From Nocardioides mangrovicus (lineage in GTDB: Bacteria; Actinomycetota; Actinomycetes; Propionibacteriales; Nocardioidaceae), in contig NZ_RDBE01000010.1 in assembly GCF_003674065.1 (NCBI RefSeq), forward strand, positions 400,809 to 464,808: a stretch of DNA of 64,000 nt. The letters are read 5' to 3'. Positions 1 to 64,000 of this stretch are shown here, in pieces. Positions within the stretch are counted from its first letter, which is position 1. Every line of letters starts with the position of its first letter. Made by a program: the position numbers and the translations under genes. A model generated the notes under the pieces. The model searched no databases. It was not told where the DNA came from and was given only the letters and a program-made list of their open reading frames with translations.

Positions 1-218
1 TTCTTCTGGTCGGCGAGGATCTCACGCGTCGGCGGGGCAATCTCGCCCTCGGAGAGGATGCCGGTGGCCACCTGGTAGAGCAGCGGCTGGAACAGGTGCT
101 GGGCGGTCTGGGCGATCATCGTGACGTCGACGTCGGCGCCGCGCAGCGCCTTGGTGCTGAACAGGCCGCCGAACCCGGACCCGACGACGACGACGTGATG
201 GCGGGGCTGTTGCTCCAT
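1..218 (-). CDS. ndh: Type II NADH dehydrogenase (FAD-dependent), N-terminal part
   Basis: Only the first 72 codons are in the window; the gene continues past base 1. The product would pass electrons from NADH to menaquinone at the inner face of the membrane without pumping protons. Residues 7-16 form a Rossmann beta strand followed by the GSGFGG dinucleotide-binding glycines, and LFQPLLYQVATGIL at about 44-57 is typical of the NDH-2 family. The start is ATG at 218, with AAGGA about 6 nt upstream. It is divergent from mycothione reductase, with 112 bp between the starts. Another pyridine-nucleotide-disulfide family member is possible, but the N-terminus fits NDH-2 best. Confidence 0.8.
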   Translation of the reverse strand, partial: MEQQPRHHVVVVGSGFGGLFSTKALRGADVDVTMIAQTAQHLFQPLLYQVATGILSEGEIAPPTREILADQK

Positions 219-330
219 GACGGTCCTTACTCGACGGGGACGACAACGACCATTCTCACCAGTCTCAACCCCGTCGGGCGAGCCGGGAGTCCCTCCCGGG
301 GGGTGATGCTCGTCGCCGCATACTGAGGCG

Positions 331-1713
331 GTGACCCATTACGACCTCGTCGTCATCGGTACTGGCTCGGGCAACACCATCGTCACCGACGACTTCGAAG
401 GGCGTCGTGTGGCGATCATCGAGCGCGGCGTCTTCGGCGGCACGTGCATCAACGTCGGGTGCATCCCGACCAAGATGTTCGTCCACCCGGCGGACATCTC
501 GCGCTCGGCGGCCCACGGTCCGGACCTCGGCGCGCGCACCAGCTCCGACGGCGTCGACTGGCCGGCCGTGCGCGACCGGGTGTTCGGCCGTATCGACCCG
601 ATCTCGGTCGGGGGGCTGGACTACCGCGAGGGCCTGGACTACGTCGACATGATCGTCGGCGACGCCCGCTTCACCGGGCCGCGCACCCTCACCGTCGCCC
701 TCGACGCCGGCGGCGAGGTCGAGATCAGCGGCGACCAGGTCGTCATCGCCGCCGGCAGCCGCGCACTCGTGCCGGACCTGCCCGGCCTCGACAGCGTCGA
801 GCACCACACCAGCGACACGGTGATGCGCCTGGCGACGCTGCCCGACCGCATCGCCATCGTGGGAGGCGGCTACATCGGCGCGGAGTTCGCGCACGTCTTC
901 TCCGGCTTCGGCTCGCAGGTCACCCAGATCCACCGCGGCGACGCGCTGCTGCAGGCCGAGGACACCGACGTGGCCACCCGCTTCACCGCGATCGCCCAGC
1001 AGCAGTGGGACGTACGCCTGCTCACCACGGTCGCATCGGTGGAGAAGACCGCCGACGGCATCCGGCTGCACCTCTCCGAGGGCGACGACGTCGTGGTCGA
1101 CACGCTGCTGCTGGCCACCGGGCGGGTGCCCAACGGCGATCAGCTCGACCTCGACCGCGCCGGCGTCGACCTCGACGACCAAGGGTTCGTCGTCGTCGAC
1201 GAGCACCAGCGCACCACCGCCGAGGGCGTCTGGGCGCTGGGCGACGTCAGCAGCCACGAGATGCTCAAGCACGTGGCCAACCAGGACGCCCGGGTGGTGC
1301 AGCACAACGTGCTCCACCCCGACGAGCCGATGACCACCGACCACCGTCACATCCCGCACGCGGTGTTCAGCTCGCCGCAGGTCGCGGCGGTCGGCCTCAC
1401 CGAGCGGGAGGCGCGCTCGCAGGGTCTCGACGTCGCCGTGGCGACCAAGGCCTACGGCGACGTCGCCTACGGCTGGGCGATGGAGGACACCTCGCACTTC
1501 GTGAAGCTGGTCGGCGAGCGCGGCACCGGCCGGCTGCTGGGCGCGCACCTGATCGGTCCCGAGGCCTCGATCCTGGTCCAGCCGCTGATCCAGGCGATGA
1601 GCCAGGACGTGGGCGTCGAGGGGCTGGCGCGGGGGCAGTACTGGATCCACCCGGCGCTGACCGAGGTGGTTGAGAACGCGTTGCTCGATCTCGCCGCCGC
1701 GGTACTGGAATGA
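331..1713 (+). CDS. mtr: Mycothione reductase
   Basis: This 460-residue flavoprotein reduces mycothiol disulfide (mycothione) with NADPH in the cytoplasm and so maintains the actinobacterial thiol buffer. Residues 10-15 (GTGSGN) bind FAD. The redox-active pair C39 and C44 lies in GGTCINVGCIPTK. GGGYIGAE near residue 178 is the NADPH fold, and the catalytic His of the dimer interface is in YWIHPALTE near 440. Length and the FVHPADI stretch after the active site match mycothione reductases rather than lipoamide dehydrogenase. The start is GTG 331; a CATACT box ends 6 nt before it (319-324), suggesting a leaderless transcript. It appears monocistronic. Confidence 0.9.
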   Translation: MTHYDLVVIGTGSGNTIVTDDFEGRRVAIIERGVFGGTCINVGCIPTKMFVHPADISRSAAHGPDLGARTSSDGVDWPAVRDRVFGRIDPISVGGLDYREGLDYVDMIVGDARFTGPRTLTVALDAGGEVEISGDQVVIAAGSRALVPDLPGLDSVEHHTSDTVMRLATLPDRIAIVGGGYIGAEFAHVFSGFGSQVTQIHRGDALLQAEDTDVATRFTAIAQQQWDVRLLTTVASVEKTADGIRLHLSEGDDVVVDTLLLATGRVPNGDQLDLDRAGVDLDDQGFVVVDEHQRTTAEGVWALGDVSSHEMLKHVANQDARVVQHNVLHPDEPMTTDHRHIPHAVFSSPQVAAVGLTEREARSQGLDVAVATKAYGDVAYGWAMEDTSHFVKLVGERGTGRLLGAHLIGPEASILVQPLIQAMSQDVGVEGLARGQYWIHPALTEVVENALLDLAAAVLE

Positions 1714-1848
1714 ACTAACGGGACCTGCGAGGATTAGAAGCGGTCCGGGTGGGGATGATCCGACCGCTCGGTGGGCTCGGCATCGAGTACGTGGCGGAAT
1801 GGGAGCTGCCGCGTGTCCGTATGGGGATCGGTTCGCGAGGAGTTGCTC

Positions 1849-2811
1849 GTGTCGCTGAGCAGGCAGCACGCGCTGACGCTGCCTGCCACCCCACGAGCGG
1901 TGAAGGTCGCCCGCGAGTGGGTCGCCCGGGTGCTGCGCGAGATCGGCCGTGGCGACCTCGCCGACAGCGCCGAGCTCGGGGTCTCCGAGCTGGTCACGAA
2001 CGCGATCATGCACTCCAGCCCGCCGGTGGCGGTCCGCGTCCGGGGCACGCAGGCCCACCCGCGCATCGAGGTGGCCGACCGCTCGCTGGTACCGCCACGG
2101 CCGATCGACGCGAGCATCGACCTCGATGCGCCCGATGAGGACCTCCTGACCTTCGGGCGCGGCCTGGCCCTCGTGGCGCTGCACTCCTCGCGCTGGGGCT
2201 CCGACATCGACGCCTTCGGCATGGGCAAGGCGGTCTGGTTCGAGCCCGTGGCCGAGCCGCGCGAGGACCCCGAGGTCAACGAGGGCGACCTGTTCGACCT
2301 CGAGCAGCTCGTGGCCGAGCACACCGGGTCCGAGTCCGACGAGATGATGACGGTCCGGCTGCTGGCCACGCCGGTGACCTCGCTGTCCGACGTGCGCCGC
2401 AAGTTCAACGAGCTGCGCCGCGAGCTGCGGCTGCTGGCACTGACCAACGCCGAGCACTACCCGCTCGCGGTGGAGTTCTCCGAGGTGGCGCTGCGTGCCG
2501 AGATCGAGCTGCGCCGCTACCGCGGCTTCGAGGTGCTCGCCGACGCCGAGCACGACGGCGTCGACCGGCTCGACCTGGTCGTCGACGTGCCCCGCACAAT
2601 GGCGCGGACCGTCGGGCGGCTGGTCGAGCTGCTCGCCGAGGTGTACGCCTTCTTCGACGAGGCGGAGCTGCTGGTCACCCCGCCCACCCCGCGCCAGCAG
2701 CAGGTGCAGGCCTGGTACCTCGGCGAGTTCGTGCGGCAGGGCGACGGTGACGACCCCGCCCCGTGGACCGGCGGCTATCGCGACCACCGCGGCGGCGCTC
2801 AGACGGCCTGA
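1849..2811 (+). CDS. GHKL/HATPase-type anti-sigma-like regulatory protein
   Basis: About 320 residues. The N-terminal part (about 15-135) is a histidine-kinase-like ATPase of the SpoIIAB/RsbW class: ELGVSELVTNAIMHS is the N box with its conserved Asn, and FGRGLALVALHSSRWG is the glycine-rich G box. There is no phospho-acceptor His domain, so it probably acts as a serine kinase or anti-sigma regulator rather than a sensor kinase. The C-terminal half (about 150-320) is charged and helical with no family I can name. I place the start at GTG 1849 because GAGGAG lies 6 nt upstream; the reading frame stays open back to 1771. The partner sigma or antagonist is not adjacent. Confidence 0.7.
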   Translation: MSLSRQHALTLPATPRAVKVAREWVARVLREIGRGDLADSAELGVSELVTNAIMHSSPPVAVRVRGTQAHPRIEVADRSLVPPRPIDASIDLDAPDEDLLTFGRGLALVALHSSRWGSDIDAFGMGKAVWFEPVAEPREDPEVNEGDLFDLEQLVAEHTGSESDEMMTVRLLATPVTSLSDVRRKFNELRRELRLLALTNAEHYPLAVEFSEVALRAEIELRRYRGFEVLADAEHDGVDRLDLVVDVPRTMARTVGRLVELLAEVYAFFDEAELLVTPPTPRQQQVQAWYLGEFVRQGDGDDPAPWTGGYRDHRGGAQTA

Positions 2812-2824
2812 CCGTCCGCGAGGA

Positions 2825-2844
2825 GCCGGTCGGAAACGACCGGC
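2825..2844. terminator. Stem-loop between convergent gene and tRNA-Asp
   Basis: A perfect 8-bp GC-rich stem (2825-2832 with 2837-2844) closes a GAAA tetraloop. It lies 13 nt after the HATPase gene stop and 5 nt from the 3' end of tRNA-Asp on the other strand, so it could stop transcription from both sides. It has no U tract, as is common in actinobacteria. Confidence 0.6.
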
Positions 2845-2849
2845 AGGAG

Positions 2850-2923
2850 CGACCCCGACGGGACTTGAACCCGCGGCCTCCGCCGTGACAGGGCGGCGCG
2901 CTAACCAACTGCGCTACGGGGCC
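2850..2923 (-). tRNA. tRNA-Asp (anticodon GTC)
   Basis: Read on the minus strand this is a 74-nt cloverleaf. The acceptor stem GGCCCCG pairs with CGGGGTC plus discriminator G, the D arm is GCGC...GCGC, the anticodon loop CTGTCAC holds GTC, and the T arm contains GGTTCAAGTCC. CCA is not encoded. In many actinobacteria tRNA-Glu, -Asp and -Phe are adjacent; here they are separated (see findings). Confidence 0.95.
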
Positions 2924-2962
2924 TTGTGAAGCAGGACGAGCCTAACGGATGGGGGCTCGAAC

Positions 2963-3154
2963 TCACGAATCGGCCGGTACGGCCCGCAGCAGGCGACTGG
3001 ACTCGGTCCAGGCGAGCGCCTCCTGGGTGCGCCGGTTGCGTTCGCCGGCGAGGTGGTCGGCGCACGAGCCGCAGACCGGCGTGCCCTCCCAGGCGGTGAC
3101 GGCCGCCTGCGGAACGGCGCTGAGACCTTCGACCAGGCAGTAGGTGCAGGTCAC
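2963..3154 (-). CDS. Small zinc-ribbon-like protein, 63 aa
   Basis: A 63-residue protein with two CxxC pairs: TCTYC at residues 2-6 and VCGSC at about 27-31. This is the arrangement of a small treble-clef or zinc-ribbon metal site. The rest is a helical, basic segment rich in Arg and Glu. No enzyme family is recognised. The GTG start overlaps nothing but lies only 3 nt after the stop of the 40-aa gene upstream (TGA then GCG then GTG), so the two genes are almost certainly translationally coupled. It may be a small regulatory or metal-binding protein; that is inference. Confidence 0.6.
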   Translation of the reverse strand: MTCTYCLVEGLSAVPQAAVTAWEGTPVCGSCADHLAGERNRRTQEALAWTESSRLLRAVPADS

Positions 3155-3157
3155 CGC

Positions 3158-3280
3158 TCAGCCCAGCAAAGTGATGAGGGCCAGCACGACGGCCAGCGCG
3201 GTGACCAGTGCGATGTTGCGCCGGTAGCGACGCGGGAGCCGGTGACCGGCGTGGTGCTCGACGACCTCGACTGCGCTCAT
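3158..3280 (-). CDS. Single-pass membrane micro-protein, 40 aa
   Basis: A 40-residue open frame from ATG 3280 to TGA 3158-3160. The first 24 residues are polar and basic and include RLPRRYRRN; residues 25-39 are hydrophobic (IALVTALAVVLALITL), giving one C-terminal membrane segment with the positive side inside. GGGAG lies about 8 nt upstream of the ATG. It is coupled to the zinc-ribbon gene that follows. It resembles small 'hypothetical membrane' genes of actinobacteria, but I cannot name a family. Confidence 0.55.
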   Translation of the reverse strand: MSAVEVVEHHAGHRLPRRYRRNIALVTALAVVLALITLLG

Positions 3281-3375
3281 GGTGAGGACTCCCTTGTCTC
3301 GACCCGAGGTCCGGCCCTGAGCGGGTCGCGACTGCGGTGCCTCCTACATTCCCCCGGCGGCCGTGCGCAAACCAG

Positions 3376-3394
3376 TTGTCGAAGGTTTGTCGAA
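3376..3394. promoter_or_regulatory. Direct repeat in divergent promoter region
   Basis: TTGTCGAA occurs twice (3376-3383 and 3387-3394), 11 bp apart, i.e. one helical turn, in the 171-bp gap between the divergent micro-protein operon and the proline iminopeptidase gene. This is compatible with a dimeric regulator binding one face of the DNA. No regulator gene is adjacent. Confidence 0.3.
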
Positions 3395-3451
3395 AGAACA
3401 CCCGAGCGGGTGGCTGGTCGTGGACCCCCGGTCCGTGGTTCGTTGGGCATC

Positions 3452-4399
3452 GTGGCCCCGACGTACGCGATCCCCGAGCCCACCAGCACCGGCGAGATGG
3501 CGTTCTCCGCGCCTGGTCTGGCCGGCACCACCTGGTACCGCGTGACCGGCGAGCTCGGCGCCGGCCCGCCCCCGCTGGTGGTGCTGCACGGCGGCCCCGG
3601 GGCCGCGCACGACTACTGCCTGTCGATGGCCAACCTGGCCGGCGTCGGCGAGGGCCGGGCGGTGGTGCACTACGACCAGATCGGGTGTGGCCGCAGCAGC
3701 CACCACCCCGACGCCGACCCGGCGGTCTGGAAGCCGGAGCTGTTCGTGGCCGAGCTGCAGCAGCTGGTCGAGCACCTCGGTATCGCCGAGGACTTCCACC
3801 TGCTCGGCCAGTCCTGGGGCGGGATGCTGGCCCCGGAGTACGTGCTGGCCCATCCCGCCGGCGTGCGCAGCCTGACCATCTGCGACTCCCCCGCCTCCAT
3901 GGAGCTGTGGCTTCAGGCGGCCAACCTGCTGCGCGCGGAGCTGCCCGAGGAGGTGCAGCAGACGCTCACCCGCTACGAGGCCAGCGGCGACTACGACGAC
4001 CCGGCGTACCTGGCGGCGATGCAGGTCTTCTACGACGCCCACGTGTGCCGCGTCGTGCCGAACCCGCCCGAGGTAGCGGCCACGTTCGCCCAGATCGAGG
4101 CGGAGCCGACCGTCTACCACACCATGAACGGGCCGACCGAGTTCCACGTCGTCGGGTCGATGAAGGACTGGACGATCGTCGACCGGCTGCCGGCGATCTC
4201 GGTGCCGACACTGGTGGTGAGCGGCGCCCACGACGAGGCGATGCCCCTCGTCTGGCAGCCCTTCCTCGACGCGATCCGGGGCTCGCGCAGCCACGTGTTC
4301 CCGGCCTCCAGCCACATGCCGCACGTCGAGGAGCACGAGGCGTTCCTCGAGGTGGTCGGCGGCTTCCTGGCCGAGCACGACGGGCAGGCGGGCGCGTGA
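3452..4399 (+). CDS. pip: Proline iminopeptidase family alpha/beta hydrolase
   Basis: A 315-residue cytoplasmic peptidase expected to release N-terminal proline (or a similar residue) from short peptides. It is a canonical alpha/beta hydrolase. HGGPGAAHDY (about 45-54) is the oxyanion-hole motif of S33 peptidases, YDQIGCGRS is the characteristic follow-on, and GQSWGG (about 120-125) carries the nucleophile Ser. The acid is in the SGAHDEAMP region and the His in SSHMPHVEEHEAF near the C-terminus. GTG 3452 is the first start in frame with the conserved N-terminus; no strong ribosome site is visible. The stop overlaps the permease start by 4 nt (GTGA), so the two form an operon. Confidence 0.8.
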   Translation: MAPTYAIPEPTSTGEMAFSAPGLAGTTWYRVTGELGAGPPPLVVLHGGPGAAHDYCLSMANLAGVGEGRAVVHYDQIGCGRSSHHPDADPAVWKPELFVAELQQLVEHLGIAEDFHLLGQSWGGMLAPEYVLAHPAGVRSLTICDSPASMELWLQAANLLRAELPEEVQQTLTRYEASGDYDDPAYLAAMQVFYDAHVCRVVPNPPEVAATFAQIEAEPTVYHTMNGPTEFHVVGSMKDWTIVDRLPAISVPTLVVSGAHDEAMPLVWQPFLDAIRGSRSHVFPASSHMPHVEEHEAFLEVVGGFLAEHDGQAGA

Positions 4400-5766
4400 G
4401 CAGCGCCGAGGACGAGCTCGCCGAGTTCGGCTACCGCCAGGAGCTCGACCGGCGGCTCTCCACCGCCGACCTGGTGGTCTACGGCCTGGTCTTCATGGTG
4501 CCCATCGCGCCGTGGGCGATCTTCGGCGTCGTGTTCAACGCCTCGAAGGGCATGGTGCCGCTGGTCTACGTGATCGGGCTGGTCGCCATGATCTTCACCG
4601 CGCTCTCCTACGCCCAGATGGCCAAGGCGTTCCCGATCGCGGGCTCGGTGTACTCCTACGTCGGCCGCAGCATCCACCCGAACCTGGGCTTCCTGGCCGG
4701 CTGGACGATCCTGCTGGACTACCTGTTGGTGCCGACCCTGCTCTACGTCATCGCCGCGGAGTCGATGTCGGGCATCTTCCCCGGGGTCCCGAAGTGGGTC
4801 TGGATCGTGGTCTTCCTGCTCGTCAACACCTCGGTCAACTTCGTCGGCATCTCGTTCACCGCCATCGTCAACCGGCTGTTCCTCGTGGCCGAGGTGCTGT
4901 TCCTCGCCATCTTCGCCGTGATGGCGATCGTCGCGATCGCCCACGGCACCGACGGCGCCACCCTCACCTTCACCCCGTTCTTCGACTCCTCCTCCTTCAC
5001 TCCCGGCCTGGTGGGCACGGCGCTCTCGATCGCGGTGCTCAGCTTCCTGGGCTTCGACGGCATCGCGACGCTCTCGGAGGAGGCGCGCGGCGGACGTCGC
5101 TCGGCCGGCATCGCCATGGTCTCCGCACTCGTGGTGGTGGCGCTGTTCTTCATCACCCAGACCTGGCTGGCCGCGATGCTCGTGCCCGACACGAAGCAGT
5201 TCTCCGAGGCCGACACCAACAACGCGTTCTTCGCCATCGTCGAGAACATCAGCTCCCATGGCTGGCAGGTCGCGTTCTTGGTCATGAACGCCCTCGCGGT
5301 GGGCCTGGCCAACGCGGTGGCGGCGCAGAGCGCGACGTCGCGGCTGCTGTTCTCGATGAGCCGCGACGGCCGGCTGCCGCGTTTCCTCTCCCACGTCAAC
5401 GTCCGCACCAAGGTGCCCGAGCGGGCGATCCTGCTCGTCGGCGCGCTGACGTTGGTGCTCGGCCTGTTCTTCGTCGGCCAGCTGGCGCTGATCTCCTCGC
5501 TGGTGAACTTCGGCGCGCTGACGGCGTTCTTGCTGCTGCACGTCTCGGTGGTGGCCTGGTACGTGGTCAAGGGCGCCCGCCCGAACTGGTTCCTCCACCT
5601 GGTCTCGCCGGTCATCGGGTTCGTCGTCATCGGCTACGTGCTCGTCAACGCCGAGACCAACGCCAAGGTCGGCGGTCTGGTGTGGCTGGTGATCGGCGTC
5701 GCGGTGCTGCTGCTCTACCGCTCGCGCGGCATCGACGTCAGCCGGGACAACGAGACCTCGACCTAG
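4396..5766 (+). CDS. APC-superfamily amino acid permease
   Basis: A 456-residue integral membrane protein with about 12 hydrophobic segments, of the amino acid-polyamine-organocation family. It takes up an amino acid (or exchanges two) by proton coupling. Diagnostic stretches are TADLVVYGLVFMVPIAPWAIFG in helix 1, FDGIATLSEEARGGRRSAG in the helix 6-7 loop, and NALAVGLANAVAAQSATSRLL. It overlaps the proline iminopeptidase by 4 nt, so the pair likely handles peptide breakdown products together. The substrate cannot be read from sequence. Its stop TAG shares the palindrome CTAG with the stop of the convergent gene. Confidence 0.85.
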   Translation: MSSAEDELAEFGYRQELDRRLSTADLVVYGLVFMVPIAPWAIFGVVFNASKGMVPLVYVIGLVAMIFTALSYAQMAKAFPIAGSVYSYVGRSIHPNLGFLAGWTILLDYLLVPTLLYVIAAESMSGIFPGVPKWVWIVVFLLVNTSVNFVGISFTAIVNRLFLVAEVLFLAIFAVMAIVAIAHGTDGATLTFTPFFDSSSFTPGLVGTALSIAVLSFLGFDGIATLSEEARGGRRSAGIAMVSALVVVALFFITQTWLAAMLVPDTKQFSEADTNNAFFAIVENISSHGWQVAFLVMNALAVGLANAVAAQSATSRLLFSMSRDGRLPRFLSHVNVRTKVPERAILLVGALTLVLGLFFVGQLALISSLVNFGALTAFLLLHVSVVAWYVVKGARPNWFLHLVSPVIGFVVIGYVLVNAETNAKVGGLVWLVIGVAVLLLYRSRGIDVSRDNETST

Positions 5767-6455
5767 GCGGGACCGGCCTTCGCCGCGCGCTTGCGGCCCG
5801 GCAGCCGCCCGGCGAGCTCCGAGAGCGGCCCGACGGCCTCGCCCAGCGCGTCGGCGGAGGCCTGCAGCTGGGGCAGCGCCTCCTCGATGAGCTCGGTCAG
5901 CACCGGCTGCAGCCGCTCGAGCCGTGCGCCGAGATCGACCAGCTGGTCCAGCGTGCCGCCCTCGGCGACCAGCTTGTCGACGAAGCCGTCGTCGGCGAAC
6001 GAGCGCTCCACCAGCCCGTCCTCGGCCAGCAGCTGGTCCAGCAGCCCGTCGGGCCGGGTGATCCGGTCCAGCGCGCCGTCTCGCACCAGCAGCCGCTCCA
6101 GCGCCCCGCCGGGCTCCAGAAGCCGTTCGACCGCACCACCGGGGGCGAGCAGCCGCTCGACGGGTCCGCCGTCGGCCAGCAGCCGACGCACCGGACCGTC
6201 CTCGGCGAACGCCCGGTCCAGCGCACCGCCGGGCGCGATCGCCTGGCCCAGCGGCCGGTCGCGCGAGAGCGCCTGCGCGAGCGCGCCGATGCGGCCCAGC
6301 GGGCTGTCGGGGTCGTCGGCCATCCGCTCCAGACGCCCGATCAGCCCGTCCTTGGACAGCAACCGCGCCAGCCCCGCGGTGACCTCGGCGCTGGCACTGG
6401 CCAGGCGCGAGGGCATCCCCAGCAGGTCGCCCGGTGTGGGAATCGGCATGGTCAT
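5763..6455 (-). CDS. Decapeptide-repeat protein of unknown function, 230 aa
   Basis: I do not recognise a named family. From about residue 61 to 180 the protein is built from twelve consecutive units of exactly ten residues, with no insertion or deletion. The consensus is R-L-L-A-x-[DG]-G-x-[LV]-[DE]; for example RLLADGGPVE, RLLAPGGAVE, RLLEPGGALE and QLLAEDGLVE. The flanks are a short N-terminal stretch with PxPGD and a helical C-terminus ending in a basic tail. There is no signal peptide or membrane segment, so it is predicted to be cytoplasmic. Start ATG 6455; an in-frame ATG at 6449 is the alternative. It ends tail-to-tail on the permease. Confidence 0.7.
   Translation of the reverse strand: MTMPIPTPGDLLGMPSRLASASAEVTAGLARLLSKDGLIGRLERMADDPDSPLGRIGALAQALSRDRPLGQAIAPGGALDRAFAEDGPVRRLLADGGPVERLLAPGGAVERLLEPGGALERLLVRDGALDRITRPDGLLDQLLAEDGLVERSFADDGFVDKLVAEGGTLDQLVDLGARLERLQPVLTELIEEALPQLQASADALGEAVGPLSELAGRLPGRKRAAKAGPA
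5916..6275 (-). repeat. Twelve tandem 30-bp coding repeats (decapeptides)
   Basis: Twelve degenerate 30-bp units encode residues 61-180 of the protein above. Unit boundaries stay in phase throughout. The strongest conservation is Gly at unit position 7, Leu/Val at 9 and an acidic residue at 10. The DNA units have diverged, so this is an old repeat fixed at protein level rather than a recent slippage tract. Confidence 0.8.
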
Positions 6456-6549
6456 CAATGTAGGGCGGACCGCCCGCCGGCGACGAGGAAGCCGGGGCGG
6501 GTGCGTTGACGGCGCGCCGCAACCGTTCGGTGTGGAACGGTCTGTCCCG

Positions 6550-7343
6550 ATGAGCGAGCATCGGGACGTGAACGCGGCCCGACGGCAGTTCCTCGAGATC
6601 GACGGGCCCGACGACGAGGCCGCCCTGCAGCGGCTGCACGAGCTCGCCGCGGTGGACTGGTCCGACATGGGTCAGGTGCGGGACACCTTCCGCGCCTGGC
6701 CAGGCCCCGGGTTCTGGGTCCCGTACGCCCTGCTGTGGCTGCTGGGGTCCCGTTCGTTGTCGCCACAGCGCCAGATCGGGGCGAAGCCGTCTTCCGCGGG
6801 GCTCTCATGGCAGGGGTCATGGTGTTCTGGGGAGGCCCACTGTTGTTCTTCCACGGCCTGGAGCGGCACCGGGTCTGCGATCACGGGTTGGTCCTGGGCT
6901 TCAAGAACTCGGCCTACGTCGTGCCCTGGGAGACCCTCGACCCCGGCCGTGTCCGGGTCGGGGTCCGCATGGGGCTGCTCGGGCGGCGTGAGGACATGCC
7001 CCAGACCTCACCGAACTACCGCATCGGCGTCTTCGGCCTCAACGGGCTCGTCGTCAACGGCCTCGACACCGCCATCACCAGCTCCTGGAAGTCCTTCGAC
7101 CCCCGCCACCGCGTGTTCAGCCTCTTCACCTGGTGGCTGCTCGGCACCCGCCACGCACCCGAACTCGCCGCCGCCATCGAAGAGGCCATGGTCGCCGACG
7201 GCTACGACGCCGCCGGCCTCGCCGACCGCGCCCTCGCCCAGCAGTTGACCGGCCACTGGAACGACCGAGAACCCAGCCCGGTGCCACCACGACTCGGCAC
7301 CGACCCCGCCATCGGCGTCCACGGCCCCCTCATGGATCCGTGA
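6550..7343 (+). pseudogene. Membrane protein gene with probable -1 frameshift near 6744-6747
   Basis: From ATG 6550 one frame encodes a credible N-terminus (MSEHRDVNAARRQFLEIDG... to FWVPYALLWLLG) and then becomes low-complexity Pro/Ser/Thr sequence. At the same point another frame opens and continues to the stop at 7343 with a credible membrane and cytoplasmic domain (VPFVVATAPDRGE..., VMVFWGGPLLFFHG, HGLVLGFKNSAYVVPWETL, VFSLFTWWLLGTRH). Adding one G to the GGGG run at 6744-6747 joins both into a single protein of about 264 residues whose junction is a continuous hydrophobic helix. It could be a real inactivating deletion, a base-calling error in a homopolymer, or two overlapping genes with GTG 6735 starting the second. 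The family is unknown; the second half looks PH-like. Confidence 0.6.
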
Positions 7344-7364
7344 ACCCGCACCCGCCGACGAACA

Positions 7365-7395
7365 GATGCCCCCGCCGGCAGCCGGCGGGGGCATC
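7365..7395. terminator. Strong stem-loop terminator
   Basis: A perfect 14-bp GC-rich stem (7365-7378 with 7382-7395) with a 3-nt loop. It lies 22 nt after the stop at 7343 and before the 3' end of the convergent tRNA-Phe. It is positioned to terminate transcription from both directions. No U tract. Confidence 0.75.
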
Positions 7396-7423
7396 GCTGC
7401 AGGTCAACAGCCCTGCGTGCTCG

Positions 7424-7497
7424 TGGGCAGGGGCGGGGTCGAACCGCCGACCTTCCACTTTTCAGGCGGACGCTCGTACCAACTGAGCTACCTGCCC
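7424..7497 (-). tRNA. tRNA-Phe (anticodon GAA)
   Basis: A 74-nt cloverleaf on the minus strand. The acceptor stem GGGCAGG/CCTGCCC has discriminator A. The D arm is GCTC...GAGC, the anticodon stem TCCGC/GTGGA holds loop CTGAAAA with anticodon GAA, and the T arm contains GGTTCGACC. CCA is not encoded. Confidence 0.95.
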
Positions 7498-7549
7498 GAG
7501 CGGTGAGAACCATACCGGAGCACCTGCGGCGAGGTGGAATCGGCGCTGC

Positions 7550-7906
7550 TCAGCCGTAGCCGAGCTCGCGCAGCCGGTCGTCGTCGATGCCGAAGTGGTG
7601 CGCGATCTCGTGCACCACGGTGATGCGCACCTGCTCGACCAGCTCGGCCTCGTCGGCGCACATGGCCAGCAGCGGACGGCTGAAGACGGTGATGCGGTCG
7701 GGCTCGCGGAAGGTGTAGCTGCTGTCGCGCTCGGTCAGCGGGACGCCCTCGTAGAGGCCCAGGAGATCCGGGGCGTGGGTGGGTGGATCGTCGGCCACCA
7801 GGACGACGACGTTGCGCGCCAAGGTGGCGAGCTCGTCCGGGACGCCGTCCAGGGCATCGTCGACGAGCCGCTCGAACGGCCCGCGCGCCAGGTCCACGCC
7901 TGCCAT
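7550..7906 (-). CDS. Minimal zincin-like metallopeptidase family protein
   Basis: A 118-residue protein of the small actinobacterial zincin family (PF06262 type). The zinc-binding motif HEIAH is at residues 99-103, followed by HFGIDDDRLRELGYG at the C-terminus, where the Asp and Glu of the extended motif lie. The N-terminus FERLVDDALDGVPDEL is the other conserved block. The function in the cell is unknown; the fold is related to a stripped-down metalloprotease core. ATG 7906 is chosen because conserved sequence begins there; the frame is open further upstream, into the sugar-importer promoter. Confidence 0.8.
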   Translation of the reverse strand: MAGVDLARGPFERLVDDALDGVPDELATLARNVVVLVADDPPTHAPDLLGLYEGVPLTERDSSYTFREPDRITVFSRPLLAMCADEAELVEQVRITVVHEIAHHFGIDDDRLRELGYG

Positions 7907-7974
7907 CGTGGCAGCCGTCCCCAGAACCTGATGTCGCCCGGTGGCGCGGTGGCTCGTCCGGGCGCCTGTGATGC

Positions 7975-8003
7975 TTGACACACCCGATGTGAGCGATAAC
8001 AAT
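7975..8003 (+). promoter_or_regulatory. Promoter of the pentose importer operon
   Basis: TTGACA (7975-7980) is a consensus -35 box. At 17 bp spacing lies AACAAT (7998-8003), a 4 of 6 match to -10. The LacI-type operator at 7988-8001 covers the spacer and most of the -10, so a bound repressor would block RNA polymerase. Confidence 0.55.
7988..8001 (+). promoter_or_regulatory. LacI-family operator, site 1 (lac-like)
   Basis: TGTGAGCGATAACA. It equals the core of the E. coli lac operator O1 with one central G missing, which restores the even 14-bp spacing typical of most LacI-family operators with a central CG. It sits within the promoter of the importer operon. Sites 2 and 3 (13464-13477 and 14467-14480) share the form TGTGAGCG[CA]TAAC[AC]. 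Confidence 0.7.
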
Positions 8004-8057
8004 CCGACTGCCGCGGGGATCCCTGCGGCGGCCGGCATCAGACGTGGGAGCGCGGAC

Positions 8058-9218
8058 ATGCACGAAGAACGAGGTATCGGCGGCTCAGGTCGCTCCGAGG
8101 TGAACGCTGACATCGCGGCCGAGGCACTCGACCGCCTGGAGTGGCGCGACGCCCGCCGCTCGACGCCCGAGCGCGCACCCCGCTTCGCCATGGCCCGACG
8201 CGCCGCTCTCACCGGTGGCGGCGCCGCGCTGGCCTCCGCCATGCTCGCCGCCTGCAGCTCCGGCTCCGATGCGAAGGCGTCCTCCGGATCCGCCGGGGAC
8301 ACCTTCGGGTCGTCGAAGAAGCTGAAGTTCGTCTTCGTCAACCACGTCACGACGAACACGTTCTTCGTGCCCACCCGCTACGGCGCCCAGGACGCCTGCG
8401 ACCTGTTCGGGGCGCAGTACCAGTGGACCGGCTCGGAGAATAGCAACGTCAACGAGATGGTCAATGCGATGAACACCGCCATCACCGGCGGTGCCGACGG
8501 CCTCGCGGTCGCGCTCGTCGACGACAAGGCCTTCAACTCCCCGACCGACGCCGCCATCAAGGCCGACATCCCGGTGGTCGGCTACAACGCCGACGCGAGC
8601 ACCAACTCCCGCCTCGCCTACATCGGGCAGGACCTCTTCGCCTCGGGCCAGGAGATGGGCAACCGCATCGTCGACCTCGTCGGCTCCGGCCCGGTCGCCC
8701 TGTTCATCGCCACCCCCGGCTCGACGAACCTGCAGCCCCGCATCGATGGCGCGCTCTCCGTACTCAAGGCCCATCCCTCCATCACCACCTCGACCGTGGC
8801 CACCGGCGCGGCCATCCCGGCCGAGCTGTCGACCATCGACTCCTACGTGACCGCCCACTCCGACGTGAAGGGTCTCTTCGCGGTCGACGCCGGCAGCACC
8901 CAGAGCATCGCCCAGACCATGCAGAAGCACTCGCTGCGCGGCAAGGGCGTCAAGGCCGGCGGCTACGACCTCACCCCGATCACCCAGAAGCTGCTGGCCT
9001 CCGACCAGCTGGACTTCACGATCGACCAGCAGCCGTACCTCCAGGGCTTCCTGCCCGTCCTGGAGCTCTACCTGTACACCGTGTCGAAGACGCTGAGCGG
9101 CATGGCCGACGTCAACACCGGCCTGAAGTTCCTCGACAAGACCACGGTGAAGCCGTACAACAGCACCAAGTCCCGCTACGAGGGATCGTCGAAGGCGGCG
9201 GGGGTCTCGAAGAGCTGA
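8058..9218 (+). CDS. CUT2 sugar ABC transporter, substrate-binding lipoprotein
   Basis: A 386-residue periplasmic-binding-protein-like lipoprotein that captures a sugar outside the membrane for the permease and ATPase that follow. It has a long cytoplasmic N-terminus (about 45 residues), then a twin-arginine-like segment (ARRAALTGGGAAL) and the lipobox LAAC, so it is probably exported and lipid-anchored. The mature part is a type I sugar-binding protein of the ribose/xylose class: NEMVNAMNTAITGGADGLAVALVD, SRLAYIGQDLFASGQEMG and a DFTIDQQPYLQGF hinge. ATG 8058 has GGGAG at 8046-8050. Clustering with ara and xyl genes makes arabinose or xylose the likely ligand. Confidence 0.85.
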   Translation: MHEERGIGGSGRSEVNADIAAEALDRLEWRDARRSTPERAPRFAMARRAALTGGGAALASAMLAACSSGSDAKASSGSAGDTFGSSKKLKFVFVNHVTTNTFFVPTRYGAQDACDLFGAQYQWTGSENSNVNEMVNAMNTAITGGADGLAVALVDDKAFNSPTDAAIKADIPVVGYNADASTNSRLAYIGQDLFASGQEMGNRIVDLVGSGPVALFIATPGSTNLQPRIDGALSVLKAHPSITTSTVATGAAIPAELSTIDSYVTAHSDVKGLFAVDAGSTQSIAQTMQKHSLRGKGVKAGGYDLTPITQKLLASDQLDFTIDQQPYLQGFLPVLELYLYTVSKTLSGMADVNTGLKFLDKTTVKPYNSTKSRYEGSSKAAGVSKS

Positions 9219-10339
9219 TGGCCACCTCACACGCGGAGTCGCCGACCTCGACGACACCGCCGCCGGCCTCGGGGCGGGGCCCCGGCCCGGGGGCGGGGAC
9301 GTCGACCATGAGACGGCTGCTCACCCTGCGCGAGGGCAGCATCGTCGTGGTGACGATCCTCGCGATCGCCTACTTCGCCGTGGCCAACGACCGGTTCCTG
9401 ACGAGCGCGAACTTCAAGACGCTGCTGCCCTACTTCGCCCCTTTCGCCATCCTGGCGGTGGGCGAGGTGATGCTCATGGTGGCCGGCGAGATCGACCTGT
9501 CCATCGGGTCGGTCTACCTCTTCGCCCCGTTCATGTTCTACGAGTTCCACCAGCTGGGGCTGCCGCTGGTGGTGGACCTGCTCCTGTGCCTCGTGTGCGC
9601 CGCGCTGATCGGGGCGCTGAACGGCGTCCTGACCGCGGTCGTGGGCATCTCCTCGTTCATCGTCACGCTGGGGACGCTGCTCGGCGTGGGCGGCCTGACG
9701 CTCATCATCTCGGGGGCCGCCCCCGTCGCCATGCCCGGCGCCGAGGTTCACACGACGACCGAGTCGGTGAAGAAGGTCGTCAACGGCCACACCATCACGC
9801 TGCAGGAGCAGGTCAACCACGTGGGCGGCTTCGCGAGGGTGTTCGGTGCCGGCATCTACTCCGAGCTGATCTGGGCGCTGCTCGCGGTGGCGCTGCTCCA
9901 CGTGGTCCTGCGATCCACGCGCTGGGGCATGTACACGGTCGCGGTGGGCGGCAACCGGCACGGCGCGGCGGAGGCCGGGATCAAGGTGCGCAGCATCGTC
10001 ATCCGCAACTTCGTGCTCTGCGCCCTGCTGGCCGGGTTCGTCGGCGTGCTGGAGGCGATGCGCGCCAGCTCGGTCACCCCCGACACCGCCGGGGCCTCGG
10101 AGACGATGTTCCGCGCGGTCTCGGCGGCGGTCATCGGGGGCACCCTGCTCGCCGGCGGCGAAGGCACGGTGGTGGGCGCGCTGCTCGGCGCGCTCTTCCT
10201 CGGCGTCCTGCGCGACGGACTCGTGCTCGACGGGGTCAGTGCCGACTACCTCGACTTCATCCTCGGCTTCGCGATCCTCATCGCGATGGCCGTCAACATC
10301 TACGTCGGCCGCGTGCGGAAGGGGTCCGGGCATGCCTGA
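9218..10339 (+). CDS. CUT2 sugar ABC transporter, permease
   Basis: A 373-residue integral membrane protein of the RbsC/XylH type that forms the channel of the importer. A Pro/Ser/Thr-rich cytoplasmic tail of about 30 residues comes first, then about 8-10 membrane helices. MVAGEIDLSIGSVYLFAP is the diagnostic EIDLSVG loop of the family, and AVGGNRHGAAEAGIKV is the cytoplasmic coupling loop. ATG 9218 overlaps the stop of the binding-protein gene by 1 nt, and the 3' end overlaps the ATPase gene by 8 nt, so all three are one operon. Confidence 0.88.
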   Translation: MATSHAESPTSTTPPPASGRGPGPGAGTSTMRRLLTLREGSIVVVTILAIAYFAVANDRFLTSANFKTLLPYFAPFAILAVGEVMLMVAGEIDLSIGSVYLFAPFMFYEFHQLGLPLVVDLLLCLVCAALIGALNGVLTAVVGISSFIVTLGTLLGVGGLTLIISGAAPVAMPGAEVHTTTESVKKVVNGHTITLQEQVNHVGGFARVFGAGIYSELIWALLAVALLHVVLRSTRWGMYTVAVGGNRHGAAEAGIKVRSIVIRNFVLCALLAGFVGVLEAMRASSVTPDTAGASETMFRAVSAAVIGGTLLAGGEGTVVGALLGALFLGVLRDGLVLDGVSADYLDFILGFAILIAMAVNIYVGRVRKGSGHA

Positions 10340-11114
10340 GACGGAGGGCGACGACGACGTCCTGCGGGTCGAGCACGTCTCCAAGCGGTTCGGGGCGGTC
10401 ACGGCGCTGCGCGACATCAACCTGCACCTGCGCCGCGGCGAGGTGCTCGGCCTGCTCGGCGACAACGGCGCCGGCAAGTCGACCCTGATGAAGATCATCG
10501 CCGGCTTCCAGAACCCCGACGAGGGCCGCATCGTCGTCAAGGGCGAGCAGGTGAGCTTCCGCGACGTCGACCACGCCCGCTCGCTGGGCATCGACTGCGT
10601 CTACCAGGACCTCGCCCTGGTCAACGAGCTGGACGTCGTGCAGAACATGTTCCTCAAGCGGGAGCTGGTCTCGCGGCCCATCCCGCTGCTTGCCCGCCGG
10701 GTGATGCGCGAGCGCACCCGCGAGGCCCTGGAGCGGATCGGGATCAACATCCCCCGCCTCGACGTACCGGTGGCGCGCCTGTCCGGTGGGCAGCGCCAGG
10801 CCATCGCGGTGGCCCGGACGGTGACCTCCGAGGCCGACGTCATCCTGCTCGACGAGCCGCTGGCGGCGATGGGCGCCAAGGAGGGGGCGATGATCCTCGA
10901 CCTCGTGCAGCAGCTGCGCGAGGCGGGCGAGGTCTCGATCATCATGATCGCCCACAACTACGTGCACGTGCTCCAGTCGTGCGACCGGGTCAACCTCATC
11001 CAGGGCGGCGAGATCACCTTCGACAAGCCGACGGCGGACACCTCGGTGGAGGAGCTGAACGAGATCGTGGTCGAGGAGTACCGCCGGGCCCGGCGGGCGG
11101 CGCAGGCGGGCTGA
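10332..11114 (+). CDS. CUT2 sugar ABC transporter, single-domain ATPase
   Basis: A 260-residue ATPase that powers the importer. Walker A is GDNGAGKST (about 43-51), the signature is LSGGQRQA and Walker B is VILLDEP, followed by the switch His in IAHNYVHV. Most CUT2 ATPases (RbsA, XylG) are fused double domains of about 500 residues; this one has only one domain, as in FrcA of the rhizobial fructose system, so it must dimerise. The LDEP motif is followed by LAAMGAKEG, close to the usual TAALGVKE. ATG 10332 lies inside the end of the permease gene. Confidence 0.88.
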   Translation: MPETEGDDDVLRVEHVSKRFGAVTALRDINLHLRRGEVLGLLGDNGAGKSTLMKIIAGFQNPDEGRIVVKGEQVSFRDVDHARSLGIDCVYQDLALVNELDVVQNMFLKRELVSRPIPLLARRVMRERTREALERIGINIPRLDVPVARLSGGQRQAIAVARTVTSEADVILLDEPLAAMGAKEGAMILDLVQQLREAGEVSIIMIAHNYVHVLQSCDRVNLIQGGEITFDKPTADTSVEELNEIVVEEYRRARRAAQAG

Positions 11115-11143
11115 GGCGACGACGCGTGCCCGATACTGGGGCC

Positions 11144-12193
11144 ATGGCCGCCTCCTCACCCGTCGGTGAGCCGCGGCCGACGGCTCCACCCCGGCCGCAG
11201 CGCGGCCCGGCCATGACCGACGTCGCCCGGCTGGCCGGCGTCTCGCACCAGACGGTCTCACGGGTGCTCAACGCCCACCCCAACGTCGCCGAGACCACCC
11301 GGCTGCGGGTCCAGGCGGCCATGAACGAGCTCGGTTACCGCCCCAACCGCGCGGCCCGGGCGCTGGTCACCGGCGCGTCGCAGACCATCGGCGTCGTCAC
11401 CCAGGCCACCCCGCTGTTCGGCCCGGTGCGGTTGCGCACGGCGCTGGAGCTGGCCGCCTCCGAGGCGGGGTTCGACGTCTCGACCGCCAGCATCCGTGGC
11501 GTCGACCGGTCCTCGGTCGAGGCCGCCGTGGAGCGTCACCTGGCCCAGCGGGTCGACGGCATCGTGGTCATCGTGCCGGTGGTCTCGGCGCAGGAGGCCC
11601 TGGACGGCGTCCGGGGCGACGTACCGGTGGTGGCGATCGACGGCGACCCGTCGCGGCCCTCCGGCCTGGTGACGGTCGACCAGGCGGAGGGCGCGCGGCT
11701 GGCCACCCAGCACCTGCTCGACGCCGGGCACCGGACCGTGTGGCACGTCTCGGGACCACCCGACTGGTTCGACAGCGCCGGTAGGGCGGCGGGCTGGCGC
11801 GAGACGCTGGACGCGGCGGGCCGTGAGGTGCCGCCGGTCATCGCCGCGGACTGGACGCCCGAGGCCGGCTACCGCGCCGGCCAGATGCTGGCGCGCATGC
11901 CGGAGGTGACGGCGGTGTTCGCCGCCAACGACCACCTCGCGCTCGGCATCACCAAGGCGCTGCGGGACCAGGGCCTCGACGTCCCCGACAGGATCAGTCT
12001 GGTGGGTTTCGACGACATCCCCGAGGCCGGCTTCCTCTCGCCACCGCTCACCACCGTGCGCCCCGACTTCGACGCCGTGGCGCACCAGGCGCTGCAGGCG
12101 ATCCTGGGCTGGCGTGACCACGGCGGCGCTCCGGCGGCGGAGGCGGTGCCGCCCACACTGGTCCAGCGCGACAGCGTCGCCGCGCCACGGTGA
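11144..12193 (+). CDS. LacI-family transcriptional repressor of the pentose locus
   Basis: A 349-residue DNA-binding regulator. A Pro-rich leader (1-23) precedes the HTH (TDVARLAGVSHQTVSRVLN, 25-43). In the recognition helix H35, Q36 and R40 align with Y17, Q18 and R22 of E. coli LacI, the residues that read the GTGAGC half-operator, which fits the lac-like sites in this locus. The hinge helix NRAARALVTG follows, then a sugar-binding type I periplasmic domain (FAANDHLALGITKAL, LVGFDDIPEAGF). ATG 11144 is 6 nt after a GATACT box, suggesting its own leaderless transcript; ATG 11213 is an alternative start just before the HTH. The inducer is probably arabinose or xylose. Confidence 0.85.
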   Translation: MAASSPVGEPRPTAPPRPQRGPAMTDVARLAGVSHQTVSRVLNAHPNVAETTRLRVQAAMNELGYRPNRAARALVTGASQTIGVVTQATPLFGPVRLRTALELAASEAGFDVSTASIRGVDRSSVEAAVERHLAQRVDGIVVIVPVVSAQEALDGVRGDVPVVAIDGDPSRPSGLVTVDQAEGARLATQHLLDAGHRTVWHVSGPPDWFDSAGRAAGWRETLDAAGREVPPVIAADWTPEAGYRAGQMLARMPEVTAVFAANDHLALGITKALRDQGLDVPDRISLVGFDDIPEAGFLSPPLTTVRPDFDAVAHQALQAILGWRDHGGAPAAEAVPPTLVQRDSVAAPR

Positions 12194-12200
12194 CGCGCGG

Positions 12201-12223
12201 CGCCCGCCTGCACGGCGCGGGCG
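12201..12223. terminator. Stem-loop between convergent regulator and xylA
   Basis: A 7-bp GC stem (12201-12207 with 12217-12223) in the 76-bp gap between the ends of the LacI-family gene and xylA. It is short and lacks a U tract, so this is a weak terminator candidate. Confidence 0.35.
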
Positions 12224-12269
12224 TTCACCGCTGCAGCCGCCCTCGCTGGGGACGAGGTGGTCGTCGAGG

Positions 12270-13445
12270 TCAGCCGACGAGGTGCTCGAGCGCCAGCTGC
12301 TGGAGCGCGACGAAGCCGTAGTCGCGCTCGGCCGCGACCTCGGGGTCGAAGGAGTCGTCGCCGGCCAGTAGGTCGGCGGCCGTCTCACCCTCGTCCAGGG
12401 TGGAGACGGCGAGGTCGGGCACGCCGGAGTACGCCATGGCCTCCTGCACCCGAGCGTCGGCGCGGAACGCGCGAGCGCGCTCGGCGAGCATGAGGTAGGT
12501 GCTCATGCAGGCTCGGGCCGACTCCCACACACCGTCCATGTGCTCGGTGCGCGAGGGCTTGTAGTCGAAGTGCCGCGGGCCGGCGTAGCGCGGGCCCTCG
12601 GGGTGGTTCGGGAACCCGTTCTCGAGCAGGTCGACGGTGAAGAACGCCGAGAGCAGGTCGCCGTGGCCGAAGACGAGGTCCTGGTCGTACTTCAGGCCCC
12701 GCTGGCCGTTGAGGTCCAGGTGGAACAGCTTGCCGCTCCACAGCGCCTGGCCCAGCGCGTGGTTGTAGTTGAGGTTGGCCATCTGCTCGTGACCGGTCTC
12801 CGGGTTCAGCCCGACGACGTCGCCGTGCTCGAGCTCGGCGATGAGGGCCAGCGCGTGGCCGACCGTGGGCAAGAAGATGTCCCCACGCGGCTCGTTGGGC
12901 TTCGGCTCCAGCCCGATCCGCAGGTCGTAGCCCTGGGTCTTGATGTAGCCGGCGACCGTGTCGAGCCCCTCCTTGTAGCGCTCGAAGGCGGAGTACACGT
13001 CCTTCGACGAGTCGTACTCGGCGCCCTCGCGGCCGCCCCACATCACGAACGTCGAGGCGCCCACCTGGGCGGCGAGGTCGACGGCGCGCAGCACCTTGCG
13101 CAGCCCGAACCGGCGCACGCCGCGGTCGTTGGAGGTCAGCCCGCCGTCCTTGAACGCCGGGTGGGTGAAGGTGTTGGTGGTGACCATCTCGACGACGAGC
13201 CCGGCGGCGTCGGTGGCGCGGCGCAGGCGCTCGACGCGCTCGGCCTTGGTGGCCTCGTCCGCGTCGAAGTCGAAGAGGTCGTTGTCGTGGAAGGTGATGC
13301 CCCACGCGCCGAGCCCCGCCAGCCGCTCGGCGTACTCCCACGGGTCGAGGGCGGGCCGGCTGGCGGTCCCGAAGGGGTCCACCCCCAGCCAGCCCACCGT
13401 CCACAGGCCGAAGGAGAACCGGTCGTCCGGCGTGGGTGTGCGCAC
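12270..13445 (-). CDS. xylA: Xylose isomerase
   Basis: A 391-residue cytoplasmic enzyme that interconverts D-xylose and D-xylulose using two divalent metal ions. It is the short, class I form found in actinobacteria: [11 protein letters not shown] near the N-terminus, catalytic His in FHDNDLFDF (H53, D56), metal ligands in [13 protein letters not shown], the [10 protein letters not shown] block and HLDLNGQ. GTG 13445 is preferred because GGAGG lies 4 nt upstream and the conserved N-terminus begins there. It is divergent from galM with a LacI-type operator between the starts. Product goes to XylB. Confidence 0.93.
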
Positions 13446-13463
13446 GCTTCCTCCACATCGTCG

Positions 13464-13478
13464 TGTGAGCGCTAACCT
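13464..13478 (+). promoter_or_regulatory. LacI-family operator, site 2, over the galM -10 box
   Basis: TGTGAGCGCTAACC (13464-13477) in the 39-bp gap between xylA and galM starts. TAACCT (13473-13478) is a -10 box exactly 6 nt before ATG 13485, so galM is probably leaderless, and the operator overlaps that box. The same site is 19 bp upstream of the xylA start and can serve both genes. Confidence 0.65.
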
Positions 13479-13484
13479 ACCGCG

Positions 13485-14456
13485 ATGAGCCTGCGGATCG
13501 GCAGCCGCGACGGGGTCGAGGTCGAGCTGCTGCCGCTCGGCGCAACGGTGCGGAGCGTATGGGTCACCGGATCCGACGGCGTGCGACGCGACGTCGTGCT
13601 GGGCTACGCCGACCCGGCGGACTACCGGGCCGGTCACGACTACCTCGGCGCCACCGTCGGTCGCTACGCCAACCGCATCGCCGCCGGCCGGCTGCTGGTC
13701 GACGGCGTCGAGCACCGGCTCGCCCGCAACGACCGGGGCCAGCACCTGCATGGCGGCCCCGGCGGCTTCCACTCCCGGATATGGGAGGTCGTCGCCCACG
13801 AGCGCCACCGCGTGCGGCTCGCGCTGGAGAGCCCGGCGGGGGAGGAAGGCTTCCCCGGCCGGCTGCGGGTGGAGCTCGACGTGTCGGTGGCCGGTGCGAG
13901 CGTCGCCCTCGAGTACCGCGCCGAGACCGACGCCGCCACCGTGGTCAACCTGACCAACCACAGCTACTTCAACCTCGACGGCGACCTGCCGGGACGCGAC
14001 GTGCGGGACCATGTGCTGAGCGTCCCGGCGTCGCGCTACACGCCCGTGGACGACGTCGGCATCCCCACCGGCCCCGGCCGCGACCCCGACGTCGAGGTGG
14101 CCGGGACGCCCTTCGACCTGCGCGCGGGGATCCGCCTGGACGGCGTCGCGGACATCGACCACGACCTGCTGCCCGACGGTGCAGGCCTGCGCGAGGTGGC
14201 ACGGCTGATCTCCTCGGCCGGCGGTCTCGCGCTCAGCGTCCGCAGCGACCAGCCCGGCCTGCAGGTCTACGCAGGATCCAAGCTCGACGGGAGCACCACG
14301 TCGCGCGCCGGGCACCCCATCACGGCCTATGCCGGTGTCGCGCTCGAGCCCCAGCTGCCGCCGGACAGCCCCAGCCGGCCCGGTAGCGGCGGCGCCGTGC
14401 TGCGGCCGGGCGAGCGCTACCGGCACCGCATGGCCTGGCGCTTCGGCCCTGCTTGA
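13485..14456 (+). CDS. galM: Aldose 1-epimerase (mutarotase)
   Basis: A 323-residue enzyme that interconverts alpha and beta anomers of aldoses, supplying the anomer needed by the isomerases beside it. Family motifs are [25 protein letters not shown] with the catalytic His, [10 protein letters not shown] with the second conserved His, and [11 protein letters not shown] with the catalytic Glu near the C-terminus. Length is normal. It probably has its own promoter (TAACCT at 13473-13478) and no leader. The gene ends 80 bp before araB. Sugar specificity is not evident, but the locus suggests pentoses. Confidence 0.9.
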
Positions 14457-14466
14457 CGCTAACGGG

Positions 14467-14480
14467 TGTTAGCGCTCACA
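14467..14480 (-). promoter_or_regulatory. LacI-family operator, site 3, upstream of araBDA-xylB
   Basis: TGTTAGCGCTCACA on the plus strand; read on the minus strand it is TGTGAGCGCTAACA, one base different from sites 1 and 2. It lies 57 bp before the araB start. A TTGACG hexamer at 14453-14458 is a possible -35 box, but no convincing -10 is seen at 17 bp. Confidence 0.65.
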
Positions 14481-14536
14481 CTCACCTCGGGTGACGTGGG
14501 TCACTGGCGTCGTCGGGCGTCGTGAGGAGGCAGCGG

Positions 14537-16186
14537 ATGGGCGATGAGTACGTCGTCGGGGTCGACTTCGGCACACTCTCCGGGCGCGCCGTCGTCGTCC
14601 GCGTGAGCGACGGCGAGCAGGTGGCCGACGCCGTGGTCGACTACCCGCACGGGGTGTTGGAGGAGTCGCTCCCGGACGGCACCCGGCTCGGCGCCGACTG
14701 GGCGCTGCAGGTGCCGGACGACTACCGCGAGGTCCTGCGCGTGGCCGTCCCCCGGGCGCTGCAGGAGTCCGGCGTCGACCCGGCCCAGGTCGTCGGCATC
14801 GCCACCGACTTCACCGCCTGCACCATGGTGCCGACCCTGGCCGACGGCACCCCGCTCGACGAGCTGGCCGAGCTGGCCGGTCGCCCGCACGCCTACACCA
14901 AGCTGTGGAAGCACCACGCCGCGCAGCCGCAGGCCGACCGCGTCAACCGGCTGGCCGAGGAGCGGGGCGAGGCTTGGCTGCCGCGGTACGGCGGGCTGAT
15001 CAGCTCCGAGTGGGAGCTGGCCAAGGGGCTCCAGCTCTTCGAGGAGGACCGCGACGCCTACGACCGGATGGAGCGCTTCGTCGAGGCGGCCGACTGGATC
15101 GTGTGGCAGCTGTGCGGCACCTACGTCCGCAACGCCTGCTCAGCGGGCTACAAGGGCGTCCTCCAGGAAGGCCGCTACCCCTCTGCGGCCTTCCTGGAGG
15201 GCCTGGCGGAGGGGTTCGGCGGCTTCGTCGCGGACAAGCTCCATCAGCCGATCGGCCGGCTGGGAGCGCGTGCCGGCGGGCTGGGTGCACGGGCGGCGTG
15301 CTGGACCGGTCTCCCGGAGGGCATCGCCGTGGCCGTGGGCAACGTCGACGCCCACGTGACCGCGCCCGCCGTCCGAGCCGTCGAGCCGGGGCAGATGGTC
15401 GCCATCATGGGCACCTCCACCTGCCACGTCATGAGCGCCGATGTGCTGCGCGAGGTGCCCGGCATGTGCGGCGTGGTCGACGGGGGCATCGTCGAGGGCC
15501 TCTTCGGCTACGAGGCCGGGCAGAGCGGCGTCGGCGACATCTTCGCCTGGTTCGTCGAGCACGGCGTGCCCGAGGCCTACGCGGTGGCCGCACGCGAGGC
15601 CGGCGAGAGCCTCCACGAGCACCTGACCCGGCTGGGCGAGAAGCAGGCGGTGGGCGAGCACGGGCTGGTGGCGCTCGACTGGCACTCGGGCAACCGGTCG
15701 GTGCTGGTCGACCACCAGCTCTCCGGCCTCGTCCTCGGCCTCACCCTCGCCACCCGGCCCGAGGACGTCTACCGCGCGCTGCACGAGGCCACCGCCTTCG
15801 GCACCCGGGTGATCGTCGAGACGTTCGCGGCCGCGGGCGTGCCGGTCGATGAGCTGGTGATGGCGGGCGGGCTGACCCGGAACCGGGTGCTCATGCAGCT
15901 CTACTGCGACGTGCTGGGCCTGCCGCTCTCGGTCGCCGCGTCGGCCCAGGCCCCCGCCCTGGGCTCCGCGATCCACGCGGCGGTGGCGGCGGGTCGCTAC
16001 GCCGACGTGCCCGCGGCGGCGGCCGCGATGGGACGCGTCGAGCGGCACGCCTACCTGCCCGACGCGACCAGGTCGGCCGGCTACGACGACCTCTTCGCCC
16101 TCTACCGCGAGCTGCACGACCACTTCGGCCGTGCCACGCCGCTGATGCGCCGGCTCCGGACCCTCCGCTATCAGGCCCGCCGATGA
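14537..16186 (+). CDS. araB: Ribulokinase
   Basis: A 549-residue FGGY-family sugar kinase that phosphorylates L-ribulose with ATP in the arabinose pathway. The N-terminal VGVDFGTLSGRAVVV is the ATP phosphate-binding region with the ribulokinase-specific GTLSGR. GIATDFTACTMVP, GTSTCHVM and the C-terminal VMAGGLTRNRVLMQL adenosine motif follow. ATG 14537 has GAGGAGG 6 nt upstream. It leads the araB-araD-araA-xylB operon: the 3' end overlaps araD by 4 nt (ATGA). Confidence 0.93.
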   Translation: MGDEYVVGVDFGTLSGRAVVVRVSDGEQVADAVVDYPHGVLEESLPDGTRLGADWALQVPDDYREVLRVAVPRALQESGVDPAQVVGIATDFTACTMVPTLADGTPLDELAELAGRPHAYTKLWKHHAAQPQADRVNRLAEERGEAWLPRYGGLISSEWELAKGLQLFEEDRDAYDRMERFVEAADWIVWQLCGTYVRNACSAGYKGVLQEGRYPSAAFLEGLAEGFGGFVADKLHQPIGRLGARAGGLGARAACWTGLPEGIAVAVGNVDAHVTAPAVRAVEPGQMVAIMGTSTCHVMSADVLREVPGMCGVVDGGIVEGLFGYEAGQSGVGDIFAWFVEHGVPEAYAVAAREAGESLHEHLTRLGEKQAVGEHGLVALDWHSGNRSVLVDHQLSGLVLGLTLATRPEDVYRALHEATAFGTRVIVETFAAAGVPVDELVMAGGLTRNRVLMQLYCDVLGLPLSVAASAQAPALGSAIHAAVAAGRYADVPAAAAAMGRVERHAYLPDATRSAGYDDLFALYRELHDHFGRATPLMRRLRTLRYQARR

Positions 16187-16872
16187 CGCTGACCCAGGAC
16201 GTCGCCCGTACGGTGGCCGGACTGCGAGACGACGTCTGCGCGCTGCACGCGGAGCTGCCCCGCTACGGCCTCGTGGCCTGGACCGCCGGCAACGTCTCGG
16301 CCCGGGTGCCGGGTGCCGAGCTGCTCGTCATCAAGCCGTCCGGCGTGCGCTACGAGGACCTCACCCCGCAGAGCATGGTGGTCTGCGACCTCGACGGCAC
16401 CGTGGTCGAGGGCGACCACGCGCCGTCGTCCGACACCGCGGCCCAGGCCTACGTCTACCGCCACCGCGCGGACGTCGGCGGGGTCGTGCACACCCACTCG
16501 CCCTACGCCACGGCCTGGGCGGCGCGGGCGGAGCCGGTGCCGTGCGTCCTGACGATGTGCGCCGACGAGTTCGGCGGCGACATCCCGGTGGGCCCCTTCG
16601 CGATGATCGGTGACGACTCGATCGGCCGCGGCATCGTCGAGACGCTGGCCGGGAGCAGGTCGCCGGCGGTGCTCATGCAGAACCACGGCGTCTTCGCCGT
16701 CGGCCCCACGGCCCGCGACGCCGTCAAGGCCGCCGTCATGTGCGAGGACGTCGCCCGGACCACGCACCTCGCCCGGCAGCTCGGGGCGCCGGTGCCCGTC
16801 TCGGAGGCCGACACCGATCGGCTCTTCGAGCGCTACCAGCACGTCTACGGACAGCAGGAGGAGCGATCGTGA
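16183..16872 (+). CDS. araD: L-ribulose-5-phosphate 4-epimerase
   Basis: A 229-residue zinc-dependent class II aldolase-fold enzyme. It converts L-ribulose 5-phosphate to D-xylulose 5-phosphate, the exit point into the pentose phosphate pathway. Motifs are [25 protein letters not shown], the zinc ligands VHTHSPYAT, and [10 protein letters not shown] with the third His. ATG 16183 overlaps araB by 4 nt, and the 3' end overlaps araA by 4 nt (GTGA), so translation of the three is coupled. Confidence 0.93.
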
Positions 16873-18374
16873 ACGCAGACGACGCCGCCGAGGTGTGGTT
16901 CCTGACCGGCAGCCAGGCCCTCTACGGGCCCGAGATCCTCGAGCAGGTGGCCACCCAGTCGCGCGACATCGCCGGCCGGTTGGCGGACCGGCTCGACGTA
17001 CCCGTGCGCGTGGTGTGGAAGCCGGTGCTGCTGGAGTCGGACTCGATCCGACGCCAGGTGCTCGCCGCCGACGCCGCGCCGCAGTGCGTCGGCGTCATCA
17101 CCTGGATGCACACCTTCTCCCCGGCCCGCATGTGGATCGCCGGACTCAGCGTGCTCACCAAGCCGCTTCTGCACCTGCACACGCAGGCCGGGATGGAGCT
17201 CCCGTGGAGCACCATCGACATGGACTTCATGAACCTCAACCAGGCCGCGCACGGCGACCGGGAGTTCGGCTACGTCCAGACCCGCCTCGGGGTCGCCCGC
17301 AAGACCGTCGCCGGCCACGTCGAGTCGCCCTCGGTCGTGCGCCGGGTGGGCGAGTGGGCCCGTGCGGCGCTCGGCGCGGCCGAGCTGCGCACGCTGCGCC
17401 TGGCCCGTTTCGGCGACACCATGCGCGACGTCGCGGTCACCGAGGGCGACAAGGTGCAGGCTCAGGCCACCTTCGGGGTCTCGGTCAACGCCTACGCCGT
17501 CACCGACCTCGTCGCGGAGGTCGATGCCGCCGACCCGGCCGACGTCGACTCCCTCGTCGAGGAGTACGCGGACCGCTACGACGTCGCCGCCGAGCTGCTG
17601 CCGGGCGGGGGGCGCCACGAGTCCCTGCGCTACGGCGCGCGCATCGAGGTGGGGCTGCGCACCTTCCTCACCCGTGGCGGGTTCGGCGCCTTCACCACCA
17701 ACTTCGAGGACCTCGGCGGCCTGCGCCAGCTGCCCGGGCTGGCCGTGCAGCGGCTCATGGCCGACGGCTACGGCTTCGGCGGCGAGGGCGACTGGAAGAC
17801 CTCGATGCTGCTGCGCACCATGAAGACGATGGCGCAGGGCCTCGCGGGCGGCACCAGCTTCATGGAGGACTACACCTACCACCTGGTCCCGGGTGAGGAG
17901 GTCGTCCTCGGCGCGCACATGCTCGAGGTCTGCCCGAGCGTCACCACCTCGACGCCTACTGTGGAGGTGCACCCGCTCTCCATCGGCGGCCGCGAGGACC
18001 CGGTGCGGATGCGCTTCGTCGCGGACCCGGGACCGGGTCTGGTGGCGGGCATGTCCGACGTCGGCGGCCGGTTCCGGATCACGCTGAACGACATCGACGT
18101 CGTCGAACCGGCTCGGGACCTGCCGCGACTCCCCGTCGCCTGCGCGGTGTGGCGTCCGCGGCCCTCGCTGGAGACGTCGGCCGAGGCCTGGCTCATGGCC
18201 GGGGCGCCGCACCACACCGTGCTCTCGAAGGCGCTCCCCCGCGCAGCGATGGAGGACCTCGCCAGCATCGTCGGCGTCGAGCTGGTGGCGATCGACGCCG
18301 AGACCACCATCGCCTCGGTCACCCGCGAGCTGCGCTGGAACGCCGCCTACCATCGCCTCGCGGCGCGGCTCTGA
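16869..18374 (+). CDS. araA: L-arabinose isomerase
   Basis: A 501-residue manganese-dependent enzyme that converts L-arabinose to L-ribulose, the first step of catabolism. Diagnostic blocks are [16 protein letters not shown] at the N-terminus, [15 protein letters not shown], the metal-binding Glu in [10 protein letters not shown] and the His in the region of HMLEVCPSV near the C-terminus. GTG 16869 has a strong GGAGGAG site and overlaps araD by 4 nt. Length is as expected for AraA (about 500). xylB follows after 23 nt. Confidence 0.95.
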
Positions 18375-18397
18375 CCCGCGGCGCAGGAGGAGCGCGC

Positions 18398-19828
18398 GTG
18401 GCCGAGCACCGCCGGAGACGACGCCTGGTGACCGGGGTGGACACCTCCACCCAGTCCTGCAAGGTGCTCACGGTCGACGCCGAGACCGGCGACGTCGTCC
18501 GCTCCGGCGCGGCGCCGCACCCCGAGGGGACCTCGGTGGACCCGCGTCGCTGGTGGGACGCGCTGCTGGCGGCGTCCGGCGGCGCGCCCGTCCCCGACGA
18601 CGTCGACGCGGTCGGGGTCGGCGGCCAGCAGCACGGGATGGTCGCGCTCGACGAGGCCGGCGAGCCCGTGCACGACGCGCTGCTGTGGAACGACACCCGC
18701 TCCGCCGACCAGGCCGCCCGGCTGCGGCAGCACTGGGGCGGTCGGTGGTGGGCCGAGGAGATCGGCGTCGTGCCCGTGGCCTCGTTCACCGCCACCAAGC
18801 TGGCCTGGCTGGCCGACCACCACCCCGAGCTGGCCGACCGCGTCGAGGCGGTGATGCTGCCCCACGACTACCTGACCTGGCGGCTGCTCGACACCCCCGC
18901 GGAGGCCGTCACCGACGCCAGCGACGCCTCCGGCACCGGCTACTGGTCGGTGCCGGACCGGGCCTACCGTCCCGAGGTCCTGGCCTACGCCTTCGGCCGC
19001 GCACCGCGGCTCCCGCGCGTGCTCGAGCCGCGGGAGGCCGCCGGGGAGACCGCGGGCGGGGTGGTCGTCTCGGCCGGGTGCGGTGACAACGCCGGTGCCG
19101 CCTTGGGCCTCGGCCTGCGCGAGGGCGAGGTCGCGGTCAGCATCGGCACCAGCGGCACCGTCTTCACCTCCACCCGGACGGACGTCGCCGACCCGTCGGG
19201 CGGCATCGCGGGCTTCGCCGACGCTCGCGGCGGCCGGCTGCCGCTCATCGCGGTCATGAACTGCACCCAGGTGCTCGCCGACACCGCCCGGCTCCTCGAG
19301 GTCGACCTGGCCGGTCTGGGGCGGTTGGCCGAGTCCGCCGCCCCCGACGCCGACGGCCTGCTGCTGGTGCCCTTCCTCGGCGGCGAGCGGACGCCGGACC
19401 TGCCGCACGCCAGCGGCACCCTGCTCGGCATCACGCGCTCGAGCTACACCGCGGCCAACCTCGCCCGCGCCGCCTACCTGGCCGTCGCGCTGAGCCTCGA
19501 CCACGCCCTCTCGCTGCTACGCGGTCACGACGTGCCCGTCGAGCGGGTGGTCACCCTCGGCGGTGGCGCCCGGTCCGCGACCCTGCTGCGCACCGCGGCC
19601 GCCCTCTGGCACGCCGACGTCGAGGTGCCCGAGCCCGCCGAGTACGTCGCCCTGGGCGCCGCTCGGCAGGCCGCCTGGGCCCTGGACGGGGCGGCAGAGC
19701 CTCCGACCTGGCCCCGCGTCGTCCGCGACCGCGTCGAGGGCACCGATCCCGGTTGGGCGGCCGACGTCCGGGGCCGCTACGCCGAGGCGCTGCAACGGGT
19801 GTACGGCGTCGCCGGCGCCACGTTCTAG
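18398..19828 (+). CDS. xylB: Xylulokinase
   Basis: A 476-residue FGGY-family kinase that phosphorylates D-xylulose, the XylA product. GVDTSTQSCKVLTVD is the N-terminal phosphate-binding motif, GVGGQQHGMVALD the substrate-binding block, LWNDTRS the next conserved one, SIGTSGTVF the second phosphate loop and VTLGGGARSATLLRT the adenosine motif. GTG 18398 has AGGAGGA about 6 nt upstream. It closes the ara operon although its partner xylA is transcribed elsewhere in the locus, so xylose use needs both promoters. tRNA-Glu begins 18 bp after the stop. Confidence 0.92.
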   Translation: MAEHRRRRRLVTGVDTSTQSCKVLTVDAETGDVVRSGAAPHPEGTSVDPRRWWDALLAASGGAPVPDDVDAVGVGGQQHGMVALDEAGEPVHDALLWNDTRSADQAARLRQHWGGRWWAEEIGVVPVASFTATKLAWLADHHPELADRVEAVMLPHDYLTWRLLDTPAEAVTDASDASGTGYWSVPDRAYRPEVLAYAFGRAPRLPRVLEPREAAGETAGGVVVSAGCGDNAGAALGLGLREGEVAVSIGTSGTVFTSTRTDVADPSGGIAGFADARGGRLPLIAVMNCTQVLADTARLLEVDLAGLGRLAESAAPDADGLLLVPFLGGERTPDLPHASGTLLGITRSSYTAANLARAAYLAVALSLDHALSLLRGHDVPVERVVTLGGGARSATLLRTAAALWHADVEVPEPAEYVALGAARQAAWALDGAAEPPTWPRVVRDRVEGTDPGWAADVRGRYAEALQRVYGVAGATF

Positions 19829-19845
19829 GATGGCGCGCGGCGCAG

Positions 19846-19921
19846 GCCCCCATCGTCTAGCGGCCTAGGACCCCGCCCTTTCACGGCGGTAGCACGGGTT
19901 CGAATCCCGTTGGGGGTACCA
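19846..19921 (+). tRNA. tRNA-Glu (anticodon TTC)
   Basis: Acceptor stem GCCCCCA/TGGGGGT (with the usual G-U first pair), discriminator A at 19918, anticodon loop CTTTCAC with TTC, and T arm with GGTTCGAATCC. Unlike tRNA-Asp and tRNA-Phe here, the CCA end is encoded (19919-19921). It lies directly downstream of the pentose locus. Confidence 0.95.
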
Positions 19922-19969
19922 CCGTGGAACCAGTGACCCAGGGTGCACAGTCCGGATCGCCACGCATCT

Positions 19970-20878
19970 CTAGGGCGTCGCCGGGTAGTCGACACCCGGC
20001 TGGTGGGCGCGGAACTCGCTACGAACCGAGTCCGGCAGGTGGTCGAGGGACTGCGCCTGGGTCGTCGTGGAGACGTAGGTGTGCAGCTGACTGGTCTGGC
20101 GCAGCGACAGCACCTCGCCGCTGGAGCGATCGACGATCAGGGACTCGCGGAACCGAGTCCGCGGCTCCTCGTAGGAGATGACGATGGCAGGTCGCCCCGC
20201 CGCTCGGCTGTGGGTCGTGCTGACCCGGTCCAACGTGGCGAGCGCATCGAAGACCGCAGCGAGCGTGGTGGGCGGAAGCATGTGTGACGACGCCAGATCG
20301 ACCAGCGCCGCGTACATGGCCTCGTCGTGGCTGGAGGAACCCTCGACCCGGGGCTGCAGATAGCCCAAGATGCCCCGCGCCGTGTGGGGCAGCGTTCGCG
20401 CGAACTGGAGCGTCGGGTTCTCGTAGCTCGGGTGCCGCGGGGCCGGGATCACCTCGTAGGTGGTGCGACCCGTCGCGGGCTCGCGCTCGACCAGGAACAC
20501 CTTGCCGTTCCACCCGGTCCACGTCTCGCGGTCGACAGTGGCACCGACGCCCGGCTCATCCGAGTTGCGCTGCACCGTGTTCGACCGCTCGTGCAGCCAT
20601 CCACCCGGTGGGTAGGACGAGCCGTGCGCCGCCACAGCCGCCGACAGGCTGCGCAGGTCGGCTGCGCTGGCTGGGATCGGGGTGGAGAGGGCGGGGACGA
20701 CGAGCGCAGCAGCGGCACCCGCCGCTGCGACCGCTCCGGCGATCCACCTGCGGCGGGGGTTGCGGGTCGAGCTGCGAACGCGCTCGAGCATGACGAGGCG
20801 CTCGGCCGGGCCCCACATCCGGTCCAGCTCGGCCGTCGTGGGCCGGGCCCGGCGCAGTCGGTCCTCGAGGTCGATCAT
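19970..20878 (-). CDS. Membrane-anchored partner of ECF sigma factor (CU044_5270-like)
   Basis: A 302-residue protein with a cytoplasmic N-terminus (1-44) containing a dense basic patch, one membrane helix at about 45-64, and an extracytoplasmic domain of about 235 residues (NTVQRNSDEPG, VDRETWTGWNGKVFLVERE, GYLQPRVEGSSSHDEA, YVSTTTQAQSLD). It resembles actinobacterial CU044_5270-family proteins encoded beside ECF sigma factors. It is probably the anti-sigma or signal-sensing partner; no zinc-type HxxxCxxC anti-sigma motif is visible. ATG 20878 overlaps the sigma gene stop by 4 nt. Confidence 0.65.
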   Translation of the reverse strand: MIDLEDRLRRARPTTAELDRMWGPAERLVMLERVRSSTRNPRRRWIAGAVAAAGAAAALVVPALSTPIPASAADLRSLSAAVAAHGSSYPPGGWLHERSNTVQRNSDEPGVGATVDRETWTGWNGKVFLVEREPATGRTTYEVIPAPRHPSYENPTLQFARTLPHTARGILGYLQPRVEGSSSHDEAMYAALVDLASSHMLPPTTLAAVFDALATLDRVSTTHSRAAGRPAIVISYEEPRTRFRESLIVDRSSGEVLSLRQTSQLHTYVSTTTQAQSLDHLPDSVRSEFRAHQPGVDYPATP

Positions 20879-21429
20879 GGGTGGTGTCCTTCCGTGATGG
20901 TCATCAGGTGGGTGCCAGTGATGGGGGATGAGGTCTGCGCCAGGTCCTCCAACCGAGATCGCGCGCGGTGCACACGCACGCTGAAGGCGTTGGGGGTGAT
21001 CCCCAGCACCACTGCTGCCTGGCGGGCGGAGAGCCCCTCCCACGCGATGAGCAGCAGGGCCTCGCGGTCGACCTCCGTCAGCTCGCCCAGCAGGCGCAGG
21101 CACGAGTCGCGCTCTGCGACGACGTCTTCTGCCGACCCCTCCGAGCCCAGGTGCCAGGCGTCGCGAACCGCCCCCTGCCACCACTGCGACGACGTCTGCG
21201 AACGACGCCGCCCATTGGCGGCCAGCTTGCGCACGGTGCCGATCAGCCAGGCCCGCGCCTCGTCCGGTTCCACGGGCACGGCCTCGATCCGACGCATCGC
21301 CACGATGAACGCATCTGCGACGAGGTCCTCCGCACTCTCCGGCGCAGCGTGGCGACGGGCGTAGGCGTAGACACGAGAGGCGTGCTCCTCGTAGAGCTCG
21401 GACAACCGGTCGCGCTGGTCTTCTCTCAC
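20875..21429 (-). CDS. ECF-family RNA polymerase sigma factor
   Basis: A 184-residue alternative sigma factor. Region 2 (about 8-75) includes LYEEHASRVYAYARRH and DLVADAFIVAMRRIE, with WLIGTVRKLAANGRRR ending it. Region 4 (about 115-165) contains LTEVDREALLLIAWEGLSARQAAVVL and an HTH (ITPNAFSVRVHRARSRL). It recruits RNA polymerase to a small regulon that cannot be read from sequence. GTG 21429 is the first plausible start. It forms a two-gene unit with the membrane protein that follows, translationally coupled through ATGA. Confidence 0.85.
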   Translation of the reverse strand: MREDQRDRLSELYEEHASRVYAYARRHAAPESAEDLVADAFIVAMRRIEAVPVEPDEARAWLIGTVRKLAANGRRRSQTSSQWWQGAVRDAWHLGSEGSAEDVVAERDSCLRLLGELTEVDREALLLIAWEGLSARQAAVVLGITPNAFSVRVHRARSRLEDLAQTSSPITGTHLMTITEGHHP

Positions 21430-21539
21430 ACCTCTGACATGTCCTGGACCACCGACTTCTTACGCGCGGACGTGCAGTTTCCCCGACGGGGCCACCGCAG
21501 GAGCTCCTGGCCCTACCGAACCCCGCGGCGGCGATGAGC

Positions 21540-22724
21540 TCAGCGGACGGGCGCCGTCAGCAGTCGACCGGAGTGCACCCCACGCAGGGTGAGGACGAAG
21601 ACCGTGACCCACGCCAGCGCCAGCCCGGCGAAGAGGATCACCGCGGCGACCTTGAGCAGGTCCAGGCCGGTGACGACGGCCAAGGCCGAGGTGCCGGTGA
21701 CCACCGTGCCCAGGGGGAAGGTGAAGGACCACCAGGTCAGGGTGAAGGGCAGGCCGTGGTGAGCGTCGCGAGCCGTGCGCAGGGTGAGCAGCAGCGCGAG
21801 GCTGAGCCACATCATCGCGAAGCCCCACATGGGAATGCCGAACACCAGCGTCAGGCCCTGGAAGCCCTTCCCGTACACGCCGGGCACGATGGTCGGTGCG
21901 ACCTGCCCGAGGTGGTGCGCGGCGGTGATCGACTGGCCGACCGGGCCGAGCACGATCCAGATGGTGGGCACGGCCCCCGCGGGTCCCGGGCCGTGGCGCA
22001 GCAACCGTTTCCAGATGAAGGCGATCATCACGAAGCTGACCATCAGCGTCAGGCCGAAGAACATGTAGCAGGTCAACAGCATGGTCTCGCGGGGTTGGCC
22101 GGCGGGCAGGTGCGGCACCAGCAGCGCGCCGGTGGCGGCGCTGACCATGGGCGGCACGACGGGCATCAACCAGCCACCGAAGGCCGAGTCCTCGCGCACC
22201 TCGTGGGTGGTGACGGCCCGATAGGGCACGAGCACCGCGGTGACGAGGCCGAACGCGGTGCCAGTGGTCCACAGCACGGCGTCCACGATCAGCGCCGGAC
22301 CGCTGCCGATGACCCGGTAGCCGGCGACCATCGCACCGGCACCAACGGTCATCAGGGCCATCGCGGGAGCGCCGTAGAAGTGCGACATGACCGGATCGGC
22401 GAGGTGGCTGGCCGCGGTGCGGGGGTGCAGGCACAGGTGGGCCGCGGTCGCCAGGGTCACCACGACCAGCACCACCGCCGCGAGCACCCACACCCCCGCC
22501 GCGACCACCCCGGCACCGGGGATCTGAATCGGGAGGCCGGACAGCGCCACCGCCACGATGCCGGTACCCATCACCGAGGCGAACCAGTTGGGTCCGATGT
22601 AGCCGAACGCCGGCGCGCCTTGCAGCGCATGGAGGACACCGCCGCGTCGAGCGGCGTGCTCGGGCCTCGGTGCGGACGTGGGCGCTGGGGGGGCGTCCCG
22701 CGTATTCGCAAGCGCTGTGGTCAT
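21540..22724 (-). CDS. TDT-family (TehA/SLAC1-type) membrane transporter
   Basis: A 394-residue membrane protein with about ten hydrophobic helices, of the tellurite-resistance/dicarboxylate (TDT) family. Members export sulfite, malate or similar anions. Diagnostic sequence is GYIGPNWFASVMGTGIVAVA near residue 45 and FYGAPAMAL, with WWSFTFPLGTVVTG near the C-terminus (the conserved PLG). The ATG at 22724 has GGAGG only 1 nt away, so the true start may be a little downstream. It is divergent from a LysR-type regulator, which probably controls it; substrate unknown. Confidence 0.8.
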   Translation of the reverse strand: MTTALANTRDAPPAPTSAPRPEHAARRGGVLHALQGAPAFGYIGPNWFASVMGTGIVAVALSGLPIQIPGAGVVAAGVWVLAAVVLVVVTLATAAHLCLHPRTAASHLADPVMSHFYGAPAMALMTVGAGAMVAGYRVIGSGPALIVDAVLWTTGTAFGLVTAVLVPYRAVTTHEVREDSAFGGWLMPVVPPMVSAATGALLVPHLPAGQPRETMLLTCYMFFGLTLMVSFVMIAFIWKRLLRHGPGPAGAVPTIWIVLGPVGQSITAAHHLGQVAPTIVPGVYGKGFQGLTLVFGIPMWGFAMMWLSLALLLTLRTARDAHHGLPFTLTWWSFTFPLGTVVTGTSALAVVTGLDLLKVAAVILFAGLALAWVTVFVLTLRGVHSGRLLTAPVR

Positions 22725-22743
22725 GCCTCCACGCTCTCGCCAG

Positions 22744-22757
22744 CCGTCGGCCGACGG
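22744..22757. promoter_or_regulatory. 14-bp perfect palindrome between TDT exporter and LysR gene
   Basis: CCGTCGGCCGACGG is its own reverse complement. It lies in the 93-bp intergenic region, 19 bp from the exporter start and 48 bp before the LysR -10 box TAGGGT (22805-22810). It is a candidate operator, but it lacks the T-N11-A form of a classical LysR box. Confidence 0.4.
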
Positions 22758-22817
22758 TAGTGAGCGCTCGGCTGTGAGGTCACAGGCGTTCCTTGTGAGC
22801 TGGGTAGGGTGGGCGGG

Positions 22818-23714
22818 GTGCACCTGCTTCCCGACCTCGGCTCGTTGCGGTTGCTCGCCGACGTGGCACGGCTGGGGAGCATCGGTGCGGCCGGTCGTGC
22901 GGGCGGCATCTCCCAGCAGTCGGCTTCCGAGCGGCTCCGAGCCATGGAGACCCAGACCGGGATCGCGCTCGTGCATCGATCGACGGGTGGGTCGTCACTG
23001 ACACCGGGCGGGCGTCTGCTCGTCGAGTGGAGCTCGCGGCTCCTCAGCGACGCCGACGAGGTCGAGCACGCTCTGCTCACCCTGCGCGAGGACAACGTCC
23101 GGCGACTACGCGTGTTCGCCAGCATGACGACCGCCGAGTACCTGGTACCGCGCTGGCTGGTGACGCTGCGGCGCGAGCGCGGCACGCTCGCGAGTCTGCA
23201 GGCCGCGAACTCCGACCTCGTGCTCGATGCGCTACGCGAGGACCGTGCCGACCTGGGGTTCGTCGAGGGGCCGGCCGACCTCGCCGGTCTCGCGCATGAG
23301 GTGGTGGGTGGCGACCGGCTCGTGCTGGTGGCGTCGCCCGACGACCCGTGGGCGGTCCGTCGTAGGCCCGTCCTCCCCCAGGAGCTGGGGAACCGTGCCC
23401 TGACCACTCGCGAGGCAGGATCGGGAACGCGCCGGACCGTCGAGGAGGCGCTCGCCGCAGCGACGACGACGCCGACCCCGCCGGAGGTCGAGCTCACCAC
23501 CAACGCCGCGGTCATCGCCGCCGTGCGTGCGGGCAGTCCGCCGGCGTTCGTCAGCGAGCTCGCCGCGTCGTCGGATCTCGCGGCGGGCCGCCTGGTCGCG
23601 ATACCGACTGCCCAGATCGACCTTCGCCGACGCTTCACGGCCGTGTGGGTCGGCGACACCCGGCCACCTCGCGGTCCCGTCCGCGACCTCCTGGGAATCG
23701 CCTTGCGAAGATGA
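22818..23714 (+). CDS. LysR-family transcriptional regulator
   Basis: A 298-residue regulator. The winged HTH is at 5-62 (LRLLADVARLGSIGAAGRA, GISQQSASERLRAMETQTGIALVHR), followed by the linker helix and a type 2 periplasmic-binding effector domain (VFASMTTAEYLVPRWL, DRLVLVASPDDPW, EAGSGTRRTVEEAL). GTG 22818 is preferred over GTG 22809 because TAGGGT (22805-22810) ends exactly 7 nt before it, the spacing of leaderless starts here. It probably regulates the divergent TDT exporter. The next gene overlaps its stop by 4 nt. Confidence 0.85.
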   Translation: MHLLPDLGSLRLLADVARLGSIGAAGRAGGISQQSASERLRAMETQTGIALVHRSTGGSSLTPGGRLLVEWSSRLLSDADEVEHALLTLREDNVRRLRVFASMTTAEYLVPRWLVTLRRERGTLASLQAANSDLVLDALREDRADLGFVEGPADLAGLAHEVVGGDRLVLVASPDDPWAVRRRPVLPQELGNRALTTREAGSGTRRTVEEALAAATTTPTPPEVELTTNAAVIAAVRAGSPPAFVSELAASSDLAAGRLVAIPTAQIDLRRRFTAVWVGDTRPPRGPVRDLLGIALRR

Positions 23715-24346
23715 ACCGGCCTGATGACCCGTTCGTGGCCAAGCGAGGGCGGGTGGATGCACCCCACGTGCGAGACCTCAACGACCTCGCACGACGCCTC
23801 CGGCGGGCTGCGAGCGGGCCCCGCTTCGTCCCCTGGTTCGACCCCGACTCGGCAGGAACGCAGTCGCGGACGCTGGTGCTGATGGAGTCACCCGGGCCAC
23901 GGACCGTCCGCGCTGGCGACCTCGGGTTCAGCTCCGAGGACAACGGCGATCCCACAGCGCAGGCGTTGCGTGCGGCCAGGAGCGCTGCGGGCCTCGGTCG
24001 AGGCGACTACCTGCGCTGGAACGTCGTCCCGTGGGCCCTGGGGGACGACGCCGGGCGGACCCGGGCCCCGCGCCGCCGAGACCTCGACGAGGCCCGGCCG
24101 GCGCTGGTCGAGCTGATCTCCCTGCTGCCGAACCTCCGCACAGTCGTCGCGGTCGGTTCGTCGGCCCTGACCGGCGTCATGCAGTGCCTCACGCTCGAGG
24201 ACGATCTCCCCCCAAGGGTTCCGGTGGTCCTCGGCGTTCCCCACCCCTCACCCCGCAACGCGACGCAGCACCAGGAGGCACGGGAGCGGTTGCGCAACGC
24301 GCTCTCGACAGCAGCCCGGCTGGCCGCTCCGCACGATCGTCGCTGA
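23711..24346 (+). CDS. Uracil-DNA-glycosylase-superfamily protein
   Basis: A 211-residue protein. LVLMESPGPRTV (about 55-66), YLRWNVVPWAL (about 102-112), VVAVGSSALTGV and the C-terminal VPHPSPRN (with the His-Pro-Ser of motif 2) give the outline of the uracil-DNA-glycosylase fold. The motif 1 water-activating residue is not the canonical GQDPY Asp, so the activity on uracil is uncertain. ATG 23711 overlaps the LysR stop by 4 nt, so the two are co-transcribed. A DNA-repair role is a family inference. Confidence 0.6.
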   Translation: MNRPDDPFVAKRGRVDAPHVRDLNDLARRLRRAASGPRFVPWFDPDSAGTQSRTLVLMESPGPRTVRAGDLGFSSEDNGDPTAQALRAARSAAGLGRGDYLRWNVVPWALGDDAGRTRAPRRRDLDEARPALVELISLLPNLRTVVAVGSSALTGVMQCLTLEDDLPPRVPVVLGVPHPSPRNATQHQEARERLRNALSTAARLAAPHDRR

Positions 24347-24404
24347 CGGCACTTCCCACGGTGGGCCGCCGCTTCCCACAGGTCCTACGTCATGGGAGGC
24401 GGCC

Positions 24405-24428
24405 GTTCACCATGGCACCATGGTGAAC
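24405..24428. terminator. 24-bp near-perfect inverted repeat between convergent genes
   Basis: GTTCACCATG pairs with CATGGTGAAC (10 bp) around a 4-nt GCAC centre. It sits in the 105-bp gap between the ends of the UDG-like gene and the acyl-CoA dehydrogenase gene, so a bidirectional terminator is most likely. Its low GC for the region and NcoI-like CCATGG half-sites also fit a protein-binding site. Confidence 0.5.
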
Positions 24429-24451
24429 GAGCCCAGGTCGGGTCGCGCGCG

Positions 24452-25684
24452 TCAGCGTGCCGTCCGCCGCGTCGCCTGGCGGCCCAGCTCGGTCTTGGCC
24501 AGCGCGTTCTTGTGCACCTCGTCGGGGCCGTCGGCGAACCGCAGCGTGCGGATGCCGGCGTAGGCGCCGGCCAGCGGGAAGTCCTGGGAGAGCCCGCCGG
24601 CGCCGTGCACCTGGATCGCCTTGTCGAGGATCCACTGCACCGTCTCGGGCGTGGCGATCTTGATGGCCTGGATCTCGGTGTGCGCGCCCTTGTTGCCCAC
24701 GGTGTCCATGAGCCAGGCGGTCTTGAGCACCAGCAGGCGCAGCTGCTCGAGCTTCACGCGCGACTCGGCGATCCAGGTGCGCACCACGCCCTGGTCGGCG
24801 ATCGGCCGGCCGAACGCGACGCGCGCCGCGGCCCGCTCGCACATGAGCTCGATGGCCCGCTCGGCGACGCCGATCGAGCGCATGCAGTGGTGGATCCGGC
24901 CCGGTCCGAGCCGGGCCTGCGCGATGCCGAACCCGTCGCCCTCGTTGGCGATCAGGTTCGAGGCGGGCACCCGGGCGTCGGTGAAGGTCAGCTCGGCGTG
25001 GCCGCCGTGCTCGTGGTCGTCGTAGCCGAAGACCTCCATCCCGCGCACCATCTCCAGGCCCGGGGTGTCGCGGGGCACCAGGATCATCGACTGCTGGCGG
25101 TGGCGGTCGGCGCCCGGGTCGGTCTTGCCCATCACGATGAGGATCTGGCAGTTCGGGTTCATCGCCCCGGTGATCCACCACTTGCGGCCGTTGAGCACGT
25201 ACTCGTCGCCGTCGCGGACGATCGCGGTCTCGATGTTCGTCGCGTCGGAGGACGCCACCGCCGGCTCGGTCATCGCGAACGCCGAGCGGATCTCACCGGC
25301 CAGCAGCGGGTCGAGCCACCTCTGCTGCTGCTCCGGCGTCCCGAACTGCGCGAGCACCTCCATGTTGCCGGTGTCGGGGGCGGCGCAGTTCAGCGCCGCC
25401 GGCGCCAGGTGGAGGCTGCGGCCGGTGATCTCGGCCAGCGGGGCGTACTGCAGGTTGGTCAGCCCCGCACCGCGCTCGCCGGGCAGGAACAGGTTCCACA
25501 GCCCGCGGCTGCGCGCCTCGGCGCGCAGCTCGGCCAGCACCGGCACCGAGTCCCAGGCCCAACGCTGGCTCAGCGCCTCGACCTGTTCGGCGAACACCGC
25601 CTGGGCCGGGTACACGTGCGCGGCCATGAAGTCCTCGAGGCTCTCGCGGAGCTCCTCGGTACGGGCGTCGAAGGCGAAGTCCAT
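24452..25684 (-). CDS. Acyl-CoA dehydrogenase family protein
   Basis: A 410-residue FAD enzyme that introduces the alpha-beta double bond into an acyl-CoA. The N-terminal helical domain begins MDFAFDARTEELRESLEDFM. FAMTEPAVASSDATNI (about 135-150) is the FAD/substrate signature, GRKWWITGAMNP follows, and the C-terminal helical domain includes AFGRPIADQGVV and QVHGAGGLSQDFPLAGAYA. It lies 25 nt downstream of the SDR gene, forming an operon probably repressed by the adjacent TetR regulator. Substrate chain length is not predictable. Confidence 0.87.
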   Translation of the reverse strand: MDFAFDARTEELRESLEDFMAAHVYPAQAVFAEQVEALSQRWAWDSVPVLAELRAEARSRGLWNLFLPGERGAGLTNLQYAPLAEITGRSLHLAPAALNCAAPDTGNMEVLAQFGTPEQQQRWLDPLLAGEIRSAFAMTEPAVASSDATNIETAIVRDGDEYVLNGRKWWITGAMNPNCQILIVMGKTDPGADRHRQQSMILVPRDTPGLEMVRGMEVFGYDDHEHGGHAELTFTDARVPASNLIANEGDGFGIAQARLGPGRIHHCMRSIGVAERAIELMCERAAARVAFGRPIADQGVVRTWIAESRVKLEQLRLLVLKTAWLMDTVGNKGAHTEIQAIKIATPETVQWILDKAIQVHGAGGLSQDFPLAGAYAGIRTLRFADGPDEVHKNALAKTELGRQATRRTAR

Positions 25685-25709
25685 GTGCGGCGTTCCTCTC
25701 GTGAAGGGA

Positions 25710-26465
25710 TCAGTCGGTGACGGAGCGGAGGGTGGCGCCGCCGTCGACGACCAGGGTCTGACCGGTCATCCAGCCGGCGTCGTCGCTGAGCAGGAACGCG
25801 ACGACGCTGCCGACGTCGTCCGGCACCCCGAGGCGCTTGAGCGGGTAGGCGCTGCTGACCTCGGCCTCGCGGCCCTCGTAGAGCGCCTTGGCGAAGGCGG
25901 TCTTCACGACCGCGGGTGCGACGGCGTTGACGCGCACCTGAGGCGCGAGCTCGACGGCGAGCAGCTCGGTGATCGAGTTCAACATGGCCTTGGTGGCGCC
26001 GTAGAAGCCGATGTTCGGGGCCGGTCGCACGCTGGCGACCGAGGAGACGTTGACGACGGCACCGCCGTGCTCGCCCATCCACGCGGCGTGGGCCTTCTGC
26101 ACCCAGGCGAGCGCGGCGAGGCAGTTCACCTCGACCATCTTGCGGGCCGCGGCCAGGTCGAGCTCGACCATCGGCCCGTACGTCGGGTTGATGCCGGTGT
26201 TGTTGACCAGGAGGTCAACGCCGCCGAAGGTCTCGGTCGCCGCGGCGATGGTGGCGTCCTGGTGCTCGGGGTCGTCGGCTCGACCGGCCACCCCGAGCGC
26301 GTGCTCGGGCCCGCCGAGCGAGGCCACCGCCTCGGACAGCGCGTCCTCGTGGCGCGCGGTGAGGACGACCCGAGCGCCCTCGGCGACCAGCCGCTCGGCC
26401 ACGCCCAGCCCGATGCCGCGGCTGGCTCCCGTCACGATCGCGGTCCGACCGGCCAACCGGTTCAT
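25710..26465 (-). CDS. Short-chain dehydrogenase/reductase (FabG-like)
   Basis: A 251-residue classical SDR. TGASRGIG at 12-19 binds NAD(P), NNTG at about 88-91 is the structural motif, and the catalytic residues are S141/S142, Y155 and K159 (YGATK). The C-terminal LLSDDAGWMTGQTLVVDGGA is typical of 3-oxoacyl reductases. It likely acts on a hydroxyacyl or ketoacyl intermediate handled with the acyl-CoA dehydrogenase that follows. ATG 26465 faces the TetR gene across the operator at 26484-26499. Confidence 0.87.
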   Translation of the reverse strand: MNRLAGRTAIVTGASRGIGLGVAERLVAEGARVVLTARHEDALSEAVASLGGPEHALGVAGRADDPEHQDATIAAATETFGGVDLLVNNTGINPTYGPMVELDLAAARKMVEVNCLAALAWVQKAHAAWMGEHGGAVVNVSSVASVRPAPNIGFYGATKAMLNSITELLAVELAPQVRVNAVAPAVVKTAFAKALYEGREAEVSSAYPLKRLGVPDDVGSVVAFLLSDDAGWMTGQTLVVDGGATLRSVTD

Positions 26466-26483
26466 CCACTCCTCCTCGAGTGA

Positions 26484-26499
26484 CTAAGCGCTTGCTTAG
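26484..26499. promoter_or_regulatory. TetR-family operator
   Basis: CTAAGCGCTTGCTTAG: a 6-bp inverted repeat CTAAGC/GCTTAG with a 4-nt centre, placed between the divergent SDR and TetR genes. This TAAGC-N4-GCTTA form is typical of TetR regulators of acyl-CoA metabolism in actinobacteria and proteobacteria. Confidence 0.75.
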
Positions 26500-26544
26500 C
26501 CCTACTCTGGTGGAACGTCGGCCGACGGTCAACCAGGAGGTGCG

Positions 26545-27153
26545 GTGAGCCAGACCCACGATGCCTCGCGGGGCGAGGTCACCCGCGCCCGGCTGCTCGC
26601 GGCGGCGACGACCGCCTTCGCCGAGAAGGGCTTCCACGGCACCACCACCCGCGACATCGCGCAGGCGGCGGGCATGAGTCCCGCCGCGCTCTACGTGCAC
26701 CACCGCTCCAAGGAGGAGCTGCTGCACCTGATCTCGCGCGAGGGTCACCTGACGACGCTGCGCCTGGTGCGCGAGGCGGTCGCCTCGACCGAGGACCCCG
26801 CCCTGGCCCTGCGACGACTGGTCCACGACTTCGCCATCCACCACGCCGAGGGCCATACGGGCGCGCGCATCGTCAACCAGGAGCTGGCCGCGCTCTCGCC
26901 CGAGCACCTGGTCGAGATCCGCGGCATCCGCGACGAGATCGACTCCGAGGTCCGCCGCCTGGTCGACCGGGGTGTGGCGGCCGGCCGGTTCGACGTCGCC
27001 GACTCCCGGTTGGCGGCGGCCGCCCTGCTCTCGTTGGGCATCGACCTCGCCCGCTGGTACCGCGAGGACGTGCGGTGGTCGCCCGAGCAGATCGCCGAGC
27101 GCTACGCCGAGATGGCGCTGCGGCTGGTCGGGTCAGCCGCGGGCCCGGCGTAG
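26545..27153 (+). CDS. TetR-family transcriptional regulator
   Basis: A 202-residue repressor. The N-terminal HTH (about 12-58) reads RLLAAATTAFAEKGFHGTTTRDIAQAAGMSPAALY in part; the rest is a helical ligand domain (TetR_C of the KstR2-like type: RIVNQELAALSPEHL). It probably binds the palindrome at 26484-26499 and controls the divergent SDR / acyl-CoA dehydrogenase operon and itself, responding to an acyl-CoA. GTG 26545 has AGGAGG 5 nt upstream. Its last 21 nt overlap the convergent amidohydrolase gene. Confidence 0.87.
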   Translation: MSQTHDASRGEVTRARLLAAATTAFAEKGFHGTTTRDIAQAAGMSPAALYVHHRSKEELLHLISREGHLTTLRLVREAVASTEDPALALRRLVHDFAIHHAEGHTGARIVNQELAALSPEHLVEIRGIRDEIDSEVRRLVDRGVAAGRFDVADSRLAAAALLSLGIDLARWYREDVRWSPEQIAERYAEMALRLVGSAAGPA

Positions 27154-28008
27154 GTGGTCGAGGCCGGCGTAGACGTCGAGGGCGTGGCCGCCGAGCACAC
27201 CGGCCGCGAGGTCGGCGTCCAGACCGAGGTCGACGACGGCGCGGGCGTTGGCGGCCGTGCCGGGCACGCCGGGCCAGTCGGTGGCGAAGATCCACTTGCG
27301 CGCCAGCCGCCCCAGGTCGAAGCGGGCGTAGTAGTCGGGCAGTCGCTTGGGCGGGAGACCGGAAAGCTCGATCCACACGTGCGGGTTGCTCAGCGCCATG
27401 AACGCGGCCGCGTCGTACCACCAGCCGCGACCACCGTGGGCCAGCACGACGTCGAGCTCGGGGAAGTCGCGCACCACCGGCAGCAGGTGGGCCGGGTCGG
27501 CCAGCTCGTTGCGCGAGCCCGGGAAGCTGCTGGTGCCGCAGTGCACCACCAGCGGCACGCCCCGCTCGGTTAGCACCTGGTAGGCGGGGTAGAGCGCGGC
27601 GTCGTCGCACCGGAAGCCGCCGTGCACCGGGTGCAGCTTGAGCGCCGCAGCGCCGAGGTCGAGCTGGCGGCGCACCTCCGCGGCGATCGGGAAGTGCAGG
27701 TGCGGGTTGACGTTGGCCACCGGACGGAACCGCCCCGGGTGGTGCTCGACGATCGGGAGCAGGTCCTCGAAGCGCTGGTAGCCGGTCGCGCGGGGGCTGT
27801 ACTCGCAGAACAGCAGCACGGCGTCGACGCCCTGCTCGGCGAACAGCTCGTCGAGCACGGCCGGTCGCGGCATGCCGTCGGCGTCCCAGCAGCGCTCGAG
27901 GATGCCCTCGGGACCGTAGTCGCGCGCCCACTCCAGCCACGCGGGCTTGAGGCTGCCCAGCACCGGCACATGCGTGTGGGCGTCGACCAGGACATGACCG
28001 TCGAGCAC
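27133..28008 (-). CDS. Amidohydrolase-2 family metal-dependent hydrolase
   Basis: A 291-residue TIM-barrel hydrolase. VDAHTHVPV near the N-terminus is the first metal motif (HxH). ALKLHPVHGG, PLVVHCGTSSFPG, VVLAHGGRG and FATDWPG supply the remaining conserved His and Asp. Members include decarboxylases and lactonases, so the reaction is not fixed by sequence. GTG 28008 has GGGAGGG upstream. It overlaps the 3' end of the TetR gene by 21 nt and is divergent from a GNAT gene (30 bp between starts). A role next to acyl-CoA metabolism is only suggested by position. Confidence 0.8.
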   Translation of the reverse strand: MLDGHVLVDAHTHVPVLGSLKPAWLEWARDYGPEGILERCWDADGMPRPAVLDELFAEQGVDAVLLFCEYSPRATGYQRFEDLLPIVEHHPGRFRPVANVNPHLHFPIAAEVRRQLDLGAAALKLHPVHGGFRCDDAALYPAYQVLTERGVPLVVHCGTSSFPGSRNELADPAHLLPVVRDFPELDVVLAHGGRGWWYDAAAFMALSNPHVWIELSGLPPKRLPDYYARFDLGRLARKWIFATDWPGVPGTAANARAVVDLGLDADLAAGVLGGHALDVYAGLDHLRRARG

Positions 28009-28038
28009 GGGCCCACCCTCCCACGTCAGACTGGCCCG

Positions 28039-28542
28039 ATGAGCCAGGTCCGCGTCGCGCCCTTCGCGGCCGAGGACTGGGAGGCGGTGGCCGCGATCTA
28101 CGCCGCGGGCATCGCCACCGGGCACGCCACCTTCGAGCAGCAGCCACCCGACTGGGGGAGATTCGACGCCACCCGGCTCCCCGACCACCGCCTCGCCGCC
28201 CGCGACGCCGACGGCTCGCTGCTCGGCTGGGCCGCGGTCAGCCCTACCTCGGCCCGGGAGGTCTACGCCGGTGTCGTCGAGCACTCGGTCTACGTCTCCC
28301 CCGCCGCCCAGGGCCGCGGCGTCGGCCGCACCCTGCTGCGAGCATTGCTGGACTCCACCGAGCGCGCCGGCATCTGGACCGTGCAGTCGGGCATCTTCGC
28401 CGAGAACCTCGCCAGCCTGCGGCTGCACGAGAGCGTCGGGTTCCGCGTCGTCGGCACCCGCGAAAGGGTCGGGCTGATGGCCTACGGCCCGCTCGCCGGG
28501 CAGTGGCGCGACGTGGTGCTCGTGGAGCGGCGGGCGGGGTGA
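28039..28542 (+). CDS. GNAT N-acetyltransferase (phosphinothricin acetyltransferase-like)
   Basis: A 167-residue acetyl-CoA-dependent acetyltransferase. VAAIYAAGIATGHATFEQ at the N-terminus and VEHSVYVSPAAQGRGVGRTLL with the acetyl-CoA-binding QGRGVG are typical of the Pat/MnaT group, which acetylates phosphinothricin, methionine sulfone or similar amino acids. NLASLRLHESVGFRVVGTRERVG is the conserved C-terminal block. A CAGACT box (28027-28032) ends 6 nt before ATG 28039, consistent with a leaderless transcript. Confidence 0.82.
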   Translation: MSQVRVAPFAAEDWEAVAAIYAAGIATGHATFEQQPPDWGRFDATRLPDHRLAARDADGSLLGWAAVSPTSAREVYAGVVEHSVYVSPAAQGRGVGRTLLRALLDSTERAGIWTVQSGIFAENLASLRLHESVGFRVVGTRERVGLMAYGPLAGQWRDVVLVERRAG

Positions 28543-28552
28543 GCGCGGGCGG

Positions 28553-28591
28553 GTACCCGGTTTCACCGGCCGGCGGGTGAAACCGGGGTAC
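28553..28591 (+). terminator. Stem-loop terminator after GNAT gene
   Basis: GTACCC-GGTTTCACC (28553-28567) pairs with GGTGAAACC-GGGGTAC (28576-28591), leaving one bulged G in the right arm, with an 8-nt loop. It begins 11 nt after the stop. The remaining 118 bp before the next (convergent) gene hold no further gene that I can see. Confidence 0.7.
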
Positions 28592-28709
28592 GAATCACTG
28601 CGAACCGCCCACCGAACGACCGGGTTCGCGCGCCCGTCGCCCGATTCATCGCGACTGCACACCCATGCGCACGCCGTCGCGCGCCCTGACGCAACGACTC
28701 CCGATCCCG

Positions 28710-29510
28710 CTACCGCAGCCCGCTCCGGGCAAACCCCTGGACGAAGTACCGCTGGAAGACCAGGAACACCACGACCATCGGGACGACGTCGATCAGCGCG
28801 AAGGCCATGGTCGCGCCGTAGTCGGGTCCGAACTGGCCCTGCAGGTAGAGCAGCCCGATCGGCAGCGTGTAGAGCTCGTTCTGCTTCAAGGCGATCAGCG
28901 GCCAGGCGAAGTCGTTCCACGACTGCAGCAGGCTCATGAAGAACAGCACCGCGAGCAGCGGCTTCGACAGGGGCACGACGATGCGCCAGAACACCCGCCA
29001 GTGGTCGGCGCCGTCGAGGCGGGCGGCGTCCATGAGGTCGCGCGGGATGCCGCGGATCGACTGCCGGGCCAAGAACATGCCGAACGCCGAGCCCGAGGTG
29101 GGCAAGATGACGGCCCAGTAGCTGCCGTAGAGGCCGAGGCCGGTCACCAGCCGGAACAGCGCCACCATGATGACCTGCACGGGCAGCACCAGGGTGCCCA
29201 GTCCCAGCACGAACAGCACGCCGGAGCCGCGGAAGCGCAGCTGGGCGAACGCGTATCCGGCCAGCATGTTGCACAGCACGGTGACCACCGCGACGGTGAG
29301 CGCGATGGCCACCGAGTTGCCGAACCAGGTGCCCACAGGGAACTGCGCGACCCGGTGGAAGTTGTCCGTGGTCAGGTGTCGCGGCCACAGCCGCAGCCGA
29401 CCGGCCGCCAGCTCGCGGCGGCTCGAGAGCGCCACCACGACCATCCAGTACAGCGGGAAGGCGACGACCGCGCTGACCAGCGTCGCGGCCACCACGCGCA
29501 GCGCCTTCAC
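28710..29510 (-). CDS. CUT1 carbohydrate ABC transporter permease (MalG-type)
   Basis: A 266-residue inner-membrane subunit with six hydrophobic helices. RGIPRDLMDAARLDGADHWRVFWRIVVPL contains the EAA-type coupling loop (DAARLDGA...P). A Pro-Leu-Tyr-Trp at the end of helix 1 (FPLYWMVV) is typical of MalG-like permeases. GTG 29510 overlaps the previous permease stop by 4 nt. Together with that permease and the binding protein it forms an importer for an unknown oligo- or monosaccharide. No ATPase gene is in the operon; a shared MsiK-like ATPase elsewhere is the usual actinobacterial solution. Confidence 0.87.
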   Translation of the reverse strand: MKALRVVAATLVSAVVAFPLYWMVVVALSSRRELAAGRLRLWPRHLTTDNFHRVAQFPVGTWFGNSVAIALTVAVVTVLCNMLAGYAFAQLRFRGSGVLFVLGLGTLVLPVQVIMVALFRLVTGLGLYGSYWAVILPTSGSAFGMFLARQSIRGIPRDLMDAARLDGADHWRVFWRIVVPLSKPLLAVLFFMSLLQSWNDFAWPLIALKQNELYTLPIGLLYLQGQFGPDYGATMAFALIDVVPMVVVFLVFQRYFVQGFARSGLR

Positions 29511-30400
29511 GACTCCACGTCCCCACCGCGCGAGGCGCGCCACTGCACGGCGGTGAAGGCCAAGGTGAGCACGAGGAGCACGACGCCGATCGCGGCGCCG
29601 TAGCCCTGGTCGCGCTGCGAGAACCCCGTCTCGTAGGCGTAGGTCACCAGCACCGACGTCGCGTCGCCCGGGCCGCCGCCGGTCATGACGAAGACGATGT
29701 CGAAGACCTGGAAGGAGTAGATGACGTTGATGACCACCAGGAAGCCGGTCGAGGGGGCGAGCAGCGGGACGGTGACGTGGCGCAGCCGCTGCCACCAGCC
29801 GGCCCCGTCGAGGGCCGCGGCCTCCTGCAGCAGCGGGTCGAGCGCCTGCAGGCCGGTCAGGTAGATCAGCATGTTGAACCCGACCCGCCACCACAGCGTC
29901 ACGACCACCACCGAGACGAACGCGGCGACGCCGCCGGACTGCCAGTGCACGGCGTGCAGGCCGAGCGAGCGCAGCCCGGCGTTGACGATGCCGCGGTCCT
30001 GGTCGAAGACCAGCAGCCCGGTCAGCGCGGTAGCCACACCGGACACGGCCATCGGCAGGATTAGCACCGAGCGGAACAGCGCACGCAGCGGCAGCGCGGA
30101 GTCCAGCAGCAGCGCGACGCCCAGCCCCAGCAACATCGACAGCGGGGTGACCAGCACCGTGAACAGGACCGTGTTGGCGGCCGCCCGCCAGAAGCGAGCG
30201 TCGGTGAGCAGCCGGCCGTAGTTGCGCAGGCCGACGAAGCCGCCCTCGCCGAAGCCGTTGGTGTGCTGCAGGCTGATCAGCAGCGCCCAGCCCAGCGGCA
30301 CGAACACGAACAGGCCCAGCAGCAGCACCGTCGGTGAGAGGAAGGCGTACGCCGTCCGCGTCTCGGCGGACCGGGCCCGCGGCAGCGCCGCACCGCTCAC
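29507..30400 (-). CDS. CUT1 carbohydrate ABC transporter permease (MalF-type)
   Basis: A 297-residue permease with six membrane segments; FLSPTVLLLGLFVFVPLGWAL is the first. LQEAAALDGAGWWQRLRHVTVPLLAPS is the EAA loop that docks the ATPase. FVMTGGGPGDATSVLVTYAYETGF is the conserved C-terminal block of MalF/UgpA-like subunits. GTG 30400 overlaps the stop of the binding-protein gene by 4 nt; the three genes are read as one coupled message. Confidence 0.88.
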   Translation of the reverse strand: MSGAALPRARSAETRTAYAFLSPTVLLLGLFVFVPLGWALLISLQHTNGFGEGGFVGLRNYGRLLTDARFWRAAANTVLFTVLVTPLSMLLGLGVALLLDSALPLRALFRSVLILPMAVSGVATALTGLLVFDQDRGIVNAGLRSLGLHAVHWQSGGVAAFVSVVVVTLWWRVGFNMLIYLTGLQALDPLLQEAAALDGAGWWQRLRHVTVPLLAPSTGFLVVINVIYSFQVFDIVFVMTGGGPGDATSVLVTYAYETGFSQRDQGYGAAIGVVLLVLTLAFTAVQWRASRGGDVES

Positions 30401-31701
30401 GCGGCGAGGGCCTTGGCGATGCCGGAGGTCATGCCGCTCAGCGCGGCCGCCGTGGCCTGGTCGCCGACGAAGGTCTGCTCGAGCTGGTCCTGCAGCACCG
30501 AGATGATGCCCGACATCGACGGCGAGGCGACCTGCCCGGAGTCCGAGGCTCGCACCACGCCGGCCTGGCCGAGGAAGACCCGCGACAGGTCGGGACGCAC
30601 CTGGAACCGGATGCCCTTGGCGACCAGGTCACGGCGGGTCGGCAGCAGCGAGGCCCGCTCGCAGAACGCGCGCATCTGGTCCTCGCCGGTCACGTGGGCC
30701 AAGAAGCTGGCGGCCAAGCCCGGCCGCTTCGTCTTGGCCGTGGCCACCAGCGCGTTGCCGCCGAAGTCGCCACCGCCGCGCACGTCACGCGGCGCGGGCG
30801 AGGCGCCCCACTCGAAGTCGACCGCGGAGTCGGCGTCGGGCAGCTGGAACGCGCCGCCGAACGAGAGCGGCACCGTGCCGCCGTACCAGAGGTCCGCGGC
30901 CAGGGTCGTGGACTTCACCGAGTTGTTCGGCGGCACCAGCTTGTCGGGGAACAGGGCGCGGGTGAAGTCGACGGCCGCGGTGCCGGCCGCCGACTGGATC
31001 GCCGGCTGGGAGAGGTCGGCGGACAAGAAGCGGCCGTCGGCCTGGAAGAGCCAGCTCAACCAGCGGGTGACGCCGTTGCCCTGCCAGTTCACGGCCAGCG
31101 GGTACTGCGACGCCGGCAGCGCCGTCCGCAGCTTGCGCAGCACCTGCTCGAGCTGCTGCCAGGTCCACGCCTGGTCGGCCCGGGTGGGCACGTCGGTGAC
31201 GCCGACGTCGGCCAGCGCCTTTTTGTTGTAGAGCAGCACCGAGGTGTCGGTGTGGTGCGGCACCCCGTACGGCTTGGCCTTGCGCTGCACGGCAGCCCAC
31301 GCCTGCGGGGTGAACCGGTCGGAGAACCCCGAGGGCAGGTGGCTGCTGAGGTCGAGCAGCTGGCCGCGGCCTGCGTAGGCACCGAACGTGTAGTACGGCA
31401 CCCGGAACACGTCGGGCGGGTTGCCGGCCTGCAGCTGTGCGTCGATGTTGGTGAACATCTGCTCGTACGGCACCGCGTTGAGCTCCACGCGCGCACCGCC
31501 GTGGGCCTTCTCGAAGGCCGCGATGGTGGTCCGGAAGCCGGCCAGCTCGGCATCGGTGCCCCAGGTGGTGAACCGCAGGGTGTCCTTCGCCGAGTCCGAG
31601 CTCGACGGCGCGAAGCCGCACCCGGCCAGTCCCGCGGCCGATCCCGCGGACAGCCCCGCAGCGCCCGCCCCCGCCAACACCGCACGCCTGCTCAGCCCCA
31701 T
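30397..31701 (-). CDS. CUT1 ABC transporter extracellular solute-binding lipoprotein
   Basis: A 434-residue family 1 solute-binding protein. SRRAVLAGAGAAGL is a twin-arginine signal and LAGC the lipobox, so it is exported folded and anchored by lipid. The mature part has the type 2 binding-protein layout: TLRFTTWGTDAELAGF at its start, NPPDVFRVPYYTFGAYA, PYGVPHHTDTSVLLYNKKAL and LAVNWQGNGVTRWL. ATG 31701 is the only good start at the signal peptide; the frame runs on upstream without conserved sequence. It is divergent from the LLM flavin enzyme gene. Confidence 0.87.
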   Translation of the reverse strand: MGLSRRAVLAGAGAAGLSAGSAAGLAGCGFAPSSSDSAKDTLRFTTWGTDAELAGFRTTIAAFEKAHGGARVELNAVPYEQMFTNIDAQLQAGNPPDVFRVPYYTFGAYAGRGQLLDLSSHLPSGFSDRFTPQAWAAVQRKAKPYGVPHHTDTSVLLYNKKALADVGVTDVPTRADQAWTWQQLEQVLRKLRTALPASQYPLAVNWQGNGVTRWLSWLFQADGRFLSADLSQPAIQSAAGTAAVDFTRALFPDKLVPPNNSVKSTTLAADLWYGGTVPLSFGGAFQLPDADSAVDFEWGASPAPRDVRGGGDFGGNALVATAKTKRPGLAASFLAHVTGEDQMRAFCERASLLPTRRDLVAKGIRFQVRPDLSRVFLGQAGVVRASDSGQVASPSMSGIISVLQDQLEQTFVGDQATAAALSGMTSGIAKALAA

Positions 31702-31803
31702 GGACGCCCACGCTGGTCGCTGCGAGGGGGCCTGTATCCACCCGCAGGGGTTCTCGTGGACGCCCGGCGATGAGTTCGCGGCTGCGGCAGAGTCCTTCCT
31801 GCC

Positions 31804-32628
31804 ATGACCGACCAGCCGAGCCGTCCGCGTCCGATCCGCTTCGGGGTAGTGACCCCCGTGGCGCCCGAGGTGGGTGCCTGGCGCGACGAGGTGCGCCGCA
31901 TCGCCGACTGGGGCTATGAGGTCGTCCTCGTGCCCGACGTGCCGGGATGGCAGCCGGCCCCGGCGGTGACCCTGGCCGCGGCGGCCATGCTGGCCGACGT
32001 CCGGGTGGGCACCTGGGTCTACGCCGCGCCGGTGCGGCCGGCGTTCGTCACCGCCTGGGAGGCGCACTCGCTCACGCAGCTGACCGAGGGCCGCTTCGAG
32101 CTCGGCCTCGGCACCGGCCGCCCCGGGATCGGCGAGCACCTGGTCGAGCTGGGCATCCCCGACGTCGCGCCGGCCGACCGGGTCACCCGGATCCGCGAGG
32201 TGGTCGAGGCGCTGCGCGACCTCGACGGCGACGACCTGCGGACGCCGGTGGCGATGGCGGTCAGCGGTCCGAGGTCGACCGCGTTGGCCGCCGAGATCGC
32301 CGACACGGTGAACTTCGCCATCGCGCCCGGCGAGGGGCCCGAGGCGCTGGAGCGGCGCGTGCGGGAGTTCACCTCCGAGCGCGACCCGGAGCTGGCGCTG
32401 CACATCTCGATCGTCGGCGACACCGTCGCCCCGTTCATGGCCGGTCCCGGCACCGACCCGGTCGCGCTGCGCGAGCAGCGCTCCTACCTGGTGCTCCCCG
32501 CCGACCCCGCGGCGGCCGCCGAGGAGATCCTCCGCCGCCGCGAGACCCTCGGCTTCAGCTACATCGTCTGCGGCAGCAACTCGGCCGCGACGCTCGCCCC
32601 GGTCGTCGCCGAGCTGGCCGGTCGCTAA
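31804..32628 (+). CDS. LLM-class flavin-dependent oxidoreductase
   Basis: A 274-residue luciferase-like TIM-barrel enzyme that uses reduced FMN or F420. IRFGVVTPVAPEVGAWRD opens the barrel. LTEGRFELGLGTGRPGIGEHLVELG (the GRxxLGLGxG phosphate-binding block) is the clearest signature, with ETLGFSYIVCG at the C-terminal end. Length is short for the family (usually 280-340) but the fold looks complete. The 3' end overlaps the FMN reductase gene tail-to-tail by 4 nt (CTAA), so the flavin donor and user are neighbours but on opposite strands. Confidence 0.82.
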   Translation: MTDQPSRPRPIRFGVVTPVAPEVGAWRDEVRRIADWGYEVVLVPDVPGWQPAPAVTLAAAAMLADVRVGTWVYAAPVRPAFVTAWEAHSLTQLTEGRFELGLGTGRPGIGEHLVELGIPDVAPADRVTRIREVVEALRDLDGDDLRTPVAMAVSGPRSTALAAEIADTVNFAIAPGEGPEALERRVREFTSERDPELALHISIVGDTVAPFMAGPGTDPVALREQRSYLVLPADPAAAAEEILRRRETLGFSYIVCGSNSAATLAPVVAELAGR

Positions 32629-33128
32629 CGGCGCAGCAGCGCCTCCACGACGGGCTTGGTGGCGGCGAGCCAGTCGGCGTACGCCGCCGGGTCGTCGTGG
32701 TCGCGGTCGATCACGTAGAGCCCGCGACCGGGGATCGTGGCGCCGAGCTCGGCCAGCACCGGCCGCAGCGTCAGCTCGGGGGCCAGCGAGTGCGCGGGGC
32801 TGCCGCCGAGCATGAGGGGCACCGCCACGCCGCGCAGCCCGGTGCCGCCGGCGAAGCGGTCGAGGAAGAGCTTGAGCAGGCCGGTGTAGGCGGCCTTGTA
32901 GGTCGGGCTCGCCACGACCACCAGGTCGGCCTCGCCCACCTGGGCGACCAGGTCGGCGACACCCTCGTCGCTCCAGTCGAGCAGGCGCGCGCCGAGCGTG
33001 GCGAGGTCGACGACCAGGTCGGGCTCGGCGACCAGCTCCCGGGCGACGTGGCTGGCGGCGGCGAGCGTCCGGCTGGCCGGCTTGGGATTGCCGACGACGA
33101 CGGCGGTCCGAAGGAGGGGCTGGGTCAC
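32625..33128 (-). CDS. NADPH-dependent FMN reductase
   Basis: A 167-residue flavodoxin-fold reductase. VVVGNPKPASRT at the N-terminus holds the FMN phosphate-binding loop, and VVVASPTYKAAYTGLLKLFLDR is the characteristic SPxYxxxxTGxLK block of the SsuE/MsuE group. It probably supplies reduced FMN to a two-component monooxygenase such as the adjacent LLM enzyme. I choose GTG 33128 over ATG 33140 because TATGCT (33136-33141 on the complement) ends 7 nt upstream, making it a leaderless start. Confidence 0.82.
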   Translation of the reverse strand: MTQPLLRTAVVVGNPKPASRTLAAASHVARELVAEPDLVVDLATLGARLLDWSDEGVADLVAQVGEADLVVVASPTYKAAYTGLLKLFLDRFAGGTGLRGVAVPLMLGGSPAHSLAPELTLRPVLAELGATIPGRGLYVIDRDHDDPAAYADWLAATKPVVEALLRR

Positions 33129-33135
33129 CCGCCGG

Positions 33136-33153
33136 AGCATAGTCGACTAACGT
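33136..33153. promoter_or_regulatory. Divergent leaderless promoters, FMN reductase and arylsulfotransferase
   Basis: On the minus strand TATGCT (33136-33141) lies 7 nt before GTG 33128. On the plus strand TAACGT (33148-33153) lies 7 nt before ATG 33161. Between them is the palindrome TAGTCGACTA (33140-33149), which could bind a regulator covering both -10 boxes. Confidence 0.5.
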
Positions 33154-33160
33154 GATCGAC

Positions 33161-34384
33161 ATGCATCAGAAATCTCGTCGCGGACTCATCGGCACTGCCG
33201 TCGCGGCGCTCGCGCTCACCGGCACCGGGGTCGCCCACCCCGCTGAAGCAGCCCAGCCTGCTCGGGCGGCCCAGCGACCGCCATCGCCCCTGACCACCGC
33301 GGTCGGCCGGCCCACCGGCGCCGGCGACGTCTTCGTCACCCCGACCTCCAGCGCGCCCGGCTTCGTCAACGGCGCGCAGATCATCGACAAGCGCGGCCGC
33401 ACCGTGTGGTTCCACCGGGCCGCCGCGGGCACCGTCGACGCCGACTTCCGCTCCCAGACGCTGCACGGCGAGCGGGTGCTGACCTTCTGGGAGGGCACCG
33501 GTCTCGGCGGCCTGGCCGACGGCACCGACTACGTCTACGACCGCCACCACAAGCTGATCGCCAAGGTCCACGCCGGGCGTCACCTGACCACCGACGGCCA
33601 CGAGTTCCTGCTCAACGACGACGGCACCGCGTGGGTGCTCTCCTACGACCGCTCGACGGCCGACCTGTCCGCCATCGGCGGCTCCGATCATCAAGCCGTC
33701 ATCAACGGCATCGTGCGCAAGGTCGACATCCGCACCGGCCGGGTGCTCTTCAGCTGGAACAGCGCCCGGCACATCCGCTACAGCGAGTCCTACCAGCCGC
33801 TGCCGGCATCGGCCGACACCCCGTGGGACTGGTTCCACGTCAACGCCGTCCACCTCGACCGCGGCGGCCGGCTGCTGGTCGACGCTCGCAACACCTGGGC
33901 CGCCTACCGGCTCGACCGGCACACCGGACGCGTGCTGTGGCGTCTCGGCGGGAAGCGCTCCACCTTCCGGCTCACCGCCGCCCGCGGTCAGCAGCTCAAC
34001 CGCGGCGGCGCCATCGTCGCCTGGCAGCACGACGTGAACGCCGTCGGTGCGAACCGCTACACCTTCTTCGACAACGAGTCGGCCGGCACCGCCAACACCG
34101 GCCAGGACGCCGACTCCGAGCTCGACCGCAGCCGCACGGTGACCGTCCGGCTGTTCCCGAAGCACCACGTGGCGCGGCTGGTGGCCTCGAACGACCAGCC
34201 CGACCACCTGCTGGCCTCCTCGCAGGGCAACGCCCAGCGGCTGGCCAAGGGCCGCACCTTCGTCGGCTGGGGCAACCTGAACGAGGTCTCGGAGTTCGAC
34301 CGCCGCGGCCGGCTGCTGTGGCACGCGCGCTTCCCGACCGGGGTGAACTCCTACCGGGCCTACCTGCTGCCCTGGAAGGCCTGA
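33161..34384 (+). CDS. Secreted arylsulfotransferase (ASST) family protein
   Basis: A 407-residue exported protein. SRRGLIGTAVAALALTGTG followed by AHPAEA is a signal peptide (possibly twin-arginine). The mature part is a beta-propeller of the ASST family: HEFLLNDDGTAWVLSY, TPWDWFHVNAVHLDRGGRLLVDARN (the DWFHxNxV block), and WQHDVNAVGANRYTFFDNE. ASST enzymes move sulfate between phenols; whether this one does is untested, as many actinobacterial members lack a known donor. ATG 33161 fits the -10 TAACGT; GTG 33152 is the alternative. The 3' end overlaps the convergent MFS gene by 25 nt. Confidence 0.78.
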   Translation: MHQKSRRGLIGTAVAALALTGTGVAHPAEAAQPARAAQRPPSPLTTAVGRPTGAGDVFVTPTSSAPGFVNGAQIIDKRGRTVWFHRAAAGTVDADFRSQTLHGERVLTFWEGTGLGGLADGTDYVYDRHHKLIAKVHAGRHLTTDGHEFLLNDDGTAWVLSYDRSTADLSAIGGSDHQAVINGIVRKVDIRTGRVLFSWNSARHIRYSESYQPLPASADTPWDWFHVNAVHLDRGGRLLVDARNTWAAYRLDRHTGRVLWRLGGKRSTFRLTAARGQQLNRGGAIVAWQHDVNAVGANRYTFFDNESAGTANTGQDADSELDRSRTVTVRLFPKHHVARLVASNDQPDHLLASSQGNAQRLAKGRTFVGWGNLNEVSEFDRRGRLLWHARFPTGVNSYRAYLLPWKA

Positions 34385-35754
34385 TCCGCGGCGGCGCCGG
34401 GACCGTGGGGGCCCGGCGCCGTCCGGGGGGCGACGACGGCACCGAGCACCGCCAGCACCACCACGACGCCGAGCACCAGCGTCAGCCCGAGACCCCGGGG
34501 GTCGACGGCCGCGATGACCGCCCCGCCGGCGCCGATGAAGACCGCCTGGGAGAGCTGGTCGGTCAGCTGCGCGGCCGCCGAGTGGTAGCCGACGTCGCTG
34601 GTCGCCGAGGCCTGCAGCAGCAGGTAGGACAACGACGAGAACGCCAGCCCCATCCCCAGTCCGGCCACGCCCCACAGCGGCAGCGACACCCAGGCCGGAC
34701 CGGCCTGCGGTGCCGCGACCACCAGTCCGCCCGCACCGGCGGCGATGCCGAGGAAGCCGAGACGCACGAGCGTGCCGCGGCCGACGTCGGGGTGGCGGGC
34801 CTGCCAGGCCGCCGAGGCCGACCAGCCCAACGAGCCCACGATCAGCGGAACCCCGGCGGCCGCGAGCGACCAGCCGTGCTGGGCGGTGAGCAGCAGCGGC
34901 AGGTAGGCGTTGACGGTGAAGAACGCACCGGCCACGAGACCGCGCGCCGCCACCACCGCCGGCGCACCCGCCCGCGCCCGCGCCGTGCCCGTCGGCCAGA
35001 GCCGGGCCACCGAGGGCACCAGCACGACGAGACCGACGACCACCACCGCCAACCCGGTGAGCGTCGGCCGCTCCCCGGCCCAGCTCAGCGCGGCCACGCC
35101 CGCCGCAGCGCCGAGCGCGGCCACCACCGGGGCCCGACGCCCCGCGTCCTGCGGCTGCGCCTCGTCCGGGCCGCGCACCAGTGAGCGCACCGCCGGCAGC
35201 ACCAGCGCCGTGGCCAGCACCACCAGCGGCAGCAGGCCGAGGAACACCACGTGCCACGACCACCGCTCGGTGACCCAGCCCGAGATCGGCGGACCGAGCA
35301 GCGACGGCACCACCCAGGCCGAGGAGATCAGGCCGAACACCGCCGGCTGCACCCGCGCGGGGTAGACCTCCGCGATGAGCACGTACACCGCCACTCCGAG
35401 CACGCCGGAACCCAGGCCCTGCAGCACCCGCCCGCCCAGCAGCTGAGTCATCGTGTCGGCGGTGCCGGCCACCACCAGCCCCACCCCGAACGTCGCGGGT
35501 GCGACCAGCAGCGCACGACCAGGACCGCGGGCGTCGCACCAGCGCCCGCCGAGCACCGTGCCCACCACGTTGGCGGCGACGAAGGAGACGAACGGCCAGG
35601 CGTAGGACGACACCGACCCCAGGTCGGCGATGAGCGCCGGCATCGCGGTGCTGACGCCCATCGCCTCGAAGGCGACCAGGCTGATGAGCAGCACGATGCC
35701 GACCGTGACCTCGCGGCGCCCCGGGGCGAGCAGCTCCTGCCGTACCCCGCTCAC
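34360..35754 (-). CDS. MFS transporter (drug:H+ antiporter-like)
   Basis: A 464-residue membrane protein with 12-14 hydrophobic helices. GGRWCDARGPGRALLVAP is the loop 2-3 motif A (GxxxDRxGRR-like) of the major facilitator superfamily. LLGGRVLQGLGSGVLGVAVYVLIAEVYPA matches drug-efflux members, and GPPISGWVTERWSWHVVF is motif C of antiporters. It probably exports a small compound with proton exchange; the substrate is unknown. GTG 35754 begins at the conserved N-terminus. Confidence 0.82.
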   Translation of the reverse strand: MSGVRQELLAPGRREVTVGIVLLISLVAFEAMGVSTAMPALIADLGSVSSYAWPFVSFVAANVVGTVLGGRWCDARGPGRALLVAPATFGVGLVVAGTADTMTQLLGGRVLQGLGSGVLGVAVYVLIAEVYPARVQPAVFGLISSAWVVPSLLGPPISGWVTERWSWHVVFLGLLPLVVLATALVLPAVRSLVRGPDEAQPQDAGRRAPVVAALGAAAGVAALSWAGERPTLTGLAVVVVGLVVLVPSVARLWPTGTARARAGAPAVVAARGLVAGAFFTVNAYLPLLLTAQHGWSLAAAGVPLIVGSLGWSASAAWQARHPDVGRGTLVRLGFLGIAAGAGGLVVAAPQAGPAWVSLPLWGVAGLGMGLAFSSLSYLLLQASATSDVGYHSAAAQLTDQLSQAVFIGAGGAVIAAVDPRGLGLTLVLGVVVVLAVLGAVVAPRTAPGPHGPGAAADQAFQGSR

Positions 35755-35774
35755 ACCCTCACTGTGTCACCGCA

Positions 35775-36950
35775 TCAGGGGCGCTGCACGACGACGGTGG
35801 TACGCGACGCGGTGTGACGCCGGCTGGGCGGGAGCATCACGACGTAGCGCACGCGCTGCTTGGTCGCAGGCACGGTGAAGGCGACCGTGCCGTCGGCGGC
35901 CAGCCGGGTGCGTGCCACCGTCACCAGCTCGCCGTCCTGCCGGGTCGCCAGCGTCACCAGGTCGCCGGGGTAGCCGCCGTCACCGTCGACCACGAGCGTC
36001 GCCTGCTTCGTGGCCACGGAGGTCGTCACCGAGAGCAGCGGGTGCATCGCCACCCGCCAGGTCAGGCTGTGCACGCTGCCCGAACGGAACCGGAAGTACG
36101 ACGTCCGATCCAGCGGCAGGGAGCTCACGGTGACCTGACCGTCGGCCCCCGACACCGCGGTCGAGACCCGCGCCCAGTGCCGGTCGAAGCGCTGCTCGAG
36201 CACCACGCGCTGCGCCGGGTTGGGTGTCGCACCGCTGGTCATCACCTGGGCGGTCAACCGGACACGCGCGCCGACGTCGGCCCGGTGGGCGGTGGCGGTG
36301 ATGCCGACCCCGGTGACCACGGGCGTAACGCCGGCGCTGGGGCTGGTGGTCGGGCTGCCCGACGGGCCGGCGCTCGCGGAGCCGGTCGGGGCGACCGGGA
36401 TCGTCGGCGAGCTCAGCGGATCGGGTGAGGGCGAGGGCACCACGTCCGACGGCGTGGCGCTGGGCCGGTGCGAACGGTGCGGGCGCGACTCGTGGCCGGC
36501 GCGGTGACTGGGCGAGGTGGTCGGCCGCGGCGTCAGGGCGGTGGCCGACGGGCGGTGGGTCGTCGCACCGCCGGCGGCACCGCTCGAAGTCGGCGGGGTG
36601 GTCTCCGGCGTGGCCTCGGGCGCGCCGATCACGTGGTGCGCGAACGTCTGGATCGGGTCGGGCAGCGAGCCGGTGTACGCCGCGGCGACCCCGCCGGTCG
36701 CCAGCGCGATGACGCAGCCCGCCGCTGCACCGATGGCCACGCGCCGGGGTGCGCGGGAGTGGAGCGCGACCACCGGTGCGGGCTCGCCGACGTCGTCCAC
36801 GCGGTCGGGCCGGCTCTGCCGGAACATCGCCCGGTAGCGCTCCTCGTCGGCCAGCTCGGCTTGCGTGCCAGGTGCCTGCAGCGCCCGCATCAGGTCCTCC
36901 TGCTGCTCATCGGTGGTCGGGTTCGTCTCGTCGTCGGGTGGCAGCGTCAC
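35775..36950 (-). CDS. Membrane protein with Ig-like extracellular domains, sigma-factor partner
   Basis: A 391-residue protein encoded immediately after an ECF sigma factor (GTGA overlap of 4 nt). The cytoplasmic N-terminus (1-70) is acidic and could bind sigma. One membrane helix lies at about 71-93. A long Pro/Ser/Thr linker (about 105-210) would span the cell wall. The C-terminal half has two Ig-like beta modules: VGARVRLTAQVMTSG... and QATLVVDGDGGYPGDLVTLAT.... It is likely an anti-sigma or surface sensor, but no known anti-sigma domain is recognisable. GTG 36950 is preferred to TTG 36953 because of the overlap. Confidence 0.6.
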   Translation of the reverse strand: MTLPPDDETNPTTDEQQEDLMRALQAPGTQAELADEERYRAMFRQSRPDRVDDVGEPAPVVALHSRAPRRVAIGAAAGCVIALATGGVAAAYTGSLPDPIQTFAHHVIGAPEATPETTPPTSSGAAGGATTHRPSATALTPRPTTSPSHRAGHESRPHRSHRPSATPSDVVPSPSPDPLSSPTIPVAPTGSASAGPSGSPTTSPSAGVTPVVTGVGITATAHRADVGARVRLTAQVMTSGATPNPAQRVVLEQRFDRHWARVSTAVSGADGQVTVSSLPLDRTSYFRFRSGSVHSLTWRVAMHPLLSVTTSVATKQATLVVDGDGGYPGDLVTLATRQDGELVTVARTRLAADGTVAFTVPATKQRVRYVVMLPPSRRHTASRTTVVVQRP

Positions 36951-37693
36951 CAACCCACCTCCCGCCCCGGTGGGGCCTCGGGACTCTCCCGGAGCCCCTT
37001 GGCCAGGGCGCGCAGCGCCCGGTGGACGGTGACCCGGACGGTGCCGGGCTTCTTCCCCAGCAGCCGGGCGACGTCGGCGACGTCGAGGCCCGCCACCACC
37101 CGCAGCACCACCATCTCGGCCTGCAGGGCCGGCAGCGTGGCCACCAGCCGCAACGCCCGTGCGGTCGCCTCGCGCTCGTCGACCTCGTGCTCGGCGCTGG
37201 GCGCGACGCCGGTCTCGGGCATGGCCGCGTCGTCGGCGCCCAGCACCAGGCGTGGACGGCGGTCACGGGCCCGCGCCTGGTCGACCGCACGGTGCCGGGC
37301 GATGGTGAACAGCCAGGCCCGGAACTCCGGGACGCCACCGCTGAAGCCGGCCAGCCCGCGCACCACGTGCATCCAGGTGTCGGCGGCGAGGTCCTCGGGA
37401 GCGTCGTCGCCGCGCACCGTCAGGTAGCGCAGCAGCGGCGGGTGCAGCGCCCGCCAGACCTCGGCGAACCCCTGCTCGTCCCCTGCGCGCGCAGCGGCCA
37501 GCGCCGACTCCAGGTCGTGCCGTCCTCCCCACGAGGCCTCGACCGCGTCCTGGCCCAGGTGCTGGCCGGACTCCTGGCCGGACTCCTGACAGGTCCCCTC
37601 GTCGGGCTCCTGCACGACCTCACGGGTCCGAGGCAGTGAGGCCTCGGACCCGTGGGGCGCCGTTCGGTGGTCGCGCTCGGTCAGCGCGGTCAC
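36947..37693 (-). CDS. ECF-family RNA polymerase sigma factor with N-terminal extension
   Basis: A 248-residue sigma factor. The first 55 residues are a polar extension including the repeat ESGQESGQ. Region 2 (about 65-130) contains LRYLTVRGDDAPEDLAADTWMHVVRGL and WLFTIARHRAVDQARAR. Region 4 (about 185-235) contains LPALQAEMVVLRVVAGLDVADVARLLGKKPGTVRVTVHRALR, the HTH that reads the -35 box. GTG 37693 directly abuts GGAG, so the true start may be internal and remove part of the extension. It lies 33 nt downstream of the Ig-repeat protein and is coupled to the membrane protein after it. Confidence 0.85.
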   Translation of the reverse strand: MTALTERDHRTAPHGSEASLPRTREVVQEPDEGTCQESGQESGQHLGQDAVEASWGGRHDLESALAAARAGDEQGFAEVWRALHPPLLRYLTVRGDDAPEDLAADTWMHVVRGLAGFSGGVPEFRAWLFTIARHRAVDQARARDRRPRLVLGADDAAMPETGVAPSAEHEVDEREATARALRLVATLPALQAEMVVLRVVAGLDVADVARLLGKKPGTVRVTVHRALRALAKGLRESPEAPPGREVGW

Positions 37694-37726
37694 CTCCGCA
37701 GGATGAGTACTGATGGGACTGGGCGG

Positions 37727-38728
37727 CTAGTTCACCACGGTCCCGCTGGTGCTGGCCGCGTAGCGCTGGTTGCCGTCGAAGGCGAGGCGGTACGCGGTGC
37801 CCGGGGACTGCGGTCGGCGGAACTGGACGACACCGCGCGAGCCGGTGCGGTGGGTGGCCACCTCGACCCAGGTCGTCGAGCCCGCCGCGTGGGTCCACAG
37901 GCTCACGCGGGTCGAGCGGACGGCGTGGCCGCCACTGCGCAGCTGACCACTGACCACGAACCGCTGGTGGGCGCCGTCGCGGCCCCGGATCGACAGCGAC
38001 GTCGCGGCCTGCTGGCGCACGTGCACCCGCACGGTGCCGCTGTGCGAGGGCCGGAAGACCTGGCTGCCCAGGTACTGCAGCCGGTACGCCGTGGTGCGGC
38101 CGGGGCGGACGTGGAACGCGATGCCGCCGTGGGCGCCGGTGCGGGCGATGTTGACGAAGTGCCAGCCGCTCTGCCCGGACCGGTGACCCAGGAGCAGCAC
38201 CTGACGGTTCGGCAGCCCGACGCGGCCCGAGCGCAGGTGCCCGCGGACGATGGCGGTGCCGTTGGGCCCGATGGCCCGCTTCGTGGCGCGGACCGAGAGC
38301 GTGGTGCCCAGGCGGTGGGCGTGGTGGGTCTTCTCGCTGACCACGACCCGCACGGTGCCGCTGCTGCTCGGGCGCGCGTCGGTGGCGCCGTCGTAGTGCC
38401 AGCGGTAGAGGGTGGTCACATCGGGCGTCACCTGCAGCGAGACACCGCCGTTGGTCCCCGCGACGCTGGTGCCCACCGGCGCGTAGCCGGAGGTGCCGGG
38501 CGTGTGCGCCTCCAGGCTCACCGTGCGGCCGGCCCCCGAGCCGCCGGCCACGGCGAGGTCGCCGGTGATGGTGTCGGTGCCACCGGGCTGCACCGTGGCC
38601 TGCAGGCTCCGGATCGAGATCGACGTCGCGGCCAGGTCGTCGGCGTGCGCCGGTGCGCTGACCAGCGCGCCCGCCGTGGCCGCGGTCAGGGCGACGGCGG
38701 CGCCGCCCAGTCTCCACAGATTTCTCAT
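37727..38728 (-). CDS. Secreted protein of three Ig-like repeats
   Basis: A 333-residue exported protein. Residues 1-29 are a Sec signal (VALTAATAGALVSAPAHA). The remainder is three copies of a module of about 95-100 residues. Each begins with a strand such as TSISIRS, TTLSVRA or TSLSIRG, has a central G-hairpin, and ends with a TxYR(W/L) strand and a SGTVRV-type segment (SSSGTVRVVVSE, SHSGTVRVHVRQ, STSGTVVN). It resembles bacterial Ig-like or adhesin-type domains of cell-surface proteins; no enzyme motif. ATG 38728 has AAGGAG upstream. It is followed by the sigma / Ig membrane protein pair, which it probably shares a transcript with. Confidence 0.65.
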   Translation of the reverse strand: MRNLWRLGGAAVALTAATAGALVSAPAHADDLAATSISIRSLQATVQPGGTDTITGDLAVAGGSGAGRTVSLEAHTPGTSGYAPVGTSVAGTNGGVSLQVTPDVTTLYRWHYDGATDARPSSSGTVRVVVSEKTHHAHRLGTTLSVRATKRAIGPNGTAIVRGHLRSGRVGLPNRQVLLLGHRSGQSGWHFVNIARTGAHGGIAFHVRPGRTTAYRLQYLGSQVFRPSHSGTVRVHVRQQAATSLSIRGRDGAHQRFVVSGQLRSGGHAVRSTRVSLWTHAAGSTTWVEVATHRTGSRGVVQFRRPQSPGTAYRLAFDGNQRYAASTSGTVVN

Positions 38729-38802
38729 GTCCTCGCTCCTTCGCGGGGTCGTGTCCTGCCACCTAGAGCGCCCCGGTCGACCCATGCGTTACAGATGGAC
38801 GC

Positions 38803-39585
38803 ATGGACCAGCGATCGGCCTATCTCGCCGCCTACGACGAGCAGCTGCGCGGGGCGGCGGAGATCCCGAACGCCGTCTCGACGACCCGGCTGGGACCGCT
38901 GTACCTCGCCCGCTTCCGCAGCGGCCGAGGCTTCGTGGGCTACCGCGACCTCGCCGGCGCCGACGCGGCGACCATCGCCGGGTGGGTGGGCGAGGTCGTC
39001 GAGCACTTCGCCGACCCGCCGGTCAACGACCTGGAGTGGAAGACCCGCGGCCACGACGACGCACCCGGCCTGCACGACGCGCTGCTCGCGCACGGGTTCG
39101 TCCCCGAGGAGCAGGAGTCGGTCATGGTCGGGGAGGCCCGACTCCTGACCGAGGCGGTCGAGCTGCCCGCCGGCGTGAGGCTGCGCGCCGTCACCGAGGA
39201 GGGCGACGTCCGCGCCGCGAGCGCCGTGGCCGACCGGATCTTCGGCGACCCGGTCTCGACCCACCGGGCCGACAGCGTTCTGCGGAGCCTGGCCGGCGGC
39301 TCGCAGCTGTGGGTGGCCGAGGCCGACGGGGAGATCGTCTCCACCGGCCGCATCGAGCCGGTGCCCGGCACCGAGTTCGCCGGTCTGTGGGGCGGGGTCA
39401 CCGTTCCGCAGTGGCGCGGCCGCGGCGTCTACCGGGCGCTGACCGCGGCCCGCGCCCGGGCGGCCCTCGACCTGGGCAAGCGGCTCCTCAACAGCGACTC
39501 CACGCAGTTCTCCCGCCCCATCCTCGAGCGGTCCGGCCTGGTCAAGGTCACCACGACCACGCCCTACCAGCGCGGCGCGTCATAG
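38803..39585 (+). CDS. GNAT-family N-acetyltransferase
   Basis: A 260-residue protein. The C-terminal half (about 125-255) is a GNAT domain: VRLRAVTEEGDVRAASAVAD opens it, LWVAEADGEIVSTGRIEPVPG is beta 3-4, and VTVPQWRGRGVYRALTAARAR contains the acetyl-CoA-binding QWRGRG. The N-terminal 120 residues are an extra domain of similar size, so it may be a tandem GNAT with a degenerate first copy. Substrate unknown. It is read toward the oxidoreductase gene 10 nt downstream. Confidence 0.78.
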   Translation: MDQRSAYLAAYDEQLRGAAEIPNAVSTTRLGPLYLARFRSGRGFVGYRDLAGADAATIAGWVGEVVEHFADPPVNDLEWKTRGHDDAPGLHDALLAHGFVPEEQESVMVGEARLLTEAVELPAGVRLRAVTEEGDVRAASAVADRIFGDPVSTHRADSVLRSLAGGSQLWVAEADGEIVSTGRIEPVPGTEFAGLWGGVTVPQWRGRGVYRALTAARARAALDLGKRLLNSDSTQFSRPILERSGLVKVTTTTPYQRGAS

Positions 39586-39595
39586 CGTGGGGCTC

Positions 39596-40612
39596 ATGCG
39601 AGCAGCCGTGTACCGAGAGACCGGGGACGCCGACGTCGTGGAGCTGGTCGAGCGCGAGCCGGGCGAGCCCGGGCCCGGTGAGGTCCGGGTGCGGGTGGTC
39701 CGCTCCGGCGTCAACCCCACCGACTGGAAGATCCGGGCCGGGCTGAGCGGCTCGATGGCGGCCGAGGAGGTCGTGCCCAACCAGGACGGCGCCGGCGTCG
39801 TCGACGCCGTCGGTGAGGGCGTCGACCTCACCGTCGGCGACCGCGTCGGCATCATCCTCGCCGCCTACCAGCGGCCCACCGGCACCGCCCAGGAGCAGAC
39901 CGTGGTCCCCGCCGAGCGGGTGTTCGTGCTGCCCGAGGGCGCGAGCTTCGACGTCGGCGCCGACGTCGGCGTGCCCGCACTGACCGCCCATCGCGCGCTG
40001 ACGACGTCCGAGGGTGGGCCCGAGCGGCTCTCCCCCGGCGCGCTGGCGGGCCGCACCGTGCTGGTCGCCGGCGGTGCGGGGGCCGTGGGCAACGCCGCCA
40101 TCCAGCTCGCCCGCTGGGCCGGCGCCACGGTGATCACCACCGTCAGCGGGCCCGAGAAGGCGGAGCTGGCCACCGCCGCGGGCGCGCACCACGTGCTGAA
40201 CTACCGCACCGAGGACGTCGTCGCCGAGGTCCGTCGCGTCGCGCCCGACGGCGCCGACGTCGTCGTGGAGGTCTCGCCGGCGCAGAACCTCGCGCTGGAC
40301 CTGCAGCTGCTGCGCACCGCCGGCACCATCGCGATCTACGCCAACAACGGCGGCGACGAGGTGCCGCTGAAGATCCGCGAGACGTTCGCGACCAACGCCC
40401 GGTTCCAGTTCGTCTTCCTCTACACCGTGCCGCCGGCCGCGCTGCGCGCCGGGATGGACGACGTCGTGGCCGCGATCGCCGACGGCGGCTTCGGCGTCGG
40501 CGAGGAGCACGGGCTGCCGCTGCTTCACTTCTCCTTGGAGCAGACCGCCGAGGCGCACCGGGCGGTCGAGGACGGCGCGGTCGGCAAGGTCCTCATCGAC
40601 GTGGCACCCTGA
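39596..40612 (+). CDS. NADPH:quinone oxidoreductase-like MDR-family enzyme
   Basis: A 338-residue zinc-free medium-chain reductase. VVRSGVNPTDWKIRAGL, VPNQDGAGVVDAVGEGV and VLVAGGAGAVGNAAIQLARWAGATVI (the GxGxVG NADPH fold) define it. The catalytic and structural zinc cysteines of alcohol dehydrogenases are absent, so it is a quinone oxidoreductase-type enzyme acting on enones or quinones. TAGCGT (39583-39588) ends 7 nt before ATG 39596, suggesting a leaderless transcript that begins at the end of the GNAT gene. Confidence 0.85.
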   Translation: MRAAVYRETGDADVVELVEREPGEPGPGEVRVRVVRSGVNPTDWKIRAGLSGSMAAEEVVPNQDGAGVVDAVGEGVDLTVGDRVGIILAAYQRPTGTAQEQTVVPAERVFVLPEGASFDVGADVGVPALTAHRALTTSEGGPERLSPGALAGRTVLVAGGAGAVGNAAIQLARWAGATVITTVSGPEKAELATAAGAHHVLNYRTEDVVAEVRRVAPDGADVVVEVSPAQNLALDLQLLRTAGTIAIYANNGGDEVPLKIRETFATNARFQFVFLYTVPPAALRAGMDDVVAAIADGGFGVGEEHGLPLLHFSLEQTAEAHRAVEDGAVGKVLIDVAP

Positions 40613-40719
40613 CACGCCCACGACACCTGCTCGGCGGTGACCGCGAGGACGCGATCCCACCGTCGCGCACCAGCGCTCGCTCAGCGGCCTCTCAGTGCCA
40701 CTGGCTACTGTCGAGCGAC

Positions 40720-41664
40720 ATGCTGCACGCCTCCGACGCCCGCCGGGTCGCCGTCGTCCTCAACGCCGGATCGCGCCGCGGTGCCGCCAGCACCGCGCAG
40801 GTGCGCCGGCTGCTGGCCGACAGCCCCTTCGCCGACCTCAGCGTCGACGAGGTGAGCGACCCCCGCCGGCTGCCCGACGTCATCGCCGAGCGGGTGGGCC
40901 AGCAGGTCGACCTGCTGGTGGTGGGCGGCGGCGACGGCACCATCAGCTGCGCCGCCGACCACGTGGCCGGCACCGCGGTCACCTTGGGCGTCCTGCCGCT
41001 GGGCACCGCCAACGACTTCGCCCGCACGCTGCAGCTGCCTACGGACCTGGGCTCGGCGGTCCACACGCTGGTGGCGGGCAAGGTGGTCGACGTCGACCTC
41101 GGGCGCGTCGACGGACGGGCCTTCCTCAACGTGGCCTCGGTCGGGCTGTCGGTGGGCGTCACCGAGCGGCTGACCCCGGGGCTGAAGAAGCGGCTCGGGC
41201 CGCTGGCCTACCCCGTGGCCACGCTGGCGGCCTACCGCCACCACGAGCCGTTCACCGCACGCCTGGAGTTCCCCGACGGCGACCATGAGCCCCGCGAGCT
41301 CACCGATCTGCTCCAGGTGGCCGTCGGCAACGGCCGCCACTACGGCGGCGGCAACGCGGTCTCGCCGACCGCCTCGCTCGACGACCACCTGCTCGACGTC
41401 TACGCGGTCGTGCGCGGCCGGTTGCGCGACCACCTGCGGATCGTGGGTGGCCTCAAGGACGGCCGGCTGGTCGAGCACGAGCAGGTCGCGCACGTGACCA
41501 CCCGCCGCGTGCGGGTCGTCACCGACCCGCCGCTGCCGGTCAACCTCGACGGTGAGGTCGCCGCGCTCACGCCGGCCGAGTTCGCCGTCGAGCGCAACGC
41601 GGTGCACGTCGTGGTGCCGCTGGCCACCGACACGGTCCGCCTCGACGGCGAGCGCGCCGGCTGA
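40720..41664 (+). CDS. Diacylglycerol kinase-family lipid kinase
   Basis: A 314-residue cytoplasmic kinase of the DagK/YegS group. VVLNAGSRRGAAS is the N-terminal conserved block, LLVVGGGDGTISCA the nucleotide-binding GGGDGT motif and LPLGTANDFARTL the third. The C-terminal beta domain ends with NLDGEVA, the conserved acidic metal site. It phosphorylates diacylglycerol or a similar lipid and recycles it into phospholipid. A TACTGT box (40706-40711) lies 8 nt before ATG 40720. Confidence 0.87.
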   Translation: MLHASDARRVAVVLNAGSRRGAASTAQVRRLLADSPFADLSVDEVSDPRRLPDVIAERVGQQVDLLVVGGGDGTISCAADHVAGTAVTLGVLPLGTANDFARTLQLPTDLGSAVHTLVAGKVVDVDLGRVDGRAFLNVASVGLSVGVTERLTPGLKKRLGPLAYPVATLAAYRHHEPFTARLEFPDGDHEPRELTDLLQVAVGNGRHYGGGNAVSPTASLDDHLLDVYAVVRGRLRDHLRIVGGLKDGRLVEHEQVAHVTTRRVRVVTDPPLPVNLDGEVAALTPAEFAVERNAVHVVVPLATDTVRLDGERAG

Positions 41665-41706
41665 TGGCCGGCGGCCGGCCCACCCGGGGCTGGACACGCG
41701 GACCGA

Positions 41707-41756
41707 AACGTCTCAGGGACCCGGCACCATCGTCGGTGCCGAGCCCCTGAGGCGTT
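41707..41756. terminator. Bidirectional stem-loop between lipid kinase and bldC
   Basis: Nested stem: outer arms AACGTCTCAGGG / CCCTGAGGCGTT with one mismatch and inner arms CGGCACC / GGTGCCG. It lies 42 nt after the kinase stop and 16 nt from the bldC stop on the other strand. Confidence 0.7.
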
Positions 41757-41772
41757 GAGCCGTGGTCGGCCT

Positions 41773-41988
41773 TCAGGCCTGACGGCGGTCGCGCTGCTGC
41801 GGGATGACGCCACCCAGCAGCTGCTTGACCTCGGACTCCAGGTAGCGCCGGTGTCCACCCAGCGTGCGGATCGACGTCAGCTTGCCGGCCTTGGCCCAGC
41901 GGGTCACGGTCTTCGGGTCGACCCGGAAGAGCGCGGCCACCTCGGCCGGAGTGAGCAGAGTTTCTGAATCATCAGGACGCACAACCAT
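41773..41988 (-). CDS. bldC: BldC-family developmental regulator
   Basis: A 71-residue MerR-like DNA-binding protein. LLTPAEVAALFRVDPKTVTRWAKAGKL is the HTH and SIRTLGGHRRYLESEVKQLL the wing. BldC of Streptomyces binds direct repeats cooperatively and holds back differentiation; homologues are kept in most actinobacteria, so the gene does not by itself imply sporulation. Length matches the family (68-72). ATG 41988 has an AAGGGGGG purine run upstream. Its position near DUF3073 and purM is the usual actinobacterial context. Confidence 0.93.
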   Translation of the reverse strand: MVVRPDDSETLLTPAEVAALFRVDPKTVTRWAKAGKLTSIRTLGGHRRYLESEVKQLLGGVIPQQRDRRQA

Positions 41989-42129
41989 GATGCGGCCCCC
42001 CTTTGGTGTGGTTGCTTCGGTTAACGGGCTTCGGCGGCTCCCCAACCGCTTCGGCTTGCCTAGAGTGTGCCACTCCCTGGCGGAGATGGAAACCCCTAAC
42101 TTCACGATATTTGCGGACAAACGCTCAGG

Positions 42130-42156
42130 GCAGTCCGTCCGGACTGCTCCTAGACT
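42130..42156 (+). promoter_or_regulatory. Promoter with inverted repeat upstream of the amino acid dehydrogenase
   Basis: GCAGTCC-GTCC-GGACTGC (42130-42147) is a 7-bp inverted repeat just upstream of TAGACT (42151-42156), a -10 candidate 110 bp before the start at 42267. The repeat would cover the -35 region, as expected of a repressor site. The rest of the 278-bp gap from bldC (41989-42266) holds no further gene that I can see. Confidence 0.45.
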
Positions 42157-42266
42157 GTCCAGACCTGGGCGATGAAGGCGTACACGCCGGGAATCGTCAC
42201 CACTGCGCCGTGCGTCCGCTCTCGCGCGACCCGGCCCCCGACGACGACCTGGATCGAGGCGCCACC

Positions 42267-43394
42267 ATGTCCGGCCACGACGAGCAGTCGAATCGCCCCA
42301 TTCGTCACATCGATCACACCGATGCCACCCTGTTCGGTCTTTTCGAGGACCACGAGCAGGTCGTGTTCTCCCAATCGAGGCGCTCGGGGCTGCAGGTGAT
42401 CGTCGCGATCCACTCCACCGCGCGCGGGCCGGCCCTGGGTGGCACCCGCTTCTTCGACTACCCCGGCGGCGAGGCCGAGGCGGTCCGCGACGCCCTCGCG
42501 CTCTCGCGCGGGATGACCTACAAGGCCGCGCTTGCCGGTCTAGACCTTGGGGGCGGCAAAGCGGTGATCCTCGGCGATCCACCGGTGGCGAAGACCGCGC
42601 CGCTGCTGCGCGACTACGGCGCCTTCGTGGAGTCGCTGGGCGGGCGCTACATCACCGCCTGCGACGTCGGGACGTCCTCGCCCGACATGGACGTCATCGC
42701 CGGTGAGACCAGGTTCGTCACCGGACGGGCGGGCGACAGCTCGGTGCTCACGGCCTACGGGGTCCACTGCGGCATGCGGGCCGCGGCCGAGGCGGCGTGG
42801 GGCGAGCCGTCGCTGGCCGGGCGCACCGTCGGGGTGGCCGGCGTCGGCAAGGTGGGCGGCCATCTGGTCGACCTGCTGATCGAGGACGGCGCGCGGGTGG
42901 TCGTCACCGACGTCCACCGGCCCGCCGTCGAGGCCCTGCTCACCGCGCACCCCGAGGTCGGGGTGGTCGACTCCGAGCGGGCCCTGGTGGCCGCCGAGCT
43001 CGACGTCTACGCCCCGTGCGCGATGGGGGGCGCTCTGAGCGACGACGTCGTGGCGGCGCTGCGGGCGCGGGTGGTGTGCGGGGCCGCCAACAACCAGCTG
43101 GCCCACGCCGGCGTGGCGCAGCGGCTCGCCGAGCGCGGGATCCTCTACGCCCCGGACTACTGCGTCAACGCCGGCGGACTGATCCAGGTCGCCGACGAGC
43201 TCGACGGCCTCGACCTCGACCGCGCTCGCTCGCGGGCCGCCCTGATCTACGACACCACCCGCGAGGTGCTGCGCATCGCCGAGCAGGAGTCGATCCCGCC
43301 CGCGCTCGCCGCCGACCGACTGGCCGAGCAGCGCATCGCGCACGGACCGGGTCTACCCGCCTCCGCACCGGCATCTGGACCGGGGCAGGGCTGA
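42267..43394 (+). CDS. vdh: Glu/Leu/Phe/Val dehydrogenase, probably valine dehydrogenase
   Basis: A 375-residue NAD-dependent enzyme that oxidatively deaminates a branched-chain amino acid to the 2-oxo acid. [21 protein letters not shown] carries two Lys of the active site, including the GGGK motif. [13 protein letters not shown] follows, and [18 protein letters not shown] is the NAD fold. [10 protein letters not shown] and [16 protein letters not shown] are late conserved blocks. The order and length match valine/leucine dehydrogenases of actinomycetes; substrate preference is inferred. ATG 42267 has a purine-rich upstream segment but no strong ribosome site. Confidence 0.85.
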
Positions 43395-43441
43395 GCCGCC
43401 GAGGAGGCGGCTAGCGCCACCCCGTCCCCGCCGTGGAGGGG

Positions 43442-43633
43442 TCAGTCGGAACGACGGGAATAGTCGGACCACTCGTCGTGACCGTCGAGCTCCTCCTCGG
43501 AGTCGACGTCGGCGGCATGATCCTCACCCCCGTGAAGCTCACGAGCCAGGGCGCCGAAGTCCGTCTCGTGAGTGCGGTACTTCAGATCCCTGGCGACCTT
43601 GGTCTGCTTCGCCTTTGCACGGCCGCGCCCCAT
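43442..43633 (-). CDS. DUF3073 family protein, 63 aa
   Basis: A 63-residue, highly charged small protein. It begins with the basic MGRGRAKAKQTKVARDLKY and ends with an acidic segment (DSEEELDGHDEWSDY). This is the actinobacterial DUF3073 family, found next to purM; function unknown. GAGGGGG lies about 10 nt upstream of ATG 43633. The upstream region contains the palindrome at 43672-43685. Confidence 0.88.
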   Translation of the reverse strand: MGRGRAKAKQTKVARDLKYRTHETDFGALARELHGGEDHAADVDSEEELDGHDEWSDYSRRSD

Positions 43634-43671
43634 AGGGTCCGACCCCCTCGCAGAATCGGCCGGCGTCGCCC

Positions 43672-43685
43672 CGGTTGTACAACCG
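43672..43685. promoter_or_regulatory. 14-bp perfect palindrome upstream of DUF3073
   Basis: CGGTTGTACAACCG is self-complementary and AT-rich for its surroundings. It lies 39 bp upstream of the DUF3073 start in the 232-bp gap after purM. It is a good operator candidate. I see no other gene in that gap. Confidence 0.5.
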
Positions 43686-43865
43686 AAACCCGCCGGTCAG
43701 GTGTCCAGTCTCTTCGTGCCCCCAAAGATACCTGCCCGGGCCCAGGTTCTGCACGTCTGGTCCCGGCGTGGACACCCGTGATCTTCGACGGAAACGACGG
43801 ACTCGGGCGCTCGGCCCGTCACCCGCGGCGATCTCAGAGGTGGCCGACGGCCGGTTGGCCGGGCC

Positions 43866-44939
43866 TCAGCGGTGCTCGCCGACGAGCCGGACGGTGCCGG
43901 CCTCCTCGGCGGTGGCGGGCAGCACCTCGCCGGCCACCCACGCGTCGACACCGTGGGCGGCCAGGGTGGCGAGCACGGCCTCGGAGTCGGCGTCGGGGCA
44001 GATCGCGACCATGCCGACGCCGCAGTTCAAGGTGCGCTCGAGGTCGTCGACGGCGACGTCGCCGGCCCGGCGGACCAGGTCGAAGACCGCCGGCAGCTCC
44101 CAGGTGGACCGGTCGAGCACGACACGCACCGCCTCGGGCAGCACCCGCTCGAGGTTGGCGGCGAGACCACCACCGGTGATGTGCGACATGGCGTGGGTGC
44201 GGGTGTTGCGGGCCAGGTCCAGGCAGGCCTTGGCGTAGATCCGGGTGGGTTCGAGCAGCTCCTCGCCGAGACTGCGACCGAGCTCCTCGACGTGCTGCTC
44301 GAGCTCGAAGCCGCCCCGGTCCAGCAGCACGTGGCGCACCAGCGAGTAGCCGTTGGAGTGCAGGCCCGAGGAGGCCATGGCCACGACGACGTCGCCGGGA
44401 CGTACCAGCCCGGGGCCCAGGAGCGAGCCCGCCTCGACGACGCCGGTGGTGGAGCCGGCCACGTCGTACTCGTCGACCCCCAGCAGCCCGGGGTGCTCGG
44501 CGGTCTCGCCGCCGATGAGCGCGCACCCCGCCTCCAGGCACGCCTCGGCGATGCCCTTGACGATGGCCGCGATGCGCTCGGGGACGACCCGGCCGGTGGC
44601 GATGTAGTCGGTGAGGAAGAGCGGCTCGGCGCCGCAGACGACCAGGTCGTCGACCAGCATGCCGACCAGGTCGAAGCCGATGGTGTCGTGCTTGTCCAGC
44701 GCCTGCGCGATCGCGACCTTGGTGCCGACCCCGTCGGCCGAGGTGGCCAGCACCGGCTGGTCGTAGGCCTTGAGCGCCGAGGCGTCGAAGAGCCCGGCGA
44801 AGCCGCCGATGCCGCCGAGCACCTCGGGGCGGCGGGTCTTCTCGACCCAAACCTTCATCAGGTCGACGGCGGCGTCGCCGGCGGCGATGGAGACGCCGGC
44901 GGACTCGTAGCTGGCGCCGCCGGCCGCAGTGGTGCTCAC
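43866..44939 (-). CDS. purM: Phosphoribosylformylglycinamidine cyclo-ligase (AIR synthase)
   Basis: A 357-residue ATP-dependent enzyme that closes the imidazole ring of AIR, step 5 of purine synthesis. YESAGVSIAAGDAAVDLMK is the N-terminal substrate/ATP region. SADGVGTKVAIAQ, GFDLVGMLVDDLVVCGAEP and LIGGETAEHPG are the family's conserved blocks, and MSHITGGGLAANLERVLP follows. GTG 44939 overlaps the purF stop by 4 nt (GTGA), so PurF and PurM are translated from one message. Confidence 0.95.
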   Translation of the reverse strand: MSTTAAGGASYESAGVSIAAGDAAVDLMKVWVEKTRRPEVLGGIGGFAGLFDASALKAYDQPVLATSADGVGTKVAIAQALDKHDTIGFDLVGMLVDDLVVCGAEPLFLTDYIATGRVVPERIAAIVKGIAEACLEAGCALIGGETAEHPGLLGVDEYDVAGSTTGVVEAGSLLGPGLVRPGDVVVAMASSGLHSNGYSLVRHVLLDRGGFELEQHVEELGRSLGEELLEPTRIYAKACLDLARNTRTHAMSHITGGGLAANLERVLPEAVRVVLDRSTWELPAVFDLVRRAGDVAVDDLERTLNCGVGMVAICPDADSEAVLATLAAHGVDAWVAGEVLPATAEEAGTVRLVGEHR

Positions 44940-46513
44940 GGTCGCTCGAGGGCGTCCGCGGCGCCCGCACCGGCCAGCGAGGCCGAGAGGCCGTCGACGT
45001 CGAGGGTCGCCGGCATCTGCTCGGGGAAGCTCTCCAGCAGGTGCTTGCCCAGGTGTTCAGGCTCGGGCAGCGCGACGGGGTAGACGCCGTCGAAGCAGGC
45101 CCGGCACAGGTCGTCGGCGGGCACCGTGGTGGCCTCGACCAGGTCGTCGAGGCCGATGTAGCCCAGGCTGTCGGCGCCTATCGAGGAGCAGATCTCGTCG
45201 TTGGACAGGCCGTTGGCGATCAGCTCGGCGCGGGTGGCGAAGTCGATGCCGTAGAAGCAGGGCCACTTCACCGGCGGCGAGGAGATGCGCACGTGCACCT
45301 CGCGGGCGCCCGCCTCACGCAGCATCCGGATCAGCGCGCGCTGGGTGTTGCCGCGCACGATGGAGTCGTCCACGACGACCAGCCGCTTGCCCTCGATGAC
45401 GTCGCGCAGCGGGTTGAGCTTCAGCCGGATGCCGAGCTGGCGGATGGTCTGGCTGGGCTGGATGAAGGTGCGCCCGACGTAGGAGTTCTTGACCAGGCCG
45501 GTGCCGTAGGGGATGCCGGAGGCCTCGGCGTAGCCGATGGCCGACGGGGTGCCCGACTCCGGCACCGGGATCACCAGGTCGGCCTCGGCCGGGAAGGCCC
45601 TGGCCAGCTTGCGGCCGATCTCCACCCGGACGCTGTGCACCCGCTGGTTGGAGATGCGGGTGTCGGGCCGCGCGAGGTAGACGAACTCGAACAGGCAGCC
45701 CTTGGGTGCGGCCTCCGCGAAGCGCCGGGTGCGCAGCCCGTCCTCGTCGACCGCGACCAGCTCGCCGGGCTCCACCTCGCGGACGTAGGAGGCGCCGACG
45801 ATGTCCAGCGCCGCGGTCTCCGAGGCGACCACCCAGCCGCGCTCGAGCCGGCCGAGCACGAGCGGCCGGATGCCCTGGGGGTCGCGGGCGGCGTAGAGCG
45901 TGGTCTCGTCCATCCACACGAAGGAGAACGCGCCGCGCAGCTGCGGCAGCACCTCGATGGCGCGCTCCTCCAGCGAGGTGTCGGGGTGGTGGGCCAGGAG
46001 CGCGGTGACCAGACTGGTGTCGTTGGTGGAGTGCTCGAGCTTGCGGGCGTGGATGTCGAGCTCCCCGGTGCCGCTGGGTAGCCGCTTGACCATGCGCAGC
46101 AGGTCGGAGGTGTTGGTCAGGTTGCCGTTGTGGCCCAGCGCGATGGAGCCCTCGGCGGTGGGCCGGAAGGTCGGCTGGGCGTTCTGCCAGGTGCTGGCGC
46201 CGGTGGTGGAGTAGCGCGCGTGGCCGACGGCCACGTGTCCCTTCAGCGCCTCCAGCGTCGACTCGTCGAAGACCTGGGAGACCAGGCCCATGTCCTTGTA
46301 GACCAGGATCTGGCGGCCGTTGCTCACCGCGATCCCGGCCGACTCCTGGCCGCGGTGCTGCAGCGCGTAGATGCCGTAGTAGGTCAGCTTGGCGACGTCC
46401 TCGCCGGGGGCCCAGACGCCGAAGACGCCGCACGCGTCCTGGGGTCCGCGGTCGTGGGGGTCGATCTCGTGGGTCAGGCGGCCGTCTCCGCGACGGCGAT
46501 GGCTGTCCGGCAC
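44936..46513 (-). CDS. purF: Amidophosphoribosyltransferase
   Basis: A 525-residue enzyme of the committed step, making phosphoribosylamine from PRPP and glutamine. The N-terminal nucleophile is C28 in DACGVFG, after a propeptide of 27 residues that must be removed. VVVDDSIVRGNTQ is the PRPP-binding loop. Cysteines in APKGCLFEF, KWPCFYG and CRAC correspond to the 4Fe-4S ligands of the Bacillus-type enzyme, so oxygen-sensitive regulation is possible. GTG 46513 is 6 nt after TACGAT (46520-46525), indicating a leaderless message; an upstream ATG is out of frame. Confidence 0.95.
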   Translation of the reverse strand: MPDSHRRRGDGRLTHEIDPHDRGPQDACGVFGVWAPGEDVAKLTYYGIYALQHRGQESAGIAVSNGRQILVYKDMGLVSQVFDESTLEALKGHVAVGHARYSTTGASTWQNAQPTFRPTAEGSIALGHNGNLTNTSDLLRMVKRLPSGTGELDIHARKLEHSTNDTSLVTALLAHHPDTSLEERAIEVLPQLRGAFSFVWMDETTLYAARDPQGIRPLVLGRLERGWVVASETAALDIVGASYVREVEPGELVAVDEDGLRTRRFAEAAPKGCLFEFVYLARPDTRISNQRVHSVRVEIGRKLARAFPAEADLVIPVPESGTPSAIGYAEASGIPYGTGLVKNSYVGRTFIQPSQTIRQLGIRLKLNPLRDVIEGKRLVVVDDSIVRGNTQRALIRMLREAGAREVHVRISSPPVKWPCFYGIDFATRAELIANGLSNDEICSSIGADSLGYIGLDDLVEATTVPADDLCRACFDGVYPVALPEPEHLGKHLLESFPEQMPATLDVDGLSASLAGAGAADALERP

Positions 46514-46519
46514 GTATTC

Positions 46520-46529
46520 ATCGTACGGT
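46520..46529. promoter_or_regulatory. Overlapping divergent -10 boxes of purF and the AraC gene
   Basis: TACGAT on the minus strand (46520-46525) ends 6 nt before the purF GTG. TACGGT on the plus strand (46524-46529) ends 6 nt before the AraC-gene GTG at 46536. The boxes share 2 bp and the two starts are only 22 bp apart. Only one polymerase could open this DNA at a time. Confidence 0.6.
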
Positions 46530-46535
46530 CCGGGA

Positions 46536-46964
46536 GTGCCATCGGCCCAACTGAACCGCGCGATGCTCACGGTGCGGGACGCCCTCGACACGCGGTACGC
46601 CGAACCGCTCGACATCGCGACGCTGGCCCGTCTGGTCCACGTGTCGCCCGAGCACCTCATCCGCAGCTTCAAGTCCGTGTTCGCCGAGACGCCGCACCGC
46701 TACCTCCAGCGGCGCCGCGTGGAGCGGGCGATGTTCTGGCTGCGCACCACCGACCGGCCGGTGACACAGGTCTGCCTCGACGTCGGGTTCGAGAGCCTGG
46801 GCACGTTCACCCGTACGTTCCGGGCGGTGGTCGGTGAGACCCCGACCGCCTACCGCCGCCGCGGGCCGCTGCCGCCGGCGCCCGGCTGCGTGACGCGGGC
46901 GTGGACGCGGCCGGCGTCGTACGCGTCAGTTTCGGAGAAGCCGGAGGGGGCCCGCGTCTCCTAG
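46536..46964 (+). CDS. AraC-family transcriptional regulator, DNA-binding domain only
   Basis: A 142-residue protein consisting almost only of the AraC/XylS double HTH. The first is LDIATLARLVHVSPEHLIRSFKSVFAETPHRYL, the second RPVTQVCLDVGFESLGTFTRTFRAVVGETPTAYRR (shown only in part by these motifs). There is no ligand-binding domain. The last 30 residues are polar. It starts 22 bp from purF on the other strand and is followed after 10 nt by a VOC-family gene, a pairing common in actinobacteria in which the regulator controls the VOC protein. Confidence 0.85.
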   Translation: MPSAQLNRAMLTVRDALDTRYAEPLDIATLARLVHVSPEHLIRSFKSVFAETPHRYLQRRRVERAMFWLRTTDRPVTQVCLDVGFESLGTFTRTFRAVVGETPTAYRRRGPLPPAPGCVTRAWTRPASYASVSEKPEGARVS

Positions 46965-46974
46965 CGTCACGGCC

Positions 46975-47388
46975 ATGCCGATCACATCGAACCGACTCTC
47001 GTCCATCTTCGTCCTCGACCACCCTCAGGCACTCGACTTCTACTGCGGCGTCCTCGGCCTGGAGGTCGGCACCGACGCCGACCTCGGGTTCATGCGCTGG
47101 CTGACCGTGATGGCTCCCGGGGACACCAAGGAGATCCTGCTCGAGCTGCCCGGCCCACCCGCCCACGACCCCGGCACCGCCGAGGAGGTCCGCAGCCTGG
47201 TCAGCAAAGGCGCCGGTGGTGGCTGGCTGGCCTTCACCTCCGACGACGTGGACGGCCTGCACCAGGAGCTCGTCGCGCAGGGGGTCGAGGTCACCGACCC
47301 CCCGCAGACGCGCGACTACGGACGCGACTTCGGCATCCGCGACCCGTTCGGCAACGCGATCCGGATCGGCCAGATGCCGCTTCCCTGA
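46975..47388 (+). CDS. VOC (glyoxalase/bleomycin-resistance) family protein
   Basis: A 137-residue protein with the paired beta-alpha-beta-beta-beta fold of the vicinal oxygen chelate superfamily. SSIFVLDHPQALDFYCGVLGLEVGTD is the first module and GWLAFTSDDVDGLHQELVAQGVEV the second, with DYGRDFGIRDPFGNAIRI as the typical closing block. Metal-ligand His and Glu are present in plausible places, but substrate is unknown (dioxygenase, isomerase or binding protein). TAGCGT (46962-46967) ends 7 nt before ATG 46975, so it may also be transcribed by itself. Confidence 0.82.
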   Translation: MPITSNRLSSIFVLDHPQALDFYCGVLGLEVGTDADLGFMRWLTVMAPGDTKEILLELPGPPAHDPGTAEEVRSLVSKGAGGGWLAFTSDDVDGLHQELVAQGVEVTDPPQTRDYGRDFGIRDPFGNAIRIGQMPLP

Positions 47389-47536
47389 CCTCGCCGCCCG
47401 ACGGTCCGTTCGCACGGGGCCCCGGCCCGGGCGCGACCCGACGGGGTGCGTTCGTGGGCTGGACGCCCCCGCGGTGGGGTGGTGCAGCACGTTCTTCATG
47501 GCCCAGAGCGCCTCGGACCACGAGGAACGTTCTGGA

Positions 47537-48883
47537 CTACGCGTCGCCGAGGCGTTGGAGCAGTAGGGCCTCGGCGACCAGGACCTTCTCGAACTCGGGT
47601 AGGTGGAGGCCCTCGTTGGCGCCGTGGGCACGGGTGTCGGGGTCCTCGACGCCGGTCACCAGCACGCTGGCTTGGGGGAAGGTCTCCAAGAACTCGGCGA
47701 TGAACGGGATGGAACCGCCCACGCCCATGTCGACCGGGTCGGTGCCGTCCCAGGCGTCGCGGAAGGCGCCGCGGGCGACGTCGTAGGCGGGGCCGGTGGC
47801 CTCGATCCGGGTGGCCTCGCCGGTGTCGACGACGGTGACGTCGAGGTGCGCGCCCCACGGCACATGGGTCTCGAGGTGGCGACGCAGGCAGGCCAGCGCG
47901 TTGTCGGTCGTGTCGCCGGGTGCCACGCGCAGCGAGAGCCGTGCGCGGGCGGCCGGCACGAGCGTGTTGCTGGCTCCGGCGACCTTCGGCGCGTCCAGGC
48001 CGGTGATGGTGAGCGCGGGCTGGGTCCACAGCCGCTCGACCGCGGAGCCGTGGCCGACCCACTGCAGCCCCTCCAGGGCCCCGGACTCGGCGCGCAGCCG
48101 CTCCTCGGGGTAGTCGACGTCGGCCGCCGGTCCGGCGACCAGGCCCTCGACGGCCAGCCCGCCGGCCTCGTCGTAGAGCGAGTCGAGCAACCGCACCAGG
48201 GCCATGAGCGCATCGGGCGCGAGGCCGCCCCACATCCCCGAGTGCACGGCGTGGTCGAGGGTGCGCACCTCGACGTCGACGCGGACCAGCCCGCGCAGGC
48301 TGGTGGTGAGCGCCGGGACGCCGATGTCCCAGTTGCCGGAGTCGGCGATGACGATGACGTCCGCGGCCAGCTCGTCGCGGTGCTCGCGCAGCAGCTCGAC
48401 CAGGGTCTCGGAGCCCACCTCCTCCTCGCCCTCGATGAAGACGACCAGGTTGACCGGCAGGTCGTCGCCGAGGACGCGCGCGGCCGCCAGGTGCGTGATG
48501 ACGCCGGCCTTGTCGTCGGCGGCGCCGCGGCCGTAGAGACGATCGCCCCGCTCGGTGGGCTCGAAGGGCGGGGAGTCCCAGTCGGCGTGGTCGTTCTCGG
48601 GCTGGACGTCGTGGTGGGCGTAGAGCAGCACCGTCGGGGCCCCCTCGGGGCCGGCCTTGCGGGCGATGACCGCCGGCGGCCCGGACTCGCCGATGCGGGC
48701 GATGGTGGCGTCGAACCCCTCGGCCGCGAACAGGTCGCGGACCGCCTCGGCGCTGCGCTCGACCTCCCCGGCGCGCGCCGGGTCGGCGCTGACGGACTCG
48801 ATCCGCACCAGGTCCTCCAGGTCGGAGCGGAGGGCGGGCAGCAGCTCGCGTACGCGGTCGCGGATCTGAACCTCGGTGTCCAT
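47537..48883 (-). CDS. M20-family dipeptidase / metallopeptidase
   Basis: A 448-residue zinc peptidase. VLLYAHHDVQPEN holds the first metal His and the catalytic Asp, LYGRGAADDKAG the bridging Asp, and FIEGEEEVGS the catalytic Glu pair. VIVIADSGNWD and GVEDPDTRAHGANEGLHL near the end give the remaining ligands. The lid/dimerisation domain spans roughly 195-350. It cleaves dipeptides or similar amides in the cytoplasm. ATG 48883 is 7 nt after TAGGGT (48891-48896), favouring it over GTG 48892. The divergent permease may import its substrates or products. Confidence 0.87.
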   Translation of the reverse strand: MDTEVQIRDRVRELLPALRSDLEDLVRIESVSADPARAGEVERSAEAVRDLFAAEGFDATIARIGESGPPAVIARKAGPEGAPTVLLYAHHDVQPENDHADWDSPPFEPTERGDRLYGRGAADDKAGVITHLAAARVLGDDLPVNLVVFIEGEEEVGSETLVELLREHRDELAADVIVIADSGNWDIGVPALTTSLRGLVRVDVEVRTLDHAVHSGMWGGLAPDALMALVRLLDSLYDEAGGLAVEGLVAGPAADVDYPEERLRAESGALEGLQWVGHGSAVERLWTQPALTITGLDAPKVAGASNTLVPAARARLSLRVAPGDTTDNALACLRRHLETHVPWGAHLDVTVVDTGEATRIEATGPAYDVARGAFRDAWDGTDPVDMGVGGSIPFIAEFLETFPQASVLVTGVEDPDTRAHGANEGLHLPEFEKVLVAEALLLQRLGDA

Positions 48884-48890
48884 GATGTCC

Positions 48891-48915
48891 ACCCTAGGAC
48901 CGGGCGGAGTACGGT
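48891..48915. promoter_or_regulatory. Divergent leaderless promoters of M20 peptidase and permease
   Basis: Minus-strand TAGGGT (48891-48896) lies 7 nt before ATG 48883, and plus-strand TACGGT (48910-48915) lies 6 nt before ATG 48922. The two starts are 38 bp apart, so the genes probably share control. Confidence 0.5.
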
Positions 48916-48921
48916 CGCGCG

Positions 48922-50307
48922 ATGGCTACCGACACCCCGACCGACAGCGAGGCCGAAGCAGCGGCGCCCGCGCTCGGCGACTCGCTCAAGCCGCGTCACA
49001 TCACGATGATCTCGATCGCCGGGGTGATCGGCGCCGGGTTGTTCGTCGGCTCGGCCACCGCGATCGAGAAGGCCGGTCCGGCGGTGCTGATCTCCTACCT
49101 CCTGGCCGGGACGCTGGTGGTGATGGTGATGCGGATGCTCGGCGAGATGGCCACCGCGAACCCCGACACCGGCTCGTTCTCCGTCTACGCCGAGCGGGCG
49201 CTGGGGCGCTGGGCCGGCTTCACCGTCGGCTGGCTGTACTGGTGGTTCTGGGTGCTGGTCATCCCGGTGGAGGCGACGGCCGCGGCCACGATCCTGCACG
49301 ACTGGATCGGGGCGCCGCAGTGGACCTGGGCGCTCGCGGTGACGGTGCTGCTGACCGTCACCAACCTGGTCAGCGTGGGCAACTACGGCGAGTTCGAGTT
49401 CTGGTTCGCCCTCATCAAGGTCGTGGCGATCGTCGCCTTCATCCTCATCGGCGTCGCCGCCATCCTCGGCGTCTTCCCAGGCTCCGACGTCAGCGGCGTG
49501 CGGCACCTGTGGCAGCCCGACGGCTTCATGCCCCACGGGTTCGGGGCGGTGATCGCCGGGATGCTGGTGACGATGTTCTCCTTCATGGGCACCGAGATCG
49601 TCACCATCGCCGCGGCGGAGTCCCCCGACCCGGAGAAGGGCATCCGCAAGGCGGTCAACTCCATCATCTGGCGGATCTCGATCTTCTACCTCGGTTCGAT
49701 CCTGGTCGTGGTCGCTCTCGTGCCCTACGACCGGCTGCCCGACGGCAGCTACCAGACGGTGCTGCAGGCCATCGGCATCCCGGGCTCGGGACCGTTGATG
49801 GACGTCGTCATCCTCACCGCCGTGGCCTCCTGCCTGAACTCCGCGCTCTACACCGCCTCGCGGATGCTGTTCTCGCTGGGCAAGCGCCACGACGCGCCGC
49901 AGGCCGTCCGGCGGCTGACCGGCAACGGCGTGCCGTGGGTGGCGGTGCTCGCCTCGATGGTGGTCGGCTTCCTGGCCGTGCTCGGCAACTACGTGCTGCC
50001 GGACAAGATCTTCACCTACCTGCTGGCCACCAGCGGTGCCGTCGCGCTGTTCGTCTACCTCACCATCGCCGTCAGCCAGCTGGTGCTGGGCCGTCGGATG
50101 CGCGCCGAGGGCGAGGAGGTCGCCGTACGCATGTGGGCGTTCCCCTACCTCACCGGCGTCGTCATCGCGTTCATCGTCGTCGTGCTGGTGCTCATGGCCT
50201 TCGACCACGACCAGCAGCAGGCGATCGGGCTGTCGGTGGTGTCGGCGATCGTGGTCGTGGCCGCCGCGCTGGTGGTGCAGCACCGCCATCGCGTCGACGC
50301 TGGGTAG
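48922..50307 (+). CDS. Amino acid permease (GABA/AAT type)
   Basis: A 461-residue APC-family membrane protein with 12 predicted helices. SLKPRHITMISIAGVIGAGLFVGSA is the typical first helix with the GxG substrate loop. MLGEMATANPDTGSFSVYAERALGRWAGF is the conserved second block, MFSFMGTEIVTIAAAESPDPEKGIRKAVNS the helix 6-7 region, and SRMLFSLGKRHDAP follows. It resembles GabP, AnsP and related permeases; the exact amino acid is not predictable. Leaderless start at ATG 48922. Confidence 0.88.
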   Translation: MATDTPTDSEAEAAAPALGDSLKPRHITMISIAGVIGAGLFVGSATAIEKAGPAVLISYLLAGTLVVMVMRMLGEMATANPDTGSFSVYAERALGRWAGFTVGWLYWWFWVLVIPVEATAAATILHDWIGAPQWTWALAVTVLLTVTNLVSVGNYGEFEFWFALIKVVAIVAFILIGVAAILGVFPGSDVSGVRHLWQPDGFMPHGFGAVIAGMLVTMFSFMGTEIVTIAAAESPDPEKGIRKAVNSIIWRISIFYLGSILVVVALVPYDRLPDGSYQTVLQAIGIPGSGPLMDVVILTAVASCLNSALYTASRMLFSLGKRHDAPQAVRRLTGNGVPWVAVLASMVVGFLAVLGNYVLPDKIFTYLLATSGAVALFVYLTIAVSQLVLGRRMRAEGEEVAVRMWAFPYLTGVVIAFIVVVLVLMAFDHDQQQAIGLSVVSAIVVVAAALVVQHRHRVDAG

Positions 50308-50317
50308 CGTGAGCGGC

Positions 50318-50962
50318 GTGGCCGACCCGGTCGTGCTGATGGCCGACGAGCGCGTGAGCGCGATCCCCGTGGTCGACAACGGCGACAAGATGGTGGACGT
50401 GCGCCTGGGCGGCATCGCCTACGACGGCGCCGACGAGGCAGGGGCGTGGCTGCGGGTCGGTCTGGCCCGTCGGCTGCGCGTGGCCGACCTCGCGCTCGGC
50501 GAGGACCTGCGGCTGCTGGTGCGGGAGGGGTTCCGGCCGGCGGCCCTGCAGGAGCAGTACTTCGAGCGGTACCGCCGTGGCCTGCTGGCGGCCGACCCGT
50601 CGCTCTCGCAGGAGTCGAGCGTGATGCTGGCCAGCCGGTTCATCTCCCCGCCGGCGGTGGCGCCCCACGTCAGCGGTGCGGCCGTGGACCTGACGCTGGC
50701 CGACCACCTCGGCCAGCCGCTCGACCTGGGCACGCCCATCGACGCCACGCCCGAGGAGAGCGAGGGCGCCTGCTACTTCGCCGCCGAGAACGTCGGCGGC
50801 ACGGCGCGCCAGAACCGGGAGACGCTGGCGCTCGCGCTGCAGTCGGCCGGGCTGGTCAACTACCCGACCGAGTGGTGGCACTGGTCCTACGGCGACCGCT
50901 ACTGGGCGCTGAGCACCGGCCGGCCGGCTGCGGTCTACGGACCGGTCGGCAGCGGCAGGTAG
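50318..50962 (+). CDS. VanX-like D-Ala-D-Ala dipeptidase (M15 family)
   Basis: A 214-residue zinc peptidase of the M15D type. LLVREGFRPAALQEQYFERYR is the N-terminal Arg-containing block of VanX. APHVSGAAVDLTL holds the zinc His and Asp (HxxGxAxDxxL form) and EWWHWSYGDRYWA holds the catalytic Glu and third zinc His. It would hydrolyse D-Ala-D-Ala or a related dipeptide during peptidoglycan turnover; no vanH or vanA is adjacent, so it is not a vancomycin-resistance cassette. GTG 50318 is 7 nt after TAGCGT (50305-50310), favoured over GTG 50309. The 3' end overlaps the convergent gene by 28 nt. Confidence 0.83.
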   Translation: MADPVVLMADERVSAIPVVDNGDKMVDVRLGGIAYDGADEAGAWLRVGLARRLRVADLALGEDLRLLVREGFRPAALQEQYFERYRRGLLAADPSLSQESSVMLASRFISPPAVAPHVSGAAVDLTLADHLGQPLDLGTPIDATPEESEGACYFAAENVGGTARQNRETLALALQSAGLVNYPTEWWHWSYGDRYWALSTGRPAAVYGPVGSGR

Positions 50963-51303
50963 GGGCTCAGGTCGGTGCGCTCGCCCGACGCGCGCACCCG
51001 CCCGGCGGCGACGACCTCGGACCAGCTGAGCCGACCGGTGGCCACCGCGACCCAGGTCTCGGCGTCGGTCTCGACCACCGCCGGCGGGGTGCCGCGGGTG
51101 TGGCGGACGCCGGGCACCACCTGCACCGCGGCGTAGGGCGGCACCCGTACCTCCACCGAGGCCCCGGGGGCGCGACGCTGCAGCAGCGCGAGGAGGTGCT
51201 TGACCAGCAGCCGCAGGTCCTCGCGCTCGCGACCCCCGGCGTCGAACCGGTTCAGCGCCTCCTGGACCTGGTCCTCGGGTGCGGGGGTGAGCTGGCGGGG
51301 CAC
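50935..51303 (-). CDS. Sterol-carrier-protein-like (SCP2 fold) family protein
   Basis: A 122-residue protein. VQEALNRFDAGG, a central hydrophobic block (DLRLLVKHLLALLQRRAPG), VEVRVPPYAAVQVV and VVETDAETWVAVATGRLSWSEVVAAGRVRASG give the SCP2-like beta-sheet with its typical 'ASG' end, as in the small actinobacterial 'sterol carrier family' proteins. These bind a hydrophobic ligand or act as a partner domain; role unknown. GTG 51303 is the first good start. It overlaps the VanX-like gene by 28 nt tail-to-tail. Confidence 0.68.
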   Translation of the reverse strand: MPRQLTPAPEDQVQEALNRFDAGGREREDLRLLVKHLLALLQRRAPGASVEVRVPPYAAVQVVPGVRHTRGTPPAVVETDAETWVAVATGRLSWSEVVAAGRVRASGERTDLSPYLPLPTGP

Positions 51304-51357
51304 GTCGCTATTGGACCACCGGCCGGACTGCCCCCAGCCGACAGGCAGGCTGGACCC

Positions 51358-52170
51358 GTGCCGGAGGGAGACAGCGTCTGGAAGGTCGCGCGTCGTCTCG
51401 ACGACGCGCTGCTCGGCCGACGCCTGGAGCGGGCCGACCTGCGGGTGCCGCGGCTGGCCACCAGCGACCTGACCGGCCGCACGGTGGAGGCAAACGCCAC
51501 CCACGGCAAGCACCTGCTGACCCGGCTCAGCGGCGACCTCACCCTGCACACCCACCTGCGCATGGACGGCTCGTGGACGGTGACGCGCCCCGGGCGCCGG
51601 CTGCCGGCGCGGCTGATGGGCGACGTCCGGGTCGTGCTCGCCACCGCCGGCGGCCCGACGGCGTACGGGATCCTGCTGCCGGTGGTGGAGCTGGTGGCGA
51701 CCTCGCAGGAGGCGTCGGTGGTGGGCCACCTCGGCCCCGACCCGCTGCGCGAGGACTGGGACCCCGAGGAGGCGGTGCGCCGCCTCGGCGCCGACCCGGC
51801 CCGCCCGCTGGTCTCGGCGCTGCTCGACCAGCGACTCATGGCGGGGCTCGGGAACCTATGGGCCAACGAGCTGTGCTTCATCGCCGGCCGCAGCCCGTGG
51901 ACGCCGGTGGCCGAGGTGGACCTCGCCGGTGTGGTGCGCACCGCTGCCCGGGCACTGCGGCACTCGGCGCGGGTGCCGGGCGCCTACCAGGTCACCACCG
52001 GCCGCGGTCGCCGCGGCGAGGACCACTGGGTCGCCGGGCGCTACCGGCGTCCGTGCCGGCGCTGCGGCACCCCGGTGCAGATGGTGCCCGAGATCGCCAA
52101 CGACCCCGACAACCGGCGGACGTGGTGGTGCCCGGCGTGCCAGCCGGGGCCGGGCCGCGGGTCTGGGTAA
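51358..52170 (+). CDS. nei: Fpg/Nei-family DNA glycosylase (endonuclease VIII-like)
   Basis: A 270-residue base-excision-repair enzyme that removes oxidised pyrimidines and nicks the strand. The N-terminal PEGDSVWKVARRL has the catalytic Pro2 and Glu3 after Met removal; PEGD (not PELP) marks the Nei branch. LTLHTHLRMDGSW is the void-filling/zinc-independent block, LDQRLMAGLGNLWANELCF the H2TH motif, and CRRCGTPVQ with WWCPAC the C-terminal zinc finger (C4). CAGGCT 6 nt before GTG 51358 is a weak leaderless -10. It resembles mycobacterial Nei proteins. Confidence 0.88.
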   Translation: MPEGDSVWKVARRLDDALLGRRLERADLRVPRLATSDLTGRTVEANATHGKHLLTRLSGDLTLHTHLRMDGSWTVTRPGRRLPARLMGDVRVVLATAGGPTAYGILLPVVELVATSQEASVVGHLGPDPLREDWDPEEAVRRLGADPARPLVSALLDQRLMAGLGNLWANELCFIAGRSPWTPVAEVDLAGVVRTAARALRHSARVPGAYQVTTGRGRRGEDHWVAGRYRRPCRRCGTPVQMVPEIANDPDNRRTWWCPACQPGPGRGSG

Positions 52171-52195
52171 CGGATCTTGGGTAAGGGATCTGGGA

Positions 52196-52227
52196 GTTCC
52201 CCGCACGAGCGGGGAGTCGTGGGGAAC
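52196..52227. terminator. Stem-loop between convergent nei and purL
   Basis: TCCCCGC-ACGA-GCGGGGA (52197-52215) forms a 7-bp stem with a tetraloop. An alternative outer pairing is GTTCCCC with GGGGAAC (52196-52227). It fills most of the 61-bp gap between the two gene ends. Confidence 0.6.
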
Positions 52228-52231
52228 CCGC

Positions 52232-54505
52232 TCAGCCCAGCGCGGCCGGCAACGTCGCGCTCCAGGTCGCCTGCAGCTCCTCGACGCCGATGGAGAACCA
52301 GCCGCTGACCTCGAGGGTGTCGCCGATGGTGGTGCCCAGCTCGGTGGCCGGGACGCCGGCGGTGCGGGCGGCCTCGAGGAAGGCCGGCAGCTGCTGCGGC
52401 GCAAGGGTCACCAGGGCTCGGGCGGAGGACTCGGAGAACAGGCTGACGAAGGGGTCGTCGTCGGTCAGGGTGACCGCGGCGCCGACGCCGTGGCGGATGA
52501 CCGACTCGGCCAGCGCCTGCGCCAGGCCACCCTCGGAGAGGTCGTGCGCCGAGGTGAGCAGGCCGTCGCGGACGGCGTCGGCCAGGAGACCGGCCAGCGC
52601 CTGCTCGGCGGGCAGGTCGACGACGGGCGGGCGGCCGCCGAGGTGGTCGTGGACGACGTGGGCCCACTCGCTGCCGGAGAGCTCCTCGCGGGTCTCGCCG
52701 AGCAGCACGACGGTCTCGCCGGGCTCGACGAACCCCGAGCGCACGCGCCAGGTGACGTCGTCGATCACGCCGAGCACCGCGACCACCGGGGTGGGGAGGA
52801 TCGCGGTCTCGCCGGTCTGGTTGTAGAGGCTGACGTTGCCGCCGGTGACGGGCACGCCGAGCTCGAGGCACGCGTCCTTGAGGCCGCGGCAGGCCTCGGC
52901 GAACTGCCACATCACGGCAGGGTCCTCGGGCGAGCCGAAGTTGAGGCAGTCGCTCACGGCGAGCGGACGCGCACCGCTGGTGGCGACGTTGCGGTAGGAC
53001 TCGGCGAGCGCGAGCTGGGCGCCGGCGTACGGGTCGAGGCGGGCGTAGCGGCCGTTGCAGTCGGTGCTGACGGCGACGCCGAGGCCGGTGTGCTCGTCGA
53101 CGCGCACCAGGCCGGAGTCGTGCGGCTGGGCCAGCACCGTGTTGCCCTGCACGTAGCGGTCGTACTGGTCGGTGATCCAGGACTTGTCGCACAGGTTGGG
53201 GCTGCCCAGCAGCTGCAGCAGGGTCGCGCGCAGCTCCTCGCCGGTGTCGGGCCTCGGCAGCGCCTCGGCGGCGTCGGCCTGCAGCGTGTCCTGGCTCTGG
53301 GGCCGGGCGAACGGTCGCTCGTAGGTCGGGCCGTCGTGGGCCACCGAGCGCGGCGGCACGTCGACCACCCGCTCGCCGTGCCAGTCGACCTGGAGGTGGT
53401 CGCCGTCGGTGACCTCGCCGACGACGGTGGCGTCGACCTCCCACTTGGCGCAGATGGCCAAGAACGCCTCGACGTCGCCGGGCTCGACGACCGCCATCAT
53501 CCGCTCCTGGCTCTCGCTCATGAGGATCTCCTCGGGCGAGAGACTGGAGTCGCGCAGCGGCACGAGGTCCAGGTCGACGTGCATGCCGCCGTCGCCGGCG
53601 CTGGCCAGCTCCGAGGTCGCGCAGGAGAGCCCGGCGCCGCCGAGGTCCTGGATGCCGGCGACCAGGCCGGCGGCGAACAGCTCGAGCGTGCACTCGATGA
53701 GCAGCTTCTCCATGAAGGGGTCGCCCACCTGCACGCTGGGCCGCTTCGCCGGACCCGTCCCCCCGCCCGCCGACTCCGTGAAGGTCTCGCTGGCCAGCAC
53801 GCTGACGCCGCCGATGCCGTCGCCACCGGTGCGGGCGCCGTAGAGGATCACCTGGTTGCCGACGCCGGAGGCCTTGGCCAGGTGCAGGTCCTCGTGGCGC
53901 AGCACGCCGACGCACAGCGCGTTGACCAGCGGGTTGCCCAGGTAGGTGGGGTCGAAGACCGCCTCGCCGCCGATGTTGGGCAGGCCCAGGCAGTTGCCGT
54001 AGCCGCCGACGCCGGCGACGATCCCGGGCAGCACGCGGTGGGTGTCGGGCGCGTCGAGCGGGCCGAACCGGAGCGGGTCCATCACCGCCACCGGGCGAGC
54101 GCCCATGGCGAGGATGTCGCGGACGATGCCGCCGACGCCGGTGGCCGCCCCCTGGTAGGGCTCGACGTAGCTGGGGTGGTTGTGCGACTCGACCTTGAAG
54201 GTGACCGCATAGCCCTGGCCGATGTCGATGACGCCGGCGTTCTCGCCGATCCCGGCCAGCATCTTGCCCACCGGCGTCTCCTGCGGCAGCTCGCCGAACT
54301 GCTTGAGGTGCACCTTGGAGGACTTGTAGGAGCAGTGCTCGCTCCACATGACCGAGTACATGGCCAGCTCGGCCGAGGTCGGGCGGCGCCCGAGGATCTC
54401 GCGGATCCGCTGGTACTCCTCGGCCTTGAGCCCGAGCTCGGCCCAGGGCTGCTCGCGCTCGGGGTCCTGCGTGGCGACGGCGACGGTGTCCAGGCCGGAG
54501 GTCAC
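52232..54505 (-). CDS. purL: Phosphoribosylformylglycinamidine synthase, large subunit
   Basis: A 757-residue small-form PurL that works with PurS and PurQ to convert FGAR to [24 protein letters not shown] is the N-terminal catalytic block with the key His. [22 protein letters not shown] and [13 protein letters not shown] follow in the first half; [13 protein letters not shown] and [12 protein letters not shown] are the matching blocks of the second half. The short form lacks the glutaminase, which is PurQ here. GTG 54505 is 7 nt after TAGCGT (54513-54518 on the complement), so it is transcribed by itself without a leader. purQS lies 1.7 kb upstream, separated by a gene on the other strand. 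Confidence 0.95.
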
Positions 54506-54512
54506 GCGGGGA

Positions 54513-54518
54513 ACGCTA
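54513..54518 (-). promoter_or_regulatory. purL -10 box (leaderless)
   Basis: TAGCGT on the minus strand, ending 7 nt before the purL GTG start. No space for a riboswitch or attenuator exists between it and the start codon. Confidence 0.5.
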
Positions 54519-54556
54519 TCCGGTCGACCGAGCCGACCGCGCGGGCGGCGGTGCAT

Positions 54557-54588
54557 GGGACCGGGAACGAGCATCCGAACCCGGTCCC
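54557..54588. other. 9-bp GC stem in the purL / DUF1906 intergenic region
   Basis: GGGACCGGG (54557-54565) pairs with CCCGGTCCC (54580-54588) around a 14-nt loop. It lies between divergent genes, so it is not an obvious terminator; it may be a regulatory fold or insulator. Confidence 0.35.
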
Positions 54589-54639
54589 CGATCTCGCCGT
54601 CCGGCGGGCGGCGGTGAATTACAAGAATGTAGTTAGACC

Positions 54640-54661
54640 ACTCGTCTGTTACTCGTGTGAC
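54640..54661 (+). promoter_or_regulatory. Period-11 direct repeats in an AT-richer promoter region
   Basis: ACTCGTCTGTT and ACTCGTGTGAC follow each other with an 11-bp period, and TGGTGTGGTTT continues the phase. GTTAC-N4-GTGAC is embedded. The stretch from 54614 to 54675 is markedly less GC-rich than its surroundings. This is the likely promoter/regulator site for the secreted DUF1906 protein. Confidence 0.4.
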
Positions 54662-54728
54662 TGGTGTGGTTTCCTCGTGGGGCCAGACGAACCTTTCGCC
54701 CGATTTTGCACCCGGAGACCTCTTCCCC

Positions 54729-56051
54729 ATGAGCCCCCGCTTGCCCGCTCGCGTCCTCGCCGGCCTCGCCGTGCTCGTCGCCACCTCGACGTCGCTGGTC
54801 GCGGCCGTACCCGCCCAGGCCGCGAACCCGGTGACGCCCGGCGACATCACCGGCTACGCCTTCGACCAGTGCAACGCGCCGTCGGCCGCAGCGATGGACA
54901 CCTGGATGGCGAAGTCGCCCTACCGCGGCGCCGGCATCTACATCTCCGGCGACTCCCGTGCGTGCAAGACGCAGGCCAACCTGACCCCCGACTGGGTCGC
55001 CCACACCCAGGCCACCGGCTGGCGGCTGCTGCCGCTGACGGTCGGCCCGCAGGCCGGGTGCGCCACCCGCTACTCCAACCAGGTCCGCATCAACGAGGCG
55101 ACCGCCAGCAACTACGCCGCCGCCCTGGCCCAAGGCAAGGCCGAGGCCGACAAGACCGTGGCCGCGGCGACCGCGCTGGGCATCTCGGCGGCTAGCACCA
55201 TGTGGTACGACCTCGAGGCCTACAACATCAAGGACGTCGCCTGCCGCGAGTCCGCCCTGCAGTTCCTCTCGGGCTGGACCCAGGAGCTGCACGCCAAGGG
55301 GTTCGCCTCGGGCGTCTACTCCAGCGCGGCCTCGGGCATCAAGGCGCTCTCCGACGCCCTGCAGACCCGCCCGACCGCCTTCACCTTCCCCGACCAGATC
55401 TGGGTCGCGGACTGGAACAACGCCGCGAACACGCACAGCGACTACATCCCCGACACGGTGTGGGGCAACCGGCAGCGGATCCACCAGTACAAGGGCGGTC
55501 ACAACGCCACCTACGGCGGAGTCACCATCAACATCGACAGCAACTGGATGGACCTCGGCCCCGTCACGACGGTGCTGAACTCCGCGCAGGTGTGCGCCGG
55601 CGTCAACCCGACGCTGAAGAACTACCAGACGCTGACCCCCTCGCACTCCAAGCCGATCTCGACCCGCGTGCTGCAGTGCCTGCTGACCCAGCAGGGCCTC
55701 TACTCCGCGCCGGTCACCGGCAGCTACGACGCCACCACCATCGCCGCCGTCAAGGCCTACCGGGCGCGCTACCGGTTCCCCGCCGGGACGACCTGGGGCC
55801 GCGCCCAGTGGATCTCGCTGCTGGCCAAGGGCCAGTCGCAGCCCTACATCGGCAAGCGCTGGCACAGCGACGCGCTCAAGCAGGTCCAGCGCGCCATCGT
55901 CGCCAGCAAGGCGGCCAAGCCGCTCATCACCGGCCGCAACGGCAAGTCGACCCAGAGCGCGATCCGGTCCTACCAGCGCGCGGTGGGGCTCAAGGCCACC
56001 GGGATCGTGAACAAGAAGCTGTGGCGCAAGCTCAACGCCGGGAAGTACTGA
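54729..56051 (+). CDS. Secreted DUF1906 (glycoside-hydrolase-like) protein with peptidoglycan-binding C-terminus
   Basis: A 440-residue exported protein. Residues 1-34 are a signal peptide ([23 protein letters not shown]). Residues about 38-270 are a DUF1906 domain, a TIM-barrel related to GH25-like hydrolases and mycobacterial Rv2525c: [55 protein letters not shown] with an acidic pair and VADWNN. The C-terminal 150 residues contain two PG-binding-like helical units ([24 protein letters not shown]..., and [19 protein letters not shown]). It likely acts on the cell wall; activity is unproven. ATG 54729 has GGAGA upstream. Confidence 0.83.
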
Positions 56052-56054
56052 GCC

Positions 56055-56094
56055 GGTGGACGGTTTCCCCGCCTGGGCGGGGAAACCGTCCACC
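56055..56094 (+). terminator. Very strong stem-loop terminator
   Basis: A 19-bp perfect inverted repeat (56055-56073 with 56076-56094) starting 4 nt after the stop of the DUF1906 gene. It is the longest perfect stem seen in the window. It also faces the 3' end of purQ, 71 bp away. Confidence 0.85.
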
Positions 56095-56164
56095 ACACCT
56101 GGGCGAACCGGGCAGCACGGGGCGGTTTGCTCCCGCGCGCCCGATAAGCCGGTTCGATGAAGAC

Positions 56165-56833
56165 TCAGGACACCAGCGAGCGCAGCACCGAGGTGAAGAA
56201 CCCGAGGCCGTCGGTGCCCGGGCCGCAGAGGTCGTCCACGGCGTGCTCGGGGTGGGGCATGAGGCCGACGACGTTGCCGCGCTCGTTGCTGACGCCGGCG
56301 ATGTCGCGCAGCGAGCCGTTCGGGTTGCCGGCCACGTAGCGGGCCACGACCCGGCCCTCTCCTTCGAGGCGGTCGAGGGTCTCGGCGTCGGCGACGTAGC
56401 AGCCCTCACCGTTCTTGAGCACGATCGTGACCTCCTCGCCGGCGACGTAACGAGAGGTCCAGGCGGTCCGCGTGCTCTCGATGCGCACCCGCTGGTCCAG
56501 GCAGCCGAAGCGGCGCCGCTCGTTGCGGATCAGCGCACCCGGGAGCAGGTGCGACTCGCACAGGATCTGGAAGCCGTTGCAGATGCCGAGCACCGGCATA
56601 CCGCCGGCCGCCTGCTCGACGACCTGCTCCATCACCGGCGAGAACCGGCTGATCGCACCGCAGCGCAGGTAGTCGCCGTAGGAGAAGCCGCCGGGCAGCA
56701 CCACGGCGTCGACGCCGTGCAGGTCGGCCTCGCCGTGCCACAGCGCCACCGCCTCGCCGCCGGCCAGCCGCACGGCCCGGGCGGCGTCGACGTCGTCGAG
56801 CGAGCCCGGGAAGGTGACGACGCCGATCCTCAC
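56165..56833 (-). CDS. purQ: Phosphoribosylformylglycinamidine synthase, glutaminase subunit
   Basis: A 222-residue class I glutamine amidotransferase supplying ammonia to Pur[19 protein letters not shown] is the N-terminal GATase block, C85 in [10 protein letters not shown] the nucleophile, and [11 protein letters not shown] carries the catalytic His and Glu near the C-terminus. GTG 56833 overlaps the purS stop by 4 nt (GTGA), so the two subunits are made together. Confidence 0.95.
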
Positions 56834-57075
56834 TCGACGACCGTCACGGCGTAGTTCTCGATGACCGGGTTCGACAGCAGCGTCTCGGCCATCTGGTGGA
56901 CCTCGGCCAGCCGGTCCTCGGTGGCCTCGCCCTCCAGCTCGAGCTCGAACCGCTTGCCCTGGCGGACGTCGACGACACCGCTGAAGCCGAGCCGCGGGAG
57001 CGCACCGTGGACGGCCTTGCCCTGGGGGTCGAGGATCTCCGGCTTGGGCATCACGTCGACGACCACTCGCACCAT
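56830..57075 (-). CDS. purS: Phosphoribosylformylglycinamidine synthase, PurS subunit
   Basis: An 81-residue structural subunit needed to join PurL and Pur[30 protein letters not shown] is the family's N-terminal strand and helix; [15 protein letters not shown] and [12 protein letters not shown] complete the fold. ATG 57075 is 7 nt after TAGGAT (57083-57088 on the complement), indicating a leaderless purS-purQ message. Confidence 0.94.
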
Positions 57076-57082
57076 GACGCCG

Positions 57083-57088
57083 ATCCTA
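57083..57088 (-). promoter_or_regulatory. purS -10 box (leaderless)
   Basis: TAGGAT on the minus strand, ending 7 nt before ATG of purS and located just downstream of the LCP gene stop (57097). It lets purSQ be transcribed separately from the LCP gene. Confidence 0.5.
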
Positions 57089-57096
57089 GAGGGAGC

Positions 57097-58581
57097 TCAT
57101 TCGATGCTGCTGTCGGCCTGGGCGTCGGTCTCGGGGTGGTAGCCGCAGTCGTCGGTGGTGCTCGTGGCGGCGGTGGAGTCGGTGGGAGTCGACGTGGCAC
57201 CGGCCGACGGCGAGGCGGACGGCGTCGAGCTCGGCGTCGAGCTGGCCGCGACCTGCGGGTGGTGCTTGGCCCACAGCCGCGGGTAGAGCGCCTTGTAGAC
57301 CGCCTGGTGCACGACGCTGAAGTCGGGGTCGTTGGGGTCGAACTGCGCCGAGCGGCTGAACACCACCGAGCGCAGCGGCTGCTGCTTCATCTTCAACGCG
57401 AGCTCGACGAACGCCGGCAGCAGCCGCTGCGGGATGTCGGTCCGCATGATCTTCTGCGCGGCGTGCGCCAGCCGGGTGTAGCGCTCGAGCAACCGGGCCG
57501 GTGACGCCTCGTCGACGATGGCCTGGATGGCGCATCGCTGCCGGTCCATGCGCAGGTAGTCGCTCAGCCCGTAGCGCCCGCGGGTGAACCACAGCGCGTG
57601 GAAACCGTCGAGGTGCTGGTTGGCGCCGGGCTCGATGTAGCCGGTCGGCGGGATGTTCTTGTCGTCGTTGCCGTTGATCGGCACCGGGTAGTTGACGTTG
57701 ACGGTGATGCCGCCGATGGCGTCGACGATCTGCTGGAAGCCGTGCAGGTTGACCAGCACGTAGTAGTCGACCGGGATGCCCAGGGCGCCCTCCACCGCCT
57801 CCTTGACCGCGTCGGCGCCCTCGTTGTCGCTCTTGCCGAGGATGCCGGGGTTGTACGCCGGCACGTTGCGGTAGATGGCGTTGAGCATCGACTCCCCCGG
57901 CGAGGAGCCCTCGATGAACCCGTCGGGGTACTTCGCGTGGAGCGGGCTGTCCTTCGGGAACGGGACGTTGCGCAGGTTGCGCGGCAGCCCGAACATCACC
58001 GTCCGCCCGGTGCGGGTGTCGATGCTGACCAGCTCGACGGAGTCGGTGCGGATGCCGGTGCGCCCCACCCCGCCGTCACCGCCGAGGAGCAGCACGTTGA
58101 CCCGCTTCTTGTTGCCCCAGCGGCTCTTCTTGGTGGCGCGGATCGTCGGGGTGGTGGCGGTGTGCTCGTTGGTGACGACGGCGTTGATGGTCTGGCGCTG
58201 CACCATCGAGTAGTAGGAGGTGGTGGCCAGGGGGGCGGTGACCAGCACGCCGAGCACCATCGTCATCGCGGCGCCGATGAAGCGCTGCGGGCGGGTGGGC
58301 CGCAGCGGCCGGGTGCGCATGTACGTGGCCAGCAGCACCGTCAGCCAGGCGACCAGCAGCAGCCCGGAGGCCACCGCGATCACCATCAGCGTGCTCGGCA
58401 CGACCGCGAACCGGGCCAGCGAGAGCCCCTGGGACCGCACGTAGAGCGCGGCCACGATCCCGAGCACGACCATGGGGACGACGACGACGCCGATGGTCCA
58501 GCGCACGCTGCGCCCGAAGCTGCGCGGGGCGAGCAGCCGCCGCGCGCCTGCGCGATGCGTCGCCTCCGGTCGTCCGCCCAC
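57097..58581 (-). CDS. LCP (LytR-CpsA-Psr) family cell-wall ligase
   Basis: A 494-residue membrane enzyme that attaches polymers (arabinogalactan-like or teichoic-type glycans) from lipid carriers to peptidoglycan outside the cell. Three membrane helices occupy about 25-125. The LCP domain (about 165-390) includes NVLLLGGDGG, GIRTDSVELVSIDTRTGR with the conserved Arg/Asp, FGLPRNLRNVP and ADAVKEAVEGALGIPVDYYVLVNLHGF. A Ser/Thr-Pro tail follows. GTG 58581 is 8 nt after TAGGAT (58590-58595). It precedes purS on the same strand by 21 nt. Confidence 0.88.
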   Translation of the reverse strand: MGGRPEATHRAGARRLLAPRSFGRSVRWTIGVVVVPMVVLGIVAALYVRSQGLSLARFAVVPSTLMVIAVASGLLLVAWLTVLLATYMRTRPLRPTRPQRFIGAAMTMVLGVLVTAPLATTSYYSMVQRQTINAVVTNEHTATTPTIRATKKSRWGNKKRVNVLLLGGDGGVGRTGIRTDSVELVSIDTRTGRTVMFGLPRNLRNVPFPKDSPLHAKYPDGFIEGSSPGESMLNAIYRNVPAYNPGILGKSDNEGADAVKEAVEGALGIPVDYYVLVNLHGFQQIVDAIGGITVNVNYPVPINGNDDKNIPPTGYIEPGANQHLDGFHALWFTRGRYGLSDYLRMDRQRCAIQAIVDEASPARLLERYTRLAHAAQKIMRTDIPQRLLPAFVELALKMKQQPLRSVVFSRSAQFDPNDPDFSVVHQAVYKALYPRLWAKHHPQVAASSTPSSTPSASPSAGATSTPTDSTAATSTTDDCGYHPETDAQADSSIE

Positions 58582-58606
58582 GGGCCGGAATCCTAGACCG
58601 GTTTCC

Positions 58607-59041
58607 TCAGCGGCCCGAGCGCTCGGCGAGAATCTGTGCGGCCCGCCGCAGGTCGGCCCGGACCGCGGGCACGGAAGCCCTGGTCAGCGCCACGCTGAGC
58701 GCCGCGGGCACGTACGGCAGGTGGATCGCGAAGCGGAAGCCGACCTCGCAGCCGCCGTCGTGCTCGAGCAGCTCGAGCGACAGGTAGGCACGCACCCCAC
58801 GCCACTCGCCGTGCTCGGCCCAGAAGTCGTAGGGCTCGTAGGCCTTGGTGCGCATCCGTGGCCGCAGGCCCGGCTTGGTGACGTCGGTCCAGGTCTGGCC
58901 GTTGCCGACCTCGCCCACCACGTCCTCGACCCGGCGCAGGCTGGCCTGCCACTGCGCCCGGTTGGCGGGGTCGGCCAGGTAGTCGAAGGCCGTCTCGCGC
59001 GGTACCGCGAAGCGGACGGTCCCGCCGGCGGCGCCCTTCAC
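58607..59041 (-). CDS. SRPBCC-family protein
   Basis: A 144-residue START-like (polyketide cyclase/dehydrase) protein. VRFAVPRETAFDYLADPANRAQWQASL is the usual first helix and strand, LELLEHDGGCEVGFRF a central strand pair and AALSVALTRASVPAVRADLRRAAQIL the long C-terminal helix that closes the hydrophobic cavity. It probably binds a small hydrophobic ligand; function unknown. It follows purC after 10 nt on the same strand, so it is probably co-transcribed with it. Confidence 0.8.
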   Translation of the reverse strand: MKGAAGGTVRFAVPRETAFDYLADPANRAQWQASLRRVEDVVGEVGNGQTWTDVTKPGLRPRMRTKAYEPYDFWAEHGEWRGVRAYLSLELLEHDGGCEVGFRFAIHLPYVPAALSVALTRASVPAVRADLRRAAQILAERSGR

Positions 59042-59051
59042 GGCCCCACCC

Positions 59052-59945
59052 TCACCAGGACTCGCCGGTCAGCAGCTCGAACGCCTCGACGTAGCGCGCC
59101 CGGGTGCGCTCGACGACCTCGTCGGGAAGCGCCGGCGGACGGTCGCCGGAGGTGCGGTCCCAGCCGCTCTCGCGCATGAGCCAGCCGCGGACGATGTCCT
59201 TGTCGAAGGAGGGCTGCGGACGGCCCGGCTCCCACTCCGAGGTCGCCCAGAAGCGGCTGGAGTCGGGGGTGAGGACCTCGTCGGCCAGCACCACGCGGCC
59301 GTCGTCGCGGCGGCCGAACTCGAACTTGGTGTCGGCCAGCAGGATGCCGCGCTCGCGGGCCATGTCGGCGGCGGTCGTGTAGACGCGCAGGGTGAGGTCG
59401 CGCAGCTCCTCGGCCGCGGCCGGCCCGACCTCGCGCGCGACCGCGTCGTAGGTCATCGCCTCGTCGTGCTCGCCCACCTCGCCCTTGGTGGTCGGGGTGA
59501 AGATCGCCTCGGGCAGCCGGCTGCCGTCGCTGAGACCGTCGGGCAGCGCGATCCCGCACACCTCGCCCGACACCTCGTACTCGCGCAGACCGGAGCCGCT
59601 GAGGTAGCCGCGCGCGACGCACTCCACCGGGTACATGGCCAGCTGCTCGCAGACCACGGCCCGCCCGGCGACGGCAGCGGGGACGTCGGTGGACACGACG
59701 TGGTTGGCCACGACGTCGCGCAGCCGCTCGAACCACCACAGCGACATCCGGGTCAAGATCGCGCCCTTGTCGGGGATCGTGGTCTCGAGCACGTAGTCGA
59801 AGGCGCTGATCCGGTCGCTGGCCACCATCAGCAGCCGGCCGGCGTAGTCGCCGTCGGTGAAGCGGTAGAGGTCGCGCACCTTGCCGGAGTGCACGTGCTC
59901 GGTGCCCGGGATGCTCGGTGCCGGCGGGATGTTCGGGTCGGCCAC
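59052..59945 (-). CDS. purC: Phosphoribosylaminoimidazole-succinocarboxamide synthase
   Basis: A 297-residue ATP-dependent ligase joining aspartate to CAIR to form SAICAR. VHSGKVRDLYRF is the N-terminal ATP-binding (G[KR]VRD) motif. VASDRISAFDYVL, VECVARGYLSGSGLREY and LADTKFEFG are conserved blocks, with DEVLTPDSSRFW at the C-terminal end. The length matches the eukaryote-like/actinobacterial form. GTG 59945 is 6 nt after TAGGCT (59952-59957), a leaderless start. Confidence 0.95.
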   Translation of the reverse strand: MADPNIPPAPSIPGTEHVHSGKVRDLYRFTDGDYAGRLLMVASDRISAFDYVLETTIPDKGAILTRMSLWWFERLRDVVANHVVSTDVPAAVAGRAVVCEQLAMYPVECVARGYLSGSGLREYEVSGEVCGIALPDGLSDGSRLPEAIFTPTTKGEVGEHDEAMTYDAVAREVGPAAAEELRDLTLRVYTTAADMARERGILLADTKFEFGRRDDGRVVLADEVLTPDSSRFWATSEWEPGRPQPSFDKDIVRGWLMRESGWDRTSGDRPPALPDEVVERTRARYVEAFELLTGESW

Positions 59946-59951
59946 GGCACG

Positions 59952-59957
59952 AGCCTA
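59952..59957 (-). promoter_or_regulatory. purC -10 box (leaderless)
   Basis: TAGGCT on the minus strand ends 6 nt before the purC GTG. It lies 12 bp from the start of the inverted repeat at 59969. Confidence 0.5.
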
Positions 59958-59968
59958 GAACGTCCACC

Positions 59969-60059
59969 GGGGTGCGCCTACCGCGCACGTGCGACGACGG
60001 CGCACGAATGCGCGGGGAATCGACGCGCCGGCTGCGCAGGTGTGCGGTTGGCGCACCCC
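59969..60059. repeat. Inverted repeat with clustered GCGCAC motifs between purC and sulfotransferase
   Basis: GGGGTGCGCC (59969-59978) and GGCGCACCCC (60050-60059) are perfect inverted copies 91 bp end to end. Between them GCGCAC or its complement recurs several times in both orientations, along with related TGCGCA/TGCGCG forms. No gene is visible in this 151-bp gap. It could fold as a cruciform or bind a regulator several times. Confidence 0.5.
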
Positions 60060-60083
60060 CATGCAGTTTCTCGATCGATTCAG

Positions 60084-60089
60084 TAGTCT
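60084..60089 (+). promoter_or_regulatory. Sulfotransferase -10 box (leaderless)
   Basis: TAGTCT ends 7 nt before ATG 60097. This favours ATG 60097 over the in-frame ATG at 60061. Confidence 0.5.
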
Positions 60090-60096
60090 TACCCGC

Positions 60097-61068
60097 ATGC
60101 GCGCCCCGCAGCCCGACTTCCTCCTCGTCGGCGCCCCCAAGGCGGGCACGACCGCGCTCCACGCGGCCCTCGCGCTGCACCCGCAGGTCTTCGTCAGCGA
60201 CCCGAAGGAGCCGAAGTACTGGCTCTGCGACGACGCCCCGCCGCCGGCCTGGCGGGGTCCGGGCGACGCGCACTCCCAGCAGGAGTGGACCTGGCGCCGC
60301 CAGGAGTACAGCCGGCTCTTCGAGCCCGCGCCGGCCGACGCGGTCCGCGGCGAGAGCACGCCGTTCTACCTGTGGAGCCGCGGCGCGCACCGTCGCATCG
60401 GCGAGCAGCTGCCCGACGTCAAGGTGATCGCGGTGGTGCGCGACCCGGTCGACCGGGCCTACAGCAACTGGATGCACCTGTGGTCCGACGGCTTGGAGCC
60501 CGAGGCCGACTTCATGACGGCGTTCGCGCTGCAGGACGAGCGGGTGGCCGCCGGGTGGGCTCCGTTCTGGCGCTACCGCGAGCTGGGGCTCTACGGCGAG
60601 CAGCTCGCCCACCTCCACCGCTACGTCGACCCCGCGCAGGTCCTGGTGGTGCGCTACCGCGACATCGTCGACGACCCGCCCGCCACCTTCGACCGCGTGG
60701 CGCGCTTCCTCGGCATCGCCGAGGGGCAGGTGGGCTCCGTGCCGCGCGACAACTCCAAGCCGTTCGTGGAGCCCGGCTGGCGCCCGCGGGTGTTCGGCCC
60801 GGCGGTCCGAGCGGGGGCGTGGGCGGGCCAGTTCGTGCCGCCACAGGTCTGGCGCCGGGTCAGCGTGCCGGTGATCCAGCAGCTGCGCAGCTCCGACGAC
60901 GCCCACCGCCCGATGCTCACCCCCGGTGAGCGCGCTCGGCTGGTCCCGTGCTTCGCCGACGACGTCGCGCTGCTCTCGACGATCACCGGCGAGGACTACT
61001 CCGACTGGCTCTCCGAGGAGGCCAAGGGATCGTTCGCACAGCGCGCCAAGGCCGCCGGCGCCACGTAG
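60097..61068 (+). CDS. PAPS-dependent sulfotransferase
   Basis: A 323-residue cytoplasmic enzyme that transfers sulfate from PAPS to a hydroxyl of an unknown acceptor. GAPKAGTT at residues 12-19 is the 5'-phosphosulfate loop. VIAVVRDPVDRAYSNWMHLW is the 3'-phosphate motif, and VVRYRDIVDDPPATFDRVARFLG is the third conserved block, as in heparan- and Stf-type sulfotransferases. No PAPS synthesis genes are near. It converges on the glycosidase-like gene with 4 bp between the ends. Confidence 0.87.
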   Translation: MRAPQPDFLLVGAPKAGTTALHAALALHPQVFVSDPKEPKYWLCDDAPPPAWRGPGDAHSQQEWTWRRQEYSRLFEPAPADAVRGESTPFYLWSRGAHRRIGEQLPDVKVIAVVRDPVDRAYSNWMHLWSDGLEPEADFMTAFALQDERVAAGWAPFWRYRELGLYGEQLAHLHRYVDPAQVLVVRYRDIVDDPPATFDRVARFLGIAEGQVGSVPRDNSKPFVEPGWRPRVFGPAVRAGAWAGQFVPPQVWRRVSVPVIQQLRSSDDAHRPMLTPGERARLVPCFADDVALLSTITGEDYSDWLSEEAKGSFAQRAKAAGAT

Positions 61069-61072
61069 GCGC

Positions 61073-61963
61073 TCAGCGCACGCAGGTCAGCAGGTCGTGG
61101 GCCCCGTCGGGGCGGGCGGCCTCGACGTAGAAGCGGGTGCGGCCGTCGGGCAGCACGACGGCGCTGGCGTAGCGCAGCGCGCCGTCGGAGTACGGCGAGC
61201 GCAGCGGCGGCAGGGCGTCGTCGGGCACGAGCCGGGTGCCGTCCCAGCGGGCGACGCCGGTGGTCTCGTACCAGTTCGAGGCGGCGTCGCGGCGGCCGTC
61301 GTAGAGCACGGTGAGCGACTCCCCGGGCAGCACCGTGGTCACCCGGGCCCCCCGCTCGTCCCACTCCCCCGGGCGTCCGGCGAGCACTTCTCCGCGGTCG
61401 GTCCACTCCAGGCCGTCGGGGCTGGTGAGCCGGCGGGTGGTCATTCGGTCCTCGTGCCCGGCGACGTCGAGCGGGTGGCAGCACAGCCACATCTCCCACG
61501 TGCCGTCGCCCAGCTGCCGCACCACCGGATCCTTGACGGCGGTCTCGGCATCGCCGGGCAGGGTGATCCAGCGCTCGCCCGAGGCGAGCTGCTCGGGCGT
61601 CTGAGCGGTGAGCGTGTCGACCCACCAGTGCTTGGACGCCGGAGTGGCGCACGAGAGGTAGAGCCGCCAGCCGACGCCGGGTACGGGCACCAGCACGGGC
61701 CGCTCGAAGGACTCGGCGGCGAAGTCGCGGCGGTGCACCTCGGTGACGGTCTCGAAGTGCTCGCCGTCCTCGGAGCGGGCGACCCGGACGGTGACGCCGC
61801 GACCGTCGGTGAGCGGGCGGCGGTCGCGCCAGGTCAGCCAGAACACGCCGTCGACCAGGACCGCCGACGCCGCGCCGGCCCAGTTGCCCGGTCCCGCCGC
61901 CGGCGCGGGCACGACGACGCTCATGTCGTCGTAGCTGGGGAGGGGCAGGGCGCTGACCGGCAT
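61073..61963 (-). CDS. Five-bladed beta-propeller glycosidase-like protein (GH43/GH130-like)
   Basis: A 296-residue protein with repeated strands of the type found in family 43/130 glycoside hydrolases: GAASAVLVDGVFWLTWRDRRPL, RVARSEDGEHFETVTEV, SFERPVLVPVPGVGWRLYLSC, VKDPVVRQLGDGTWEMWLCC and VTTVLPGESLTVLYDGR. The acidic residue in DPVV and one in SFERP could be catalytic. No signal peptide, so it is probably intracellular. It is an enzyme or a sugar-binding relative; substrate unknown. ATG 61963 is 6 nt after TAAGAT (61970-61975), a leaderless start. Confidence 0.65.
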   Translation of the reverse strand: MPVSALPLPSYDDMSVVVPAPAAGPGNWAGAASAVLVDGVFWLTWRDRRPLTDGRGVTVRVARSEDGEHFETVTEVHRRDFAAESFERPVLVPVPGVGWRLYLSCATPASKHWWVDTLTAQTPEQLASGERWITLPGDAETAVKDPVVRQLGDGTWEMWLCCHPLDVAGHEDRMTTRRLTSPDGLEWTDRGEVLAGRPGEWDERGARVTTVLPGESLTVLYDGRRDAASNWYETTGVARWDGTRLVPDDALPPLRSPYSDGALRYASAVVLPDGRTRFYVEAARPDGAHDLLTCVR

Positions 61964-61969
61964 GGTCCG

Positions 61970-61975
61970 ATCTTA
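61970..61975 (-). promoter_or_regulatory. -10 box of the glycosidase-like gene (leaderless)
   Basis: TAAGAT on the minus strand ends 6 nt before ATG 61963. The flank TTAGTCGACT is shared with the 33140-33149 promoter region. Confidence 0.5.
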
Positions 61976-61995
61976 GTCGACTGTGAGACTCGACA

Positions 61996-63102
61996 TTAGT
62001 GCGCGCAGCCCAGTGCGCCCTCGAAGCCGGTCGGCGCCCGGCCGGCGGCGAGGTCGTCGGCGTACTGCCAGACGACCGCGGGGAAGTCGCCGCTGGCGCT
62101 CATCTGCTTCAAGATCGCCCAGTCGTGGCTGGTGGAGAGCGCCTGGACCGCACGCTGCCGCGCGGCGGCGTCGCCGTCGGTCCAGCTCCGCAGCCAGCCG
62201 CAGGCGACGGCCCCGGTGATCTTCACGCCGTACTGGTAGGAGTCCTGCGGGCCGGTGGCGCTCAGCACGTCGCGGTCGAACCCGGGCGGGAGCGGGATCC
62301 CGGCGAGCAGGTCGGTCGTGGTGGTGGCATCGGGCACGACGACCGTGCTGGGCAGGGAGGCCAGCCAGGTGCGGGCGTCGACCTGCCGCAGCTGGGCGAC
62401 CAGCGCCCGGTAGCCGGCCAGGCCGGGCAGTCCCTGGCTGCGGATCTCGACGAAGATGCCCCGTGCCGGCGGCAGCATCACGGCGTAGTCGCCGCGCTCG
62501 TAGGTGACCATCCGGCCCTCGACACCCAGCATCCGCAGGGGCCGCACCGCGCTGACCCGGGCGCGGTCGTCGCGGTAGCCCGCGTAGGAGGAGGCCGGGT
62601 ACCAGTCCACCTCCAGCGTGCGCGTGCCGGAGCCGAACCCCATCTCGCCGGTGCGGTCGTCCATGGCCAGGTGGGTGACGCTCCAGCCGGGAGCGTCGAG
62701 CACCAGCCGCGGGCCGGAGGCAGCCAGCGCGAGGTTGTCGGCGCTGTACGTCGCGACGGCGGTGGAGCTGGCGCTCGGCGTTGCGCTGCTGGTCGTGCTG
62801 CTGGTCGTGCTGGTGGTCGTGCTGGTGGTCGCGCTGGGGGTCGTGGAGGCGGCGGGTGCCGGGGCGGGGGCGCTCGCCCGCCGTCCGACGACGGTGGACA
62901 CGACGACCAGCAGCACGACGACCGCGGCCACGCCGGCCAGCAGCACCACCGTCCGCTGGAGGGGCGGCCGGCGCGCGGCCGGGCCGTGGACGATCTCCTC
63001 GAGGAGCTGTCGCTGGGCGGCCTCGAGCCGCGGGTCGAGCGGGACGCCGTCCGGGTACGGGTCACTGGCGGCGAGCGCCCGGTCGAGCTCGGTGTCGTTC
63101 AT
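61996..63102 (-). CDS. Membrane-anchored sigma-factor partner protein
   Basis: A 368-residue protein with a cytoplasmic N-terminus (1-50), one membrane helix at about 51-72, a Ser/Thr/Ala linker (about 75-115) and an extracytoplasmic domain of about 250 residues (GPRLVLDAPGWSVTHLAMDDRTG, VDWYPASSYAGYRDDRA, LRMLGVEGRMVTYERGDY). It is encoded immediately after an ECF sigma factor (ATGA overlap), so it is probably its anti-sigma or signal receptor. No standard anti-sigma motif is seen; similar proteins are annotated hypothetical in Nocardioides-like genomes. Confidence 0.65.
   Translation of the reverse strand: MNDTELDRALAASDPYPDGVPLDPRLEAAQRQLLEEIVHGPAARRPPLQRTVVLLAGVAAVVVLLVVVSTVVGRRASAPAPAPAASTTPSATTSTTTSTTSSTTSSATPSASSTAVATYSADNLALAASGPRLVLDAPGWSVTHLAMDDRTGEMGFGSGTRTLEVDWYPASSYAGYRDDRARVSAVRPLRMLGVEGRMVTYERGDYAVMLPPARGIFVEIRSQGLPGLAGYRALVAQLRQVDARTWLASLPSTVVVPDATTTTDLLAGIPLPPGFDRDVLSATGPQDSYQYGVKITGAVACGWLRSWTDGDAAARQRAVQALSTSHDWAILKQMSASGDFPAVVWQYADDLAAGRAPTGFEGALGCAH
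62785..62844 (-). repeat. Five 12-bp tandem repeats in the Ser/Thr linker
   Basis: Units of the form GCTGCTGGTCGT on the plus strand (62785-62796, then every 12 bp) with few substitutions. They encode four-residue Thr/Ser repeats on the minus strand. The near identity of units suggests slippage, so the linker length may vary between strains. Confidence 0.7.
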
Positions 63103-63671
63103 CGGTTCTCCTCGGGGACGAACATGGTGGTGACACCCGAGACATGTCCTGACGGGTCGGCGGCGTCACCGAGCTCGCGGCGCAGCCGGGCCCGCGCGCG
63201 GCTGAGCCGGGTACGGACCGCGGCCGGCGCCAGGTCGAGCGCGACCGCGATCTCGCGCGGCTCCAGCTGCTCCCACGCGTGCAGGCGCAGCACCTCGCGA
63301 TCCAGGTCGCCGAGCCGGTCCATCGCCTCGCGCACGGTGCGCTCGGCCACGACCGCGTCGGCCGGATCGGGTGCGACCCTCGCCGCGAGCGCCCCCCGTA
63401 GCTGCCCGCCGAGGCGGGCAGCCAGCCGCTCGCGGCGCATGAGCGTGCGGCGGTGGTTGGCCAGCACGCGACGGGCGACACCGAAGAGCCAGAGCACGGC
63501 GTCTTCCCCGTCAGGCAGGTCGCGACGACGTCGCCACGCGACGAGGAACGTCTCCGCCACGATGTCGCCGGCGTCCTCGGCGTGCAGCACGCGACGCATC
63601 GCGTACGCCAGGACGCGGTCGACGTGGGCGGCGTAGACCTCGCGGAAGCGCGCCTCGTCGTCCTGCCTCAC
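63099..63671 (-). CDS. ECF-family RNA polymerase sigma factor
   Basis: About 190 residues from GTG 63671. Region 2 (about 8-75) has FREVYAAHVDRVLAYAMRRVLHAEDAGDIVAETFLVAW and WLFGVARRVLANHRR in parts; region 4 (about 115-170) has LGDLDREVLRLHAWEQLEPREIAVAL with the HTH APAAVRTRLSRARARLRR. An ATG at 63716 would add 15 unconserved residues; neither start has a clear ribosome site. It is coupled to the membrane partner by ATGA. It is the third such pair in the window. Confidence 0.83.
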   Translation of the reverse strand: MRQDDEARFREVYAAHVDRVLAYAMRRVLHAEDAGDIVAETFLVAWRRRRDLPDGEDAVLWLFGVARRVLANHRRTLMRRERLAARLGGQLRGALAARVAPDPADAVVAERTVREAMDRLGDLDREVLRLHAWEQLEPREIAVALDLAPAAVRTRLSRARARLRRELGDAADPSGHVSGVTTMFVPEENR

Positions 63672-63722
63672 GACACGCCCATGTCCGGCCGCGGGCGCAT
63701 CGTGACAGGCAACCATGGAGCC

Positions 63723-64000
63723 ATGTGGAACGACATCCTCGACATGGGCGTCTCGGTGCCGGACAAGATCGTCCGCACCATCGCCGTCTACGTCGCCCTC
63801 GCGGTCATCCTGCGGCTGGCCGGCAAGCGCGACCTGGCCCAGCTCAACAGCTTCGACCTGGTGGTGATGCTGCTGCTCTCCAACGTGGTGCAGAACGCCG
63901 TCATCGGCCCCGACAACTCCCTGGTCGGCGGGGTGCTCGGGGCGGCCGTGCTCATCGTCGTCAACGCCGGGATCGACCGGCTGGCGCGCCGCTCGTCGAG
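63723..64000 (+). CDS. DUF421 (YetF-like) membrane protein, N-terminal part
   Basis: The first 92 codons of a membrane protein that runs off the window. KIVRTIAVYVALAVILRLAGKRDLAQLNSFDL is the DUF421 signature, with the conserved GKR and the Asn/Asp after it. VVMLLLSNVVQNAVIGPDNSLVGG is the next helix and loop. The family is widespread in Gram-positives with no settled role. ATG 63723 has GGAG 2 nt upstream. It is divergent from the ECF sigma gene (51 bp between starts). Confidence 0.82.
   Translation, partial: MWNDILDMGVSVPDKIVRTIAVYVALAVILRLAGKRDLAQLNSFDLVVMLLLSNVVQNAVIGPDNSLVGGVLGAAVLIVVNAGIDRLARRSS

Follow-up and report, generated by a model that had tools for sequence, protein, structure and literature searches.

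A probable AraQ/AraR-type pentose regulon with lac-like operators in Nocardioides mangrovicus and the apparent local addition of xylose genes

The regulators closest to the locus described here are, as far as the cited portions of the literature describe them, LacI-type proteins of arabinose utilization in actinobacteria. In Bifidobacterium, AraQ has the consensus TGTGAGCGCTCACA and araBDA and galM as predicted targets, in other Actinomycetales its homologues adjoin ara operons that carry putative sites, and D-xylulose-5-phosphate has been suggested as its effector (PMC4746261); in other actinobacterial families araFGH importers are linked to AraQ, whose HTH is highly conserved and which, acting on central-metabolism genes, has been proposed to be an activator or a repressor according to the position of the site (PMC5928203). 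EMSA with B. breve AraQ, on other AraQ promoters, revealed binding to 23 of 33 regions; the AraQ operator of the eno segment reads CATTGTGAGC-GCTCACATCA, the effector was not found, and AraQ and a second LacI-type protein, MalR1, use common operators (PMC6882875). The B. longum galM promoter, predicted to be AraQ-controlled, is strongly induced by arabinose and not significantly by xylose (PMC9213400), and the latter result disfavours extrapolating a two-sugar response from AraQ to the present locus. AraR of C. glutamicum, mentioned with L-arabinose as its ligand (PMC13056197, PMC5956887), is in strain ATCC 31831 a LacI-type repressor of araA, araB, araD and a transporter, and in Streptomyces the xyl operons are repressed by XylR (PMC6149001). 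For the LacI family at large, operators are even palindromes for 1251 of 1303 regulators and have a central CG for 1173 (PMC4052901). A search of the literature on Tyr17/Gln18 or on Streptomyces araBAD repressors returned nothing useful.

Within the window analysed here, a stretch of 64,000 nucleotides from Nocardioides mangrovicus, a sugar ABC importer is encoded on the forward strand by genes for a substrate-binding protein (Peripla_BP_4; 8058..9218), a permease (9218..10339), whose best models (multiple-monosaccharide, ribose, arabinose) all score below cut-off, and an ATPase of 260 aa with one ABC domain (10332..11114). A LacI-family regulator gene (11144..12190, +) starts 29 bp 3' of the ATPase gene and is therefore probably the last of the importer operon. 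There follow, in this order, xylA on the reverse strand (xylose isomerase, 12270..13445; TIGR02631, 591 bits against a cut-off of 447; GTG start codon at 13445; the only match in the genome) and, on the forward strand, galM (aldose 1-epimerase by profile match, 13485..14456; ATG at 13485), araB (ribulokinase, TIGR01234, 14537..16186; ATG at 14537), araD (L-ribulose-5-phosphate 4-epimerase, NF005123, 16183..16872), araA (L-arabinose isomerase, NF002795, 16869..18374) and, beginning 53 bp behind araA, xylB (xylulokinase, TIGR01312, 18428..19828; GTG start inferred).

Three putative operators accompany these genes, at exactly the coordinates and on the strands that a first-pass annotation had given. 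Operator 1, TGTGAGCGATAACA (7988..8001, +), lies upstream of the importer operon and overlaps its promoter-like element (7975..8003, +; TTGACA, 17-nt spacer, AACAAT, 10 of 12 matches), including the predicted -10 hexamer; operator 2, TGTGAGCGCTAACC (13464..13477, +), occupies the divergent xylA/galM gap, in which the start codons are 39 bp apart, at 18 and 7 bp from them; and operator 3, TGTGAGCGCTAACA (14467..14480, -; TGTTAGCGCTCACA on the other strand), lies upstream of araB with its end 56 bp from the ATG. All three are even palindromes with the central CG that is a trait of the LacI/GalR family, 10, 10 and 12 of their 14 positions being self-complementary. Operator 3 departs from the AraQ consensus at one position, placing before araBDA the kind of operator that marks AraQ/AraR-type systems; operators 1 and 2 depart from it at two positions each, and operator 2 is one base away from TGTKAGCGCTMACA.

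The locus resembles AraQ of Bifidobacterium and other actinobacteria, as reported, in having araBDA and galM as predicted targets and an even palindrome of the TGTGAGCGCTCACA type, and AraQ of other actinobacterial families in its linked sugar ABC importer. Unlike for AraQ, the strong sites number only three in the genome, they take in xylA and xylB, and they include no glycolytic targets, C20:14695 being the one weaker match read in context. Compared with C. glutamicum AraR, which likewise represses arabinose genes together with a transporter, the locus has an ABC importer instead of AraE, and the cited portions of the AraR reports do not name xylose genes among its targets. Streptomyces XylR is, in the sources cited, an actinobacterial repressor of xylA/xylB, as is proposed here; xylR there adjoins xylAB, whereas xylA of the window adjoins the LacI-family gene instead. 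We assign the regulator to the AraQ/AraR kind by site, linkage and predicted targets, and not by sequence orthology to AraQ or AraR.

The regulator combines an N-terminal LacI HTH (PF00356, 72.2 bits) with a periplasmic-binding-protein-like domain (PF13377, 115.3 bits), both above cut-off, and so belongs to the LacI/GalR family. Its top NCBIfam model, NF007075/PRK09526, the lacI model, gives 265.7 bits and so falls short of the cut-off of 340; among solved structures it is best matched by an ancestral LacI construct and by lac repressors, the latter being the best full-length matches. The H-Q...R pattern that the first-pass annotation had read in the recognition helix is borne out: the helix is VSHQTVSRVLN, against VSYQTVSRVVN in E. 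coli LacI. Over the DNA-binding domain, 29 of 54 residues agree with E. coli LacI, H replacing Y17 and Q18 and R22 being retained; S16, Q18, T19, V20, S21, R22, N25 and the hinge residue L56 are the same in the two proteins. The E. coli lac operator has a near-identical half-site; E. coli LacI nonetheless differs from the system here, which has H17 for Y17, no odd central base, pentose targets and a regulator below the NF007075/PRK09526 cut-off. Seven LacI-family HTHs were found in the genome, and the H17-Q18...R22 combination occurs in the locus regulator alone. Judged from these residues, the likely reader of the sites is the regulator encoded at the end of the importer operon, the sole H-Q...R protein among the LacI-family members found in the genome.

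The sites are rare in both window and genome. With up to two mismatches, the window contains the three sites and the opposite-strand reading of the third, that is 4 matches, against a mean of 0.58 and a maximum of 3 in 100 shuffled windows, none of which reached 4. The genome scan that the first-pass annotation had proposed found exact TGTGAGCGMTAACM at the three sites only in 4.1 Mb, a count extracted from a looser pattern scan with one mismatch and with which a scan for the 13-base core concurs. One further place in the genome, C20:14695, lies within one mismatch of TGTKAGCGCTMACA; it sits on a coding stop/start overlap and was rejected as a regulon member, as were the remaining places of the looser scan, which, judged by sequence alone, are at least two letters off TGTKAGCGCTMACA. 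The published AraQ consensus, when two mismatches are allowed, matches 8 places in the genome including all three sites, and since the reversed control finds 5, this loose scan discriminates poorly. A matrix derived from 22 foreign ara promoters puts the three sites in the top three ranks of the window with scores of 25.3, 24.9 and 18.0, the next score being 10.2; site 2, between xylA and galM, is clearly the weakest, and in 100 shuffled windows, the best of which scored 18.37, its 18.0 was matched or beaten in 2. This matrix test is not wholly independent, because the pattern through which its sites were chosen had been made symmetrical from the AraQ consensus together with the window sites. 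Across 58 genomes, our own included, the core TGTGAGCGMTAAC occurs at 25 places in 13 genomes, and its reversed control once.

The association between site, regulator type and arabinose genes extends to other genera. In 22 of 22 assessable foreign loci that have an H17-Q18 regulator of 61-69% identity, the palindrome (at most two mismatches from TGTKAGCGCTMACA) stands in the 300 bp that precede the ara genes, compared with 6 of 4400 in the shuffle control; many of these loci belong to strains of Streptomyces, Actinophytocola and Saccharothrix that are related to one another, and the 22 do not count as independent events. This set excludes loci in which araB was not matched at 50% identity or more, as well as L017, where araB is at the locus edge, and L032, where a contig end cuts the ara genes; in L019, where araA comes first, the upstream region was taken from the araA start. 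Over 67 homologue loci the palindrome occurs 135 times with up to two mismatches and the reversed control not at all, and of the 34 loci that encode H17-Q18 proteins, 32 contain at least one TGTKAGCG-type site. Linkage to araBDA, another AraQ/AraR-type trait, is seen in the window, in the orthologous cluster of a related genome (G006) and, as presence of araB, in 23 of these 34 loci; because no more than these carry araB and the scanned locus DNA of two H17 homologues (L016, L048) has no site, some H17 homologues may serve other pathways. Homologues with S17, A17 or M17 (among L049-L066) have a different palindrome, of the TGTTTRCGYAAACA type, before their own gene in 13 of 13 cases, so that helix and site letters co-vary. 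Neither palindrome was found before the own gene of the T17 (L057), K17 (L058) and Y17-Q18 (L059, L061) homologues, and the last two, which share Y17-Q18 with LacI, count against a simple helix-site rule.

Among relatives, the arabinose and xylose genes behave differently. The G006 cluster encodes a regulator 80% identical to ours in the order regulator-araB-araD-araA-importer, with one site upstream of araB and one upstream of the importer, and a 17-nt block over the importer operator, TGTGAGCGATAACAATC, is identical between the two genomes; no match to xylA, galM or xylB was found in 19 kb of this cluster, and the xylA-xylB pair of G006 is located elsewhere, without the site. Of 17 araB places in relatives, our own included, 7 have a site within a locus of +-1.5 kb and 10 do not; in 7 of these 10, from genomes of the same genus and family, sites are found farther upstream, where a transporter-lacI-araBDA cluster begins, and their assignment is ambiguous because most of these clusters have another LacI-family gene nearby; in the other 3 no site was seen. 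The xylA promoters of relatives lent no support to the idea that the xylose arm is shared: of 40 xylA places listed, including our own, 30 were taken as loci of +-1.5 kb and 10 left out, and 0 of the 29 non-own loci has a site. Nor was xylA detected at E 1e-15 in the 67 homologue loci, several of which end at contig ends. The arabinose arm is thus widespread as far as these genomes indicate, whereas the xylose arm, absent from the 29 xylA loci and from the G006 cluster, looks like a local addition; recruitment of the xylose genes was probably local.

In our view the locus very probably constitutes a local pentose regulon under the control of a LacI-family repressor of the AraQ/AraR type. The sites, the gene identities and the occurrence of the site at those ara promoters that have a regulator of this type beside them were computed directly; the following steps are what we propose from them. 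A dimer of the regulator would bind, at or close to the promoters of the importer operon, of divergent xylA/galM and of araBDA-xylB, the 14-bp pseudo-palindromes with central CG, and would block transcription until a pentose or a pentose-derived effector frees it; its gene, as a member of the importer operon, would be autoregulated. The likeliest effector would be L-arabinose, the listed ligand of AraR, or a shared downstream intermediate such as D-xylulose 5-phosphate, suggested for AraQ. We give roughly even chances to the further idea that a single repressor of this type took in the xylose genes, so that arabinose, xylose and their shared importer form one switch, possibly responsive to a common intermediate, for instance D-xylulose 5-phosphate.

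The main competitor of that idea is that the regulator controls the arabinose genes and the importer alone, site 2 being a weak match or one due to chance, with xylA/galM under some other control. The low score of site 2 and its recurrence in shuffled windows, the site-less xylA loci of relatives, the G006 cluster devoid of xylose genes over the 19 kb read and the failure of xylose to induce significantly the predicted AraQ-controlled galM promoter of B. longum (in the portion of PMC9213400 cited) all speak for it; against it, site 2 falls inside a gap of 39 bp between two start codons, is one base off TGTKAGCGCTMACA and is one of the only three places in 4.1 Mb that match exactly, AraQ of Bifidobacterium is predicted to control galM (PMC4746261), and xylB is so close behind araA that operator 3 is likely common to it. 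We hold this alternative to be unlikely. The claim of the first-pass annotation that one regulator serves two sugar pathways is plausible, but it depends on the weakest site and on the position of xylB, and is not shown in G006; the xylose arm is the one variant feature, and our confidence in it is moderate.

That a different LacI-family or ROK protein reads the sites, alone or additionally, gains some credit from the presence in the genome of six further LacI-family matches and five ROK-domain matches and from the operators shared by AraQ and MalR1 in B. breve (PMC6882875, as cited in part); H-Q...R is, however, missing from the helices of all six of these LacI-family proteins, and the site travels with the H17 regulator type across genera, which makes this option quite improbable. 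Marginally less probable still is partial activation by the regulator, a mode suggested for AraQ at certain central-metabolism genes, where activation or repression would follow from site position (PMC5928203, in the portion cited): operator 1 reaches into the predicted -10 hexamer, the position proposed there for repression, and the spacings of operators 2 and 3 are distances from start codons rather than from promoters.

The locus is, in sum, a small regulon, genuine and for the most part ordinary, whose kind is already known. The first-pass annotation had seen in it a distant LacI relative that keeps a lac-like reading of half-sites; a single LacI-family regulator with a lac-like recognition helix, and lac-like sites at the importer, xylA/galM and araBDA-xylB, stands, but the resemblance is not surprising. 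A site that equals lac O1 minus a central base is what is expected in a family whose operators are normally even palindromes with central CG (PMC4052901), and since the AraQ consensus, as published, has the same form (PMC4746261), a special kinship to the lac operon was rejected. The resemblance is explained by the DNA code of the LacI family, and a false surprise is thereby removed: lac-like operators are normal in this family outside lactose systems. What the locus offers instead is a natural H17 variant that apparently reads a lac-type half-site and, with three strong operators and one regulator, a regulon small enough to serve as a case for studying how an existing repressor may capture the genes of a second sugar.

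Operator 3, the putative site before araB in the window (14467-14480, complement strand), is overlapped by a second repeat, the inverted repeat CGCTAAC-GGGT-GTTAGCG at 14457-14474. The importer ATPase (10332-11114, forward strand), encoded in the sugar ABC importer operon that probably ends with the LacI-family regulator gene (11144-12190, forward strand), comprises one ABC domain in 260 aa, as against the length of about 490-513 positions of the monosaccharide ATPase models that match it best.

In other genomes of the same genus or family, galM, an importer and araBDA have a pair of LacI-family genes around them, whose helices read HQ or LQ, and the head of the cluster bears 1 or 2 sites (loci L147, L148, L149, L152, L153 and L155). 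Another case of a LacI-type protein adjoining a xylose gene is locus L169 of genome G037, where the divergent neighbour of xylA is a LacI-family homologue with 37% identity (2830-3810); no TGTKAGCG-type site, the lac-like palindrome accompanying regulators with H17-Q18, was found in this locus.

Among the LacI homologues, two from Amnibacterium MAGs (L059, L061) carry the helix VSYQTVSRVLN, and no lac-like palindrome was found in the 350 bp upstream of their genes. Where position 17 of the recognition helix is S, A or M (L049-L053, L055, L056, L060, L062-L066 and L076), the homologue's own gene has 1 or 2 TGTTTRCGYAAACA-type palindromes upstream, the paired ones often spaced by 34 bp; compared with the H17 group, this would be a naturally occurring switch in specificity.
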